A stretch of DNA of 64,000 nt, from assembly GCA_964036665.1 (NCBI GenBank), contig OZ038533.1:3458001-3522000 (forward strand), in the 5' to 3' direction. Of the stretch, positions 1 through 64,000 are shown piece after piece. The first letter of the stretch is position 1. Every line of letters starts with the position of its first letter. The translations under genes and the position numbers were made by a program. A model generated the notes under the pieces. That model had not been told where the DNA came from and did no database searches. It worked only from the letters and a program-made list of their open reading frames with translations. The stretch comes from Gordius sp. MW1 (Eukaryota > Nematomorpha > Gordioida > Gordea > Gordiidae).

Positions 1-161
1 CAAAAATTCTAATAACATTTGTTATGTTGGTACATGAATTTTGAAATACACAAATTAAATAGTAATTATTAATATTCCAACAAATAAACGGTGGATAGTC
101 TAGTCTAGCTTATAAATTTTTGTTAAAATTAAGCCTGCAGAAACCACCACTATGTTACACA

Positions 162-941
162 TTAATATTTTATATGAAAATCGTAAATAAAAATACCAAA
201 TTTCATGGTTTTTGGCTGATTTGAGGCTTTGGCGTTAACTTTTTGCCCGAAAACTTGGACATTTTTATTGCTACACACGTTGTGCAAGGTAAAATAAATA
301 TTTAACCCTTTTTTCTGTGGCCTTTTTCTGTGAGATTCCGCTGGGTCATCAAGATCCATCCTGAGTCTGTCTCTATATATCGATTCAAACGACATTTTTT
401 TAGGGCGGGCATAGGTTAAATGGGAAATTTTGGCTCGGTAATTTTTGGTAGTTTCGCTAGCTTGCGTGCTAGTAGTAAGATCGCTGCCAGTACTGAGCAG
501 TGTAGAGGAGCTCATAGATTCAATTTTAAAGGAGGGCATTATAGGGGAGGCAGTTGATTTTGGTGTAGATGAGTTGGTAATACTGCTTGAAAAATTAAAG
601 ATTTTTGTCTCAACCTTATGAAAAATCGGTTCGGTCACATTGAGGTTAGTGGTAGGATAACTTGAATTGCTTGGATTTTGCGTGAGATTACTTTCTTGCT
701 TGCTATCCAAATTTTTTGCCTGTTCGATTGAATCGTAAAATTCGAAGGAATTTAACAAAGATTCATAGTAATAATCGTAATTTAAGCTATCGTTGTGAGA
801 AGTGGTATTTTCGGGTGTTAAGTTTGAGGGATAATCATAATTAGAGCTGTTAGAGGACCATAGTGGGTTAGAGATAAAATTCTTGAGCGTGTGGGTTTTT
901 GAGCTTGAATTTGAGACCGCGGAAAACGTTTGATCTACACC
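162..941 (-). CDS. Ser/Thr/Asn-rich exon of an unidentified gene (partial)
   Basis: The frame is open for about 260 codons in very AT-rich DNA, far longer than chance here. It can begin at an AG acceptor near 941 (a second AG lies at 935/936) and runs to a TAA at 162. A GT near 305, after a basic stretch (HRKRPQKKG), could instead be a donor. The protein is low-complexity, rich in Ser, Thr and Asn, with many N-X-S/T sequons (NSS, NVT, NFS) in the first two thirds, then a short charged segment (RDRLRMDLDDPAES). No signal peptide, membrane segment or known domain is visible. The sequons suggest an extracellular or lumenal region, which is inference. I do not recognise the gene; upstream exons would lie at higher coordinates. 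Confidence 0.5.
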   Translation of the reverse strand, partial: GVDQTFSAVSNSSSKTHTLKNFISNPLWSSNSSNYDYPSNLTPENTTSHNDSLNYDYYYESLLNSFEFYDSIEQAKNLDSKQESNLTQNPSNSSYPTTNLNVTEPIFHKVETKIFNFSSSITNSSTPKSTASPIMPSFKIESMSSSTLLSTGSDLTTSTQASETTKNYRAKISHLTYARPKKMSFESIYRDRLRMDLDDPAESHRKRPQKKGLNIYFTLHNVCSNKNVQVFGQKVNAKASNQPKTMKFGIFIYDFHIKY

Positions 942-3029
942 CTTAGTGTTATAAATATAGGAATTTTATTACTATATGATTAAAGGTAAGAATTAAAAGT
1001 CCATATTATTATTATTTATGATTACCTTTTTTATATTAAAAATTAAGGGATTTATTAACTCCTTCATATCTTGGCTCCTTGTGTATATTCTTACTACAAG
1101 GCCCGACGTTTTAATTCATAACAAAAAATGTACTAATTTACCTTTACATTAATGCAATATTGAAACTGATAAAAATTTGATATAATCTAGATATTCTAAT
1201 AATTAGCAGAACAAATTGATATAATTTGATTGTAATAGAGCCTAAACCTTATAAACAAACGCAGGTACCAATCAAAAAATCAAAAAGTAAAACTATTTTT
1301 AATTAAACAAACATTTTAGACTGGCGCATTAAAAGGCTTCACTACGAGTCTTTAACTAAACATAAAAGCCACAACTTTAAATGTCCTTTATTCAAGAACA
1401 CACAGAGAACAGTTTATTACGTAATTTCTAGTTCTTAACAAATATCTTAATAACCATAATTTGTCTTGCTTGTGTTTGCTTAACCAAGCAGAGACCATAA
1501 AAAGTCTGAGAAATTTATCGCGTTTCTAGAGTGGCTTTCAATCCCCTTTATAATATTGTACAATCTAACTGTAATGTAATTTTGTTGCTTAGTTTGCTTT
1601 ACTTTCCTTTAACAGGTTGAGATATTGCATATTATTTACATAGAAAAATGAAACTTCTTTCAAATGTTAACTATTCTTTGGCTTAATTTGCAAAATTTTA
1701 TTTTAAATATAAAGCTCAATTTTGACTAATATATTTACATTTTTATATTTACTCTGGTAAATTCGAATTAGTTTTAAAAATAGAATACATTAAGCCATGG
1801 GCGTAGCCAAGATGGGGAGCTGCCCCCCAATTTAAAACCAAAAAATTATTTAAATTTTAATATGATTATGGCTAAAATTTCGAAAAATAATTATTTGCCC
1901 CCCTCCCCTCCCTAAATCGTTATTGCCCCCCATCTAATTCCAATCCTAGTTACGCCCTTGCCTTAGGCTTAAGTGAGGCTTAACGTGTGGAAAACCCGAT
2001 TGTTAATAATAAAATGTCTCACGAAAGAGCTGACAAATTATACCTGCTGCAGGTGAATGAGATTTTGATTTAAAGGCGCAGATTGTGCTCTAAATGACGC
2101 GCGTTTACGGACAATTAAGGGATTATGTAACATATTTTATTCCTAAACATCCTCCTTATTAACCAAAGATATGATATATTAATAATCAATGTGATACAGT
2201 GTCCCCCCCTCTTATAAATTAGTAACTATGTAGGTATTATTTACTTAGGTGCACTGGTCAAACTTAAAGGTGGCTGCAAGTCTAGTTAATATAACACGTT
2301 AGAATCTCGGCTGCCATGTGCAAACATAGGAGGAATATTGACATATAATATTTTACAAATGAAAATACCTAAATTTTCACTAAAGCTAGTGTATTTGAAT
2401 ATAATTGGGCTCGACAAATAATTGCTTCGTAGTATTTCGAGGGGGGTCAATGAGGTTGTAATAAAATAAATTTTAAAACTCAAAGTTAAAATGTACAATA
2501 TACTTATGTAAAAAAATAGTTGTCTTCTCTGTACCGGTGTAATATGGGAAAATCGTAAAATTTTTATGGGCCTTTTATTTTATGACCTCTTCTAGGCGGG
2601 GCAGTGTGGACCCATTAGGGCAACATTTAAAGGTGTAGTCGGAGAAATTTAATTAAATAATCATCAAAGAACACACAATTTTAAAGGTTAATATATCCAA
2701 ATTGTCGCCTACCTTTATATCAAAAAAAATTAAATAGCTCCTATGTGACAAAAATTTTATTGCTTTATTTCATGTCTTTAATGCGGTTTAAACGTTCTTA
2801 ACCAAGTCTAATCATAAAATTATTTTTATAATATACCGAATTTAAACGTATTTTTTAACATGTAAATAAAATTTTAGGAGCACTTACGTTCGAAATTGTT
2901 GCGTTGTTATTGCCGATTAGAATCATGATGGATAGGAATAATATACTAAAATGATAAAGATAAATATTAATTAAAATGAAAAATCTTTTTTTGACAAAAA
3001 TAATTATTATTACAAATAAAGTGTAATTT
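942..3029. other. Intergenic or intronic AT-rich DNA
   Basis: Apart from one MITE at 1796-1960 I see no convincing gene. The short open frame at 2286-2498 on the minus strand has no coding character. The stretch may be an intron if the exons at about 3 kb and 0.2-0.9 kb belong to one gene. Confidence 0.4.
1796..1960. mobile_element. hAT-type MITE, GGGCGTAGCC family
   Basis: Begins CATGGGCGTAGCCA and ends TTACGCCCTTG, an imperfect terminal inverted repeat. The interior is the family pattern: a G-rich left arm, an AT core with 'AAATTTTAATATGATTATGGC', and a C-rich right arm with two 'TCGTTATTGCCCCCC'-like runs. The flanks CATTAAGC and CCTTAGGC agree at 6 of 8 bases, an eroded 8-bp target duplication. 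Confidence 0.75.
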
Positions 3030-3601
3030 TTACCTTATACTATTAAGGGGAACGCGTCTGTAGTATAATGAAGGCCGAATTGAAATGATGAATTTCACAG
3101 TTTTTTGCAGACTTTTTTTGCGGACAATTTTGCGGTCATATATTCCAGTTTGATTTTGGTATGTGAATGATGACTTGTGAGGCATTTCATTGTGGGTTAA
3201 GATGGTATACGGCAAAATTCAATATTTTTGCCACCTCAATATTTCTTCAGAATCTGGGATCCTTTGAGAATATTTGATGAGAATTACTGAGCAAACGCGT
3301 ATTTCCAGCGGGTGATAAAATTTTCTAATTGAATTTTAAAGAAAGAAATTTAAAGCCGTTTTTAACTTTATGAATGGAATAGTATTTATGGTCCGGGGTA
3401 GTGTTAAATGGGAACATAACTTTTTTTATTTACTTTACCCACCTGCACTCGCGCATTTATTACTCTACCTGAACAATTTAATGTGGTGGTGATTCGAATG
3501 AGCTGGGAATTTTGAAAGTGCGTGCTAAACGGCGTTAAAAATACCGGGGGTCGGTCGTTAAAAAAGTTTTTTAAAGAAATTTTATTGGATTTTTCCCCCA
3601 A
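3030..3601 (-). other. Coding-like patches, possible exons of an unidentified gene
   Basis: Two short minus-strand frames look protein-like. One (3404-3601) contains NDRPPVFLTPFSTHFQ and ends near possible donors (TTCAG|GTAGAG, GGTGG|GTAAAG). The other (3030-3215) ends at a good donor (ATAAG|GTAAAA). I could not join them in phase, and no clean acceptor opens the first. They may be exons of the same gene as the frame at 162-941, or chance. Confidence 0.25.
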
Positions 3602-4056
3602 TTTATCGCAATTTTACGATCATTTTCGGGTTTGGCGCCTAGGGGTTTTAATTCCCTTTCTTTCTGCGGTCAGTACATGAAGGTAATTTTTTTGTTGGGA
3701 AATTATATTTTAACACCTAGGGTTATGGGGATTTTATTTTCAATTTTATTTTTAGCGACGGAAAAAAGACTATACCTTTATATATGTTAATAGACAGTCG
3801 TATACTTTACAATCCCGTCTCCTTCCCTTGATAGATAAAATACCACAACAGGCAGTATAGCATACCTGTCTCCTCCACTTTTCCTTACAAGTGGGAAAAA
3901 GAGTTTGTGTGATAAAACTAAAGTAAGGGGCCGGGGATGCGGTATTTTCTTTATACTACTATTATAAGATAAAAATTTCTCAGAATTATATATTTTGCAT
4001 GAAAATTCAATTATTTCGATTTTAAACATACGAGAAAATAAGGATATAATTGGAAA

Positions 4057-4188
4057 TAGTGTTGTTAAAACGGCTGAGTTCTTTGGTCGACCTAAAAAAA
4101 ATAGGCCAAAAAATCTTTGATTTTTTAATGTTAAGTTGACTAAAACCAAAGGTGGACCAAACAAAACTCAGCCGTTTTTACAACATTA
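4057..4188. mobile_element. hAT-type MITE, TAGTGTTGTAAAACGGCTG family
   Basis: A 132-bp element with terminal inverted repeats TAGTGTTGTTAAAACGGC and GCCGTTTTTACAACATTA, flanked on both sides by a perfect 8-bp duplication ATTGGAAA (4049-4056 and 4189-4196). The 8-bp duplication and YAGTG-type ends match the hAT superfamily. It has no coding capacity. Related copies lie at 50894-51021 and 57747-57944. Confidence 0.85.
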
Positions 4189-4227
4189 ATTGGAAATATC
4201 GTATTACTTACTTCGTTTCGAATCAAT

Positions 4228-4530
4228 TTGAGAGTCAATAAGTTAATAGATGATAAAGTTGTGGAAAAAGTTTTTAACTTTTTAACTCTACTTCCAGACA
4301 TTATTAGCTATGGTAGAAAAGATATGTTTAAATATTTAATCAACTGCCCCTTTTATGTTGGAGAAGACGGATGCAGGCAGATACATGAAAAATTCCGAGA
4401 AATTTTGAAAAAAGGAGAAGCTTTTTATCTCTCGCGATGTACTTGGGCAGGTGAAACAAAGGGAGTGTCCTCGTTATTATATAGTTTTGCAAGACTGAAT
4501 GACACCATAAATATACCACTAAATAATTAA
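4228..4530 (+). CDS. Unidentified ORF of 100 codons, possible terminal exon
   Basis: The frame has balanced composition and plausible protein character (segments PFYVGEDGCRQIHEKF and YLSRCTWAGETKGVSS) and ends at TAA. There is no clear ATG at its left edge; the first internal Met codon is at 4324, so it may be a terminal exon entered at an AG near 4230. It lies about 40 bp beyond the MITE at 4057-4188. I recognise no domain or family. It could also be a fragment of an old transposon gene. Confidence 0.3.
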   Translation: MRVNKLIDDKVVEKVFNFLTLLPDIISYGRKDMFKYLINCPFYVGEDGCRQIHEKFREILKKGEAFYLSRCTWAGETKGVSSLLYSFARLNDTINIPLNN

Positions 4531-5138
4531 GGCCAAAGCTCTGTTATGAATCATAACGCTTTATTTACCTTGAGCCGTCTGCATGTGCCAAGCAATAGCG
4601 ATTACGCATCTTAGGTCAAGCGGGGTTTCAATGTACCCCAATTTTAAAGTTTAAAATAATATTTTTTCATTTATCTAACATCATCAAATTAACCTCCATT
4701 TTCGAGCAATTTATAACAAATCCTAAAAAAATAAAACCTAATAATGTTAAAGTTATCACTTATTAGATTTCATTTAACGTTTTAAATTGATTAAATCTTA
4801 TATTTACATTTTAATCCTGCCCCAAATTTATTTTGCAATGATTATTCTAGCTAAGCTGTGTTTGCTATTTGAGTAAATCAAATATATGATTCATCTATAA
4901 AATATTTCTCCCAAATAGTCAGCTGTTCAAACAAATATTTCCCTAATTTATCGCCACTACAACAAACAAATTATAGGCCGTTTGAACTTTATATTATATA
5001 GCCAATAGGTTTTATTCAATTAGGAAATATCTATAATAAAAACAAAAACTTAAGGAAATCATAAGGGCCAAGTGTTCTGCTCCCTCTCCCCGTTCCCCAA
5101 ACAAAGTTTTATAAAAATACATACATATATATGGTCAC

Positions 5139-5305
5139 GATGGGCGTAACCAAGGGGGACAGGGAAGGGCGGCTGGCCCCCTCTAAATCCAAAAATTGGT
5201 TGAAATTTATTAAATTGTGGCTGAAATTTCAAAGAATGATCATTTGCCCCTCCCTAAATCATTATTGCCCCCCCCCCTCTGATTCCACTGCTGGCTACGC
5301 CCATG
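5139..5305. mobile_element. hAT-type MITE, GGGCGTAGCC family, intact target duplication
   Basis: Ends GATGGGCGTAACC and GGCTACGCCCATG, with a perfect 8-bp duplication ATGGTCAC on each side (5131-5138 and 5306-5313). The 167-bp body has the family's G-rich and C-rich arms around an AT core containing TAAATTGTGGCTGAAATTTC. Confidence 0.9.
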
Positions 5306-5368
5306 ATGGTCACCCAAGCCACCATAGGCCTATTTTTCGGCCTCATTAATTACAATATATATATATCT

Positions 5369-5548
5369 TATGGGCGTAGCCAGAGGGAGGCAGAAAGGGG
5401 CGGCTGCCCCCCCCCTTTAATCCAAAAAATCTTTGAAATTTTTTAAAATTAGGGCTAAAATTTCAAAAATTTCTTATTTTGCCCCCCCCCCCCCCTCTCA
5501 AATCATTATTGCCCCCCCCCTCTAATTCAAATGTTGGCTACGCCCATG
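5369..5548. mobile_element. hAT-type MITE, GGGCGTAGCC family
   Basis: TATGGGCGTAGCCAG at the left and TTGGCTACGCCCATG at the right, with the same internal layout and long C tracts. The flanks do not match each other, so the copy is old or rearranged. It lies 64 bp from the previous copy in the same orientation. Confidence 0.75.
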
Positions 5549-7201
5549 AGACATGTTTTATTCAAAGCTCATTAGGTATAGATTCTAATCTATGTATATG
5601 TAAAATGATCTGATCTATAAATGATCTGCCCATAAAGTGCGACCATCAGGAGACTAAGGTGTAAAATGCTTAATAATAATCGTATTCTTTACAACTTAAT
5701 TATCAACGGTCTATGTTGCCTGCCCACCCCCTACCAAAGTTTTAGCGCTATAAGATCGTTTAAAACACCTGAAATTGAAATGGTGGGTGGGCCTTGGGTA
5801 GATAATCTTTTAAGTGGATTTAGATAGACTCTGACTCCATTTATACAGTTAACACCTTGTATCGATTTACATTATTTACACTATCATATTCACTCGGCAT
5901 TATTACATTACAGACACCTCTTTCAAGAAGAGATAAGCCATCTATCTAACTTCGCTACTTGACTCATGTTGAGGGATATAATAATTACATTAGTGTCGGT
6001 CAATGGACAGGGTACAATGGATAATGATGACAACACAGTTTTTTCACGTCAATCATTTTCGACATACCTGTTAGGATTTAGAGATAGCATTTAAATAATA
6101 CACGTTTGTTTTTTCCCTGCAAATTAGTTGATAAAGGACCCTTCAAATGGACCAATTCTAAATCTTTTTAAGGCAGTCTGGGCAGGAGGCCGTATAAAAT
6201 TTAAGCCAAAAAATTTTCCCGTAAATAAGAAACTAAAGAAGTTTCATATTTATAATTGTCAATATTTACAAATAGATCAATTTTAAAATTCAAACGAAAG
6301 CAGAGGTTTGTGATTCATAAAACTCAGCTATAACTAATTACACCTGAGTACATTAGTATTAAAAAGTGATTTTTTGTAAAATTAATCAATTAAAATTATA
6401 ATAGCAAACTGTTTTAGCTTATTATCCAATTATTTTAAATATCATGTCAATTTTAGAGAGACGATTGAAAATTATTATGCATGTTGGTTTCAACAACAAT
6501 CCACCCGAATCTTATAGTCCCTAGTTGAGTATATATTTTTTAATTTAGCACATGATGATCCGTGGGAAATTAATCGAGGCGCTGGAAAAAAATAAGATAA
6601 AAGATACCTTCAGGAGCATTTATATCACATATACCTGCCAGTCAGCACTTTAGCAAAAAAAAAATAATCAGACACTCGGCGTCAAATTATCAGTTTAAAA
6701 CGCTTTTATTATAATAAATTTTAATAAGAAATAATGCATTTTTTGAGTTTTTACATAAGGAATTTTGTTTTAAAAAACCCGGTCAAATATTTTAAAATCC
6801 ATAGACCAAGCACAAATGGTTTGTTTTGATCAGAAATGTAAAATGGTGCTGAGAGTTTGAAATTATCGAAACAAACTGAAAGATTTCGCTTGCCTCTCAT
6901 TTTGCAGAGCTCTCGTAAATTAATCTGGTATTGCTGTTTGAAAAACCTCAAGCTATTTCCGAAATAAATGCCACAATTGCTTATATTTATTTTGTTGCCT
7001 ATTGCAATATTAGAATCCTTTTACCTTATTTTCAAAAAATCTCGATGGTTTATGAATAGGGTGTTTTAGCATATTATTTGGGTAAAATAAATGGTTAACT
7101 GTAAAACAGAAGCTTTAAATACATTTTTATTAAGACAGCGTTGCCCTATGATTTATAAAAAATATTCTAGCTTTTATTAAAAAAAATAATTTGAATTAAA
7201 G

Positions 7202-7355
7202 CATGGCGTAGCCATGGGTTAGCAGAGAGGGGCTGCTGCCCCTCTTTAAATCTAAAAAATCTTTAAAATTTTATCAAATTATTGCTAAAATTCAAAAAAT
7301 TGTAATTTTCCCCCTCCTTAAATCATCAACGCCCCCCCCCCCTCTATTTATTCTA
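7202..7355. mobile_element. GGGCGTAGCC-family MITE, right end decayed
   Basis: Left end CATGGCGTAGCCATGGG, with the family interior (CTGCTGCCCCTCTTTAAATC and a C tract after AAATCATCAACG). The right inverted repeat is no longer recognisable. Confidence 0.5.
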
Positions 7356-7736
7356 GAAGCTAGGTATATATATGAATTCTCTTCCAAGACGTAACAAAGC
7401 GGGTCCCATGCCTACCTATATATAAATTTAGTGGAAGATCAAATTTTTAATTTATAAAAGGTTATTCTAAAAAATCTCCTATTCAAGAACAAGACTAGAA
7501 ATTTATAAATTTCGTTAATGAAATATGGGCAACCAGAATATAAATAAGAGTAGACGACCAAAAATTTGATAAGACTAAGAAAAATAAAATGATAATTTAA
7601 GAAATTTCAATTAAAATTTATTAAATATAAAAGATTTTTGAATATAGGAGGAGAGACTGCACTTGGCTATCCTAACCATGTCCTGGCCGCTTAATCGTAG
7701 GAAGATATATTAGTTAAAATAACTTTTTAACAGTAA

Positions 7737-7926
7737 CATGGGAGTAACCAAGGGGGGGGGGCAGGGAGGGGCGGCTGCCCCCCTCTAAATCCAAAAATTT
7801 GTTGAAATTTATTAAAATTATGGCTAAAATTTCAAAAAATGATCATTTTGCCCCTCCCTAAATAATTATTGCCCCTTCTTAAACCATTATTGTCCCCCTC
7901 TAATTCCAATGCTGGCTACGCCCATG
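7737..7926. mobile_element. hAT-type MITE, GGGCGTAGCC family
   Basis: Ends CATGGGAGTAACC and GGCTACGCCCATG; flanks AACAGTAA and AACAGTTA agree at 7 of 8 bases. The right arm holds an extra copy of the 'AAACCATTATTG' unit, so this copy is longer (190 bp). Confidence 0.85.
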
Positions 7927-10147
7927 AACAGTTATATAGCTTCCCTGATGTAAACTTATCGAGTTCAAAATTTTTGCATGGGCTTAGTAAAATTAAATTG
8001 CGGAGGGGGAGGGGGGGGGAGTGTAAATAGTTTGGTAGTGATTTATAAAGGGTAAATAATGCTTTTAAACTAAAACATTTGGCCTTTTATAAATTTTTAA
8101 ATTATTCGGTTTGATCTTTTTTCTTTTCTATATTTAAAAAAAGTCTATAGACGAGGGAGGCAGATTTACCCTCTTATAACTAAAAAATATGTTGTTTTGT
8201 ACGTATTTACTTACAAAAATTACCCTAGACTAACCTTTGTGTCCCTTCTTCATAAAATTTAATTCCACGCCCATTATTGCATTTTAAAAATTGGTATTAT
8301 TTTATATTAAAGCCTTTCAAAACTAAAATTGACTCTGTCTCAATTGAAAAAAATAAGGATAATCCTTTTAATTTTAATCCTCTTGCCCTTAAAAATCATT
8401 TTATAACAATTCTTTATTATGCTAAACTAACAAAACCTTCAGCAATAACAATAATTTAAATTTTTAATTATACAAATGTTATCAAGAATAATAAGGCCAA
8501 AAAATCTTTTGGTTTGGAATAAACACAATTTTATATCATACATTTCAAGAATATTTAAATTAGGTTAAAAACTTATAATCAAATAATAAAACTTATTTAA
8601 ACATACTTGTAGGGGAAATTGATTTGGAATAGAGAGCCATAACGAAGATTGGAATTTGATATTTTTGAATTTAACATGATAAAATACTCTATCTCTTCTC
8701 TTTTTTATAATCACGGAATTCGTTTATTAGTATTGTATTGAATGATACTAAAAGCGCGACGCTTTTTGACAGGGTCTGTGCGAAGGAGTAGTAAATATAT
8801 AATATATATAAGCGGTTGTCTTTTTTGCGCTTTAAGCTTGTTGTACTGGCATTTTATTCATGATATTTTTAGTCACTTTTTGCATGTTTAACTCCCTTTC
8901 CCAAGGGGACACACAAAAAAACATAGAGAGAGAGCGAGAACTGCAAAATTTGTCGCAAAATATATGCAAGCATGTTTTTGACAAGTCTTAATTTTTATCA
9001 ATCATTTTTCCCCTTTAGTTTACATTAGGATTTTCATGGTTCGATATAGGGCCAGACCAGACTAATTTATGATGGAGGAGACCTTAAATATGCGAAAACA
9101 AATATTGCTACACAGCATCAAGTAAAAATGTTGATTAAAATGAGGTGATTTAGGGAATTTGGAAAAATATAGTTGTGTTTTCCATAAAAATATCAGTGAA
9201 AAAACAAGGATTATTTTTATTTTAAAATATTAAATGGGGGGTTAAGGAAGATGGGGGAAAAAGTTTCTTTTGTTAACCGCATTGATCTATTTGTTAGTAA
9301 CAATAAAGGCGCCCAATCTCGACGCCAAAATAACGTTTGGCGCATTGCCTCCATAACCACAAACCCTTTTATAATGCCCATAAGAATAATACATACAGAG
9401 TATGTGGGTGGTCAATTTCATGCCTTGATTTATGGTTAAATTAACCCCAAAATTAAGCCGTAGGTAATATTCATTTATGCAATTAATATTTAAAGTTTTT
9501 TTAAACCCAAAAATTCATTATTTTATTGAAAAAGAGTCAATGGGGGGGGGGCTAAAGGTGTCGCCTGTCCCCCATGTAGCCCCGGCGGTAATTAATTTAA
9601 TAAAGACAGTCGACCTAGGCTAATGTAAAATAACAATGAACTTCGTTGAGTGAGAAACATTGCACTTGAACGAGTTATGTATTATTATGACTTTAATGTT
9701 GCGACATTGGTCCTTTTGATCTTTTACCGTTTATTATTAGATAAGAGGAGGACGACTTGGAGTTTTAATTAGTATAGAATGTTCACTTGACTTACGGTCG
9801 CAAAAACAAATTTGATGTTGCAATAGGCGCCCCATTTCCGCCCTCGCGACAATGTAACAATTGCAAAAACGGTTCCACTGCGTTATTTTGATAAGGGGGG
9901 GAGGGGGGGGGTGAGGAATTTTTATTTAATAGCATGCAAAAATGTTAACTTTCGTGCCATAATTGGTTGTATAGTATTCCATAATTTTGACATAAGCTAA
10001 CAGAAATAATTTATATAAATTAGACATTTGGCTGGCCATATTCCTTCTGCATTTCTTGATATGCGTCATACTTTGGGCAAAATCGATAAATTCGGATTAT
10101 AGGAACATAAAACATAAGTATGACAATAACAAAATAAATAGCAGCAT

Positions 10148-10262
10148 TAACATAGCCAAAGGAAAGGGAGGGGCAGCTGCCCCTCCAAACCTATTTTATA
10201 TTTTAATAAAATAATTGTTGAAATTTGAATATTCATATTTTTGCCCAGCCCTAAGCACCCCC
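10148..10262. mobile_element. GGGCGTAGCC-family MITE fragment
   Basis: Starts CATTAACATAGCCAAAGG and continues with the family's GGGAGGGGCAGCTGCCCCTCC hairpin, AT core and TTTTGCCCAGCCC arm, then loses similarity. Confidence 0.4.
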
Positions 10263-10363
10263 CCCTTTTAAGTTATAAGTATAATAAATGTCCAAATAGA
10301 TGATTTATAGATTTTTTAATTTGAGGTGCATTATAATGTATCGAAAGGGTTATGCCCCGTTTC

Positions 10364-10538
10364 CATGGGCGTAGCCAGGTTTTGGATTAGGGGGGGGGGG
10401 GCGAAACGGTTAAAAGTTCAATTAGGGAGGGCAAAACATTAAATTTTTAAGGGTTTTTGCATTGAAAACAAAAATTTTGTCATAAGGGGGGGGGGGCCCC
10501 CCCCCTGCCCCCCCCCCCCCCTACTGGCTACGCCCATG
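10364..10538. mobile_element. hAT-type MITE, GGGCGTAGCC family, intact target duplication
   Basis: Ends CATGGGCGTAGCCAGG and ACTGGCTACGCCCATG with a perfect 8-bp duplication CCCGTTTC (10356-10363 and 10539-10546). The interior differs from the majority: a G-rich right half and 'CATTGAAAACAAAAATTTTG', as also in 12820-12971, in 26667-26831 (reversed) and in 47050-47236 (reversed). It is therefore a second subfamily. Confidence 0.9.
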
Positions 10539-11479
10539 CCCGTTTCTGTTGAGCTTTCATTGTTAAATTGACAAAATGAATGAGAAGTTTATAAGCTAGC
10601 CAAACAAACATATTACCTCGTTGGGTCACAGGCACTATACCAGAATAAGTGAGATTTTAAAATAATATATATTTGCACGGTTATTATAATTTAATTCATT
10701 TTATAAGAGCCGCATTATTTAACCTTGCTAACATTCAAATTTTTATTTGAAAACATCAACTATCAAATAAAACATTGTTGCGGGAATTAAAATAAATTTA
10801 GTTTAAAATAAGACGACTACCAAAAACTTATTTTAAGCAATGATATAAAGCCAAACAAAATGGAACTCAATCTAATAATCATTATTGCCTTGAAACAGTG
10901 GCCTGGCTAGCATTTTCCCTTCAATGAACTCGAATTTTACAGAAGTGGGGAAGGGTTAACTGTGATTGAAATTTTCCGTAGCCATTTGTCAATTTTAATA
11001 GTCTGTTATTGTTTGCGTAATTTCTCTAACAAAATTCCCTTGTACTCGCACCATTTTGAGTCGATATTAATTTTATATTTTGAAATCTTAGATGTAATCT
11101 CTTGCGTTTACTTTCGATTTACACCCTGAGCAATAGAAATTATAGAAGCGGGCCTCTTAGGTCAAGAGGTTCGGGCCCGGTCCATTAGTTTATACAGAGC
11201 CTGAGCCCTGCCGGAGCCCGTTAATAAGAATTCTATTTTGCTTCTTTTTATATGATTCGAAATTTTTAATTGCTATTCAATTTATGGGCTCACTTTCCAT
11301 TTTCCGATGTCACGCCCGTGTCACGCACCGTCATGTCCCCACCGAACGCGTCCGCGTCCGCATCTTACAAACGCTTATGCCTCTCGAGGCCTTGGGTTCG
11401 ATAGGACAATTTTTTTTTTAAATTAAATTAAATTAATATATTGTTCTTGTTACTACCATTGATAATATGACTTTTTGGC

Positions 11480-11640
11480 CGTCCGCTGACCAATGGAAAA
11501 AATGACCATTGGCCAAAATGTAAATCAAAAATTTTTTTTCGTTTTTTTGACTCTTATAATTGTTCCTGTAGACCATTTGTTGGTACTGTTGGTAATGACC
11601 AATGGAAAAAATGACTATTGGCCAAAGTGTGGTTTAAAAA
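11480..11640 (-). repeat. Reversed copy of the CCAATGG/CCATTGG hairpin repeat
   Basis: Two units of 'CTGACCAATGGAAAAAATGA...TTGGCC' lie about 110 bp apart. They are the reverse complement of the units arrayed at 28.28-28.83 kb and 30.48-31.37 kb, including the GGCCGTCCGCTG motif. Confidence 0.7.
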
Positions 11641-11804
11641 GATTCAATTTAGCAGCTGTAAATTTTTTGAGAAGTAATTACGATAAATTACTTATCTTTT
11701 TTCCTCTTAGTACTATAAATCTACAAGCATAAGAAACAATTAATAAAAATTTCTATTTAAAGGCAATTTTATTTTTTTTGTCAATTTTAAAATTATTATT
11801 TTAT

Positions 11805-11960
11805 TTATGGAAAATGTTCAATAATTATCATGTTAAAAACCATTAGTCTCAACCTGGTTTATATTTCTATGAAGCGACCTGCCGTTTAACTTTCACTAGT
11901 CAAATAGCAATTAATATAATCGAAATCTCTATGCAGGTTAACAAAAATTGTTTAGTTGTC
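11805..11960. repeat. Dispersed repeat shared with 21970-22120
   Basis: Both copies read 'AAATGTTCAATAATT...', then a motif with TGCCGTTTAACTTT or TGCCGTTAAATTTT, ACTAGT, and an 'ACTCTATGCA-AGGTT' or 'TCTCTATGCAGGTT' segment, in the same order. The class is not identifiable from this window. Confidence 0.55.
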
Positions 11961-12164
11961 TTGTTAACTTTCGTTACCAAAAAAATAATAATTTAGCGTT
12001 ATAAAATACATCAGAAATTCCCTCCCCAGTTGAGATCGGGTTATATTATTTGTTATGCAATCATGCATGACGATTCCTACATAAATTGCATAGCAAATAA
12101 GCTTTGTTTATACGAAGTATAAAAGAGTAATCGATGTGTATGAATGTGAAGTAGGGACTGGGAA

Positions 12165-12255
12165 AAGCTTAACGGGGGCCTGGGGGCGGAGCCCCCAACA
12201 GGAGGTTTGGGGGCGAAGCCCTCAACGGGGGTCTGGGGGCGAAGCCCCCAGTTAC
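12165..12255. repeat. GC-rich hairpin tandem (GGGGGCGAAGCCCCC)
   Basis: About three units of roughly 30 bp. Each contains GGGGGCGNAGCCCNCA, itself a perfect or near-perfect hairpin, linked by ACGGGGGTCTG or ACAGGAGGTTT. It is a sharp GC island in AT-rich DNA and is followed by AGTTACGCCC. Confidence 0.8.
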
Positions 12256-12819
12256 GCCCTTATTTATTAAAACATTTGAACAAAATATATGTTACAAAAG
12301 TTCATAATAATGTTATAGTAATACTTAACGAAATATTTAACTCACTTTCTCTTATGGTTAAAGATTTTTAAAAGGTATAACTGAAGTAAACCGCGTCTAT
12401 ATATAGTTTTCAATTTGATTTGAATTGATCGATTTTAACTTTACTTTGAGATATAGATGAATGAATGAGTAGCTAGGGAAATTCAATTTTATTTCCAATG
12501 TTAATTTTATAAACATTAAATAATTATAAAAACACTTCTTTGTTTATAATTTATTAAACAAAACAATTTAAATGATTTTGTGACGGGCTTTGAGCTGGCC
12601 TTACTTGTATTTACCAGCCCAAGCCCGCTAGGCTATATTAGAACCCGCCCGGGTCGGATCCGTTGTTCTCTCTAAAGCAAAAACCCGGGCCGGGCAAGGC
12701 GTGTGGTGCGGATCGCGCATACATAATGATATAGTTAAATAACAACAAAACCATGTAATTGTCAAGAGTTTATTAAGGCTATATATATTTAAATGGCGCA
12801 TAAAAAGCTTGTACAAACA

Positions 12820-12971
12820 CATGGGCGTAGCCAGGTTATAGATTGGGGGGGGGGCGAAACGTTCAAAAGTTCAATTAGGGGGGGGGGCAAAATATAAATT
12901 TTTTACTTTTACGGCTTTTTGCATTGAGCCCCCTCCCCCCCCCCGCCCCCCCCCCTTTGGCTACGCCCATG
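12820..12971. mobile_element. hAT-type MITE, GGGCGTAGCC family (second subfamily)
   Basis: Ends CATGGGCGTAGCCAGG and TTGGCTACGCCCATG; flanks TACAAACA and TACAAATC share their first six bases. The interior carries 'GAAACGTTCAAAAGTTCAATT' as in the copy at 10364. Confidence 0.85.
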
Positions 12972-13144
12972 TACAAATCAATTTTAAAAGCTCAAAATGG
13001 GATTGGTATATTAAATTTGCTTGTGATGGTAAAACAATATGACGAGCGTTTTTATATAACCATTTGGTTTTGCAATATACCATGCAAATTTGATTTAAGC
13101 GAATGTTTAAATTAAGGGCTAAAAATAAGTGGTTTTTCCTTGGG

Positions 13145-13313
13145 GATGGGCGTAGTCAAGGTATAGAGGGCAGGGAGGGGCGCCTGCCTCCTCTAAATCC
13201 AAGAATGTGTTAAAATTTATTAAAATTTTTGCTTAAATTTCAAAAAATAATCATTTTGCCCCTCCCTAAATCATTATTACCTCCCTCTAATCCCAATGCT
13301 GGCTACGCCCCTT
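13145..13313. mobile_element. hAT-type MITE, GGGCGTAGCC family
   Basis: Left end GATGGGCGTAGTCAAGG and right end TGCTGGCTACGCCCCTT, with the standard interior. Target duplication not recognisable. Confidence 0.7.
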
Positions 13314-13729
13314 TGTTTTTCATTGATTGAGTATATATAATAAAGCAATAAAAAAAAAGTCGCCTAGCTTAATTAAAAGACTTACATATTTTAAAACTAA
13401 TAAATATGATTAATAAATTAATATTTTATTAATGAACTCAAATTAAATAATTGGTTAAGGGCCAAACAAGCCTGGATTTTTTCCATACGGGCCCGAATGG
13501 GCCAAAATTTTACTCTTTAGGGGGAGGGGGGAGGCCCTTGGCCCGCCTCCAGCTACGCCACTGATTACACCAAGCCCTAAAAGCATCATTTTAATCATAG
13601 TCTTAGCCTTAAATTAACATGATTTAAAGGGAGAAATAATGTGCTTTTTATTGATATTTTATTAATCATATTTCTATTAAAGTTGTGATTTAAATCATAT
13701 TCGTTGCAAAACAGTTCCCAAAAAAAATA

Positions 13730-16700
13730 TTATTTAGCGTAATAATTGAATTGCGTTGAATTAATTTCTGCTTCAGATTGCGGGTTGTGATAATAATTTT
13801 CTTCGCCACTCAAATTGCTCCATTCATCTTCAAGGTCCGATGCCACTGGTAATATTTCTTCTTCTTCATTTAACATGCCATAAGTTTCTTTAACACGACC
13901 CTTTCCAAAAGGGTCCCCCCTTTTGATTTCGTTCATCAACAAACCCTTTTAAAATTATATTACATTAGCAAATCTTTTTTAAATTATTTATTATCTTTAT
14001 TTAGTTTAAAGGGCTTAGTATTGTCGTAATTCATAAAGATCAAATTAAGCTCAACAACTTTAGATGATATTGAAATCCGTATGAAATTAAAACCTTTTAT
14101 TTGCAAAAGATTTAAATTTATATTTAATTAAGTGTTGAATTACTGAATCAAATGATTCGGGTGGGTTTTTAAGGTACCAAAGTGCTGGAGCATATGCTAA
14201 ATTAAGTATAGCTGTCCCCCAAACCAACCTTGAAGTTATATAAAAAATTCATATATTTATTATTTATTTGCAATATTTTTTATTTATAATTATAACATTG
14301 TATACCATCTAAATCCTATAGATTTTACCACGCTACCTCCGATAGATGGCCCTAATTATACAAAAAAGATGTAAATATTATTTTATAAAATGTTATTATA
14401 AAAAAATAATTGTATTTTTTTGCTAAAATAGGGATAAAATGTACCTAAACCATAGGCTAAACATACGGCTACTTGACTGATAGAATATACAGCTCCGTAC
14501 ATCCCAGAATATCTCACATCCACAACGTACCCTAAATAGGGAATTAAAGAGGAATCCACTATTCCTGAAAAAAAAAATTTTATTCAGCAAAGTGTGATTT
14601 AAAAATTTGTTGTTATTGCATAAAATTATAAAAGTCGTTATATGGCAAAATTATTATAAAGTTTATTCTGGACAAATTCGCTAGGATAGGGGGTTTTAGA
14701 AAAATTAGGGAAAAATGGGTATAATAAATGTTATAAATAATTGGCCCGAATAATAAAATAATTTAAATTTTTAAATTTTTGTGAACTTCTGATCGTGTTT
14801 TGAACAGACTCTAGAAAATTTGAAACAATATCTTTTAAAATCTTAATTATTAACTAATTTTTAAGAAAAATTGTATTAAAAGGCCATCAACTTATATTAT
14901 GGTAATAAGTCCCAAAAATCAAGTTAAATATTTCAGATGACTTAAGTAAGTTTGTGGGGATTAAGCAAATTTTACCAATTCCAAGTCCGATCCCAAAATG
15001 TGGCAATACTAGATGGGCTGGATGATTCGCGAACGGAATCTAAGATACATAAAATTTTGTTGTACTTAGTTTTTAAAGAGTTTTTCGAATTGAATATAAT
15101 AAGTTTCTTGAAATATTTCCAAAAAATTTCATATAAAATTATGAAAAATATATTTTTAATAATACAAAATCATAGAATGACACAAATGGGCTATAATAAG
15201 TGTAACAATTTTTACCAAAATTAAGCAAATAGCTATCATGACCATTGAAACGATTGCACATTTCCACCTTTATTTAAATTAATGTAAAGAGTATAATGTA
15301 ATTATCACCAAGGAAAATAAAATTAATAAAAAGTAACATGCTTTAATAACTAAAAGATCGACCTGCCGTAATTGAGGGCAAATTTTCCAAATAGATTGGT
15401 TCCAATAAGGTAGCCAAAACTGTCGGGCAGGAAAACAGTACCTATAAAGTGCTTATATGAGTAAATTTTAAGTTTTTTCCAAATATTTTTTAATCTTCTT
15501 ATTATTTTTAATTTTTAAAAATTTTCATTTATTGAATTAACCTATTTATTTAATTTACCCAATTTCCATTGGGCCGGATGAATTTTGTTCATAAGCCAAA
15601 TCGGTAGAGATGGTTCTAAGACGGCAATTGAAGTGGTTGAAAATAATATGGAACCTTTATTAATATTAAAACAGAATTACACATTTTTTTATTTCATAAT
15701 TTTATATTGTGCGAAAACAATTTTTAATAATATTTAACCAGTGGCAATGAGAATGTATTTGTCTTTAATGAGCTTTACCATTTCGCCCGCCACAGGTCTC
15801 ATCTAAAATCATATCATGGCATATAGTTAGAAAAGAACTTAAATTTAATATTTTTTAGAATATTTTTAATTTTGTAAACAATATTTATTATGGATTTATA
15901 TTACGGAATATTACTAATTAATTTATTTTAACATCCTCTATTATTCCTGAAAATAAATTCATAAAAAATTCAATTTGATAGTTAAAATTATCATTACAAT
16001 AGAAATTTTTTCTTCAGGTTGTCACTGGTTTCAAATGAAGCAGTCTAAATTTCAAATTTTTTATTCATTTTTATTGTATCTATCAGTTCTCAAAGTTTTT
16101 ATTTTTTTGATGCTCAGACTTTAAAAGTTTTAAAAAATAGTATTATTTGTAAATATAGTATTATCGCCCTATTTCTGCATTTACTTTACACTTATTGTGA
16201 ATCTAATGTTTTATTATGTATTAATTAAAAATGCTAAAATTTTAAAAAAGCATAGTCATTTAATAAATAAATTTTTAACTACTGTGTATATGAACCCGGC
16301 AAGCTTGATAGTTTAAACCTTAATTACTATTCAGGATTATGGATTATGCAAAATTGGATTTAAAAAACCTAAAATCATATTTTCTTTCCACATAAAATAT
16401 CATCACTATGTTTTTACATTAGCATGGGATACAGCAACGGGTTTGATGACGTACAACGTAAAACCTATGAAAGCGGATTAGGATTTTTAAAATTGTTGTA
16501 AACTTTATAAAAAAAAATATTTTATAAGTTTCAATAAGGTGGTTTTTACTTCCAATAATAACGACCAGCAAAGATATAATCCAAAATGGTGCGCTATCTC
16601 CTATGAATTGATATAGCAGGCTTCCAAATGGGTATCCAACTAAATTATTTGATCACTTTTAAGTTTAAATACATAAACATTTTTTGCCCAGATTTGCATT

Positions 16701-19700
16701 TATTGTAATTATGTTTTCATAAATATTTATCATTTAGTTTTTTATTTAATTTAGTTAGACGCCTTATTCGACAAAAAATTTTTTTGAATAATTAAAATGA
16801 GCGGCAAAACTATAAGCTCATTAAAATATAGGTTTTCAAAAAATTCGTAATATATTAATTGTTATAAATTTTGAAAAAGAAATGTAAAATTAATCAAGTA
16901 CCAAAAACACCGAAAGCCATGCCACTCATAGCTCGCCCCATGTAAACGCTGCGATCTTTATCGTTAGGAAATCGTTCCGCTATCAATGCTAATCCTATAG
17001 GATATATTCATAAATTAAAATTTCCATTAAAAAATTTAAAAACTAATTTCTCTCATTAATATCACCAAATATTTATAGGTTTGTTGTTAAATGGGATTTC
17101 AAAATTGTTTTCATTTACAAGAGTATAAATAACTTAACTTGTTGGTATAATCAGTCCAAACTCAGTTTGCAAATTAGCAAAATAAATAATTAAAATGAAA
17201 TTATGTTAAGCAATACTAATAAGTGCATCGCTCTCTACCTAAATATAGATATTTTTGATTTTTACTCAGGTTTACAGGTTCATTTAAAAGTTATAAAATA
17301 TATATAGGCTCATACAAGCTAAGGACGCAAAAAACAACAATGAAAAAAGGGGTAGAAAATAGCTTAGTTTTGACATATTTTACCTTTAAAATACAAATTT
17401 ATCAATTATATTATTTTTAAATGTGCCATAAGCGGCCTGTGAAACCAGCAGATATACATATTTCATATTACTAAAAAAAATTATTAGAATAATAAGTTTT
17501 TATTAAAATTGTATTAAATTAAAGGTCTTGATGCCACATATCACATATTAGAATGCACAGGATCGAATATAACTACTAAGTGCTCGTATAATAAAAGACA
17601 TCGAGTCGGGTCGGGTTCGGGTTGAAAATTATTGCTTTCAGGTGGGGTCGGGTGGGGTTGGATTTAAGTCGAGTCAAAGGTTATGATCTTACATTGCAAA
17701 ATACACGGGAAATATCTTTTAAATTAATGCTATTATATATAAAAATTTTAATTATAATAACGAAATTTATAATTGAAGATCGATCATTCAGTAACTTAAT
17801 TTCTTTTTGTTTATCTAAATAAAATTGTTTTAATTTAGACGTAAATTTAATGACTCGTGAAAGGTAAAATATATCAACAACTTAATATTTTAGATTTGCA
17901 TTTAAATATTGTGAAGTGGCAGTTCAATATTAATTTAAACCACATAAAATATATATTCATAAACCATAATAAAATTTAGTTTAAATTTATTAAATGGTTC
18001 ATTTGCAAAACTATGTATTTCAAATTAATTGCGACCCGATTTGTAGATGCTATCATATTTATATACATCACAATGATAAATCATTCAAATAAATCTAAGA
18101 ATCAAATTCTGTGCATCATTCAGTTTCATAAATCACACTTTAATTTGTTGGTTTAACTTTCCATACCGCAATTTTTCTTACTCTCGCGTCGGATACCAAA
18201 ATTTAAAACGCTTTCAGGGGGGATTCGGCTAAAAAAATTTAAACGCTTTTGGGTGGGATCGTGTCGGGTTCGGGTTGAAAGTTATAAAATGCTTTCGGGG
18301 CGGGTCGGGTTCGAGTTGAAAATTTTGAAATGCATGCGGATCGGGTATGGGTTAAAAATTTCAAAAAAATTTTGGGTAAGGTGGGGTTCGGATTGATAAT
18401 GACTTTGAAGTTCTCTTTTTTTTATAAATAGTAGCTTATTTTTAATAATTGTTACCTGAAATATTGAGGCAAGCTGATGAAATTCCGTGAATAGATCTAG
18501 CCATGAGCAAAGCTCCATAACTTTTCCCAAACGCAAACACTAAAGAAGATGATGAAAAATCTTCTATTAATCCTCGTTCAATGATTTAACAAATCATTTT
18601 GTTTATGGCATTAATGAGCAATGCCAAATTAACTTATTTCTAAAAAATTAAATTTGTACAAATAGCTCTAATAAATTAACACGACGTTTCATAATTGTTA
18701 TTGTTATATTAATATATATAACGATAAAAGTGATTTTAAAGATGTTAAGAAATAAAATATTCCCTTACTGATGGATGATAGGAATAAAACCACAAATCCA
18801 AAGCACAGAGGAATACCGTATCCAACTCTTAATGAAATGTACGATCACATATAAGTTATTTTTCAACGTATATTTAGATTGATTCTTATTCAAACTAAAA
18901 GCTGATCATTTCAAAAGCCAAGCAAATCTAATTGAGAACCCTAACCCTAACCCTTGCCCTAACAACCCTGACCCCACAAGACATCAAGCATTTTATATTA
19001 GCTTATGAAATGAACAGCTTTTAGTTTGAACAGAACCGTTTAGATTTACTAAATACCATATTTATAATGCTATTTTGAAGCAAAATCCTGTCATTGTTTT
19101 TAGTTTTAATATATTAACATTGATTAGTTTAACCCTTAATGTGTCCTACATTATGAAATTTTTTGAATCCTTATATAATTGGGAATTTCAGTTTTAAATT
19201 AGCTTATCTTAATTTACCATGTAATAAGGTTATTTCCTAAAATAAGGAACTCCGATCCAGGTAAAACCTATTTTTACCAACCCCAAATTTTTTAAATTTC
19301 TAGAATCTTCAAATAATGTGCCAAAATTTATATTATTTTAATATAGAAATAAAATTTTCAAATATTTTAACCATAATATCTCAATAAATAAATTGGATTT
19401 AACAGGAAAATCCTGGCCCTCTCCGACTCCTCCTTGCTATGCTCATACCATTTTTACACTAGTCAAAATAAAACATAATCACAAATTTAAAATAAAAAAT
19501 CCGTATTTTTGCAAATACTTGGAAATTATGGGACCTAAAAGGGGGTTTACGAATAGTTGAACTATAGCTTTAGAAGCGAATAGCATGCCCACTCTTTTAT
19601 TTTCGTTGATTATATCTTCTGGCAATGGCGCTTCTTCCAGAATAGAAGCTGTCGCTTTGGTCGTAGTTTCTGCGCTAATTATTGTTGTCAAATTTATGGC

Positions 19701-20247
19701 TTGTGTTTCATTCAGGACCACAGGGTAATCTATATAGTATTCCTCATAATTCTCTGAATCCTGCTCCTGCGTTCCTCGTTTAGCCCATCTAACGTACGTT
19801 TTAGATCTTATATTTTTGGATGGATTTTTCTTGAAATACACTGTTTCAACGTTTTTACTATGATTTAACGAATGCTGTTGATGATGGGTGTAATAATCTA
19901 AATTTCCATGCTCGAATTTATATAGAATGGGCGGGATGATCGGAACTATTTTAAGTAATAGATTATGATATAAATGAGTTAATAATAGTTTAAAATAGTT
20001 TATAATATATATACATTTTTTTAAAGTAGCGTAAAAAGGTATAAAAATTAGTTATTTTTATGGGAAATTATAACATACCTACGACGGTTAGTAGCATGTT
20101 GTCTAACATCATCATAAGGAATACCAAAAACACCACCAATTTTACATTGGATGCCTCTAGTCTATTGTCCTCCAACTCACCCGAGACCAAATGAAATTTC
20201 TTCAATACCGAATAGGTTGTTTCATAGAACGCACCTACCCTATCCAT
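13730..20247 (-). CDS. Vesicular monoamine transporter-like protein (SLC18 family), 16 coding exons
   Basis: Proton-coupled antiporter that loads amines into secretory or synaptic vesicles (family knowledge). Exons, all GT-AG and in phase: 20247-20079, 19945-19519, 18827-18769, 18539-18456, 16994-16902, 16639-16550, 16464-16418, 15802-15739, 15654-15559, 15441-15363, 15267-15216, 15039-14976, 14564-14445, 14351-14306, 14228-14144, 13945-13730; 1,791 nt, 596 aa. Landmarks: TM1 LDNMLLTVVVPIIP (Asp49); glycosylatable lumenal loop (NET135, NLT141); LFASKAIVQLFVNP (Lys182); MARSIHG (Arg233); VLEPSLPIW (Glu358); GYLIGTNLFG (Tyr387); GIVDSSLIP (Asp445); GPSIGGSVVKSIGF. These favour VMAT over VAChT. 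The cytosolic tail has a dileucine-type DSGLLMNE and a tyrosine-rich end. Start is the first in-frame ATG. Oddities: the TM11 Asp (human VMAT2 Asp426) is Gln472, and Asn305 is Thr351. Confidence 0.93.
17600..18400. repeat. GGGTCGGGTTCGGGTTGAAA minisatellite blocks in the transporter's long fourth intron
   Basis: Two blocks (about 17600-17665 and 18180-18400) of imperfect units built on GGGTCGGGTTCGGGTTGAAA plus 'AAATGCTTTCGGG', period about 55 bp. They lie between the exons ending at 18456 and starting at 16994. The blocks may be the subterminal repeats of one non-autonomous element of about 800 bp. A reversed relative lies at 32470-32640. Confidence 0.55.
18935..18975. repeat. Short interstitial telomere-like run (CCCTAA)
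   Basis: AACCCTAACCCTAACCC followed by degenerate TTGCCCTAACAACCCTGACC, in the intron between 19518 and 18828. It matches the metazoan TTAGGG telomere unit but holds only about three to four units. Confidence 0.6.
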
Positions 20248-22649
20248 CCGTCCAAAAAGTATCAATAAGTTTTCTCTAAGAATTAGGATCCATTTTATTT
20301 TAAAAAACAATTTGGCAATGTAATAATTATATGGTCGAGGGGGGTTGATGAAGAAATTGTGAAAATGCTTTAAAGCTAACTGTGATCGAAATTTGAGGGA
20401 TTAAGGGATGAATGTGTAGGCGGGGAGGGCGTTATGATTTTAAAGATAAAAACTAGAATCCCCTATCCCTACCACCCCACCCTATAGCGATCGTTTTGAC
20501 AGATAAAAGAATAAAGAGTGACCAATTTTTTTGTGCGTGTGTTTACAATTAGCTTCCAAAGCCTTTATCCTGATTTGTGGCACACAATAATCGATGCCCG
20601 TAGCCTAGCACAGGAGTTGATGACTTCATCAAATTTTAGGACCCTGTGATTAAGATGTCCCCCTTGAAATAAAAACTTCATTTCCTTTAAAGGTATAAAC
20701 TTTAACCCATCAAGATTTAGATGCGATTCTATTTGTGGCTACAATTTGCGCGACTTAGCTAAAAGCCTTATCTATTAAAAATTTCAAGGAACTTAGCACC
20801 CTTCCATTTTCATAATCTCAAAAAATATCTTAAATTCTGAAATTTGTAGAGAAAAATGCAACATTTTTGTGCCTATTTCCAAGAAAGTCAAACAGTGAAG
20901 TGAATATAGTGGTGTATGTGGGTATGGAAAGAGTAGGGACGGGTGTCGGGATTAAAGTACTAAACTAATTAGAGTCCTTCTGAATCTAATCGATATATAA
21001 TGGGTGCGTTTTAATTGCTGTTAAATGAAGCGCACATATTTTATGGTATATTAAAAGGGATCACCATCATGTTGCATTTCCATGGAATTGTGTTGATATA
21101 CTTCAATAATGGTTATTATGAAAGAATTTTCAAATCTATCTAACCTATTTTTGCATTAGCTTACCCCATTCTAATCACATTCAAGCAAGCCGCAAATTAA
21201 TTTAATAAGCCAATTAATCACCATCAATTTTCTTGAATGATAATTTTTTATCTATTTTAAAACGTATAAATCCATTAATAAGGTAATGCTCCTATGTGAT
21301 TATTTTTTTAAGAATTGCCTCGTTAGCCTCTATAATAAATAAAAAAAAACTTTTATTTAAAATTTAATCTTCTGACAAAGGCTTATCTGACAAAGGCTTA
21401 ATAAAGAGATTTAAATTTTTAGCTTAATTTAATAACACTTAGTGAGTGCTACATTTGTTTTAACCCAACGTCATAGGCGTAACCAGGATTGCCTCAAGGG
21501 GGGAGGGGGGGGGTTCAAAATTTTTTATAAATAATATATTAAACAAAAATTTATTAAGCTTATCTACATTAGTGGCGAAGGCAGGACTACTCAAATAAGG
21601 GGGGGGGGGGGGGGGGTAAATTGTGTATAAAAGTATTTCGATTAAACAAAAACTAATTAAAATTATATATATTAAGTATCTACGATGGGTTTTTGGTAAA
21701 AGCATTAATAATATTTTCAAGGACGCAAATGGCAAAGAGCTTCATCCAATTTTTCTGTTTGTGCTAATTAGGGCTATTGTTTGAACTAAACACGGAATCT
21801 TTTAGGCATCCCGTTCCGGGGCAATTAAAATGAAATTATAAGCCCGAGTTTGCCCCGCTAATTTTTTGCAAAGCACAGGCCCAGCCTACACCCTTTCCAA
21901 AAAATTCTTATATATTCTATGACTTCTTAAACATCTTATGTCAATACTAAAACAATCGTTTATTTGTACATTGGAAATGTTCAATAATTCATGTCAAATA
22001 TATCAGTCTTAAACAGGCTTTTGTTTCTTTAAAAGAGTAACGTGCCGTTAAATTTTAACTAGTAGTACTAAGAAAATGCATAAACCATTTATGAGAACTA
22101 AAACTCTATGCAAGGTTCTAAGTATATCTATATTAATTTTTTCACGATCCTCTTATTAAATTACAAAAAATCTAGGAATCCGCTTATTTAAAAATCACAA
22201 GTTCTTTGAATAAACGAACAAATATCAACATGGATTTAATTATACTGTAAATGTAAAGTTTAATAATAATAAAATTTGATTAACATCATAAAAAAACACC
22301 ACTTTTTGTATTAAAATAAAAAGGTTTTGTCCCTAAACTAGGCCCGTCCAGAGCTCGTTTTATAACCATAACGCTCGTCCAAGCCCGGCCCGCTATTTTT
22401 GCTAAATAAATAGCTATCATATCATTAAAAAGTAAACCCTAAAATATGAATTTACTAAACCATGAGGAATGTTAATTTTTGGTTGAATTTTCACATCAAT
22501 TTCTACTCTAGAATTAGCACGCACAATTTCCAACGAAATTAGATTTTGAAGTATGTTTAAAAATCGTGCATGAATGAAATGTTCAAAACGCTTATAAAAT
22601 TATAATTTAAATTGAGAAAATTAGTTGTATTTTATTATTATACTCTTCT
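20248..22649. other. 5' flank of the transporter gene; repeats, no gene seen
   Basis: AT-rich DNA with a dispersed repeat at 21970-22120, poly-G tracts at about 21500 and 21600, and GGCCC-rich remnants (about 21800-21890, 22340-22400). The promoter of the gene ending at 13730 should lie here, but I cannot point to a core element with confidence. Confidence 0.4.
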
Positions 22650-23363
22650 CTAGTAGCAACTATAAACAAGGAACCAATGTAAGTTGATACCCATGTTAAA
22701 TACCTGGAAAAATAAAATTTAAATTACCTTTACTAAAATTTGGCTCGTATTAGCATCTTCCTCGTTTATTTTAGAGGTTGAGATAGTTTTTGGATAAATA
22801 ATTAAGAGTTAACCTTATTCGTATTAGAAAACACGCACTCGGGACAGAAAATTTTTGTATAAGTAGTGTTAGAATTAGTAGATCATTTAAAATTAAACAT
22901 CAACTTATATTATTTTTTATATACGCAACACTAACAAGACACCTATTAATATAATTTAAATTTCCGTATAATTTGAAAAAAAATTTAATTTTTTTGTTTA
23001 TGGGGGGGGGGGGGTTCTACCCGAAAATCCCCCCTTCCCTACGCTTCTGGTTTAAAAAGTTAAACATATAGTAACTTACTTTTGAGGTGATAGCATCATA
23101 AATAGAGTCAATTTCGTTTAAAAGCAAAAATTCATTTGAATGGTGTACAGCTTGTGAGAAAGTTATAGCTAAGATAATTACGTATATGACCAGAAGTCAT
23201 ATTTAAGTTAAAAATATAAACAACCTATTGTTAAGTCCAATTAAAATAGGGTGAAACTTTCTTAAAAATTTGTGGTGAGTAAGCATTAGTTTTTGAACAC
23301 TACCTACGACTGTCCCAAATCCGTAGGCAAAAAGTGGAGAGTTGGCGTCAGGTTGGAAATCGG
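22650..23363 (-). CDS. Possible 3' exons of an unidentified gene
   Basis: Three minus-strand exons join in phase: 23363-23304 (acceptor TTTTTATAG, contains DFQPDANSPLFAYGFGTVV), 23168-23080 (acceptor TATCTTAG, donor AAAA|GTAAGT, contains ITFSQAVHHSNEF) and 22703-22650 (acceptor TTATTTTTCCAG, ends at TAG). Support is codon-like composition against an AT-rich background, consensus splice sites and phase agreement. The next frame of the last exon (YLTWVSTYIGSLFIV) also looks membrane-like, so the final junction is uncertain. Any upstream exons would be separated by the LINE that begins just beyond 23.4 kb. I do not recognise the protein. Confidence 0.4.
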
Positions 23364-23429
23364 CTATAAAAACCAACTACATAATAATGGTAATTTCAAA
23401 CGAAATCTTACAACAGAAAGCTAGGGCGT

Positions 23430-26400
23430 CCTCCACAAACAACGCGCACTGCCTACCCTGCCCGTGCAATGTAAAATTTACACTAGTTTTACTGCCTGAC
23501 TCACAAGTCACAACGAAGGCGGCTAAGGAGACTAGTAGTGGAAAGATTGCGAATAATGTGCTGGATGTGAAGCTGACGGGAAAGAGCATCGAGGTCGCGC
23601 AAATGCTAGAAAGAAGATAGGTACACATCGCCTGCCTACAAATGACGAGGTGAAACGGAACCAAAGCCTGGGAGTTAGGAGAAGGATACAAACTTTATAC
23701 AGTGGGTCGGTTCGCAAATCGTTCAAAAACGGTCGATATCGTTTCAAGCAAATCGTTCAAGGACTAGGTGGTGTAAGTCAAGCGTTGTTCCGACAGGTTA
23801 ATGTGGGTGAAGAATGCAGATCAAGGGGGCCTCTTAATCTTTATGTGCTCGTATGCCCCCGAAATTGGGTGTATGGAATCAGAGAAAGACATATTCTTCA
23901 ATTCATTGGAAAAGGGGATACGAGGAAAAGGACAGGAAGAAAGGCTAATTAATAGGGCGGATTTCAACTCCCACTTAGGGGAAGATTGCCTTGGGTATAA
24001 ACGAAATAATGGAGTCTATGGGCATGGTCTAAAGAACAAAGAAGGGAAAAACTTCTCGAGGTAATTTAAGCATACGACATAGCGATCGTTAACACCTATT
24101 TTTAAAAACGCGATTATTGTGATTTAGGAAAGCACTTAAGTCAAATTGACTTAAGACTTAAATGCTCATGCTCATACGGCGAAAGACTTATGGAGTATCA
24201 GGATTAATATCGAGAGAAGAATTCGCCAGGCAACATCGTCTACTTGTGATGGATCTTGAAAGAAAAGTATTTCCCGAAGGAAGAAAGGCTTATGAACCTC
24301 GAATTCGATACGAAACGCTAATGGATATGTCGACGAACGATAAATTTCATCAGTTTACTCTTGGGTGCAAGGAAGTGAAGAGACATAGACGACGATTGGG
24401 AGACGCTAACTAAGGACATAAAGGGAATAGCGATTAGGGTTCTAAGACAGACCAAAGGATGCAAAAATATGAATAGTGAACTATGGTAGTGGGATCAATT
24501 GATTAGAAATATCGAAAGAAATAAAAATCTATATAGACAGTGGCATAAATCAAAAAAGTCGGAGTATTATCAAGAGTAAAGACGACAAAGAAAGCCATGG
24601 GCCGTTGCAATAGCGAAAAGCGCGTACACCAAGATGGCAAACAAACTGGATCATAAAGGGGGTGACAAGCTTATGTACAGATTTATTAAGATAAGGGGGA
24701 GGAAAAGTTGCGCGGAGTACTAAATAGTCAAAAAGTGATGAAGAGGTGGAAAGGATATTTCAAGGAACCTATGAATATTGCAAATTAGAAATATCCTCTT
24801 CCCAATATTGAGCCAAACAAAAGTGTAGTCGAACTCTTTCCAAAAGAAGAAGTTAGGACACAAATGAACAACATGCAAAAAGAAAAAGCTCACGGCCCAG
24901 ATAAAATACCTATTGAGGCATTGCTCGGATGCAGTGAAGAAGGAGTCACGATCATGACGAACCTTTTTTAATAAATATTGATATAAGAGCGAATTCCTCG
25001 TTTATAGAGGAAGTACGATTATACCCTTTTCAAAGGCAACGGAGACCGTCAGGAGTGTGGCAATTACAGATCAAGCTAACTTGTCACTCCGTAAAGCTTA
25101 TGGAAGGATTTTGGTAACAAGGCTGGAGAGCGAGGTGGAAGCATCGGCTAACCAATTCGTATTTATGGCCAGCAGACCTACATATGGTCTTTATCGACTT
25201 GGAGAAAGCTTATGACACGATCCCTAGCGATTTAATTTGGTAGTGCTTGAGAAAACAAAATATCCCTGACGCATAAATACGGTTATAAAAAAAATTTATG
25301 AAGCCTCAAATTCGTGCGTTAGGACGAAAGTTGGAGACTCTAAACCTTTTCGGGATGAAATAGGATTACATCAAGGATTTGCTTTAGCCAGCTATTTAAT
25401 ATAATTATGGACACCATATAGAGAGACATTCAAAAGCCATCGCCATGATGTATGCTATATGCCGATTATATAATACTATGCGAAGAGGCAAAGGAGATAA
25501 TATTAAAAGAAGCCGAAAAGTGTTCAAAGCGCTTGGCTGGATATGGTTTAAAGGTCAACGATGGAAAAACGGTATACATAAAGATGAACGTTACAGGCAA
25601 TCCATCGCTAAATGATCATTTAACGTACCCTAGACAGGGTTACATACCTTGGCTCGATGCTACATGAAGAGAAAGGTTGCGCAACAAAAGTCAATGCCCG
25701 AATTCAAAAAAGATGGCATAAATGGCGATTATATTTGGTGTCGGTCTTGTTAATTCAGGAGCGCCGCTCCTTTTTGCAAAAAAAGCTGGAGCGCCCCTCC
25801 TTTTTAAAAATGAGGAGCCGGCGCGGGAGTAGCTCCTTTTAGGACTGGAGCGCGAGCTGAGGAAGCCTCTCCCGCTCCTTTAAATATAATATATTTTTTA
25901 ATATTTAACGCTCCTCCGCTCCCGCTCTAGTCCTAAAAGGAGCTACTCCCGCGCCCGCTCCTCATTTTTAAAAAGGAGGGGCGCTCCAACTTTTTTCACA
26001 AAAAGGAGCGGCGCTCCTGACTTAACAAGACTGTTTGGTGTAATGTGCGACAAGAACCAATATGGTTATAGAGCAAACCTTACAAATCTATCGTAAGACT
26101 CGTGTTAGTCTATGAAAGTGAAACATGAGCATTAACCATGAAAGGAAAGCTACTACAACACGAAGATGAAAATGATTCGATCTTGGGGTATAGCTCGACC
26201 AAATGGGTATTCAACCATGGCGGACATGATTAACAAAAATCTGATATAAGCATATACTAAGAAGGGAGACAAATGATGTAAATAGAAAAATAATGGATAT
26301 GGAGGTACCGGAGAAGAGAGGAAGATGACGGCCTCGTGTCACGTGGAAAGGAAAAGTTAGAAAATCTAAGAAGATTAAGACATCGCACTTACCCAATCAA

Positions 26401-26475
26401 GATTGAAGAAACTCATTAAACCAAACCCTACGGCTGGGACCAAATACATTGTAGAGAAGAAGAAGAATAAATAAA
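23430..26475 (+). mobile_element. Degenerate RTE-type non-LTR retrotransposon (LINE)
   Basis: Endonuclease and reverse-transcriptase remnants lie in several frames in the right order. EEP nuclease: GKSIEVAQMLERR then VHIACLQMTRWNGTKA, later APEIGCMESEKD and a decayed DFNSHLGE; then a linker with ARQHRLLVMDLE. RT: VFIDLEKAYDTIPSDLIW (motif A), a decayed GLHQG segment, YADY in place of YADD at about 25460, then GLKVNDGKT and a thumb-like segment. The 3' end resembles the conserved tail of these elements (GRxRPRVTWKGKV, then a Trp/Asp-rich motif) and finishes in an AGAAGAAGAAGAAT run. Many stops and frameshifts make it non-functional. It is interrupted by the MITE at 25742-26033. The clade is judged from the endonuclease and tail style. 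Confidence 0.88.
25742..26033. mobile_element. Palindromic hAT-type MITE nested in the LINE
   Basis: A 292-bp element that is almost one large foldback. Left arm begins CGGTCTTGTTAATTCAGG and the right arm ends CCTGACTTAACAAGACTG; the arms pair for about 120 bp each around an AT-rich centre (AATATAATATATTTTTTAAT). Repeated GGAGCG or CGCTCC motifs fill the arms. It is flanked by a perfect 8-bp duplication TTTGGTGT (25734-25741 and 26034-26041), diagnostic of hAT-type insertion. Removing it with one duplication restores similarity of the LINE to its relatives across the site. Confidence 0.93.
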
Positions 26476-26666
26476 GTATTAGTTCTTATGGTCTGAATCT
26501 ACAATTAACTCTTGAAAATGGTTAATACTCAATGAGACATAATGGATGACATTATTTGTCCAAAATCTGTGACGAAAAATATCAGCAGCTTATATGAATG
26601 ATGAATATTATATTATGAACCATTTATAATTAATAAGTTTTATTATTATATTTACATATTAATCTC

Positions 26667-26831
26667 CATGGGCGTAGCCAGGGGGGGGGGCTGCCCCCCC
26701 CTAATCTACGAAAAAAAAAATTTAATGCAAAAACTTTGAAAAATTAAAAAAAATATTGTTTTGCCCCCCTCTAATTGAACTTTTAAAGGTTATACCCCCC
26801 CCCCCCCAATCCAAACCTGGCTACGCCCATG
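26667..26831. mobile_element. hAT-type MITE, GGGCGTAGCC family, intact target duplication
   Basis: Ends CATGGGCGTAGCCAGG and CCTGGCTACGCCCATG, with a perfect 8-bp duplication TTAATCTC (26659-26666 and 26832-26839). It belongs to the second subfamily (interior ATGCAAAAACTTTG, CTAATTGAACTTTTAAAGG). Confidence 0.93.
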
Positions 26832-26839
26832 TTAATCTC

Positions 26840-28270
26840 GTTTCTATACAAAAGTAACTAAGAGCCAAATTTGAAATTTAGATTTTTGTTAATTGTTCAA
26901 ACTTTTTATTTTGTGTCTTCTTTAAAACCCACCTCTCGCTCCGGTCCCTCCGTTATAATTTAATATATGCTTAGTTAAATAAAGATATTCATTAACAAAA
27001 TTATTTCATCAAACATTTAAAGCACACAAAATTTATTCATTAATTGTTAGCCCTATATTACTATAAAATATTAATTATTTGGGTGATCTTATCTTAGTAA
27101 TGTAAAAGGGATTAACTTTATAAATACTTTAAGAATAGTAGGTTATTATGGCTTAGGACAGATGTTTGAAAAATAAATGTTCAAGATTTTGTATTGCATT
27201 TAAAAGTAAAAGTTATGGCGAATTTAGGTGGCGGCCCGTAATTAGGTGTTGGTTATTTAGCGATTATTTAAATCAATATGTTAACATAACCAGGGGCTTT
27301 GCCCCAGGTGGGAGGAGGGGGAGGGCCGAGGGTTAGACTTAGAGTTCGTTTTTTTGTTTAGTTACATGCGCTTAGTTTTGGGGTATTGTTTTTACAAAAC
27401 TCATCTATACTTCGTATAAACGTAACGTATTTGCTTGCAATTTATGGGGGAGATGGGTGGTAAGGAAGGGGTGAGAATGCCTATGCGGGGGGAGGGGGCA
27501 ATGGTCAAGCAGGGAGTCAGATAATATACTCGTACAGCGTTATAATTGTCTTTTTACATACACTATTTTTATATTAATAATCTACCTCAATAAATGAAGT
27601 ATTCATAAATGTTTTATAGCAGTTTATTATTACAAAAATTTAGCTTTTAAATCTTTTTTATACAAAAAAAACTAAGTTACTAATTTGCATTTTATACTTT
27701 ATTTTGAGGCATAGGTTCTCTTTCATACATTCTTATTTATCATATTCTTAACTAATCAAAATGGCGAAGGGAAAGCAACTTGGAAAAGCCAATAGTCATC
27801 CTCCAAAACGTACAACTTTAAATTAAGATTTTTTTGATACTTTATAAATGTAAACAATTTCGGTGTAGGCGGTTCGTAATTTGAATTATGAATATAGACT
27901 CTATTCAAATCATGCGCATATGTATAGTATAAACAACAAAGCAACAATGAAATCTTTACATTTCACCTAATCTAGCGAGTAAAAGAATGGATTATGGTGC
28001 GAATATTTGTGAGGACGGTGAAATGCAGTGAAAAATTTGCACCATATTTAGGGTTAGGTTAGTGGATAGCGGTTTTAGAAGCAAAAGGGACGGGGCAAAT
28101 CCATTTGTAAAACTATTTATATAAAAACCCTTGTAAGGGGTGTGGTGTGCGGTAAAACGTGGTAAAATTGTATAACAAATTACCAAATAGTAGAAATAAT
28201 CTTTGATATTGGGATAATTTCTATTCAATGGATATATATACCCAATACTAATAGCACATACATAAAAAAA
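26840..28270. other. Intergenic AT-rich DNA with a 'TACTTCGTATAAACG' repeat fragment
   Basis: No gene seen. About 27270-27500 carries G-rich segments and the motif ATACTTCGTATAAACGTA followed by GCTTGCAATTTATG. The same pair recurs at about 30135-30170 and, reversed, at 12060-12120. Confidence 0.45.
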
Positions 28271-28279
28271 AGAAAAACT

Positions 28280-28830
28280 AATCACACTTTGGCCAGGGGT
28301 CATTTTTCCATTAGTCAGCAATCAGTCAAAAAGCGTCGAAATACATAAGGATCAAATATAAAAAAAACGAAAGTACACTTTGGCCAGTGGTCATTTTTTC
28401 CATTGGTCAGCAGGCGGCCAAATAGCCTATAATCATAATATAATTAAAAAATTTGATATATGCTTTGGCCAGTGGTTATTTTTTCTAATGGTCAGCAGTC
28501 ATCTGGTAAAAAAGCGTCTAAATAAATAAGGGCCAAATATTTAAAAAACCAAAAAAATTTCCTATCACACTTTGGTCAGTGGTCACTTTTTCCATTGGTC
28601 AGCAGCCAGGGCCAGCAGACGGCAAATAGCCTATAATTATAATATAAATGAAAAAAATTTGATATACACATTGGCCAGTGGCCACTTTTTCTAATGGTCA
28701 GCAGTCAGCAGGTTAAAAAGCGTCTAAATACATAAGGACGTGATATTAAAAAAACCAAAAAATTTCAAATCACACTTTGGCCAGTGGTCATTTTTTCCAT
28801 TGGTCAGTAGCCAGCAGACGGTCAAAAAGC
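28280..28830 (+). repeat. Tandem array of hairpin repeat, array 1
   Basis: Six units spaced about 84-110 bp, each holding CACTTTGGCCAGTGGTCATTTTTTCCATTGGTCAGCAG-like sequence (here in parts: TTGGCCAGTGGTCA, then TTTTTTCCATTGGTCAGCAG). Within each unit the CCANTGG and CCATTGG halves can pair around a T-rich loop. Two alternating spacers (GCGTCTAAATACATAAGG and AGCCTATAATTATAATAT) suggest a two-unit higher-order period. Confidence 0.85.
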
Positions 28831-28959
28831 ATATACGTTTATCTTATTAACAAGAACAATATATTATCAATGCAAAATTTAGGTTAATAACAAAAAGAAA
28901 AAAATTCCTAAAGCAGCAAATATACAATTAAAATAGCAATTAACCAAATTAATAATTTT

Positions 28960-29500
28960 GACCTTTGGCCGGGGTCAAATAAAATAGAGCAACGGTCATC
29001 ATTAATTTGCAGAATTATAATGTCAGTTTCGCAAGCATCCGTTATAAAAACAACCTAGACTAATTGTCAAAAGAAATTCACAAAACAGCAAATATAAATA
29101 TCTATTAACCAAAATTTTGGCCCCTGGCCGGGGTCAGATATAGTAGAAGTAAGCAACGGTCATCATAATTTGCTGGAAAATATTTAGCCATTATCGCAAT
29201 TATCCGATATATAGCAACAACTTAGACAGGTTGCCCAAAGAAATTTATGAATACAGCTAATCAGTCGGGCACAACAACAATAATGGGTATTGGCTCGGGT
29301 GAGGTCAAAAAAATTAAAGCCAACCAGCGGTCATGGTCATAGCTAGTCTATTTGCAAAAGCGAAATAAAAGTCTTTTACAGAAGCATAATTCCACAGCCA
29401 TTAAAAATCTCCAAGGTAATTATGCAAATATTACAAGTTGGACAACTGACGGACGGACGGACGGACGGACGGACAACGAAAAGCGAGCCCATAAATTGCA
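28960..29500 (+). repeat. Dispersed repeat ending in (GGAC) and GCGAGCCCATAAATTGCATAGCA
   Basis: Three internal units of about 150 bp share 'TTGGCC...GGGGTCA', 'CAACGGTCATCAT' and 'ACAACNTAGAC'. They lead into AGTCGGGCAC, TCTTTTACAGAAGCA, CCACAGCCATTAAA, a GGAC-GGAC run and GCGAGCCCATAAATTGCATAGCA. The second half is repeated with the same order at 63420-63715. Shorter 3' ends occur at about 31880-31950, 45085-45150 and 57970-58035, so this looks like the 3' portion of one transposable-element family. Confidence 0.75.
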
Positions 29501-29509
29501 TAGCAGCAA

Positions 29510-29955
29510 GATACTACTCATGCCATATGTTCTATATGGTAAAGTGTGTGTCAAATTTTCCTCCATTTTGAAGACAACAATTGGTGTATTTCACCCATGT
29601 CATTTTGCGCTATAACAGCCAATTTATCTTCCTCGCTACTTTATAAATATTAACGAATGTCGATAAATTTATATTATACAAAATATAGATGGCGCTATAT
29701 AATTAAACAAACTTTCATTACAGTTTTGCATTTTTAATTTTTACATATTATGTAAATGATATTTAATGAATGCTGTTTTTGATATCACTTCAATTCAACA
29801 TTTTATTATTTATTTACCTTTTTAAGATTATTTAATTTACAAAAATCACTGATATCTTTATATTCATTACTTTCCCATGTTATCATTAAAATGGTGGAAA
29901 AGGGGTACACATTTTGTGCGTAGATGAGCAATCTATCTAGTCTATGTATGTATAG
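29510..29955. repeat. Left arm of a large inverted repeat pair
   Basis: Matches the reverse complement of 31978-32450 along its length. Shared blocks include GTCAAATTTTCCTCCATTTTG, CTATAACAGYCAATTTA, ATGGCGCTATAT, TTAAGATTATTTAATTT, ACACATTTTGTGCG and ATCTAGTCTATG. The arms flank a loop of about 2 kb made of tandem repeats. Confidence 0.8.
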
Positions 29956-30049
29956 TATAATAGATATACTTACAAAAATCAACAATTAGTTTTACCGATA
30001 GTATATTTCCCTTTGGTAGATTATCATGTAATAAAAAAAGCGATTTTAT

Positions 30050-30125
30050 AAAAAAAACTTGGGCCTTCGGCCCTCGTGGGAAGGGGGAGAAGGGAAGGGA
30101 AGAGGGGAAGGGAAGGGGGGACGAC
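30050..30125. repeat. Purine-rich GGGAAGGGAAG low-complexity tract
   Basis: GGGGGAGAAGGGAAGGGAAGAGGGGAAGG, an A/G-only run on the plus strand, between the left inverted-repeat arm and array 2. Confidence 0.8.
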
Positions 30126-30474
30126 TCATCTGTACTTCGTATAAATGTATCATATTTGCTATGCAATTTATGAGCGAGAAAGGTGGGAAGGGGCGAGAAT
30201 GCCTATAGGGGGGTATTAAATGCCTAATGATTAATTAATTATTTATACAAATTTTCCATTATAGGCAAAATGTAATAAAGGCAAAATGTAATATTGGCAA
30301 GGGTTAAGATTTGATTTAGTGTTTGCATCTAGTTGCGTATTACATTAGTTTTTATGGCCTTTAGTGATTATGGTCTAACAAACATTATATTATAAAACAA
30401 CCAAATGTTAAGAATTTGCAGAATTGTTGGGAGAAATTTTTTGTTGCATTTGAACAATTTTTAATTAAAAAAAT

Positions 30475-31400
30475 CAAAAATTTGGCCAATGGTCACTTTT
30501 TCTCTATTGGTCAGTACCAACAGATACTCTATAAGTCAATGATAGCCAAAAAAACGGAAAAAAAGATTTTGATGCTCACTTTGGCCAATGGTCATTTTTT
30601 TCCATTGGTCAGCAGCCAGCACACGGTAAAAGTGGATATAAATTCATAAGAGTAAAAAAAACGAAAAAAAAATTTTCGAATCACATTTTGGCCAATGGTC
30701 ATTTTTTTCCATTGGTCAGCAGCCAGGACACGGTAAAAGTGGATATAAATTCATAATAGTCAAAAAAAAACGAAAAAAAAGTTTTCGAATCACATTTTGG
30801 CCAATGGTCATTTTATTCCATTGGTCACCAGCCAGCGGACGGCCAAAAAGTCATAATAGCAATGGTAGGAACAGGAACAATCATAATAGTCAAAAAAAAA
30901 CGAAAATAATAATTTTGATTCACATTTTGGCCAATGGTCATTTTTTCCATCGGTCAGGAGCCAGAGGACGGCGAAAAAGTCATAATAGCAATGGTAGTAA
31001 CAGGAACAATCATAATAGTCAAAAAAAAAACGAAAAAATAAACTCGGATTCACATTTTGGCCAATGGTCCTTTTTTTCATTGGTCAGCAGCCAACGGACG
31101 GCCAAAAAGTCTTATTATCAATGATAGTAACAAGAACAATCATAAGAGTCAAAAAAACTCCGGGATTCTAACCCAAAAACTAGTTAAATTGCATAGCAAT
31201 TAAAAGTAAACAACTTTTATTTATGTTTATTATATAACATTGGTCAAGCCAGCGGACGGCCAAAAAGTCATAATAGCAATGGTAGAAACAGGAACAATCA
31301 TAATAGTCAAAAAAAATAATTTCGATTCACATTTTGGCCAATGGTCATTTTTTTCATTGGTCAGCAGCCAGCAGACGGCCAAAAATTCTTATTATCAATG
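30475..31400 (+). repeat. Tandem array of hairpin repeat, array 2
   Basis: Seven units with TTGGCCAATGGTCATTTTTT and CCATTGGTCAGCAGCCAG, spaced about 98-132 bp with one larger gap before the last. They are related to array 1 but with a perfect CCAATGG/CCATTGG stem and a spacer containing GGCCAAAAAGTCATAATAGC and AACAATCATAATAGTC. Apparent open frames on both strands here are by-products of the repeat. Confidence 0.9.
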
Positions 31401-31695
31401 ATAGTAACAAGAACAATCATAAGAGTCAAAAAAAACTCCGGGATTCTAACCCCAAAACTAGTTAAATTGCATAGCAATTAAAAAGTAAACAACTTTTATT
31501 TATGTTTATTATATAACTAGTTAAATTGCATAGCAAAAGTAAACAACTTTTATCTATGTTTATTATATAACAAAAACTAGTTAAATTGCATAGCAATTAA
31601 AAGTAAACAACTTTTATTAATGTTTATTATATAACTAGTTAAATTGCATAGCAATTAAAAGTAAACAACTATTTATGTTTATTATATAATAGATA
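31165..31695 (+). repeat. Tandem repeat with ACTAGTTAAATTGCATAGCA, period about 65 bp
   Basis: Repeated units of ACTAGTTAAATTGCATAGCA followed by ATTAAAAGTAAACAACTTTT and ATGTTTATTATATAA, first single at 31180 then four in a row from about 31458. Unit edges are sharp, so recent amplification is likely. Confidence 0.85.
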
Positions 31696-31711
31696 ATTTA
31701 ACAAATCTTAT

Positions 31712-31835
31712 ATATAACACACCGAGGGAGATAGAGATGAGGGGTGGGGCACCTCTTATGCATTAATTTAAAAAATAACACAGCGAGGGAGATAGAGATG
31801 AGGGGTGGGGCACCTCTTTCTCATGCATTAATTTA
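31712..31835. repeat. Two-copy direct repeat GAGGGAGATAGAGATGAGGGGTGGGG
   Basis: Two near-identical units of about 65 bp that contain GAGGGAGATAGAGATGAGGG, then TGGGGCACCTCTT and ATGCATTAATTTAAAAAA. Confidence 0.85.
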
Positions 31836-31879
31836 AAAAAGAGATAACCTAATATACCCAATGCAAATAGATAGGAGGG

Positions 31880-31950
31880 TAACGGACGGACGGACAGACA
31901 ACGGACGGACAACAAAAAACGAGCCCATAAATTGCATAGCAATTAAAAGT
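31880..31950 (+). repeat. GGAC-run and GAGCCCATAAATTGCATAGCA repeat end
   Basis: ACGGACGGACGGACAGACAACG followed by CGAGCCCATAAATTGCATAG, the same 3'-end module as at 29450, 45090, 57975 and 63670. Confidence 0.75.
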
Positions 31951-31977
31951 TTATTGAAAGCGTTCAAAACTAACAGT

Positions 31978-32450
31978 GCTATAATCATAGACTAGATAGA
32001 CTGCTTATCAACGCACAAAATGTGTATACCCTTTTTTCCGCCATCTTGAGAGGCACATTGTAAAGTGATGATCATACAGAAATTCGTAATTTTCGCAAAT
32101 TAAATAATCTTAAAAAGGTAAATAAAAAATATTGTTTTGGGTAGATATCAAAAAAAGCATTTTAATATAAATATCATATAAAATTACATAAAAATTAAAT
32201 GTAAAAAATGCGATTAAAGTTTGTTTAATAATATAGCGCCATCAATATTAATTGCTATTTTGTATAATATTAATATATTTACGTTCGTTTTAATTTATAA
32301 ACTAGTGAGGAAGGTAAATTGACTGTTATAGGGCAAAATTACATGGTTAATATACACCAATTGCCCTCTTCAAAATGGAGGAAAATTTGACACACAATTA
32401 ACTATATGCAACATATGGGATGAGATGAGGAATCTTTCTAGTCTATGGCT
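31978..32450. mobile_element. Right arm of the inverted pair; element with terminal inverted repeats
   Basis: Begins GCTATAATCATAGACTAGA and ends TCTAGTCTATGGCTATAAC, an imperfect inverted repeat. The whole is the reverse complement of 29510-29955. No coding capacity; probably a non-autonomous DNA transposon of undetermined superfamily. Outer bases (CAGT at the left, CTGT on the reverse of the right) could suit Tc1/mariner, but I cannot fix the target duplication. Confidence 0.55.
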
Positions 32451-32942
32451 ATAACAGTTATTAAATACCTTGTATACTAGAGGCCTGCCGAACCCGATAT
32501 GACCTGAAAGCATTATAAATTTTTCAATCAGAACCCGGCCCGATCTAGAAGCATAAAACAATTTTCAAACCCAACCCGTCCCGAGAACGTTTAAATTTTT
32601 TAAACCAAACCTAACCCGGGGAATTTCAAAAACGCGATGTGTCTTTTTCGACAAGCTGAAGTGTCAACTTATTGATGCCACAACTTTTAAGTTTTAAATT
32701 TATAACGATTTATTACAACATGTATAAATATGAATCCAGCACATCTGACGAAATGCGCAGCTGGCGAAAAGTCAAAATAGTTGCAAAAAAGTGTGCTTAT
32801 CTATATATTTATGATTTATACATAAAATATATATTATATTTCTCATTAAAATTGCAATATATAGTAAAGTTTAACAAACTTATACAAAATTTGTGTGCTT
32901 AAATATACAATGGAGAACTTAAGAGTGACAATGATATATAAC

Positions 32943-33555
32943 TAGAGCCCTGCACGGGCCGTCCAAAGGCCCGGCCCGAGTTCGGCCCGGCCCGACGAGC
33001 TTTCGGGTCGGGCTCGGGCGAATTTTAAAACATTGATCGGGCATCGGGCTTAGGTCGGGCCTGATGGGCCAGCCCGACCCGAGGCCCGAAAAAAAATTTG
33101 AATAAATATTAATCCAAAATATAATTACAATACAAGATAATCCCCCTCCAAATAAATATTTAGAATTTTACTACCACCTCATATTAATTTCTTGGTTAGC
33201 CGTGTGGGTCTATCTATGCTATGACTTTGACTATGAGTGATGATGAAATATTTAAAACAAAGGTGTGTAGATTAAGCTTAAAAGCAATAATAATAGTAGC
33301 TATTTTGAACAATAGAGTTAGTATTATTTACCATAACTATTCATATTTTAAATCACATAATATTCGCGATACGTAAAATATTTATAAATAAATTTTTGAA
33401 ATAAAATTGGTACAAATTTACATTTTTACAAAAGTCGGGCCGGGCTCGGGTCGGGCCTGAGTGAAAAAAACAAATCGGGCTCGGGCAAAAAATAAAAAAA
33501 GGTTTCGGGCTCGGGTCGGGCTCGGGCCGATAAAATTCAATTTTGCAGGGCTCTA
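32943..33555. mobile_element. 613-bp non-autonomous hAT-like element
   Basis: Terminal inverted repeats TAGAGCCCTGCACGGGCC and, at the right end, TTTTGCAGGGCTCTA, with a perfect 8-bp duplication TATATAAC on both sides (32935-32942 and 33556-33563). Both ends carry many GGGCTCGGGTCGGGC-type subterminal repeats; the centre is AT-rich and non-coding. Ends, duplication and subterminal repeats are typical of hAT. Confidence 0.93.
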
Positions 33556-34121
33556 TATATAACTTTAACTTGCAAGAGATAATTGTTAAACAGAATTATT
33601 TATATTCTTCAGAGAAATATTGAAAATTTAGTGATAAAATTATATGTTGCTTAATTTTGGATTATTTGTTGCCTAATATTAGTAAATTCGCCACATGTGC
33701 AATTCGACAGGTGTGCAGGAGCGATATTCAGATCGCAAGTTTGTCCTTTTTTCTAAAATTGGCCCAGCAGCTGTCAATTTGAAAAGCAGGGATGTTCCGA
33801 ATTTACCGACTAATAGCGCTAAATTGGGATATTTAAAAGAATAGACTCTCTACCATTCTAAAATGTCAGAAATTTTAAAATTTTGAAAAAATAAAAAACT
33901 ATAATAGCTCCACACCTCACACTCTTCTTTGAAAATTATAAAATTCTATGCGTATAGAGAGTACCATCCATTAAATGGAAATTGACTTTTATAGGTGGCA
34001 TGTTATGAAAACTTTAGAACATTAATTGTTACGCAATTCAAGGGCTTACTTTTTGTGTTGTTTACTGTCAACGTGAGAAAAACTTTGGATTTCTATTCAA
34101 CGCTCCCGACAAAAACTCAGC

Positions 34122-34208
34122 AGACTTCCACTCCAGAGAATGGTGCTTCGACCACCTGAAATGGCTAGAAATGAGGAAACTTTCCGAGTTCAAATCTCGG
34201 TGGGTCTT
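34122..34208 (+). pseudogene. tRNA-Ser(TGA)-like pseudogene
   Basis: The T arm is perfect: a five-base stem CCGAG/CTCGG around TTCAAAT. The seven-base loop CCTGAAA centres anticodon TGA, followed by a long serine-type variable arm. The acceptor halves AGACTTC and TGGGTCT pair at six of seven positions, counting two G-U pairs. The length (about 86) suits tRNA-Ser. The D arm and A box are poor, so it is probably inactive or part of a tRNA-derived SINE. Confidence 0.4.
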
Positions 34209-35287
34209 AATTTTTTTGTCCCAATTTTTTACAATGAATTATTTGCATTAGAGACCTGGAGCGGGTCTGTTTAGAAATATAAAAGTCCGGACCCGGCTGG
34301 GGCCCGTCAATATACAATGAATTAATTGCATTTTGTCCAAATTTTTTATTTACATAAGAATAGCATGTTCTATTTTTTATTTTAGGGGTTAAAATTTAGG
34401 TTCTAATTTAATTTCCTACCTGTTTTGGCTCCAATTAATCAATTATTATTTTTTTAATAAATAGCTATACACATCGCTAACAATATCATGAGACCTATTA
34501 ATGAGTTTTCCGTAAAATTTATGTAAATAAATTAATGCATATTTAATAAATTATTATGTAATTAATTGATATTCTGAACATTGACTGGTGCTGACTCATT
34601 GATAACTTATAATTATTATAATTTTAAACTTTGATTGGTTATTATGCGATATAATTCAGATGGGTACAGAAACGTTGATCATATGTTCAATCTCGACAAT
34701 TTTGCAAAAAAATTCATCAATAATGTAATCTACATTTTATATATATTATATGCGTTAATTTATCACTTTTAGATTGCATTAATATAACGATTAGCTAATT
34801 TAATGGTGTTTACATAATATATATTGTATGTATTTTAAACATATAATAACCGATTGGTGATTTTAAACTTAAATAAATTTGGTTCAAATTCTGTCAATAA
34901 TATCTTGACATTGATTTAAGAGTAACGATATAACAACAATTACAACAACAACAATAAATGTAAAATATGTGTATCTAAATAAAAAGATTTCAAGTAGAAT
35001 AAATATTGTGAGTGAGTGGTAGAATAGATCAGTGTGCATCACGGTAAATAATTGGGTGTTGTGATAAAGTAAAAAAGAATGATAGCGGTGCGCATTTGTT
35101 AATACTAGTAAATCTAGAGCCTTAAATGGTTAATTGGGACAAGTTGATTTAAAGACTAGAGAGACACTAATGACTAATCATTTAATAAAGGCGAAACTTC
35201 AGAAGATATATATGGAATGTAAGATAAATTCAAACGTCAAATATAAGTGGGACGAACGATAGCGGCGTTAATGAAACTGATATCCCT
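34209..35287. other. 3' flank of the zinc-finger gene
   Basis: AT-rich intergenic DNA with a GGCCC-rich remnant at about 34255-34310. No gene seen. Confidence 0.4.
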
Positions 35288-38200
35288 TCATAGCATATTA
35301 GGATGTTTACTCCTTATGTGATTCTTTATGTTGAAACGCCAAGATGTACGGAATTCGCAGTAGGGGCAACCGTGAGGCTTCTCACCCCTATGGGCGGCTA
35401 GGTGATCAAGCATGCGATTTTTATCGTAGGCCTCGAAATTGCAACCCGGTAGTGTGCATCTATGCGTGCGTTGACGCTTTGCATTGGGTCCGGCAGCAGC
35501 TCCCAAGCTAAGGAGATATTGCTGATGGGCTGGATCGAGAGGATCATAAGGTCCTAAACCACCTGGCAGTATGGTTCCTTCTAAATTGCTTATATGCTCC
35601 GATGCCAAACGCGGTTCTGCAAAATCCAAATGTGGTGAGCCGTTGTTGGCATTTCCGGCCGTGTTTTGCTTAGATCCGGCATGGGACATTACTAAAAGCA
35701 ATGACTCGGGGGTAGGGAGATAACTAGCGGCTGCGGAACAATATAGCCCATTGCCACCAGTTCTATGATGTGTGACAGAAATACTCGCATTTTTTGATGC
35801 CTTATTAGAACTAACTGGTGATCTAACATATATTTTTTCATCTCGAATCGCCATGTGGACATCTTCTACTCGATCATTGAGGTTTTGGTAACTTTCTAAT
35901 TGATTCTGTACCAAACTTAAAGCGGAGCTCGTAACTTTATAATCATTGTCCTTGATTTGAAAAGCCGATTTTATGGAATTCGGCGGACTCGTGCCTTTGT
36001 AACATGTATTTTCGTAACGGGTAGCATCTAGATAATATCAAATAAATTTATTTATTTAAATCCAATTGTTATTTGAAAACATTTTAGATATAAACTACAA
36101 AAAAACCTTCAAGCGCGTGTGCTTTTGAAGAGGATTCAGAGGTATTGTCGGATGTTAACGAACCTTTCCGAGCCATATAACGCAAATGATCTTTAATATA
36201 ATTATTTTTGACGTGTACACCTGATCCTGTAGATGAGGTTATGGATCTATGACGTTCCTTGTGAGTTTGATGTTTTAGACTTCCACTTTCTTGTGATTCT
36301 GTCGAATTTTTTCGACTGTTTTTCTGCATCCCGATCATTTCCTGTTCCTTACCATAGAACATTCGTGTGTAGGTCTGTAAGCTTTCGGGATTGTTATAAA
36401 AGGCTGCTGCGGCGGCTGCAATATTAAAATGATAAGGGGGAGGTAGGAGTCCCTGTAAAGGTGCCGTCGGTAACCAATTGTGATGAAGCATATCCTGAGC
36501 GGCCGGCAAGCTTTCTTGAGACTTTACCCGCTTCATTATATTAGAAACCTCCACACTACAATGATCAGGCGAATATTTAGCCTCATTCTCAACCGATTTC
36601 CCAGTGATAACGTTATTATTGAAGTCCGGTCGAGGTGGCATTATACCATGAACATTTTGATAGTGTGTCATAAGGTCGGGAAAAGTTTTAAAATAGGTGG
36701 AACACAGGGTACACAACAATGGATATGAAGGTGTTTCAGTTGTAGGAGTCATAAAAGGCAAGTGGTAATGATTCATCCACATCTGCTCTGGCCCAACATC
36801 AGGGTTACCAATGACTTGATGGTTTGGAGTAAACGGAGGTAGGTAATATGGGAAAATATTCCAAGGAGAATTAATTTGTGAATCTTTTGAAACGGTAACT
36901 AGATTTGGAGCATATATATTTGAAGATCCAAACCTTTTTAAGTAATCGCGATAATAAGCTGCGGAAGCATTGGAATGTTCCAATCGAAATTCGTCGCTGA
37001 CTTTTTGATCCATGGGTACGCTATCATGATTTAAGACATTCAAATCTGTATCCTTTGTGATGATATCACCTGATTTCCCGTTGAGAGAAAGATCTTCATA
37101 AACGGTGCGTTTTAGACAGTCATTCATTTCCACCAAATATCCATAAGCCCTTTTAAGATTTTCGTTTGTCTTAAAATCAACGTTCCTGAATGCCTCATGT
37201 ACATGTAAAGGATTTAAATTTGCTGATGATTGACTTTCATTTAAATTTGATTTGTTAGTATTTAGATCCTTTGAACCTCGTAACAAAGTGGCCAAAGAAC
37301 CTTGTTCTTTCTTAATGTCGTCGTGGAACTTCGTTATATAGTTTCCACGAGATAATTTAGGCTTGTATACAGTATGTCTATTAGCACTGACAGGGGGATA
37401 AGTTGGATGTCTAAATCGGTTGATTATTTGTGGGTAAATGGATTTTTTTTCTAAGTTCTTTCTAAATGGGGCCAAAGTTCTATCTCGACATTCTGATTCC
37501 ATTCGTTCTAATCTTACTACTTTTTCCTCTCGACCAACAAACTTAAGCGGAGCAGATTTTCGTTTGTTCATTTTATTGACACCAGATATAGTGTTCCTGC
37601 AAATTTGATTTTCACTATAGAGCACGTGTCTTTTTGTATCGTGTTTATCATTCAAAGGCTTACCTAATTTATAAATATTTCACCAAAAATTAATAGCCTC
37701 TTTGAACATTCATATGATAAATAAAAATTATATAAATAGATAAATGCTTTTATTCTATAATCAACTCAAAAAAAATAAAGTGTTAAATGTATTGCGAAAG
37801 CAAAAACAAAAAAGGTTAAAGTCAAATTCTTATATCGATGATGAAACTTACACGCATAATCTATATAAAGACTAAACCTCGATTACACCTCTGTGTTAAG
37901 TAACATGAATTGACACTTGTTTATAGCATAGCCATTAAGAGTATCGGTTGTTATCATAACACTACTTGTAAGCTATATCTATCCATTTATATACCTACTA
38001 TATATATCAGGATAGAGATCTATAATTTAAAGAACTAATAGCTAAACACTCGATTGCGCAAAGTAGAGCTGATCAAATTATGTGAGGCAAGGAGTGTAAG
38101 AGATAAGACAGGCCACCACTATTAACTATGTGTAGTACCAACGTAAAACCAACTATTAAAGTAAGCTGCCTTATTGGAAGCTCAGATTATAACCTTATAT

Positions 38201-41039
38201 ATAGACTCTTTCCACATAGATATATAAACTTTAATGGGATTAAGTATTGTTCATCATTTAACAAAAGCCACCACACGTTATCATATACCGTTATCATTCC
38301 AATTGATGCATTACAGGATAAAGATATCATCAATGTACAGGTCTTAACTATATGACCTATATATGTAAAAATTCAATACTTAAGATTAACAATAAAGAGT
38401 ATTAATATAAAATGAATCCTACCATTTATAAAATGAGGGCCATTTTCTTCAATTTTATTTGCGTAGATTGATTTACATTTCAACGATCCTTTCATCAACG
38501 TGGGGGCAGAGACATGCATTCGTTTTGTATGCTGTTTAAGATTTTCGTACCAAGTGGTTTTGTATGGACATGACTTGCACGAGTGGTTTTTTAAGCCGTT
38601 GTGATGATCTAAATGATCGGCCCACCTTTTTTTGTTACGTGTTTTAAAAGAACACCCTATTTTATTGCGCAATGGACAAGGGTAAAGTCTGGAACCCCCA
38701 TGATTTTCACTGGACAGTTTCAGAAAATTATCAATGGAAGCTGTCTGCTCACTCAAATTTTGCATCTTAAGGGGCTCCTCAAAGACCTCATTGAAAACTT
38801 CAGTTGCGATAGAGGAGGAAGGTGGTGAAGGAGAGGGGCTATTCGCATTTTTTAAATATTTTTGCGACATTAGTCCCAACGATTTTTTTGGGAAACCTTG
38901 TGATCTGTCACCATTAATTCGTTTGGCAGGAACGTTATAAAGGTAAAATATGGGACAATAAAAATGGACTTTAAACTCAACGCACAATGACAAGTTGTGA
39001 GTTTGCGGGTCATCATTTTCTGATGGCATAGGCTGTTGAAACTCAATCAATCTAATATTAAAAATACAATGATATAATCACAAATTTTATAATATAAAAG
39101 TTTACTCGTTTTCTGATGCGGATAATTTAGTCTTTAAGCTTAAGCTATGTCCCGACTTAATGATTGTTGATCGACGTCGGAAGGGGCTAACGATCTTTCG
39201 TTTGAATATTTTATGAATAAAACATTTTCGGAAAAATAAATAAGTTGAAGCCCTCATATTGTCACCAAATTTTGACTTATAAGGTAACCTGACGCTATTC
39301 AAATCCTGTGTGTTCTGTATGTTGTCCATCGTTGAAATGTCATTCATCAGCAAATAAGATGTATCAGTAGGTCTTTTTTGATCTAAATGAATTACCTGAT
39401 TGGACATTATCTTCGTTAGCAAGGATGCGATATCAATGATGCCACTTGATGAGGCATGTTGACTTTCAAAATCATCGGAGTTTTTTTGATGGAATATGAT
39501 TCCTAATTTATCATGTAACAGTTTAAGGTGGGTTTTATTTTCATGAAACCATTCGTCTAATTCTCTTTTATTTCGATTTAAGAGTGATATTTGTTCAAAT
39601 TTAGGTAATAATTCAGTTGAGGGTTGAAAAAATCGATTGGGCTGGTGATTTTTGATTTTCTTTTTAATCAGAGGACTTGAATGACGTTTTAAAAGAGTGT
39701 TCAGCAAATTATGCTCAACATTTTTACGATCGATGGTATCAAATGGATGAGGAAAGTTGGAAAAGGCTCTACCTTTAGTTAAATCTATATTATTTTCATC
39801 ACCATTAATTAAATTGTCATAGCTCGATCTAAAAAAATGTTGTTCGTATATGTGCGTCGCAATCTCGGGTTTAGATTCGGCAGATGTATCACATAGGAAA
39901 CAATTGTATGTGCTCCACAACGATGCATGGGCCGTGTTATAATGCGAGATCATGGAACTTTTGGAGATCGTAGTAAAGGTGCATTCGAAGCATTGCAGTT
40001 CATTATTATTGTCGTTTTTAGGCTCGGATTCACCACCGGTAGACCATTTTTGAGATGAGACCGAAAAAGTTTTTGGCAAAGTGTTGAGAGAGGTTGCCAA
40101 GCTATGTTGCGAAGGGCGTAATGATGTGCGCGAATTGATGGGATTTGAATTGATAGGATAAATAGGAGCAGATCCCCTTCTGGGGCCTGCGTAAGTGCAT
40201 GTGACAACTAAGTTATTGTGCGGTGGTTTAAGATCCTTGCTATGTGCCGTGGTATAATGTTTGGATATCTCTAGTCTATCAAGTGTCGAAAATGAACATT
40301 CAAAACATTTCATAGCCATACCAGTTTTAACGTATGGGAAGGACGTCAATTGCTTAAGGTTATTATCGCAAACCCCATAGTACTGGTTGAGAGTAGATGG
40401 TCTAGCCGCCAAGCCTCGGGAAGAAACTTCGAGATTAAATTTGCCAATATTAGAGCTAGACTCTTTGCAAGTGATCGATGAACTCGTAGATACTGGATTG
40501 TTAATTTCGGATGATGCGTTGACCGAATTATTCCAAGATATGATGGGAGTTGATGTTAAATTTAAGCGTAAATCATTGCACTCATCATTATTGACAGGGT
40601 GCAACCATTTTGAAGAGCATTTAGATAAGTTACACTCTTTTAGAGTACCGGGTAGCAGTGGCGCTTCAGAGGTAACGATTTGCGAAGTGGTAATAGAGGT
40701 GGTAAGTGAATCGAGCGAACGCATTTCGTTAATCATATCAGTGGCACTGCCATAATCCAAGGCAGGACTGGAGTAAAGTGAACGGGTAGAATACTTTGGC
40801 ATCTTTCTTTTTTCAGCAACGCTCTCAGACTTTTCAACGCTAGCAACGTTTTTATAAGTAGGGCTTTTGGGGTACAACAGGTCACAAGGTTGATCGAGGT
40901 TGGAGGAGTTGGAATGATTTTTGGAGGATAAATTGTATACGCTACTACATTTAGATGATATGAAAGAGGTGATCGCTTTATTTTCACGCCGGCCGCAGTT
41001 TGTGCGGGGATCGTTAATGACGGGATCCATTGTAATCAT
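35288..41039 (-). CDS. Large C2H2 zinc-finger protein, four exons, probable transcription factor
   Basis: Exons 41039-39106, 39051-38423, 37663-36107 and 36027-35288 join in phase through introns of 54, 759 and 79 bp; 4,860 nt, 1,619 aa. Exon 1 has three fingers: CFECSFS...HYTTAH (about 246-266), CFECTFT...HYNTAH (350-371) and CFLCDTS (380-401). Exon 2 has a paired module (about 770-824): GCSFKTRN...DHLDHH then CKSCPYKTTW...HTKRMH. Exon 3 has CTLCSTYFKTF...HYQNVH (about 1172-1193). A second paired module ends the protein: GCNFEAYD...DHLAAH then CPYCEFRTSW...HIRSKH, six residues before the stop. Long Ser/Asn-rich linkers suggest disorder. Start is the ATG of MITMDPVIND. Nuclear DNA binding is inferred from the fingers. 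I cannot assign it to a named family; it does not match hunchback or Ikaros spacing. Confidence 0.9.
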
Positions 41040-43639
41040 AGTGACGGCGGGCCAGGCTAGGGCTCTATGTTGTTAAATTTTGCGTCGTTCGCTGTACAAA
41101 TGATAATAGAACAAAGTGTAAATAAAATAAATAACCCTAGCACTGTTTACTGTTCTATCGGATAGTGTTATAAATAATATGACTTATTTTGTTAACTGTG
41201 CAAACCCAAAAAAATTGTAATGTGTACATTAAACTATCTTTCCCTACTGAATCTCCATTACAGTTTTCAAACGTCGCTCGGGTTTATTTATTTAAAATTT
41301 TATTTGCTTAAATGAAAAGCACAAAATTTTGCCACCAAGTGTAGATGTGTTTTTAGTAAAAATAGTGTAAGTGAAAAATTTGGAGTAGGCTTGAATGATG
41401 TAAGCTTATGATGAGAGTTGAGTTTAATTGTTTATCGCACAGCTAAAACATAACGGGAAAAGCCATCATCACACCTGATCTCATTAATAATTGATATTGA
41501 TCAGAGGCAACGGAACTACTCAATTCATAAGAGAAGTAAGAAGGGGGAGAGTAGTGTTACTTGAATGCTTTTACAATATTTTAGATCTGCCTCTAACTGC
41601 GTGGACACCTTATACCCCTCCTCTCCCACTAAAAAATATATAAAAATTAATAAATTATTAAAAGAATTAATGGAACCGTTTAAACCGTCATACATGCATT
41701 GAGGTGTTTAAGTATGCACAAATGTTTAAAGGGAGTCGTTTATAGTTAGCGCAGTTAGGTATTGCAAATTAAAAATGAAATCATTAATATCTAAATTCTG
41801 GATAAGTAGGCAAAAGTGATTTGCATTATTGCGCTTAAAAAGAATTTATTATAAAAGGGCTTTAATTTGCTTAAGAGGATAGATAGTATTATAATGAGCC
41901 TTTGCTAAAACTTTAACACTTTAACAGCCTATAAATGTATTTGTTGGATTCATCAATAATTAAATACGATGCAAAGTGTAGAGATATACATACATAAATA
42001 GTAAATGTTTAAGGTGTGTAAAAAAGTTGGCTCCTTTATACTGAATAATGGATCTCCTAAAACGTTCGTTTAAATAACTTTAATATAGTAGACATCGTTT
42101 GATACACTTACTACGAATGCGTATATTAATGAGGGAGGAGAATAAATATAAATTACAGATAAATAGTTAGTAGATAATACAAAGTATTTGCATAAAAGTT
42201 TAAACAAAAATAATGTTCTTGTGTAAAATTAATTCTCATATTGATTAAATCATATGAGAAAAACAAAGTTTATATGTTATTCTTTGTGTCATAACTTGAG
42301 GTAAAAAATTATATTAATTGCCCTGAATAAACTGTTTAAGTAGCAATTCTCTAATAATAATTATCCTAGGTTACTTAAGTATTGTCGTCTGTTAAAATTA
42401 AAACTTGTAAATATATAGTAGAACATAAATAATAATTGTATCAATTAATGCAGCTTTAGATTGTTGATTGTCATGATGCTTTAACATATGAGCAACATTT
42501 GTAATTGTTCAATTTATTAAATTTAATAGCATATAAATTAAATAACAATTATTATATACAAAAGATAATTCTTATAAATAAATATCATAAAATTTAATAC
42601 TAAGTTTTTTATTAATTAATATTTAAATATATTGGGTTCTTTTTATTAGAAATAAACAACTTAACATGCAAAGTTATGCCATTATTAATTATTTGTTTCT
42701 TTATAGTGTATTATTAAAGGCCAATCAAAATTAAATATTATAGCGTCAACATTAATTTTATATACAAAACGATCGACAATCTATATTCAAACATGTGTAC
42801 CCAATTAATGAGAATGATAAAAACTGGCTTCTAACTAAGGCACGTTCCAAAAGAGAAATCATGCAAACTAAAATTGAGGAAAGGTATTAAATTTGCAAGA
42901 TATAATATAAAAAGTTACAAAGTATGATAACTTTCAATTAAAATTGTTCAATTAGCACAACAGTTGGATCGCGATAATATTTAACTGTTTTATTAGACTC
43001 AAGTTTGAGGTTGTGACTATGACGACGTTGTTTTCGCATAAACATCAAATTTTCAATGTCAGGGCCACGGTGCTATGAAGTCAGAGTTGTATCTAATGTC
43101 AAACTAAAGGTCCTTATATTTTTGGATCAAATATAATCAAAGGAAGTGGATGTGATATACCATGATAGGTTATAAATTTTATTTTCGAGAACTGTGAAAG
43201 ACACCTTACAAAGTACATTGACAATAACGATGCCCCGTTCTAAATCAAACTTTTGAGTTGTTATTGCTTTAGCCACCACGGTCTTCAATAGTCGCAACGA
43301 ATATTTCCCCTTTAATGATGGACGAGACATTTACAGTACAAAAAATGAGGAGTGATAGTTTTTTTAAACTGAAGCAATGAATAATGATTTTCAAGAATAC
43401 GCACACATAAAAAATTTGAATGTCACCAAGGTCACCACTGCAAGCTTTTTTTATTTGTAACGCACTCTTCGCTTTGGCCACAAAAATTTTATTTGCGCAC
43501 CAATGTTTCTATGCAACGGCGCGCATAAAGATTTAAACATATGTCCTAAAGCTTGGCTCTTCCACTCACATACATCATTGTTCATCAATTAAAAAGCATT
43601 AAAATCAGTGGCGATAATAGTTTCCTATTCTCAGATATA

Positions 43640-43985
43640 TATATAATACTAGATGAACACGGCAAACGCTGTTTTGCCATTTACCCGGGTGTATTAAATT
43701 ATGTTGGAATTTTTGGGCATACATGATGATAAAGCGGTTCTTGAAGTCAAAATAAAGTATGATGTCTATATGTTCTACTTCTATTGTTCTATTTCCGTAT
43801 ACAGTGCAACGCGTAAGAATACTCGAAAACTACTTGACCGATTTGGGTCGAACAAATCTTAAAACATGCTCCGGAGTGTCAGGAATAAACTGTGAAATTT
43901 TGAGCCAAATCGGTCTGGTAGTTTTCCAAAATTGGTGGCGGCATACACACATAGTTTCATTTTTATATATAAGATAGACATGGCA
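43640..43985 (+). repeat. Dispersed invertebrate-type repeat with ACACGGCAAACGCTGTTTTGCC
   Basis: Opens TACTAGATGAACACGGCAAACG and closes with CCAAATCGGTCTGGTAGTTTT and TATATATAAGATAGACATGG. This head and tail layout resembles a widespread family of short invertebrate repeats whose tail is like the 3' end of RTE-type LINEs. The class is from memory and not proven; no protein is encoded. Confidence 0.5.
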
Positions 43986-45084
43986 AACTGCCATAAGCGG
44001 TTATTTAATGGCATAAGTACATAATATCTAGCTTTCTGGCATGCACCGTGCAACCCGTCAATTCACCTTGATTTACATTTTGGATCCAAAAATATTGCAG
44101 CGTAATCTTGCGCATATCAGGTGCATTAGCAAGTTGGTTTATCGCAATTTCAAGGTTTTTTATAGTTTTTGGAAGGGAGCATGCATGCGCGTTTTTGGAA
44201 TGAGTGAGTATGACTCTAAAATTGACTCGTATTTAAACAAATAAATTAGACGATTTGATAGCTAGGATGAAAAAATAGGGGAATGTTTAAAAATTGTAAG
44301 CGAGTTTATTACGCAATTAAACATGCATTAAATTTGTTTATTTAAGAAAACAAATCGCTACCGTTATTTTTGAATGTTTCCGATTCTCCAAATATTTGTC
44401 ACAATACTGTGGATCGCTAGTTTCATGTAATGAACTAATCACAAAAAGTTTAAATAAGGTGATTTAGAGAATGAATATTAGTCAATCGTTAAAACAACAA
44501 AGCACAAATTAAATAAATAGCCGCTCGAAATTTCGAATGTATATCTCCATATTAGCTATAGTAGAAAGAAGTTTTGGGAATATTTTGGTTAGATGTTAGA
44601 ACAGTAAGTTATAGAAGGAGAGGTATTGAGATTTCAGATGCATCCCCAACTCCAAAATTTACAATAAAAAATCTCCCTAAATTCAGCATAGAAAAATAGA
44701 TCACTTAGTGTGAATCGCTCTTACTTATAAATTCGCTAAAAAAGTTTATGGATGCTTTTTTTGCCAATTGTATGAACATTTGAATTTAAATCAGTATACA
44801 ATAGACCCCCAGGCATAGTATTGTAAACATTGTCTTTAAAACGAGAGCTCGCGGTTCAAATCCCGCTCACGGCACTTTCCTTCAAAAAGATTAATATATC
44901 ACATCGTCACCACGGCTGTTCTGGACACCCTAGCTTCACCCCTCATCCAATCGCTAATGAAGCTGACCACTGACAAACAGCAATAGGGGACATTTATATT
45001 TTGAATTTACCCATACAGGCTTAACAAATAATAATTATTGCATGTCCCATCAAGTTTAATATAAAAATCGGCTATTAATAACAA

Positions 45085-45150
45085 GTTGGACGGACGGACA
45101 ACGAACGGACGGACAACCAAAAGCGAGCCCATAAATTGCCTAGCAAATAA
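45085..45150 (+). repeat. GGAC-run and GAGCCCATAAATTGC repeat end
   Basis: GGACGGACGGACAACGAACGG then AAAGCGAGCCCATAAATTGC, the same 3' module as at 29450, 31885, 57975 and 63670. Confidence 0.75.
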
Positions 45151-46327
45151 TACTAAAACACAATGAATGAAATATTGTAAAAATAAGTGGGCTGATTAAG
45201 GGATATCATTTGCTTAAAAAGCATCGAACCTAAAAATAATTGTATAATCATCGCTGTAAACAAAGTTTGAATGAGGTAATAAAGCGATTCCAAATTCCTA
45301 GGTGACCTTGTATCCAATAGTCAAAAAAAAATTTTAAGGAAAAATGAAATAGTTTAAATTGGAGCATTGCGTGGGGGGGGTTAGGTTTTTATGGTTTCTT
45401 CATAATTATGAACCGCATTCGAGGTTATAATTTAAAATACTTTAAATATTTATCTAACCTAATTGCTCAGTGTCACCTGTATTTAAGGATGCGATTGAAT
45501 AAATAGGACAATTGTTTAAAAAAGATGGGAAACCCTTAACCCCTTAATCTAAATTTTTGGAAAATTAATGATGAAAGCTTACTATTCAAATCATCTCCTC
45601 ATTAAATTCAAATAATGTATGTTTTAAAAGCCTTGAACTTAACGAAAGTTTGGGGTTATTTTCTAAGCCATAATAAAATAGCCAGAATTTTGGAGATATA
45701 ACTTTAAAAATTCCTTAAATTATTCCATTTGAGCTGAAATTTAATAAGGTAGAACAAAATTATTTAGCAAAAATTGAAAAAATCTAGAAATGGCTCAAGT
45801 TTTTTTTATAAAATACAATAATACGCTTTCTTTTCCGGACAATAAAGTTAAAAAGTAAGCTAATTTGTAGCATATACATTAAGTACAACATAAAAATTTT
45901 TGGGTTAACAGTGAATTTCTATAAGGGGCTTTATAATGTAATGTACAAAGGTATAATAAGTATGATATACCGCATTATGTTAAAATGAGTTTTACAAAAT
46001 TTGAAATTAAAAAATACCCAGTTAATCACCCAAAGTAAAGTTATTTAAGATACATCTAGTAAATAACGTTAAAGATCTGTTATGCAAGAACAAAGTAAAG
46101 TTAAAATTTCATTTTATCAATTGCTAAAGCTGAGTATTAAGCAAAATTTTTGAAATCCCTAAGAGCAGAACTGGATAGGTGCCCCTTTAACTTTTAAACG
46201 ATGTAATGATTAAGATTGTTTAAATTATTATTTTGCACCTCACTCTAATATTAACAAACATTTTGCCAACATTCCAAATCTAATTGTGCCAAGCCAATGA
46301 ATGCACAGTCCCTCAAGACACTGTTAC

Positions 46328-46494
46328 CATGGGCGTAGCGAGCATTGGACTTAGAGGGGGACATTAATGATTTAGAGAGGGACAAAATGATCATTTTTTG
46401 AAATTTAGCCCTTATTTTAATTAAATCAAATAAATTTTTAGATCTAGAGGGGGACAGCCGCCCCTCCCAGCCCCCCCCCTTGGCTACGCTTATG
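46328..46494. mobile_element. hAT-type MITE, GGGCGTAGCC family (reverse orientation)
   Basis: CATGGGCGTAGCGAGCATTGG at the left, TTGGCTACGCTTATG at the right; the interior is the reverse complement of the 5139 copy. Flanks ACTGTTAC and ACTATACC agree at 6 of 8. Confidence 0.8.
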
Positions 46495-47049
46495 ACTATA
46501 CCCCAAATCTTATAAATAATTTAAATTAAAAGCCAGGTGGTATATAATAGGGTGGGGACTATAAAAAATTATAAAATTTCAGAATTTTAGAAAACTGTTT
46601 ATCTAAACAAATGCTAGGGGGCAACCTACTGTCCCTGCCCCATGCTGAGGGTTGCACACATATGTTTAATCAATCCCGATGATCAATCCATTGAAAAAAT
46701 GGAGGAGCAAGAATGTCAAACATTGGCTCACACCATGACCTAAAAATCTCTAACCGTCCCTCTTTATATTTGTGGCATTCCTGCAATGTGCGCAATTAAA
46801 CAAACAATTCCAAATAATACACTCACACAAATATTATGAGCTACCATAGCAATCAATAACATTTAGTGCAAATTGACGTCATTTATACACACTAAACATA
46901 CAATTATGCAAATAGGTTAAATTTATTTGTACAAATACATTAATAATATGCACATTCCATCACGTTAAAATCATAAATCGACTCCTGAATTTTAACTGCC
47001 AATTTTTTCATTATCGATCAATTCAAAATATGAGTATAAGTGGCATAAA

Positions 47050-47236
47050 CATGGGCGTAGCCAGGGGGGGGGGCAGGGGAGGGGGGCGGCTGCCCCCCCC
47101 CCCCTATTTAACGAGAAAAAAAATTTTAATGCAAAAACTTTGAAAAATTAAAAAAATTGTATGTTTTACCCCCCTCTAATTGAACTTTTAAACGTTTTGC
47201 CCCCCCCCCCTAATCCAAAACATGGTTACGCCCATG
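47050..47236. mobile_element. hAT-type MITE, GGGCGTAGCC family (second subfamily)
   Basis: Ends CATGGGCGTAGCCAGG and ATGGTTACGCCCATG. Flanks GGCATAAA (47042-47049) and GGCGTAAA (47237-47244) agree at 7 of 8 bases. Interior as in 26667-26831. Confidence 0.9.
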
Positions 47237-48469
47237 GGCGTAAATGATATAGTCTAACATTGCAACGTAGTAAATTTCAGATTTTTTCTCAAAACTCGAC
47301 TTCCTATCTTTTAATCAGACCTATTTATACATTATGTTTCAAATACAAACTAAATTTAACCAAACCCAAACGAAGGAAATTTTATAGTGCAGGACACTAG
47401 AAAAGCGTCAAATTGAAAATTAAAAAATTTTCTTCAAAAATCTAACGTGTAAGGCCTTAAAATTTCATGGTAAAATCTAGGTTATACTTTAAATGCAAAA
47501 ATTTAAATAAAAAATTATAATTTATTGCAATAATTAAAAAATGCCAAATAATTAAAAAAAAGTCGTGATTTAATCTTAAAAATAGCTGAGTTTCACACTT
47601 AATTAGGTTATAATATCACTATTATGGTAATATATAAATATATAAAATTAAATTTAGAATGATAATATATTAAATCTCTAAAAAATATTTTTCGTAGGAT
47701 TTTTAGTCAAATGGCATTCAATTTAAAATTCCATTCAAACTATAATGTAAGCGGATAAAGATAATGGCACTTACTAACGATGTCAACCAAATTTATTGCA
47801 ATAAAACAGGAATAAGTGAAGTTAATTTTCACAATTTCAATTATCTAATCTTAAGTTTAAGTTTAAAAACTAAGTTGCAAAAATTTGAAAAATATAACAT
47901 TAACAAATTGTCAATCGAATTGTGTGCCCTTCAAACAACGGTGTTAGGTAAATTAACAAGACCGCAAAATGACATTTTTTGCATTAAATCAATCCTCCTG
48001 CTTCAGCATACACACCTGTACACAAAAGTAACAAAATCAGATTTGGTTGGTGCGATGCAAAAGTTGAAATGACCTTTAATTAAATTTTTAACTATTCAAC
48101 GTGTGTTTTTTTTATCAATTTGAACAAAAGTAAAAATGAAGTTGTATTATGGACCTAATCTTATAGGAGATGTGCCGTTAGGATAATGTTATGCCAAATG
48201 CTAACGACAAAATGGGGTCCAGTTGACCCCAAACATATAAAGACTGAATTTATTCCGTTTATAATTTTTAAAATTTTAAATAAATATTATACTCCTTTAA
48301 CCCGTGTAAAGAGTTAACCGCAAAAGATAAGCTTTTATTACTTTTCTTTGAGCCAAACAAAATAAAAGATATCTATAGCTTAAATGAAAATTAAAGTTAA
48401 AAGGTAAAAAATAACTTTGACCGAAAAATGCCTCTAAAGTTATGTTATAAACCTAGCCGCTAAATAATA

Positions 48470-49115
48470 ATAACGCCCGCCAGCACTTCAACCGAAAATC
48501 TTTGATTTTGACTCGGATCACGAGTGGCTTGAAGCTTATCCTAGCTCACTTTCTGGATTGAAATTGGAGGGCCCTGAGCAAACATACATCATCGCCCCTA
48601 GACTGGGAATTTCCTATTCTTAAGAATTTTCCTGCCTCTACTGCTTCCAGCAGGTAGACATCTACTACAGGCACCCCCTACACTGCCTTTTTAATAAATC
48701 AGACATGAAAATGTAAATGCTCTTATCAAGGCCGCTTTTAAAAAAACTTATACCCCGTCCATTTTAGAGCGGTTTGACCCTTCGTTGGACTTGGAAGGAA
48801 AGATTCCATCCGACGGCTCTATCCTGACCCCTTACCAAAATGATCTACCCTTTATGGGATTTTGTATATTTTCGCCCGGTCCAACCAAAATTACGATGCT
48901 ATGACCCTCGCCGAAGTCTGTAAAACGGTCATATACCTGGCCCTCATACCTCCAAATATTTTTTCTAGGACTTTTGGACCAGCAGCCATACTTTTTAAAT
49001 AAATCAGCTGGCGCTGCCCGGTCTCTAAATAGTCACCCAACATTTTACACAAAAAATAGGTATTTTAATCGAAAGTGTAATTTTAATCCCTGGCCGACAG
49101 CTGGCCGCCTTTAAC
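48470..49115 (+). pseudogene. Decayed coding remnant, possibly a retroelement gag-like gene
   Basis: Three protein-like stretches lie in different plus-strand frames: DFDSDHEWLEAYPSS with ...EQTYIIAPRLG (about 48480-48620), NALIKAAFKKTYTPSILERF with ...PYQNDLPFMGF (about 48715-48900), then NYDAMTLAEVCKTVIYLAL and ARSLNSHPTFYTKNRYFNRK with ...CNFNPWPTAGRL (about 48888-49110). Stops and frameshifts separate them. GC content is higher than the surroundings. The basic C-terminal part recalls the gag C-terminus of DIRS-like elements, but that is a guess from style. No reverse transcriptase is seen nearby. Confidence 0.5.
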
Positions 49116-49999
49116 GGATGATACATGCGACGCTTTGAAATTATGATTAATTTATTTTTTATTTCTTACCCGCTTTTATATATTATATATTTACCATTTT
49201 TATACTTCGCATTTATAATGTTTCTACAATCTACACCAAATAAAAAAACTTTAATCATAAAAAATACTAAAATTTATTTATATTTAGATTTTGTGCGGAG
49301 AAGGAGCTATGAAAATCTAGTAAATCGGATTTAACTAAGGTGCCCATTAAATTTCTATATTCTTTTATAATCACGCTTGGCCAAACGTTTTATAGGAAAG
49401 TATGCATTGAGGAGGTTTTACATTTATCGCCAAAATTGACCAAAAATATTTTAGCCTAGTCGACCACATGCCAAGGCAAATATTTATTATTAAACGTACG
49501 AACTGTGAAATGGATATTTCATATACATTTTTACTATTAATTATATTCTGATATCTTAAATTTTGCCAATTAATAAAAGTTGGTTGGCCGAATTAAAATT
49601 CAACTTAAAATCCTTTAATCATTTTTGGTCAATTTATAATGATTATGAGATGATTCCAAAATAAAAATGGCGTAATGGTCAGTTTTATATATAATAATAA
49701 ATCAGTATTTAAAATGATAAAATGATTTATAATACAATATAAATTAAAAAAGGCAGCCTAGCAACTTATAATTCATGATTTTCCTGTAAAAACCCAATAA
49801 AATTGTTCTATTATTATTCATTTAACAACACTTAATTTTATTCATACCCCAAAGATTACAGGATATAAACGAAGCTTTAAAATGGATTAAACGCTACAAA
49901 ACATTAAAGAAGGGAGTTTTGTATTTTAAATTATATACACATGGACAAAGTTTTAGAGGTTTGACATTAGTTTAGGCGCTTTTAACATATCAATATTAT

Positions 50000-50165
50000 C
50001 ATCGGCGTAGCCAAGGGAGGGGGAGGGGGGGCAGCTGCCCCCCTCTAAATCCAAAAATTTGTTGAAATATATTAAAATTATAGTTAAAATTACAAAAAAT
50101 GTTCATTTTGCCCCTGCTTAAATCATTATTGCCCCCCTCTAATTTTAATGTTGGCTACGCTCATG
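50000..50165. mobile_element. hAT-type MITE, GGGCGTAGCC family
   Basis: Ends CATCGGCGTAGCCAAGG and TTGGCTACGCTCATG; flanks AATATTAT and ACTATTAT agree at 7 of 8. Interior as in the 5139 copy. Confidence 0.85.
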
Positions 50166-50881
50166 ACTATTATAAAGTACCAAGCATGTATTTACCGTTT
50201 TATTTCACTATTTTAACCTAGTAGCGAAACATTTTTATAAAAAAAATCGCTTTGGTTTTTTAATTGTTTTTAAAAATAGACACACGATCCCCTCCTTCTA
50301 GATATTCCTCATTTATCACTCGCAATTCTAATTGCTTTAATTCCAATATTTTTGGATTCATGGCCTCTTGGAGAAAGATTAAGACATATTATTTATATAA
50401 TGCTCTTTTTATATAATTAATTATAATTGTAGTAACTTAAACTAATTGTATTCTAATCAGATAAATATCAGTTAATGAAATTATCCTTTGCATGAAGAAA
50501 AATTAGTGAACATTTAATAATTTGCTAAAAAGTGCCGGTGCTTTTAAAATTGCCAAATTATTCAAATATATACAACTTAATAACCAATTAAGCCTTTTTT
50601 AACCCGATAATAGCAAAATTGAAACTTTTTCTATTTTTACCTTAACTCCATTATCGGTAACTTTGTTTGATAAAGTTCTGAGAGACTATTTTGTCGAAAT
50701 TTGGAGAAAATTTGCCAAAATTCATGTGAAAATAGGTTTTTTAATTTAATTGAGTCCACGATTAGGATGGGATTTCCCAAGGGAGAGCTACATTTTCCCA
50801 ATGTATTTCGCCCTTTTCTAACCAAATTAATTATTGCTCAATATAAATTTAATAACAAAGTTTAATGTAAGCGCACAGGGG

Positions 50882-51129
50882 CATGGGCGTAGGCAGTGTT
50901 GTAAAAACGGCTGGGTTTTGGTCAATTAAACATAAACAGATAAAAGGTTTGACCTAAAAATCTTTAGTCTGTTTATGCGACTAAAAAAAATGACCAAAAA
51001 ACCTTTGAGCCGTTTTTCCAAGGCGTAGCCAAATGTGTGGAAACTTATAAAAATTATGCCTAAAATTTCAAAAAATGATAATTTTTCCCCTCCTTAAATC
51101 ATTATTGCCCCCTCTAATCTACGCCCATG
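50882..51129. mobile_element. GGGCGTAGCC-family MITE carrying a nested second MITE
   Basis: Outer ends CATGGGCGTAGG and CTACGCCCATG, with flanks CACAGGGG and CACGGGGG agreeing at 7 of 8. Its left inverted repeat is split by the element at 50894-51021, after which GGCGTAGCCAAATG resumes the family sequence. Confidence 0.85.
50894..51021. mobile_element. CAGTGTTGTAAAACGGCTG-family MITE nested in another MITE
   Basis: Starts CAGTGTTGTAAAAACGGCTG and ends GAGCCGTTTTTCCAA, its last bases lost. GGCGTAGG and GGCGTAGC on the two sides are the 8-bp duplication of the host MITE's own terminal sequence. Confidence 0.8.
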
Positions 51130-53276
51130 CACGGGGGTCAAATATTAATTTATACCAAAATAAAAAACATTATTTTGAATAAAAGCAGAGTAAAAAAATA
51201 CTTTCTTACCCAATGGTTGGTTATAATTGAGGAACTTGTGAATAGAGATCCTGTATAAGATTTATTGAGACACTATGAAATGAGAGGTGACACATATGCA
51301 AAGGAAGGAGAGCGAAAAGGGGGACTAAATGAGTAAAGGTATGATTATGCGTTAAATTGAAGGTTTAATTATAACGGGAGGAGATTTCTAAAAATAAATT
51401 TCCTCTCTATATATACACATATATCTCCCATATCGATGCCATAGATTGTTGTGTAAACTATTTATTCAAGGTGTAGCGAAGGAGGGTGAGGGGAGGGGGA
51501 GAAAGTAGTTTTAAATAGTCTACTGAAGTAGTAATTGCGGTCGAAGATTCAAACGTTAAATCACAACAAATTAATCAAATAGTACATTGTATGACTGTGC
51601 ACGCCTCAGCGGCATCCATGTTGAAGCGAGATCGTGTCATTTAATTAGTCGCGTTTCACATTTAGGTGACATTGAAATTGCGACAATCCCTAAGGTCGCG
51701 ATCCATTTAATAATAAATTAATAATGCAAGAGGGTGGGGCAGAGATGACAAGATGCAAAATTTTTATTATGATATTTTATGTTATGTATGTGCCGATAAT
51801 GGTTCGGAGGATAAAGGGGAGATAACCGAAGAGTTAGTATAAATAGAACGGCGCACCGTCTTGTGGGTGTTTGATGACTATGATGAGTAAGTAGTAAGTT
51901 CGTTTGATCGAGGCAGGCGAGCAGGCTGGCATAAGTAACATCACAGTCGCGCTGTGTTTAATGGATGAGATCTGAAATAATTGCATTGTCAGCATTCCTC
52001 TTCTCTCCCCTTCTTTTTGTCAACCGCCCCGTTATTATAGTACACACACAACACAGGGTTTGTATGTAGTATGTAGGTATGTGTGTAGAGTATGTGTGTG
52101 CAAGATTTTCCCTTTATTCCACCCCCCCCCCCCCCCTCCAAATTGTGATAAATCGTAACGGGGCGATTCCTCTAGGTTAATTATGATTATAGATTATTTC
52201 TGAGACGCGGGGTGGGAAATGTTAGATATGTGGTGGATGCTTCTAAATTTAGACATAGCCTCTCGTTCTCTCTTAGTACGTTGGTGCGCATCCTAAACGT
52301 ATATGAGTCCGCATTAATATGGAAGAAACACCTAATGGGTAGGTGAGGTGTTTTGCAAAAATTGGCAATGTCATGGTCGGGTAGTTGACTGCTGTGCTGT
52401 GTGTAAGGCGATACACGTAACACGTCGCTTTTAGACAATGAACTCTACGACGTAGAAACCGAGTCGGTCTATATTACGTTCAAATTTTGTTGACATTTGT
52501 GATTTACGAACTTGACATTTAAAAAGTGGTTACAAAAGAGGGAGGAGGGCGATTAAATCATTCATGTGACCTACACGGGGTGACATACAGTTGCCGCCCT
52601 AACCCTCCCCCCCCCCCCCCCCTCTAGCTCTTTATTTAAGCGCATTCGCATAACTTATACCTACCCTCTGCCAATGTCAACAAAATCCATCTGGCGTGGC
52701 GCAATGTGTATGCGAGCAAATAGTATGTTACCTCCCCTGGCCCCTCCCCTCCCCTCGTTGACATAATTGGAGGCCTTTTAACTGGTGAAAATCATGAATA
52801 ATGGCATGAATGAGAGAGAGATCGAGGTATAGGGGGGAAGAGGGTTGTGAACGGGTTGATATGTTTTAATTGCGCGCAAGCCAACATGAATTGGCCTATC
52901 CAATCGATGAAAATTCATCGAATATCGATTCTGATCAATCGGATAGCATTGTTTTCATCTTCGCGACTATGTGGCTTATCGCAATGTGGTGGCAGCCAGA
53001 GCTCAATTCAAAAAAAATAATGGGTCCTTAATAACGGCGGGGGTGAAAGGAAAGAGCTGGACCTAATGTGTAATCTCGCTCGGTCATTTTCTAATAAAAT
53101 TCTGTTTTTGTTCCCTAAATCCGCCCGTACAATGAACATAAGGCAATAAATACATTTATGTACACTGCAGTCTAGGTTGAGTTTCTATTGGGTACTCAAA
53201 TCAAATGCCACAATTAAGATCGAGCCTACAAATTTTAAACGAATGTAGGGACCTTGGTTTTAGTTTATCTTATACC

Positions 53277-53402
53277 CATGGGTGTAGCTAGCATCGGAAT
53301 TAGAGGGGGGCAATAATGATTTAGGGAGGAGCAAAATGATCATTTTTTGAAATTTTAGCCATAGTTTTAATGAATTTCAACAATTTTTTGGATTCGCCCA
53401 TG
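53277..53402. mobile_element. hAT-type MITE, GGGCGTAGCC family, internally shortened
   Basis: CATGGGTGTAGCTAGCATCGG at the left and GATTCGCCCATG at the right. Flanks CTTATACC and CTCATACC agree at 7 of 8. The G-rich far arm is deleted. Orientation as the 46328 copy. Confidence 0.8.
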
Positions 53403-54455
53403 CTCATACCTATATTTATTGAATCTAGTTTAATACGACCGAATGGTATAAAATGTATTAAATAGTTAGTTTAACATCTTTATAATCAAAAAATTACCCA
53501 GTCAGCCTAATTAAGTCAAAAAATCTTGCGTTTTTCAGAGGGGTGATTTTTAAACGTCGCGGATAAAAAATATTATTTACGAAGGTCAAACACTTCTGAA
53601 ATAGCTATTTTTTGTATTTCATTTGCATCTTTGCCCTTACTGCGTGGATGTTTATAGAAATTGCAATTTTTCATTATTAATTGCCTTTCCTTTCAAATTA
53701 TTCCCTATGTTCATTTAAAATTTATGTAATTTACAAAAATGACTCTGAAAAAACCAAATAATAATATGATCGCAGCCGCAAATATCAAAGAGTGTTACAA
53801 CTTACCTTTTAAAATAAAAGATCAACCGTAATATTTGTTTTCTTGAAAATTTACCTTTAAAAAAATGAACTTTTCTCAGTATTATTCTTCGCAAATAATA
53901 AAAAAATAATCGGATATGATCGGTTCCTACTAGCCGCTATTGATCAATAAAGGAAGGGAAGGTCATGGTTGTGCCTCATTAAATAAGCTAGCTCTCCCTA
54001 ATGCTCCCCCGCTTCAACCCAATCTAAAAATAAATTAATAAACTATGACATAATAATACACACCCACACACATACAAAATGGATTTAATTATAATATACC
54101 GCACCATAGGATTGAGGACACTGGGTATAAATAGAAGGTGAAAATCCAATTTTGCAAAGTATGATGATAGGAAGAGGGGTAGGGTGTTTGCATAATGGTC
54201 GTTTTTTACATCAGGTAAAATGATGATTACTCATTCCTCTCATCTCCCCAGAACCCATCTCGCCTATTCATGATTCACTAAAAGCCCGTATCGGAATTTT
54301 ACACTTCCTTCATAGCTACTAAGTGACATTAAAGGGCGCCTATAACGATGTTGTTCCTTATACCCCTCTCCAAACGAAGTTTTCTATTTTTTGGGTAAAT
54401 TATATGTTTAAAAGGAATTCGGATGTTTGCACAATAAATTAATTAATCAAAGGGC

Positions 54456-54617
54456 CATGTCCGTAGCCAGGGGTTGGCAGGGAAAGGCGGCTGCCCCCCC
54501 CCTCTAAATCCAAAAAATTTATTATATGTATAGTTAAAATTTCAAAAAAAATATCATATTGCCCCCCCCCCTAAATCATTATTGCCCCCCTCTAATTCCA
54601 ATCCTGGCTATGCCCTG
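54456..54617. mobile_element. hAT-type MITE, GGGCGTAGCC family
   Basis: CATGTCCGTAGCCAGGGG at the left and TCCTGGCTATGCCCTG at the right; flanks CAAAGGGC and AAAAGGGC agree at 7 of 8. Interior standard. Confidence 0.85.
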
Positions 54618-57600
54618 AAAAGGGCTCTTCTTTTATGAAAATTACTAAATAAAGCTTCTTAATAAAAAGCAAATTATTATAATAGGCCAATGATGGGTCT
54701 ATATTACTTCTATTTTTAAAAAAATTGGGCCAAGTGTAAGCTCATCACACAATTACATGAATCATTGTGAATTGTGATTATGGAAATTAATCATGTTATG
54801 AAGATGACGATTCATTTATACCTTTAACGCTAATGGGATGAGTATCAAATAAAATTGTCCAATAATGCTTTCAGTATTTTTGATCACCCAATGCAATTTT
54901 TTTATCATGGATTACTCCTTATGCAAGCCTAATGGAAAAGGATTTTATTATAATCTATTAAAAATGATAGGGGCCAAGATCGATAAAAATTTCTGTTAGT
55001 TACAAATATTAAAAGTTCTCAAGTTTCGATATAAATTTGAGGGTCTTGCAAAGTAAAAAATTGTCTGTCCATCATGATATTTTACGGGCTCGAGTCTGGC
55101 CGAGTCAAAATTATATAAAAACACTGCTCTTAAGTTTATTTCCATACTGTAAAACTATTTTCCGCATAAGGTTAGAAATAATTTAAGAGAATGGGTAAGA
55201 GTAACTGAGTTTAGACCTCCAGACAAAGGACGAACGTCAATTGATTTACTTTCGATTTTAAATACATCTAAAAAAGATTGGGTGGGGGAAGGGGTAGTTT
55301 ATAACATCTTATTAATAAAAACTGTCCCTACAACAGAACAAAACAAATTATTATTTCATAAATATTCGAAAAATTAAAAAAAAGTAATTTTTAATCAATT
55401 TACCATTTTCTCGACTCGATATAATATTAAAACCCGGATTTGACTTTTGCATCATTACCCTTAAAAAATGAAGCCTATCGGGTTTTTTGCTTAAAAACAC
55501 ATGAGAGTTGGATAGGGAGAAGCGGTTATAATAATAGCAATCAGCCCCAATTGCCAATAAAAGCAGCGTTTGGATAAGTATGCGAATGAATGCGAATTAT
55601 TGGTAATTTAATGGGCTCACATAACCCCGATGCCCTTGAAAAAATATTTATACGGCAAAGGATTATAACAAAAGGTCGCTAATTTCCACCTATCTTTATA
55701 CAATTTCATCTTCTTCTACTTATAATAGAGCGATTAATTCCATAGTTTGGATTTTGTTTAAATCAGGTTTTTTTAAATTAAAATTGTATATTTGGCGTCG
55801 ATTTTTTGTAACCGCTGGAGTTTATAAATATAAATAAACTTGTTGTTTTAAAAATAATATGAGTCAGTAGAATTATGATAAATTAGAGGTAAAGGATAAA
55901 TCTCAGCTTTCAGAATCCTGCCAAGTTAGGGTTTTAACATAAGCCTAAAGCTAAACATAGACTTTTCAATTTTAAGATACGAGTTTAGACTGTTTATCTA
56001 CTTTTTAAAACTAACTTAAATAAATGCGAATGATATTTTTAAAAACTAACACTTTTTCCATAATTTAAGGAAATATATCCTTATATGGTGCCAATTTTGA
56101 AAACTTGGATTAAATTTTAAGTTTAATTTAATATGGTCTCTAAAAATCTAACCAATTTACTACGTCTGTATCTTGTTCTTTGTATACCACTATTTGGCAT
56201 TCGTCATATTTCATCATGGATGGCTTGTTAAAGGTCATGGTCAAGGTAATTGACGCACAAAAAATTTGCTCTTCTGGTCTAAAAAACACATTGACTAGCG
56301 GTTGCATGTTTGTAGCCAGGCCAGGGGGGGCATGGATGGAAGCTGCATCTTCCCGTAATTTCCTAATTATTTTTATAAATTGCATAGCAATTGAACAGAA
56401 AAATTTTAAAAAATCATTGTTGCTGCCCAAATTTAATTTTGTCATTTTTAAGGATTACGTAAAATATTTTAATTTTTATTAAAAATCAATTTTTCTGAAT
56501 AATAGATTGAATGATATAAGGTATATTTACAAATTATCTGCTATAAAAACGATGAATTGCGTTCTGAAATTTTTAGACGTAACATTTATAAATAATAACC
56601 AACTATTTTTTGTAAAAACTAATTGCATCATTTGCAAGAGGTCATTCAAATTGAGATTTTAGGTAAATTAGATCACAAACATTGACTAGGTAAATTTGTG
56701 AATTTTTAATTTAGAAAAATAAGATTAATCTAATCCATTAATAACGTAAAGATAGGGTGCATTAATTACCTAATTATTCCCTAATCTTAAAAAGGTGTGG
56801 ATAGGTGAAAAAATGGGAAATTTTTCGTTTAATTGAGTTTTCGACATTTCATACCTATTTGACGACAAACTGATGTGCTTTGGCTAAGTATACTATAAGT
56901 TAATGTCGCATTATGTAGCGTACTTTTTTAACTTTTCAAGGTTATAAGTCTTTTATACCACACTCATCCCACCCCCTCCGGTTCAACATAATTTTTGTCC
57001 ATTGCCTCAAGGGAGGGCACTAACCGACAATTCTCACACCATACAACTAAATGTGTGCGATGATAAAATAAGACGCTAAATCAGAAGCAAACTTTATATA
57101 TTCTTATTTCAGTAAATACTTTTTTGGAAAATGTAAAAAAAAAATTTATGAAAATCGGTGCCCGAGATTAACTAGGTAAGCTTTGGATTTATAAATGTTG
57201 TTATAATAGAATAATTCTAAAAGCCAATAAAATAATAACAAAATTTGCTATTTTATAAAATTCTGAAAAATTAGATAAAGTTGAGTTTGTAAAAAGTTTA
57301 AAATTTTTAGCCCTTGTCCCCTCCCCCATTTCAAAGAAACCCGTTAGGGCGTTGGGAGAAGAACTTTGACAAAATCTTAACTTAAACTAGCATGTCATTT
57401 TAATTCACGTCTCTTTTGCTTATATCACTTATAATAAATCTTTATTCTATTCACAAAATTATAGTAATTAGAGGAGCCATTGTTAATATTTAATCTAAAC
57501 GATGCAAAAGCTACTTTTTAAACTAAGATAACCTATCCAACGTCCAAATTGTCCGAAATCCGCCTAAAAAACTAAAATGGATTCATAAACACAGCCCCTT

Positions 57601-57746
57601 GCTCTACTATCCCTGAGATTTAGCCACTAGCAAAATCAGCGAGAAATTCGCTAATATGTGAGCAACGAATTTTTTATTACACCTATGGAGTATCTAGAGG
57701 GGGTTTGGGAGGGGCAGTGCCCCCCCTTTAATTTACAGGTTCTTAT

Positions 57747-57944
57747 TAGTGTTGTAAAATGGCTGGATTTTGTTTGGTCGACCTTTAGTTTTAGTCGACT
57801 AAATATAAATAGACCAACGATTTTTGGTCTGGTTTCCTGAGTCGCATAAACATAAAGCTTTTTCGTCAAATCTATAGTCTGTTATATTTCATCAACTAAA
57901 ACCAAAGGTAGACCAAACAAAACCCAGCTGATTTTACAACACTA
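57747..57944. mobile_element. TAGTGTTGTAAAACGGCTG-family MITE, longer copy
   Basis: TAGTGTTGTAAAATGGCTGG at the left and CAGCTGATTTTACAACACTA at the right, 198 bp. The extra centre (CATAAACATAAAGC, TTTCATCAACTAAAACC) is missing from the 132-bp copy at 4057. Flanks do not match, so the copy is old. Confidence 0.85.
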
Positions 57945-57964
57945 TTTGTTAAAAAATTACAGGT

Positions 57965-58035
57965 TTTTACAGAACGGACGGACAGAATAGGACGGAGGGA
58001 CAACTAAAAGCGAGCCCATAAATTGCATAGCAATG
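57965..58035 (+). repeat. GGAC-run and GAGCCCATAAATTGCATAGCAA repeat end
   Basis: GAACGGACGGACAGAATAGG then AAAGCGAGCCCATAAATTGC and ATAGCAATGAA, same module as at 29450, 31885, 45090 and 63670. Confidence 0.75.
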
Positions 58036-59102
58036 AATACATTGTATTATTTAGCCATATAATAATCAAACTTTATTAAAAAATCAGCATTTTCTGTACC
58101 CCCCCCCCCACGCCAGATTCTGGGTACGCCAGTGTTAAAGGTTTTATATTTTTATCCAATTTTATAAAGCCAGGTGGCCAGTATATATGCCTCAATTAAT
58201 CTAAAATGTCCATTTGGATTAACACTATAACTCCAAATGGGTCAAAAAGGTTACTTATGACAAATCGGAATATGGTTCTCTTTATTTTGAAGTTTAACCA
58301 TATATAAATGTTAAATATAGTAGATTCCAAATCAGGGCATTTAATTATAGAGTTCTCAAAATTTAACAATCCCTATAAGGGGGTACATTGGCGCTTTTTT
58401 GGTAATAAGTATGTGGGCTATGAGGTCGGGAATAAGGCATTACCGTATTTACACAGAAACGGTATTATAGAAGGTCGCAATTATTTAAATTTTTATCTAT
58501 AACAAATGATGATTTCAATTAAATTGGGTAACCGTCCCGACCAATTGGATTAAACTCTATTTACCAATGAATATTTGCAGTGGCCGACTTAGGAATTTAA
58601 TGACTAAACGGATAAAAAACACTTATTTGAATGGCCTATACCCCCTTGGTAGACTAACAAAATTGCTGGTGCAAAATTGTTTGCAATTAATTATTTTAAG
58701 CATACCGATCTAAAAATGCTAATTATAAATAAACGAGGTCGTATTTATGGCCAATACTGGTGAGATTCTTAAAACACTTTTTTGAGGTCGAATATTAAAA
58801 ATAACTAGATATTTAATATTTTCGTAATGGGCACATTATTAGCGTGAAAACTTGATAATTATAAATATGATTCCTAACAAACTATTTTTATTTTATAAGT
58901 CTTAGAGCCAAAGTGTAATTTTAAATTTATCAAATTTTCCTTTACACCTACATACGTTTCAAATCATATTTACTTTGCTCGCATTTCGCAAATTGAATTC
59001 CATGATAGCTAAAAAAATATAAGCAAAACTTACAAACTCGTTCAAAACAAACGTAACAATTTTGATTTATATCGGCATTCTTATGCAATTAACGATGTCG
59101 TT

Positions 59103-62100
59103 TCAAGAAACAGAGCCAAACAATGTTTCTAGGGCACAATTTAGCGTTGTTTTTTCTAAAGTTTTCTTGCTTTTCTCAGACAAAGTCAATATTTTATCAT
59201 TATTCGCAGTGTCCGTCTCTGTTTTTCTTCGCTTCTTTTTACCACTAGTAGCATTAACTTGTTCCTGGGGTAGTAATTCAAAGGCTAGTGAGCCAGGATT
59301 GGAAATTGTTATTTTAGGAAATAAATTTTTTTCCAAATTTCGCATCGCCTCTTCGTAGTTTAATGATTCAAAAGATTTTGGTGTTAGAGAGTCAATGAAA
59401 TGTTTGTCATTCTCTTGAGTTATTAAGGGACTATCTGCGAAGTCATCATTACCTTCAATGCTAAAATAAATTAAAGCATTACGTAATGCATCGTATTACT
59501 ATACTTTTCGTTCGTTTCGGATTCGGATTTTAGAGGCAAAAAACATTTGAGGTATGGTAAGCTAAAAACGTTCAAGCCCGGGAACGTTTGCGAAGGACAA
59601 TTTTCCAGCTAACTCAACCAAAAAAACGCATTTAATTAAAGAAACACAAAGGAAAAATTTGTTATACAATTAAAAAAATTGTTGAAACCGATAAATGGAT
59701 ATCTTTAACGCGGTCGTTCAAATGAGTGGAGCGGGAACGACGCTCATTGGCGGTCGCATGGGTGATGGGTGGCGCCAAGAGACGTGATTGCTCGAAATGG
59801 GCGCGAAACGATGTGAATGGGTTACGTTTTTGCTCGGTTTCAAAATCAAGTAAATCGTAAGATAATTTTTTAATGGTTGATTTGGAGGTCGCGGATTGGC
59901 ATGGTTGCAGTGTAAATAATTGCTAAAAACACACAAAAAATTTACATTTTTTATAAATGGTATAATTTTAGGGTTTATAAGGAGTTTGATTGATCTCTCA
60001 ATTTCCTATTGAACGGGGTTATAAATTTAGATTAAATTAAAACTTTACTAATCTTAATTGATTTAAAATAAGATTTATTGTTTCTCAACAATTTATCTAT
60101 AAATGCTGTTAAGTAATGAAGTCAAATTTAATGAATCTACTAAATACATTAGGACAAGTTATACAGCACAAAATCTATATGGCAACTTTTTTCTATAATA
60201 ATGAAATGCTTGGTTATTAACTAATTCATTATAAGCGCGTGTTTATATATTCGCATTTTATCAATTTTATAAATAAAAATTTCAACGATCATTAAAAGTT
60301 AAAAAACCTGTTCATCTGTCAGGAAAAATAGTTGACTGCTTTGAGGGCCATCGCTAGATGAAGTGTCTGAAATTTGATGATGCGCGCGGGGCAAATAAGC
60401 ACAACAAGTGGCGAAGGCATCTGGCCCAATAACATGCTCGGTCTGGTATAATTCGATCGGTTTAGGTTGAGTTGGGTCAAATATGTGGAGGTATGACCGG
60501 CCGGAGTTTGGACCTTCTGAAAATTTAAGGCCATTTACTTGATTAATGAAAAAAAATTCAAAAGTAACAAGATGAAAATTGAGCATGCAATGATATTAAC
60601 AACTTTTATCAGTGCCTTAATAATAAGATTTCAATCAAATTTTAAGATTTGTTGGGATACATACATAGATTTTACACTAAAAATCAAAATGTCTTTTTAA
60701 CAAGTTCAGGCACTCATTATTAAACCGTGGTAAAATTATTATCAGTCATTATATTAAAAGATAATCCTAATGTCATAATCAACGAAGAATCAATTAGTGT
60801 GGTTATCAATATCAAAATAAATTGATTAAGAGCCAGAAGGGCATTTTCATTTTTTATCATAAACAAGTTTGAAAAAATAGAATTTTTACTTTTTGGGCGA
60901 AAGTTTAGATATAAAAGTATAACTGAATAAGTGAAAAATCCCAAATATTACCAAGTCGGGTAAATTTTAACATCAACATATTTATAAGCAAAGAGTAGGA
61001 CTTAAAAACGTTTTTTAGCATATAACCAACCTATTGGGGCAGATTAGGGACACTACAACTTTGTAAATGCAAACTCCCCTATATAGTTCTTAGCATATAA
61101 TCACTGGCATTTGCTAAAAAAATTTTAAAAACCACCTTTGATCTTTTCCAAACTCCCCCGATTGGTGGAAGTAAAAAGGGCAAAATGTCCCGTAGACCAA
61201 TCACAAGCCAGGGCCGTAACGGAGGCATTAGACAAACCCTGGTGAGGTAGTAGAGTTTGTTCGGGAGTTAAGCTAAGTCGGGTCGTGTCAAGCATCCAAG
61301 TTATTTGACAATCTAACAAATTCCAAACTACGACACAATTGGCTGTTCCACCTACCAGGAACTGAGATTTATTTTGATAGGAAAAGGCGAGAAATCTAGG
61401 CAAAAATATTCAAAAAAAGCAGTTTAAGAGGTAAAAAATCCGTTAGTGGGGAAATTTATGGAAATATAGTCGTGGGAAAGCTTTAATCTAAGGTAAGGTT
61501 AGAAATTAATACATGCGATCGCACTTTATCGCAAATTTTCACATATTAATCTCTCTCTAAATTGTCAACACAATTCCTAAATGTTTTGTCTGAAGTCAAA
61601 TATTTAAATAATACACTACAAATTTAAAAACTTGTAAATATAAAACAAAACTCTAAGAGCCAACGCAATAAAATGCAAATCTATGGTCTGCTCTAACCCG
61701 ATCTCTCATAAATTTGGTTATAATGAGCCATTTAAAGTCGATCTAAGGGGAAGGTTTAACAAAACTAAAACATTATTAAAAGGCTCGTTATTAATTATAT
61801 AAATGGGAAGGTCGGACAGTAAATTAAAAATAAGCATAATTAATTAAAAGTAAAAAAAAATATTGAATAGTTGTGAACGGGAGTGAAATGAAACCAAATA
61901 ATCTCATAATTATTGCAAACATTTTTAAGAGAAAGTTTTTAGTAAATAATGCGACCCGCGTCATTTAACAAATAACTTTTCAAATTTCATCGCTATTTTT
62001 TGTGTCAACTTCGATATTATCAAATTATGATCAACCACATGAGCTATAACAAAAAGCTTTTAAAGCGAAGGATTAAGAATGCGTTAGAGCTAGGAATGGC

Positions 62101-63042
62101 TAAACGGCTAGACGCCTGTCCATGTCACACGATATTCCCTACTTGTTGTAGTGGGTTCCCACTATTCCTCTCTCTATCTGTAAAATGCCGCTTGCTATCG
62201 CAGATGGTGCTAGCAAGCGAACATTAATACTTTCTTGCTCATAGATAAAATAATGATTCCCCCTCGATATATATTAATTTCCCCTAGTTCCCAGTATATA
62301 TTATTGTTAGTATTCGGAATAATGCATGTTTTGTCATGGATAGAGTTGTTAAATTGCTAACTTTCTTCAACTCCAGCTACCATCTGCTCGAGTTTCTGCT
62401 CGACCCTCGAGCATTTTTATAGACTACTGTTCTGCCTAGTGCACCGAACAGCGGGCACATATTGTGCTAACGCGCATATTAAGCAACTTAGTGTGCGTGC
62501 TCGGGTCTGGAGTTTGAAGAAAGTTAGCAATTTAACAACTCTAGTCATGGACGATTCGCAATTTGCGGGAATTAGGCTTCTTAGGAATTATCATTCAAAT
62601 TAACGTGAGTAAATTAATAGAAATAAATAAAAACACATTGTAGCTTCCTTTTTTCTCTCTTTTAATCTTTTAATTAATACTACTTTAATTTGTCGCACTT
62701 TGACATTTCTTAACGGTTTTACATACTAGCTATATTTAAAAAAAAAAATTAAACTAAAAATTGGTTTTTATTAAACCAAAACTTCTTGACCACTATAGCT
62801 GCAAACTACTCACTCGATATCTTGTTTGAGGGTTGGGGATATTAAACTGGTATTGAAAGACAGGGCGGGACAATCATCGTCAAAGCCCTGTTCGGAGTCA
62901 ATGTTAACGTCGTAGAGTGCTATGGTGCTTCCAAATCCCGCAGCTAGTACAGTGTCATCTTCGGAAAAATCTAAGGCACCCGTCGGTTGAGCGTCCATCT
63001 TGTATGTGGCAGTACACGAGCACCTCCAATGACAACTCACTT
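59103..63042 (-). CDS. WDR75: WDR75/Utp17 homologue, C-terminal six exons (5' part not found)
   Basis: WD40 subunit of the nucleolar small-subunit processome, needed for pre-18S rRNA processing (family knowledge). Exons 63042-62814, 61395-61136, 60516-60308, 59922-59689, 59608-59505 and 59460-59103 have GT-AG borders and agreeing phases; 464 residues visible. Matches to animal WDR75 in order: ALDFSEDDTVLAAGFGSTIALYD; FLVGGTANCVVVWNLLDCQITW; SYLHIFDPTQPKPIELYQ; QLFFLTDEQQLFTLQP; then TFPGLNVFSLPYLKCFLPL, the conserved region near the end. The last exon is lysine-rich (SGKKKRRKTET), plausibly nucleolar targeting, and lacks the usual Tyr-Trp-rich terminus. The first exon starts in mid-codon after TTAG, so about 300 N-terminal residues (first propeller) should lie upstream, beyond 63.3 kb or outside the window. 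Confidence 0.88.
62341..62543. mobile_element. hAT-type MITE in a WDR75 intron
   Basis: A 203-bp element with inverted repeats of about 35 bp: TAGAGTTGTTAAATTGCTAA with CTTTCTTCAACTCCAG at the left, mirrored at the right, and a perfect 8-bp duplication GTCATGGA (62333-62340 and 62544-62551). The centre contains TGCTCGAGTTTCTGCTCGAC and GTGCACCGAACAGCGGGCAC. It lies in the intron between 62813 and 61396. The long exact arms suggest a young insertion. Confidence 0.93.
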
Positions 63043-63134
63043 CTAATTTTTTTTCCATATTAAAATGCTTTTATTAGGTAAAATTGATACGAGAAATATA
63101 CAATAAACGAGCATAAAACAATATTATTAAAAAA

Positions 63135-63337
63135 TTATTCATCAGATTCGTCCGTAGCCAACACGGGCCATGTGTCAGCTAAAGATTTATAATTATATTT
63201 AGCCATTAAAATGCCGATTTTTTGACGTAAAATAAAGCTGAGTGAGTATTTAGCTTTAGGGGATCTGCTTCCTATCGATTTAAAAAATGCTAATGTTTTT
63301 TTGCCAAAAGTAGCGGAGCAGGAAGCTACTATCACAT
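63135..63337 (-). CDS. Terminal exon of an unidentified gene
   Basis: After an acceptor (CCAATTAG at 63338) 67 codons run in frame to TAA. The protein end is basic then acidic: VASCSATFGKKTLAFFKSIG, RSPKAKYSLSFILRQKIGIL, MAKYNYKSLADTWPVLATDE, SDE. Composition is protein-like, with no domain I recognise. It lies only 92 bp upstream of the first visible WDR75 exon on the same strand and does not splice to it in phase in any way I found. It could be the 3' end of a separate gene, an alternative end of the WDR75 transcript, or a retained exon of a decayed gene. Confidence 0.45.
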
Positions 63338-63419
63338 CTAATTGGATAAAGTAGTAAGGAACTTGTAAATAAACAGGGTTTTTATGCAGAAATATATCAA
63401 TTTAAAGACCAGTTCCGCT

Positions 63420-63715
63420 ATCATCCGATATAAAGCAACAACCTAGACAAGTTGTCAAACGTATTTATTCATAAAGGTAAGCAGTCGGGCACATAAACGA
63501 TAATGGAATTTGGGCAGGGGCGAGGTCGAAAAAATTAAAGCCAATCAGAGGTCATTAGCTAGTCTATTTGCGAAAGTAAAATAAAAGTCTTTTACAGAAG
63601 CACAATCCACAGCCATTAAACACAGGTATAAGTTTCGACGGCAATTATTAAAAAATTAGAAGTTGGACAGGACAGGACGGACAACCAAAAGCGAGCCCTA
63701 AAATTGCATGGCAAT
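63420..63715 (+). repeat. Second long copy of the GGAC/GAGCCC dispersed repeat
   Basis: Matches 29205-29505 in order: CCGATATAAAGCAACAACCTAGAC, AGTCGGGCACA, GAGGTCGAAAAAATTAAAGCC, TCATTAGCTAGTCTATTTGC, TCTTTTACAGAAGCACAA, CCACAGCCATTAAA, then a GGAC run, AAAGCGAGCCC and AAATTGCATGGCAATTAA. Confidence 0.8.
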
Positions 63716-64000
63716 TAATTCAAGCAAACTTAAAGCATGATTTTTTTGTATTGAATGGCAAATAATATGCTGATAAGATAATACCCGAACCTTTTAGTTG
63801 GAATATGTCCTGCGGAGTTAAATAAATATTGGCTTAATTAAATTCTTTTATATTTTCAATATTGAAAAATTGCTTTAAAAATAGTTTTCTTTTACATAAT
63901 AAAGATGACAGACAGTATCGTCTTTTCTTAATGTCACCTCTGGGATGGACCCTATCCCCTAACTATAATAATATCAAGCAACTATAACTTCAAAATTTTG
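63716..64000. other. AT-rich flank to the window edge
   Basis: No gene or further repeat recognised. Confidence 0.4.

Follow-up and report, generated by a model that had tools for sequence, protein, structure and literature searches.

A diverged VMAT paralogue with glutamine at the TM11 aspartate site

The 64-kb stretch of DNA analysed here (the window) carries on its minus strand a gene paralogous to, and diverged from, a canonical VMAT that is kept elsewhere in the same genome. Where human VMAT2 has the TM11 aspartate Asp426, the encoded protein has Gln472, and where VMAT2 has Asn305 it has Thr351; both substitutions belong to its wider divergence. Its sequence suggests to us, with about even confidence, that it works as a VMAT-type vesicular antiporter of amines and protons in which ionizable residues have been rearranged, perhaps serving another amine. 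As a naturally occurring VMAT paralogue with three of four acids retained and a new one in the pocket, it provides a ready test of the disputed proton carriers, and its comparison with the canonical sister, here called VMAT-A, would reveal whether the TM11 acid is dispensable. The gene may point to one more vesicular amine transporter in animals other than vertebrates, and its product may load vesicles differently or with a different amine.

Gene model, family placement and a canonical VMAT in the same genome

The SLC18A-family gene (20247..13730, minus strand) was rebuilt manually and checked by script. It has 16 exons and 15 introns, all GT-AG, and encodes 596 residues, with consistent phases and a single stop at the end of the coding sequence; the exon limits of this predicted model were set by similarity and splice signals. 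Its features are listed below, with human VMAT2 equivalents in brackets.

20079..20247, minus: exon 1, N-terminus and the greater part of TM1; D49 (D33), N50 (N34)
19519..19945, minus: exon 2, end of TM1, long lumenal loop and start of TM2; sequons N84, N135 and N141; K182 (K138), Q186 (Q142), N190 (N146)
18769..18827, minus: exon 3, TM3 region
18456..18539, minus: exon 4, TM4; R233 kept; H236 (Q192), A241 (S197), N244 (S200)
16902..16994, minus: exon 5, start of TM5; R261 kept (R217); R267 (I223)
16550..16639, minus: exon 6; VMAT-A lacks the intron that separates it from exon 5
16418..16464, minus: exon 7; the intron 3' of it is missing in VMAT-A
15739..15802, minus: exon 8
15559..15654, minus: exon 9, TM7; T351 (N305), E358 (E312), W364 (W318), H370 (C324)
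15363..15441, minus: exon 10, TM8; D383 (A337, pocket), S384 (S338), Y387 (Y341)
15422..15424, minus: D383 codon, GAC, an acid gained by the substrate pocket at the A337 site (a pocket position according to PMC11405867)
15216..15267, minus: exon 11
14976..15039, minus: exon 12; H434 (N388)
14445..14564, minus: exon 13, TM10-TM11; D445 (D399), D457 (D411), Y460 (H414), Y464 (Y418), Y468 (Y422), Q472 (D426), Y479 (Y433)
14473..14475, minus: Q472 codon, CAA, at the D426 site
14306..14351, minus: exon 14
14144..14228, minus: exon 15, TM12
13730..13945, minus: exon 16, acidic tail at the C-terminus that contains YGML and EEEEIL, which we take to be sorting-like motifs, and the stop; the preceding intron is missing in VMAT-A

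Compared with solved structures, the predicted protein matched human VMAT2 with an E-value of 1.1e-122, VMAT1 with 1.7e-111, VAChT with 1.5e-76 and SLC18B1 with 2.8e-6; the match to NorA had an E-value of 7.7e-10 and that to Pfam MFS_1 2.5e-38. Similarity to VMAT2 and VAChT far above that to NorA and SLC18B1 places the predicted protein in the SLC18A vesicular amine transporters. The first-pass annotation had called it an SLC18 protein nearer to VMAT than to VAChT, which is borne out by the E-values, by diagnostic columns and by a tree. At 131 VMAT-specific columns it agrees with VMAT 61 times, with VAChT 22 times and with neither 48 times. In an unrooted tree built without SLC18B1, two VAChTs are separated from the window protein, VMAT-A and three vertebrate VMATs by a split with support of 100/100; SLC18B1 lies too far off to serve as a root, and with it in the tree the forks remain open. 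The predicted gene thus groups in the VMAT (SLC18A1/2) subgroup, apart from the VAChTs, on a long end branch (1.66 to 2.69 changes per column) that is compatible with relaxed constraint.

We rejected identity with VAChT, given 34.5% identity to the human protein, the position on the VMAT side of the tree and the presence of Tyr387 and Gln472, whereas in VAChT the Y341 site is His and the TM11 Asp is retained. The genome's own VAChT is a separate locus (L001) in which the D426 and N305 sites are kept. Likeness to VAChT is seen at the S200 site, which is not Ser (Asn in the window protein, Asp in the human and own VAChT), and in the Ala at S197.

A search of the assembly with human VMAT2 found VMAT-A at C7:897036-900991, on the same contig as the window gene and 2.57 Mb away. 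VMAT-A has 487 residues, is 56% identical to human VMAT2 and keeps the canonical network residues compared, among them Asp426, Asn305, Gln192, Ser200, Asn388 and His414, except for an Ala at S197. Its introns, 12 out of 12, match introns of the window gene in column and phase, whereas the two proteins are only 39% identical and the window gene has three extra introns and a long acidic tail. With this canonical VMAT and an Asp-keeping VAChT in the same assembly, the window gene is a diverged paralogue. The first-pass annotation had offered this as one alternative, and the second SLC18 copy with Asp and Asn at the two respective sites, the shared introns and the wider divergence support it. On orthology of the window gene to VMAT-A or to vertebrate VMAT, which bears on the age of the duplication, the comparisons did not single out one placement. 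In an approximately unbiased (AU) test, the pairing of the window protein with VMAT-A had p 0.52, that of the vertebrate VMATs with VMAT-A p 0.354 and that of the vertebrate VMATs with the window protein p 0.177; the window protein agrees with the vertebrates and not with VMAT-A at 29 columns, and with VMAT-A and not with the vertebrates at 14.

Drosophila portabella (prt) offers a parallel in situation, as it too exists alongside a canonical VMAT. Its product is described as an SLC18-like vesicular transporter that has diverged and whose substrate is not known.

The TM11 glutamine and the other substitutions

The rebuilt model upholds both replacements named in the first-pass annotation, Asp426 by Gln472 and Asn305 by Thr351. 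That the TM11 codon reflects a sequence or gene-model error is very improbable. The exon at 14564-14445 aligns with TM10-TM11 of VMAT2 without gaps and lies in frame between AG and GT sites, the residues flanking Q472 match VMAT2, and several further codons of the same network differ too. Moreover, a one-base misread is excluded, because GAT or GAC becomes CAA only through two changes within one codon. An alternative Asp-bearing exon was also rejected, as a tblastn comparison of the protein with the 64-kb window covered residue 472 by a single hit. The aspartate is kept in all six other SLC18A sequences compared (human VMAT1, VMAT2 and VAChT, Xenopus VMAT2, and the genome's own VMAT-A and VAChT). 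The titles and text passages covered by literature searches of a less specific aim do not mention a naturally occurring VMAT in which Asp426 is replaced by Gln.

Identity to human VMAT2, human VMAT1 and Xenopus VMAT2 is 42-45%. The eight residues listed as kept in the first-pass annotation (Asp49, Lys182, Arg233, Glu358, Tyr387, Asp445, Tyr468 and Tyr479) are all present in the rebuilt model; they include the equivalents of Asp33, Tyr341 and Tyr433, the amine poles Glu312 and Asp399, and the VMAT partners K138 and R189 (K182 and R233). The cytosolic gate triad R217-D411-Y418 is likewise kept as R261, D457 and Y464, as is W318. Among the intramembrane acids D33, E312, D399 and D426, only the last is replaced, and of the six charged residues in the published polar networks five remain (D33, K138, R189, E312 and D399), D426 being lost.

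Further differences from VMAT2 are Ala337 to Asp383 in the pocket, Gln192 to His236, Ser200 to Asn244, Asn388 to His434 and His414 to Tyr460, and other pocket or gate changes are F429 to V475, L228 to M272 and the N305 to T351 replacement itself. The new pocket acid at the A337 site and the new histidines at Q192 and N388 go beyond the changes listed in the first-pass annotation. We discarded His414 to Tyr as specific evidence, as the genome's own VAChT likewise has Tyr; the site is presumably linked to energy coupling through His419 of rat VMAT1. Cysteine is absent at both sites of C117-C324, a disulfide in VMAT2 according to PMC10959523; this absence and the Ala at S197 were also set aside, both being common to VMAT-A. 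N305T by itself is weak evidence, since human VMAT2 N305A and N305D retain 17% and 70% of serotonin transport (PMC12721464); the contrary case is N305Q, which is reported to be significantly reduced (PMC11405867).

The substitutions are spread evenly. Four canonical VMATs share 200 invariant columns, of which 72 are changed in the window protein, compared with 5 of 15 network positions (P of 5 or more = 0.69); network positions thus change at the same rate, and the statistics give no indication that rewiring was targeted. Furthermore, 48 of 144 family-invariant columns are broken, compared with 23 in VMAT-A and 21 in the own VAChT. This evenness and breadth, together with the loss of an aspartate essential to human VMAT2 (PMC11405867; PMC12721464), argue for a relaxed paralogue heading for loss, or for amine exchange or leak without proton coupling. 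We regard this as unlikely, if not markedly so: all 16 exons are open with canonical splice sites, the protein retains its two amine-binding acids along with the gate triad, Trp318 and a number of pocket residues, and the tail carries the sorting-like motifs.

Possible proton coupling

Which residues carry protons in VMAT2 is disputed. PMC11405867 favours Asp399 and Asp426, whereas PMC12721464 (2025) favours protonation of D33 and E312 as drivers of the cytosol-facing switch. Asp426 is a candidate proton site in contact with Gln142 and Asn146; uptake by human D426N and D426A is abolished or markedly reduced, and D426N loses reserpine binding (PMC11405867; PMC12721464). Ala337 forms part of the pocket wall close to where the dopamine ring sits (PMC11405867).

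If the window protein is a working antiporter, amine would bind at the two acidic poles that persist, D445 with Y387 and E358 with Y479, and closure would rely on the kept gate triad. Proton coupling might then rest on D49, E358 and D445 and, instead of the TM11 aspartate, on new ionizable groups, namely D383 in TM8, H236 in TM4 and possibly H434. Q472 could still form an uncharged hydrogen bond with the retained N190/Q186 pair, in the manner of a permanently protonated Asp, and the extra acid beside the pocket's aromatic-ring site suggests that substrate preference has shifted. The surroundings of D383, H236 and Q472 in this scheme are read from the alignment. A neutral residue at the D426 site may also simply cripple transport, given that human D426N and D426A are defective; the pocket or gate replacements at F429, L228 and N305, the unexceptional rate of change at network positions and the long end branch likewise speak against this reading.

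Another account is a functional paralogue for ordinary monoamines that can do without the TM11 acid, the equivalents of D33, E312 and D399 being enough, and whose other changes are neutral drift. It is consistent with the retention of these acids along with Y341, Y433, K138, R189 and the gate triad, with the preference for D33 and E312 in PMC12721464, and with the Ser of human SLC18B1 at the aligned D426 site, a less certain column at about 24% identity. We nevertheless consider it unlikely, in view of the aspartate in every other SLC18A sequence compared and of the defective human mutants (PMC11405867; PMC12721464). A more specific form of the rearranged antiporter, in which the coupling carboxylate would have moved from TM11 (D426) to the TM8 pocket wall (D383 at A337), with a helper His in TM4 (H236 at Q192) and possibly another substrate class, for example a di-cationic amine, is doubtful.

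Further matches

The 20 matches listed for human VMAT2 in the assembly comprise VAChT, the window gene, VMAT-A and two weak others, on C5 (E 4.9e-4, 24% identity) and C1 (E 0.09, 28%). Scans for relatives gave 17 and 282 pattern matches in two passes over viral contigs and 37 in one pass over genome contigs, none of them confirmed, and Rfam returned no match at gathering scores in the 64-kb window. Pfam searches of ten window open reading frames gave one zinc-finger match above the cut-off and more under it, as well as weak matches to TBX2-3_RD and Actin_micro under the cut-off.

Two VMAT genes in one genome

The SLC18-family gene of the window is a diverged VMAT paralogue, real and unusual; because a canonical VMAT (VMAT-A) lies elsewhere in the genome, on the same contig, the window gene is ruled out as the animal's sole VMAT. 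With human VMAT2 as query against the whole assembly (211.8 Mb, 12 contigs), in which the window occupies C7:3458001-3522000, three clear loci were recovered, namely the window gene, a VAChT on contig C1 and VMAT-A, which is 2.57 Mb from the window gene on C7 (OZ038533.1).

Further SLC18 genes of the assembly, with the stretches (L030, L001) that bear them
L030:3036-6991 = C7:897036-900991, minus strand: VMAT-A, canonical VMAT, 13 exons, 487 aa
L001:772-3126, around C1:8347877-8349058, plus strand: the animal's own VAChT, a single open frame of 784 codons

The VMAT-A model, built by eye from L030, contains 12 introns, all GT-AG. Each of the 12 has a counterpart in the window gene at an identical column and in the same phase, and the window gene has three introns more. 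In one alignment, VMAT-A is 55.6% identical to human VMAT2 and the window protein 42.5%. VMAT-A conserves D33, K138, Q142, N146, R189, Q192, S200, N305 and E312 (human VMAT2 numbering), and further Y341, N388, D399, H414, D426 and Y433. The first-pass annotation had suggested a diverged paralogue beside a canonical VMAT, and a genome search for a second SLC18 copy with the TM11 aspartate; VMAT-A, with both D426 and N305, is that copy, and the own VAChT, 58.3% identical to human VAChT, conserves both sites too. By eye, this VAChT carries a long stretch within its central loop; its His414 site is Tyr, where VMAT-A, both human VMATs and human VAChT have His. Weaker matches to human VMAT2 at L019 (C5:513434-513820; E 4.9e-4) and L027 (C1:27942450-27942704; E 0.09) are perhaps other MFS carriers.

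Rebuilt from raw sequence and checked by script, the window gene comprises 16 exons on the minus strand (20247..13730), with 15 of 15 introns GT...AG and in consistent phases, and its joined exons yield 596 residues and a single terminal stop. Every residue named in the first-pass annotation was found in place in this model, including Gln472 (codon CAA, two base changes from an Asp codon) and Thr351 (ACC). The alignment with human VMAT2 around Gln472 is gap-free, setting GIVDSSLIPYLGYVVDVRYSGMYGAVYSISQVAVC against 35 VMAT2 letters, and only one tblastn match covered residue 472 when the window protein was searched against the 64-kb window. The loop after TM1 is lumenal and about 105 residues long, with sequons at N84, N135 and N141. 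The tail of about 75 residues includes YGML and EEEEIL, which we take to resemble vesicle-sorting motifs, whereas the VMAT-A tail is short and has neither.

Placement within the SLC18 family

The window protein, whose Pfam match is MFS_1, had been described as nearer VMAT than VAChT, and several comparisons agree. In a search of solved structures, its E-values were 1.1e-122 for human VMAT2, 1.7e-111 for VMAT1, 1.5e-76 for VAChT and 2.8e-6 for SLC18B1. At the 131 columns that are uniform across three VMATs and differ in human VAChT, it has the VMAT residue in 61, the VAChT residue in 22 and neither in 48. A seven-protein SLC18A tree, left unrooted, separates it, VMAT-A and three vertebrate VMATs from two VAChTs with 100/100 support, and VMAT-A branches outside the vertebrate VMATs, which points to an animal other than a vertebrate. 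Adding human SLC18B1 leaves most forks open, so the root of the SLC18A tree is not fixed; VMAT and VAChT are described as having arisen by duplication in the bilaterian stem (PMC10244343). Holding the window protein with VMAT-A gave p 0.52 in an AU test and the two alternatives 0.354 and 0.177, none being rejected. Where the three vertebrate VMATs are uniform, the window protein sides with them and not with VMAT-A in 29 columns, and with VMAT-A and not with them in 14, though the window branch is long.

The transport core and its changes

In the structural account of PMC10959523, a first polar network of human VMAT2 comprises D33, N34, K138, Q142, R189, Q192, S196, S197, S200 and D426, the last likely bonded to S200; a second comprises E312 and N388, and a third N305, Y341 and D399. 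PMC11405867 describes D426 as bonding Q142 and N146 and proposes it as a proton site. Beyond Gln472 and Thr351, the window protein changes these networks at S200 (Asn244), Q192 (His236) and N388 (His434); S197 is Ala241, an alanine common to VMAT-A and VAChT. The VAChT aspartate aligned to S200 is, judged by the surrounding letters, the Asp193 that PMC11369146 ties to proton-coupled change.

Pocket and gate residues are altered at N305, L228 (Met), F429 (Val) and A337. The last, which touches the part of tetrabenazine near the dopamine-ring site (PMC11405867), is Asp383 in the window protein and Ala in human VMAT1, VMAT2 and VAChT, Xenopus VMAT2 and VMAT-A in our alignments; with D426 replaced by Gln, the core has thus lost one acid in TM11 and gained one in TM8. 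The cysteines of the VMAT2 disulfide, C117-C324 (PMC10959523), are absent at both sites, as they are in VMAT-A and VAChT.

The amine-holding acids at E312 and D399 are conserved with their tyrosines, as are D33, K138, R189, N34, F135, F334, S338, W318, V232, N146 and Q142 (N190 and Q186 of the window protein) and the R217-D411-Y418 gate. The conserved acids, gate and other pocket residues suggest, as the likeliest working inferred from sequence, that the protein moves an amine by alternating access. Q472 could still form a neutral bond with N190 and Q186, and the proton role of D426 would then pass to the acids that are left, or to D383 and H236. A rival reading is an ordinary VMAT that dispenses with the TM11 acid. 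D426N or D426A is reported to cause marked loss (PMC11405867), and neutralising D33, E312, D399 or D426 to cause loss of uptake, D426N also losing reserpine binding (PMC12721464); the latter source favours D33 and E312 as driving sites, and VAChT D425N is described as leaving vesamicol binding undisturbed (PMC11369146).

Divergence extends well beyond these sites. Human VMAT1, VMAT2 and VAChT and Xenopus VMAT2 have 144 invariant columns in common, of which 48 are broken in the window protein (49 of 145 in a six-sequence alignment), 23 in VMAT-A and 21 in the own VAChT; where VMAT-A and the own VAChT are also unchanged, the window protein breaks 26 of 106, including Q192H, N305T and D426Q. It differs at 72 of the 200 columns invariant among four canonical VMATs. 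Within those 200, 5 of 15 network positions taken from published structures are changed (192, 200, 305, 388 and 426), which is the overall rate, with no excess (P of 5 or more, 0.69), and this speaks against any targeting of the changes to the networks. Such an even spread lends more support than we would like to a further rival reading, a relaxed or uncoupled copy.

Other features of the window

Features with coding-like codon use, and shared words
35288-41072, minus strand: several long ORFs bearing C2H2-finger-like pairs
162-965, minus strand: 267-residue open frame rich in Ser, Asn and Thr
about 13280-13350, and the VMAT-A intron preceding exon 12 (L030): GGGCGTAGCC/CCTCTAATYCCAATGCTGG sites, by eye

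The frames at 35288-41072, which belonged to the training set of the codon-use analysis, are apparently zinc-finger regulator genes; in Pfam, one zf-H2C2_5 match lies barely above the cut-off and other zinc-finger matches lie below. For the 267-residue frame, a Pfam search at E 0.01 gave no match. Copies of GGGCGTAGCC and CCTCTAATYCCAATGCTGG, in one orientation or the other, turn up close to each of the two VMAT genes and, by eye, are parts of a dispersed element. Degenerate ACCCGACCCG-type stretches were also seen by eye in the intron between window-gene exons 4 and 5, at about 17560-18400.
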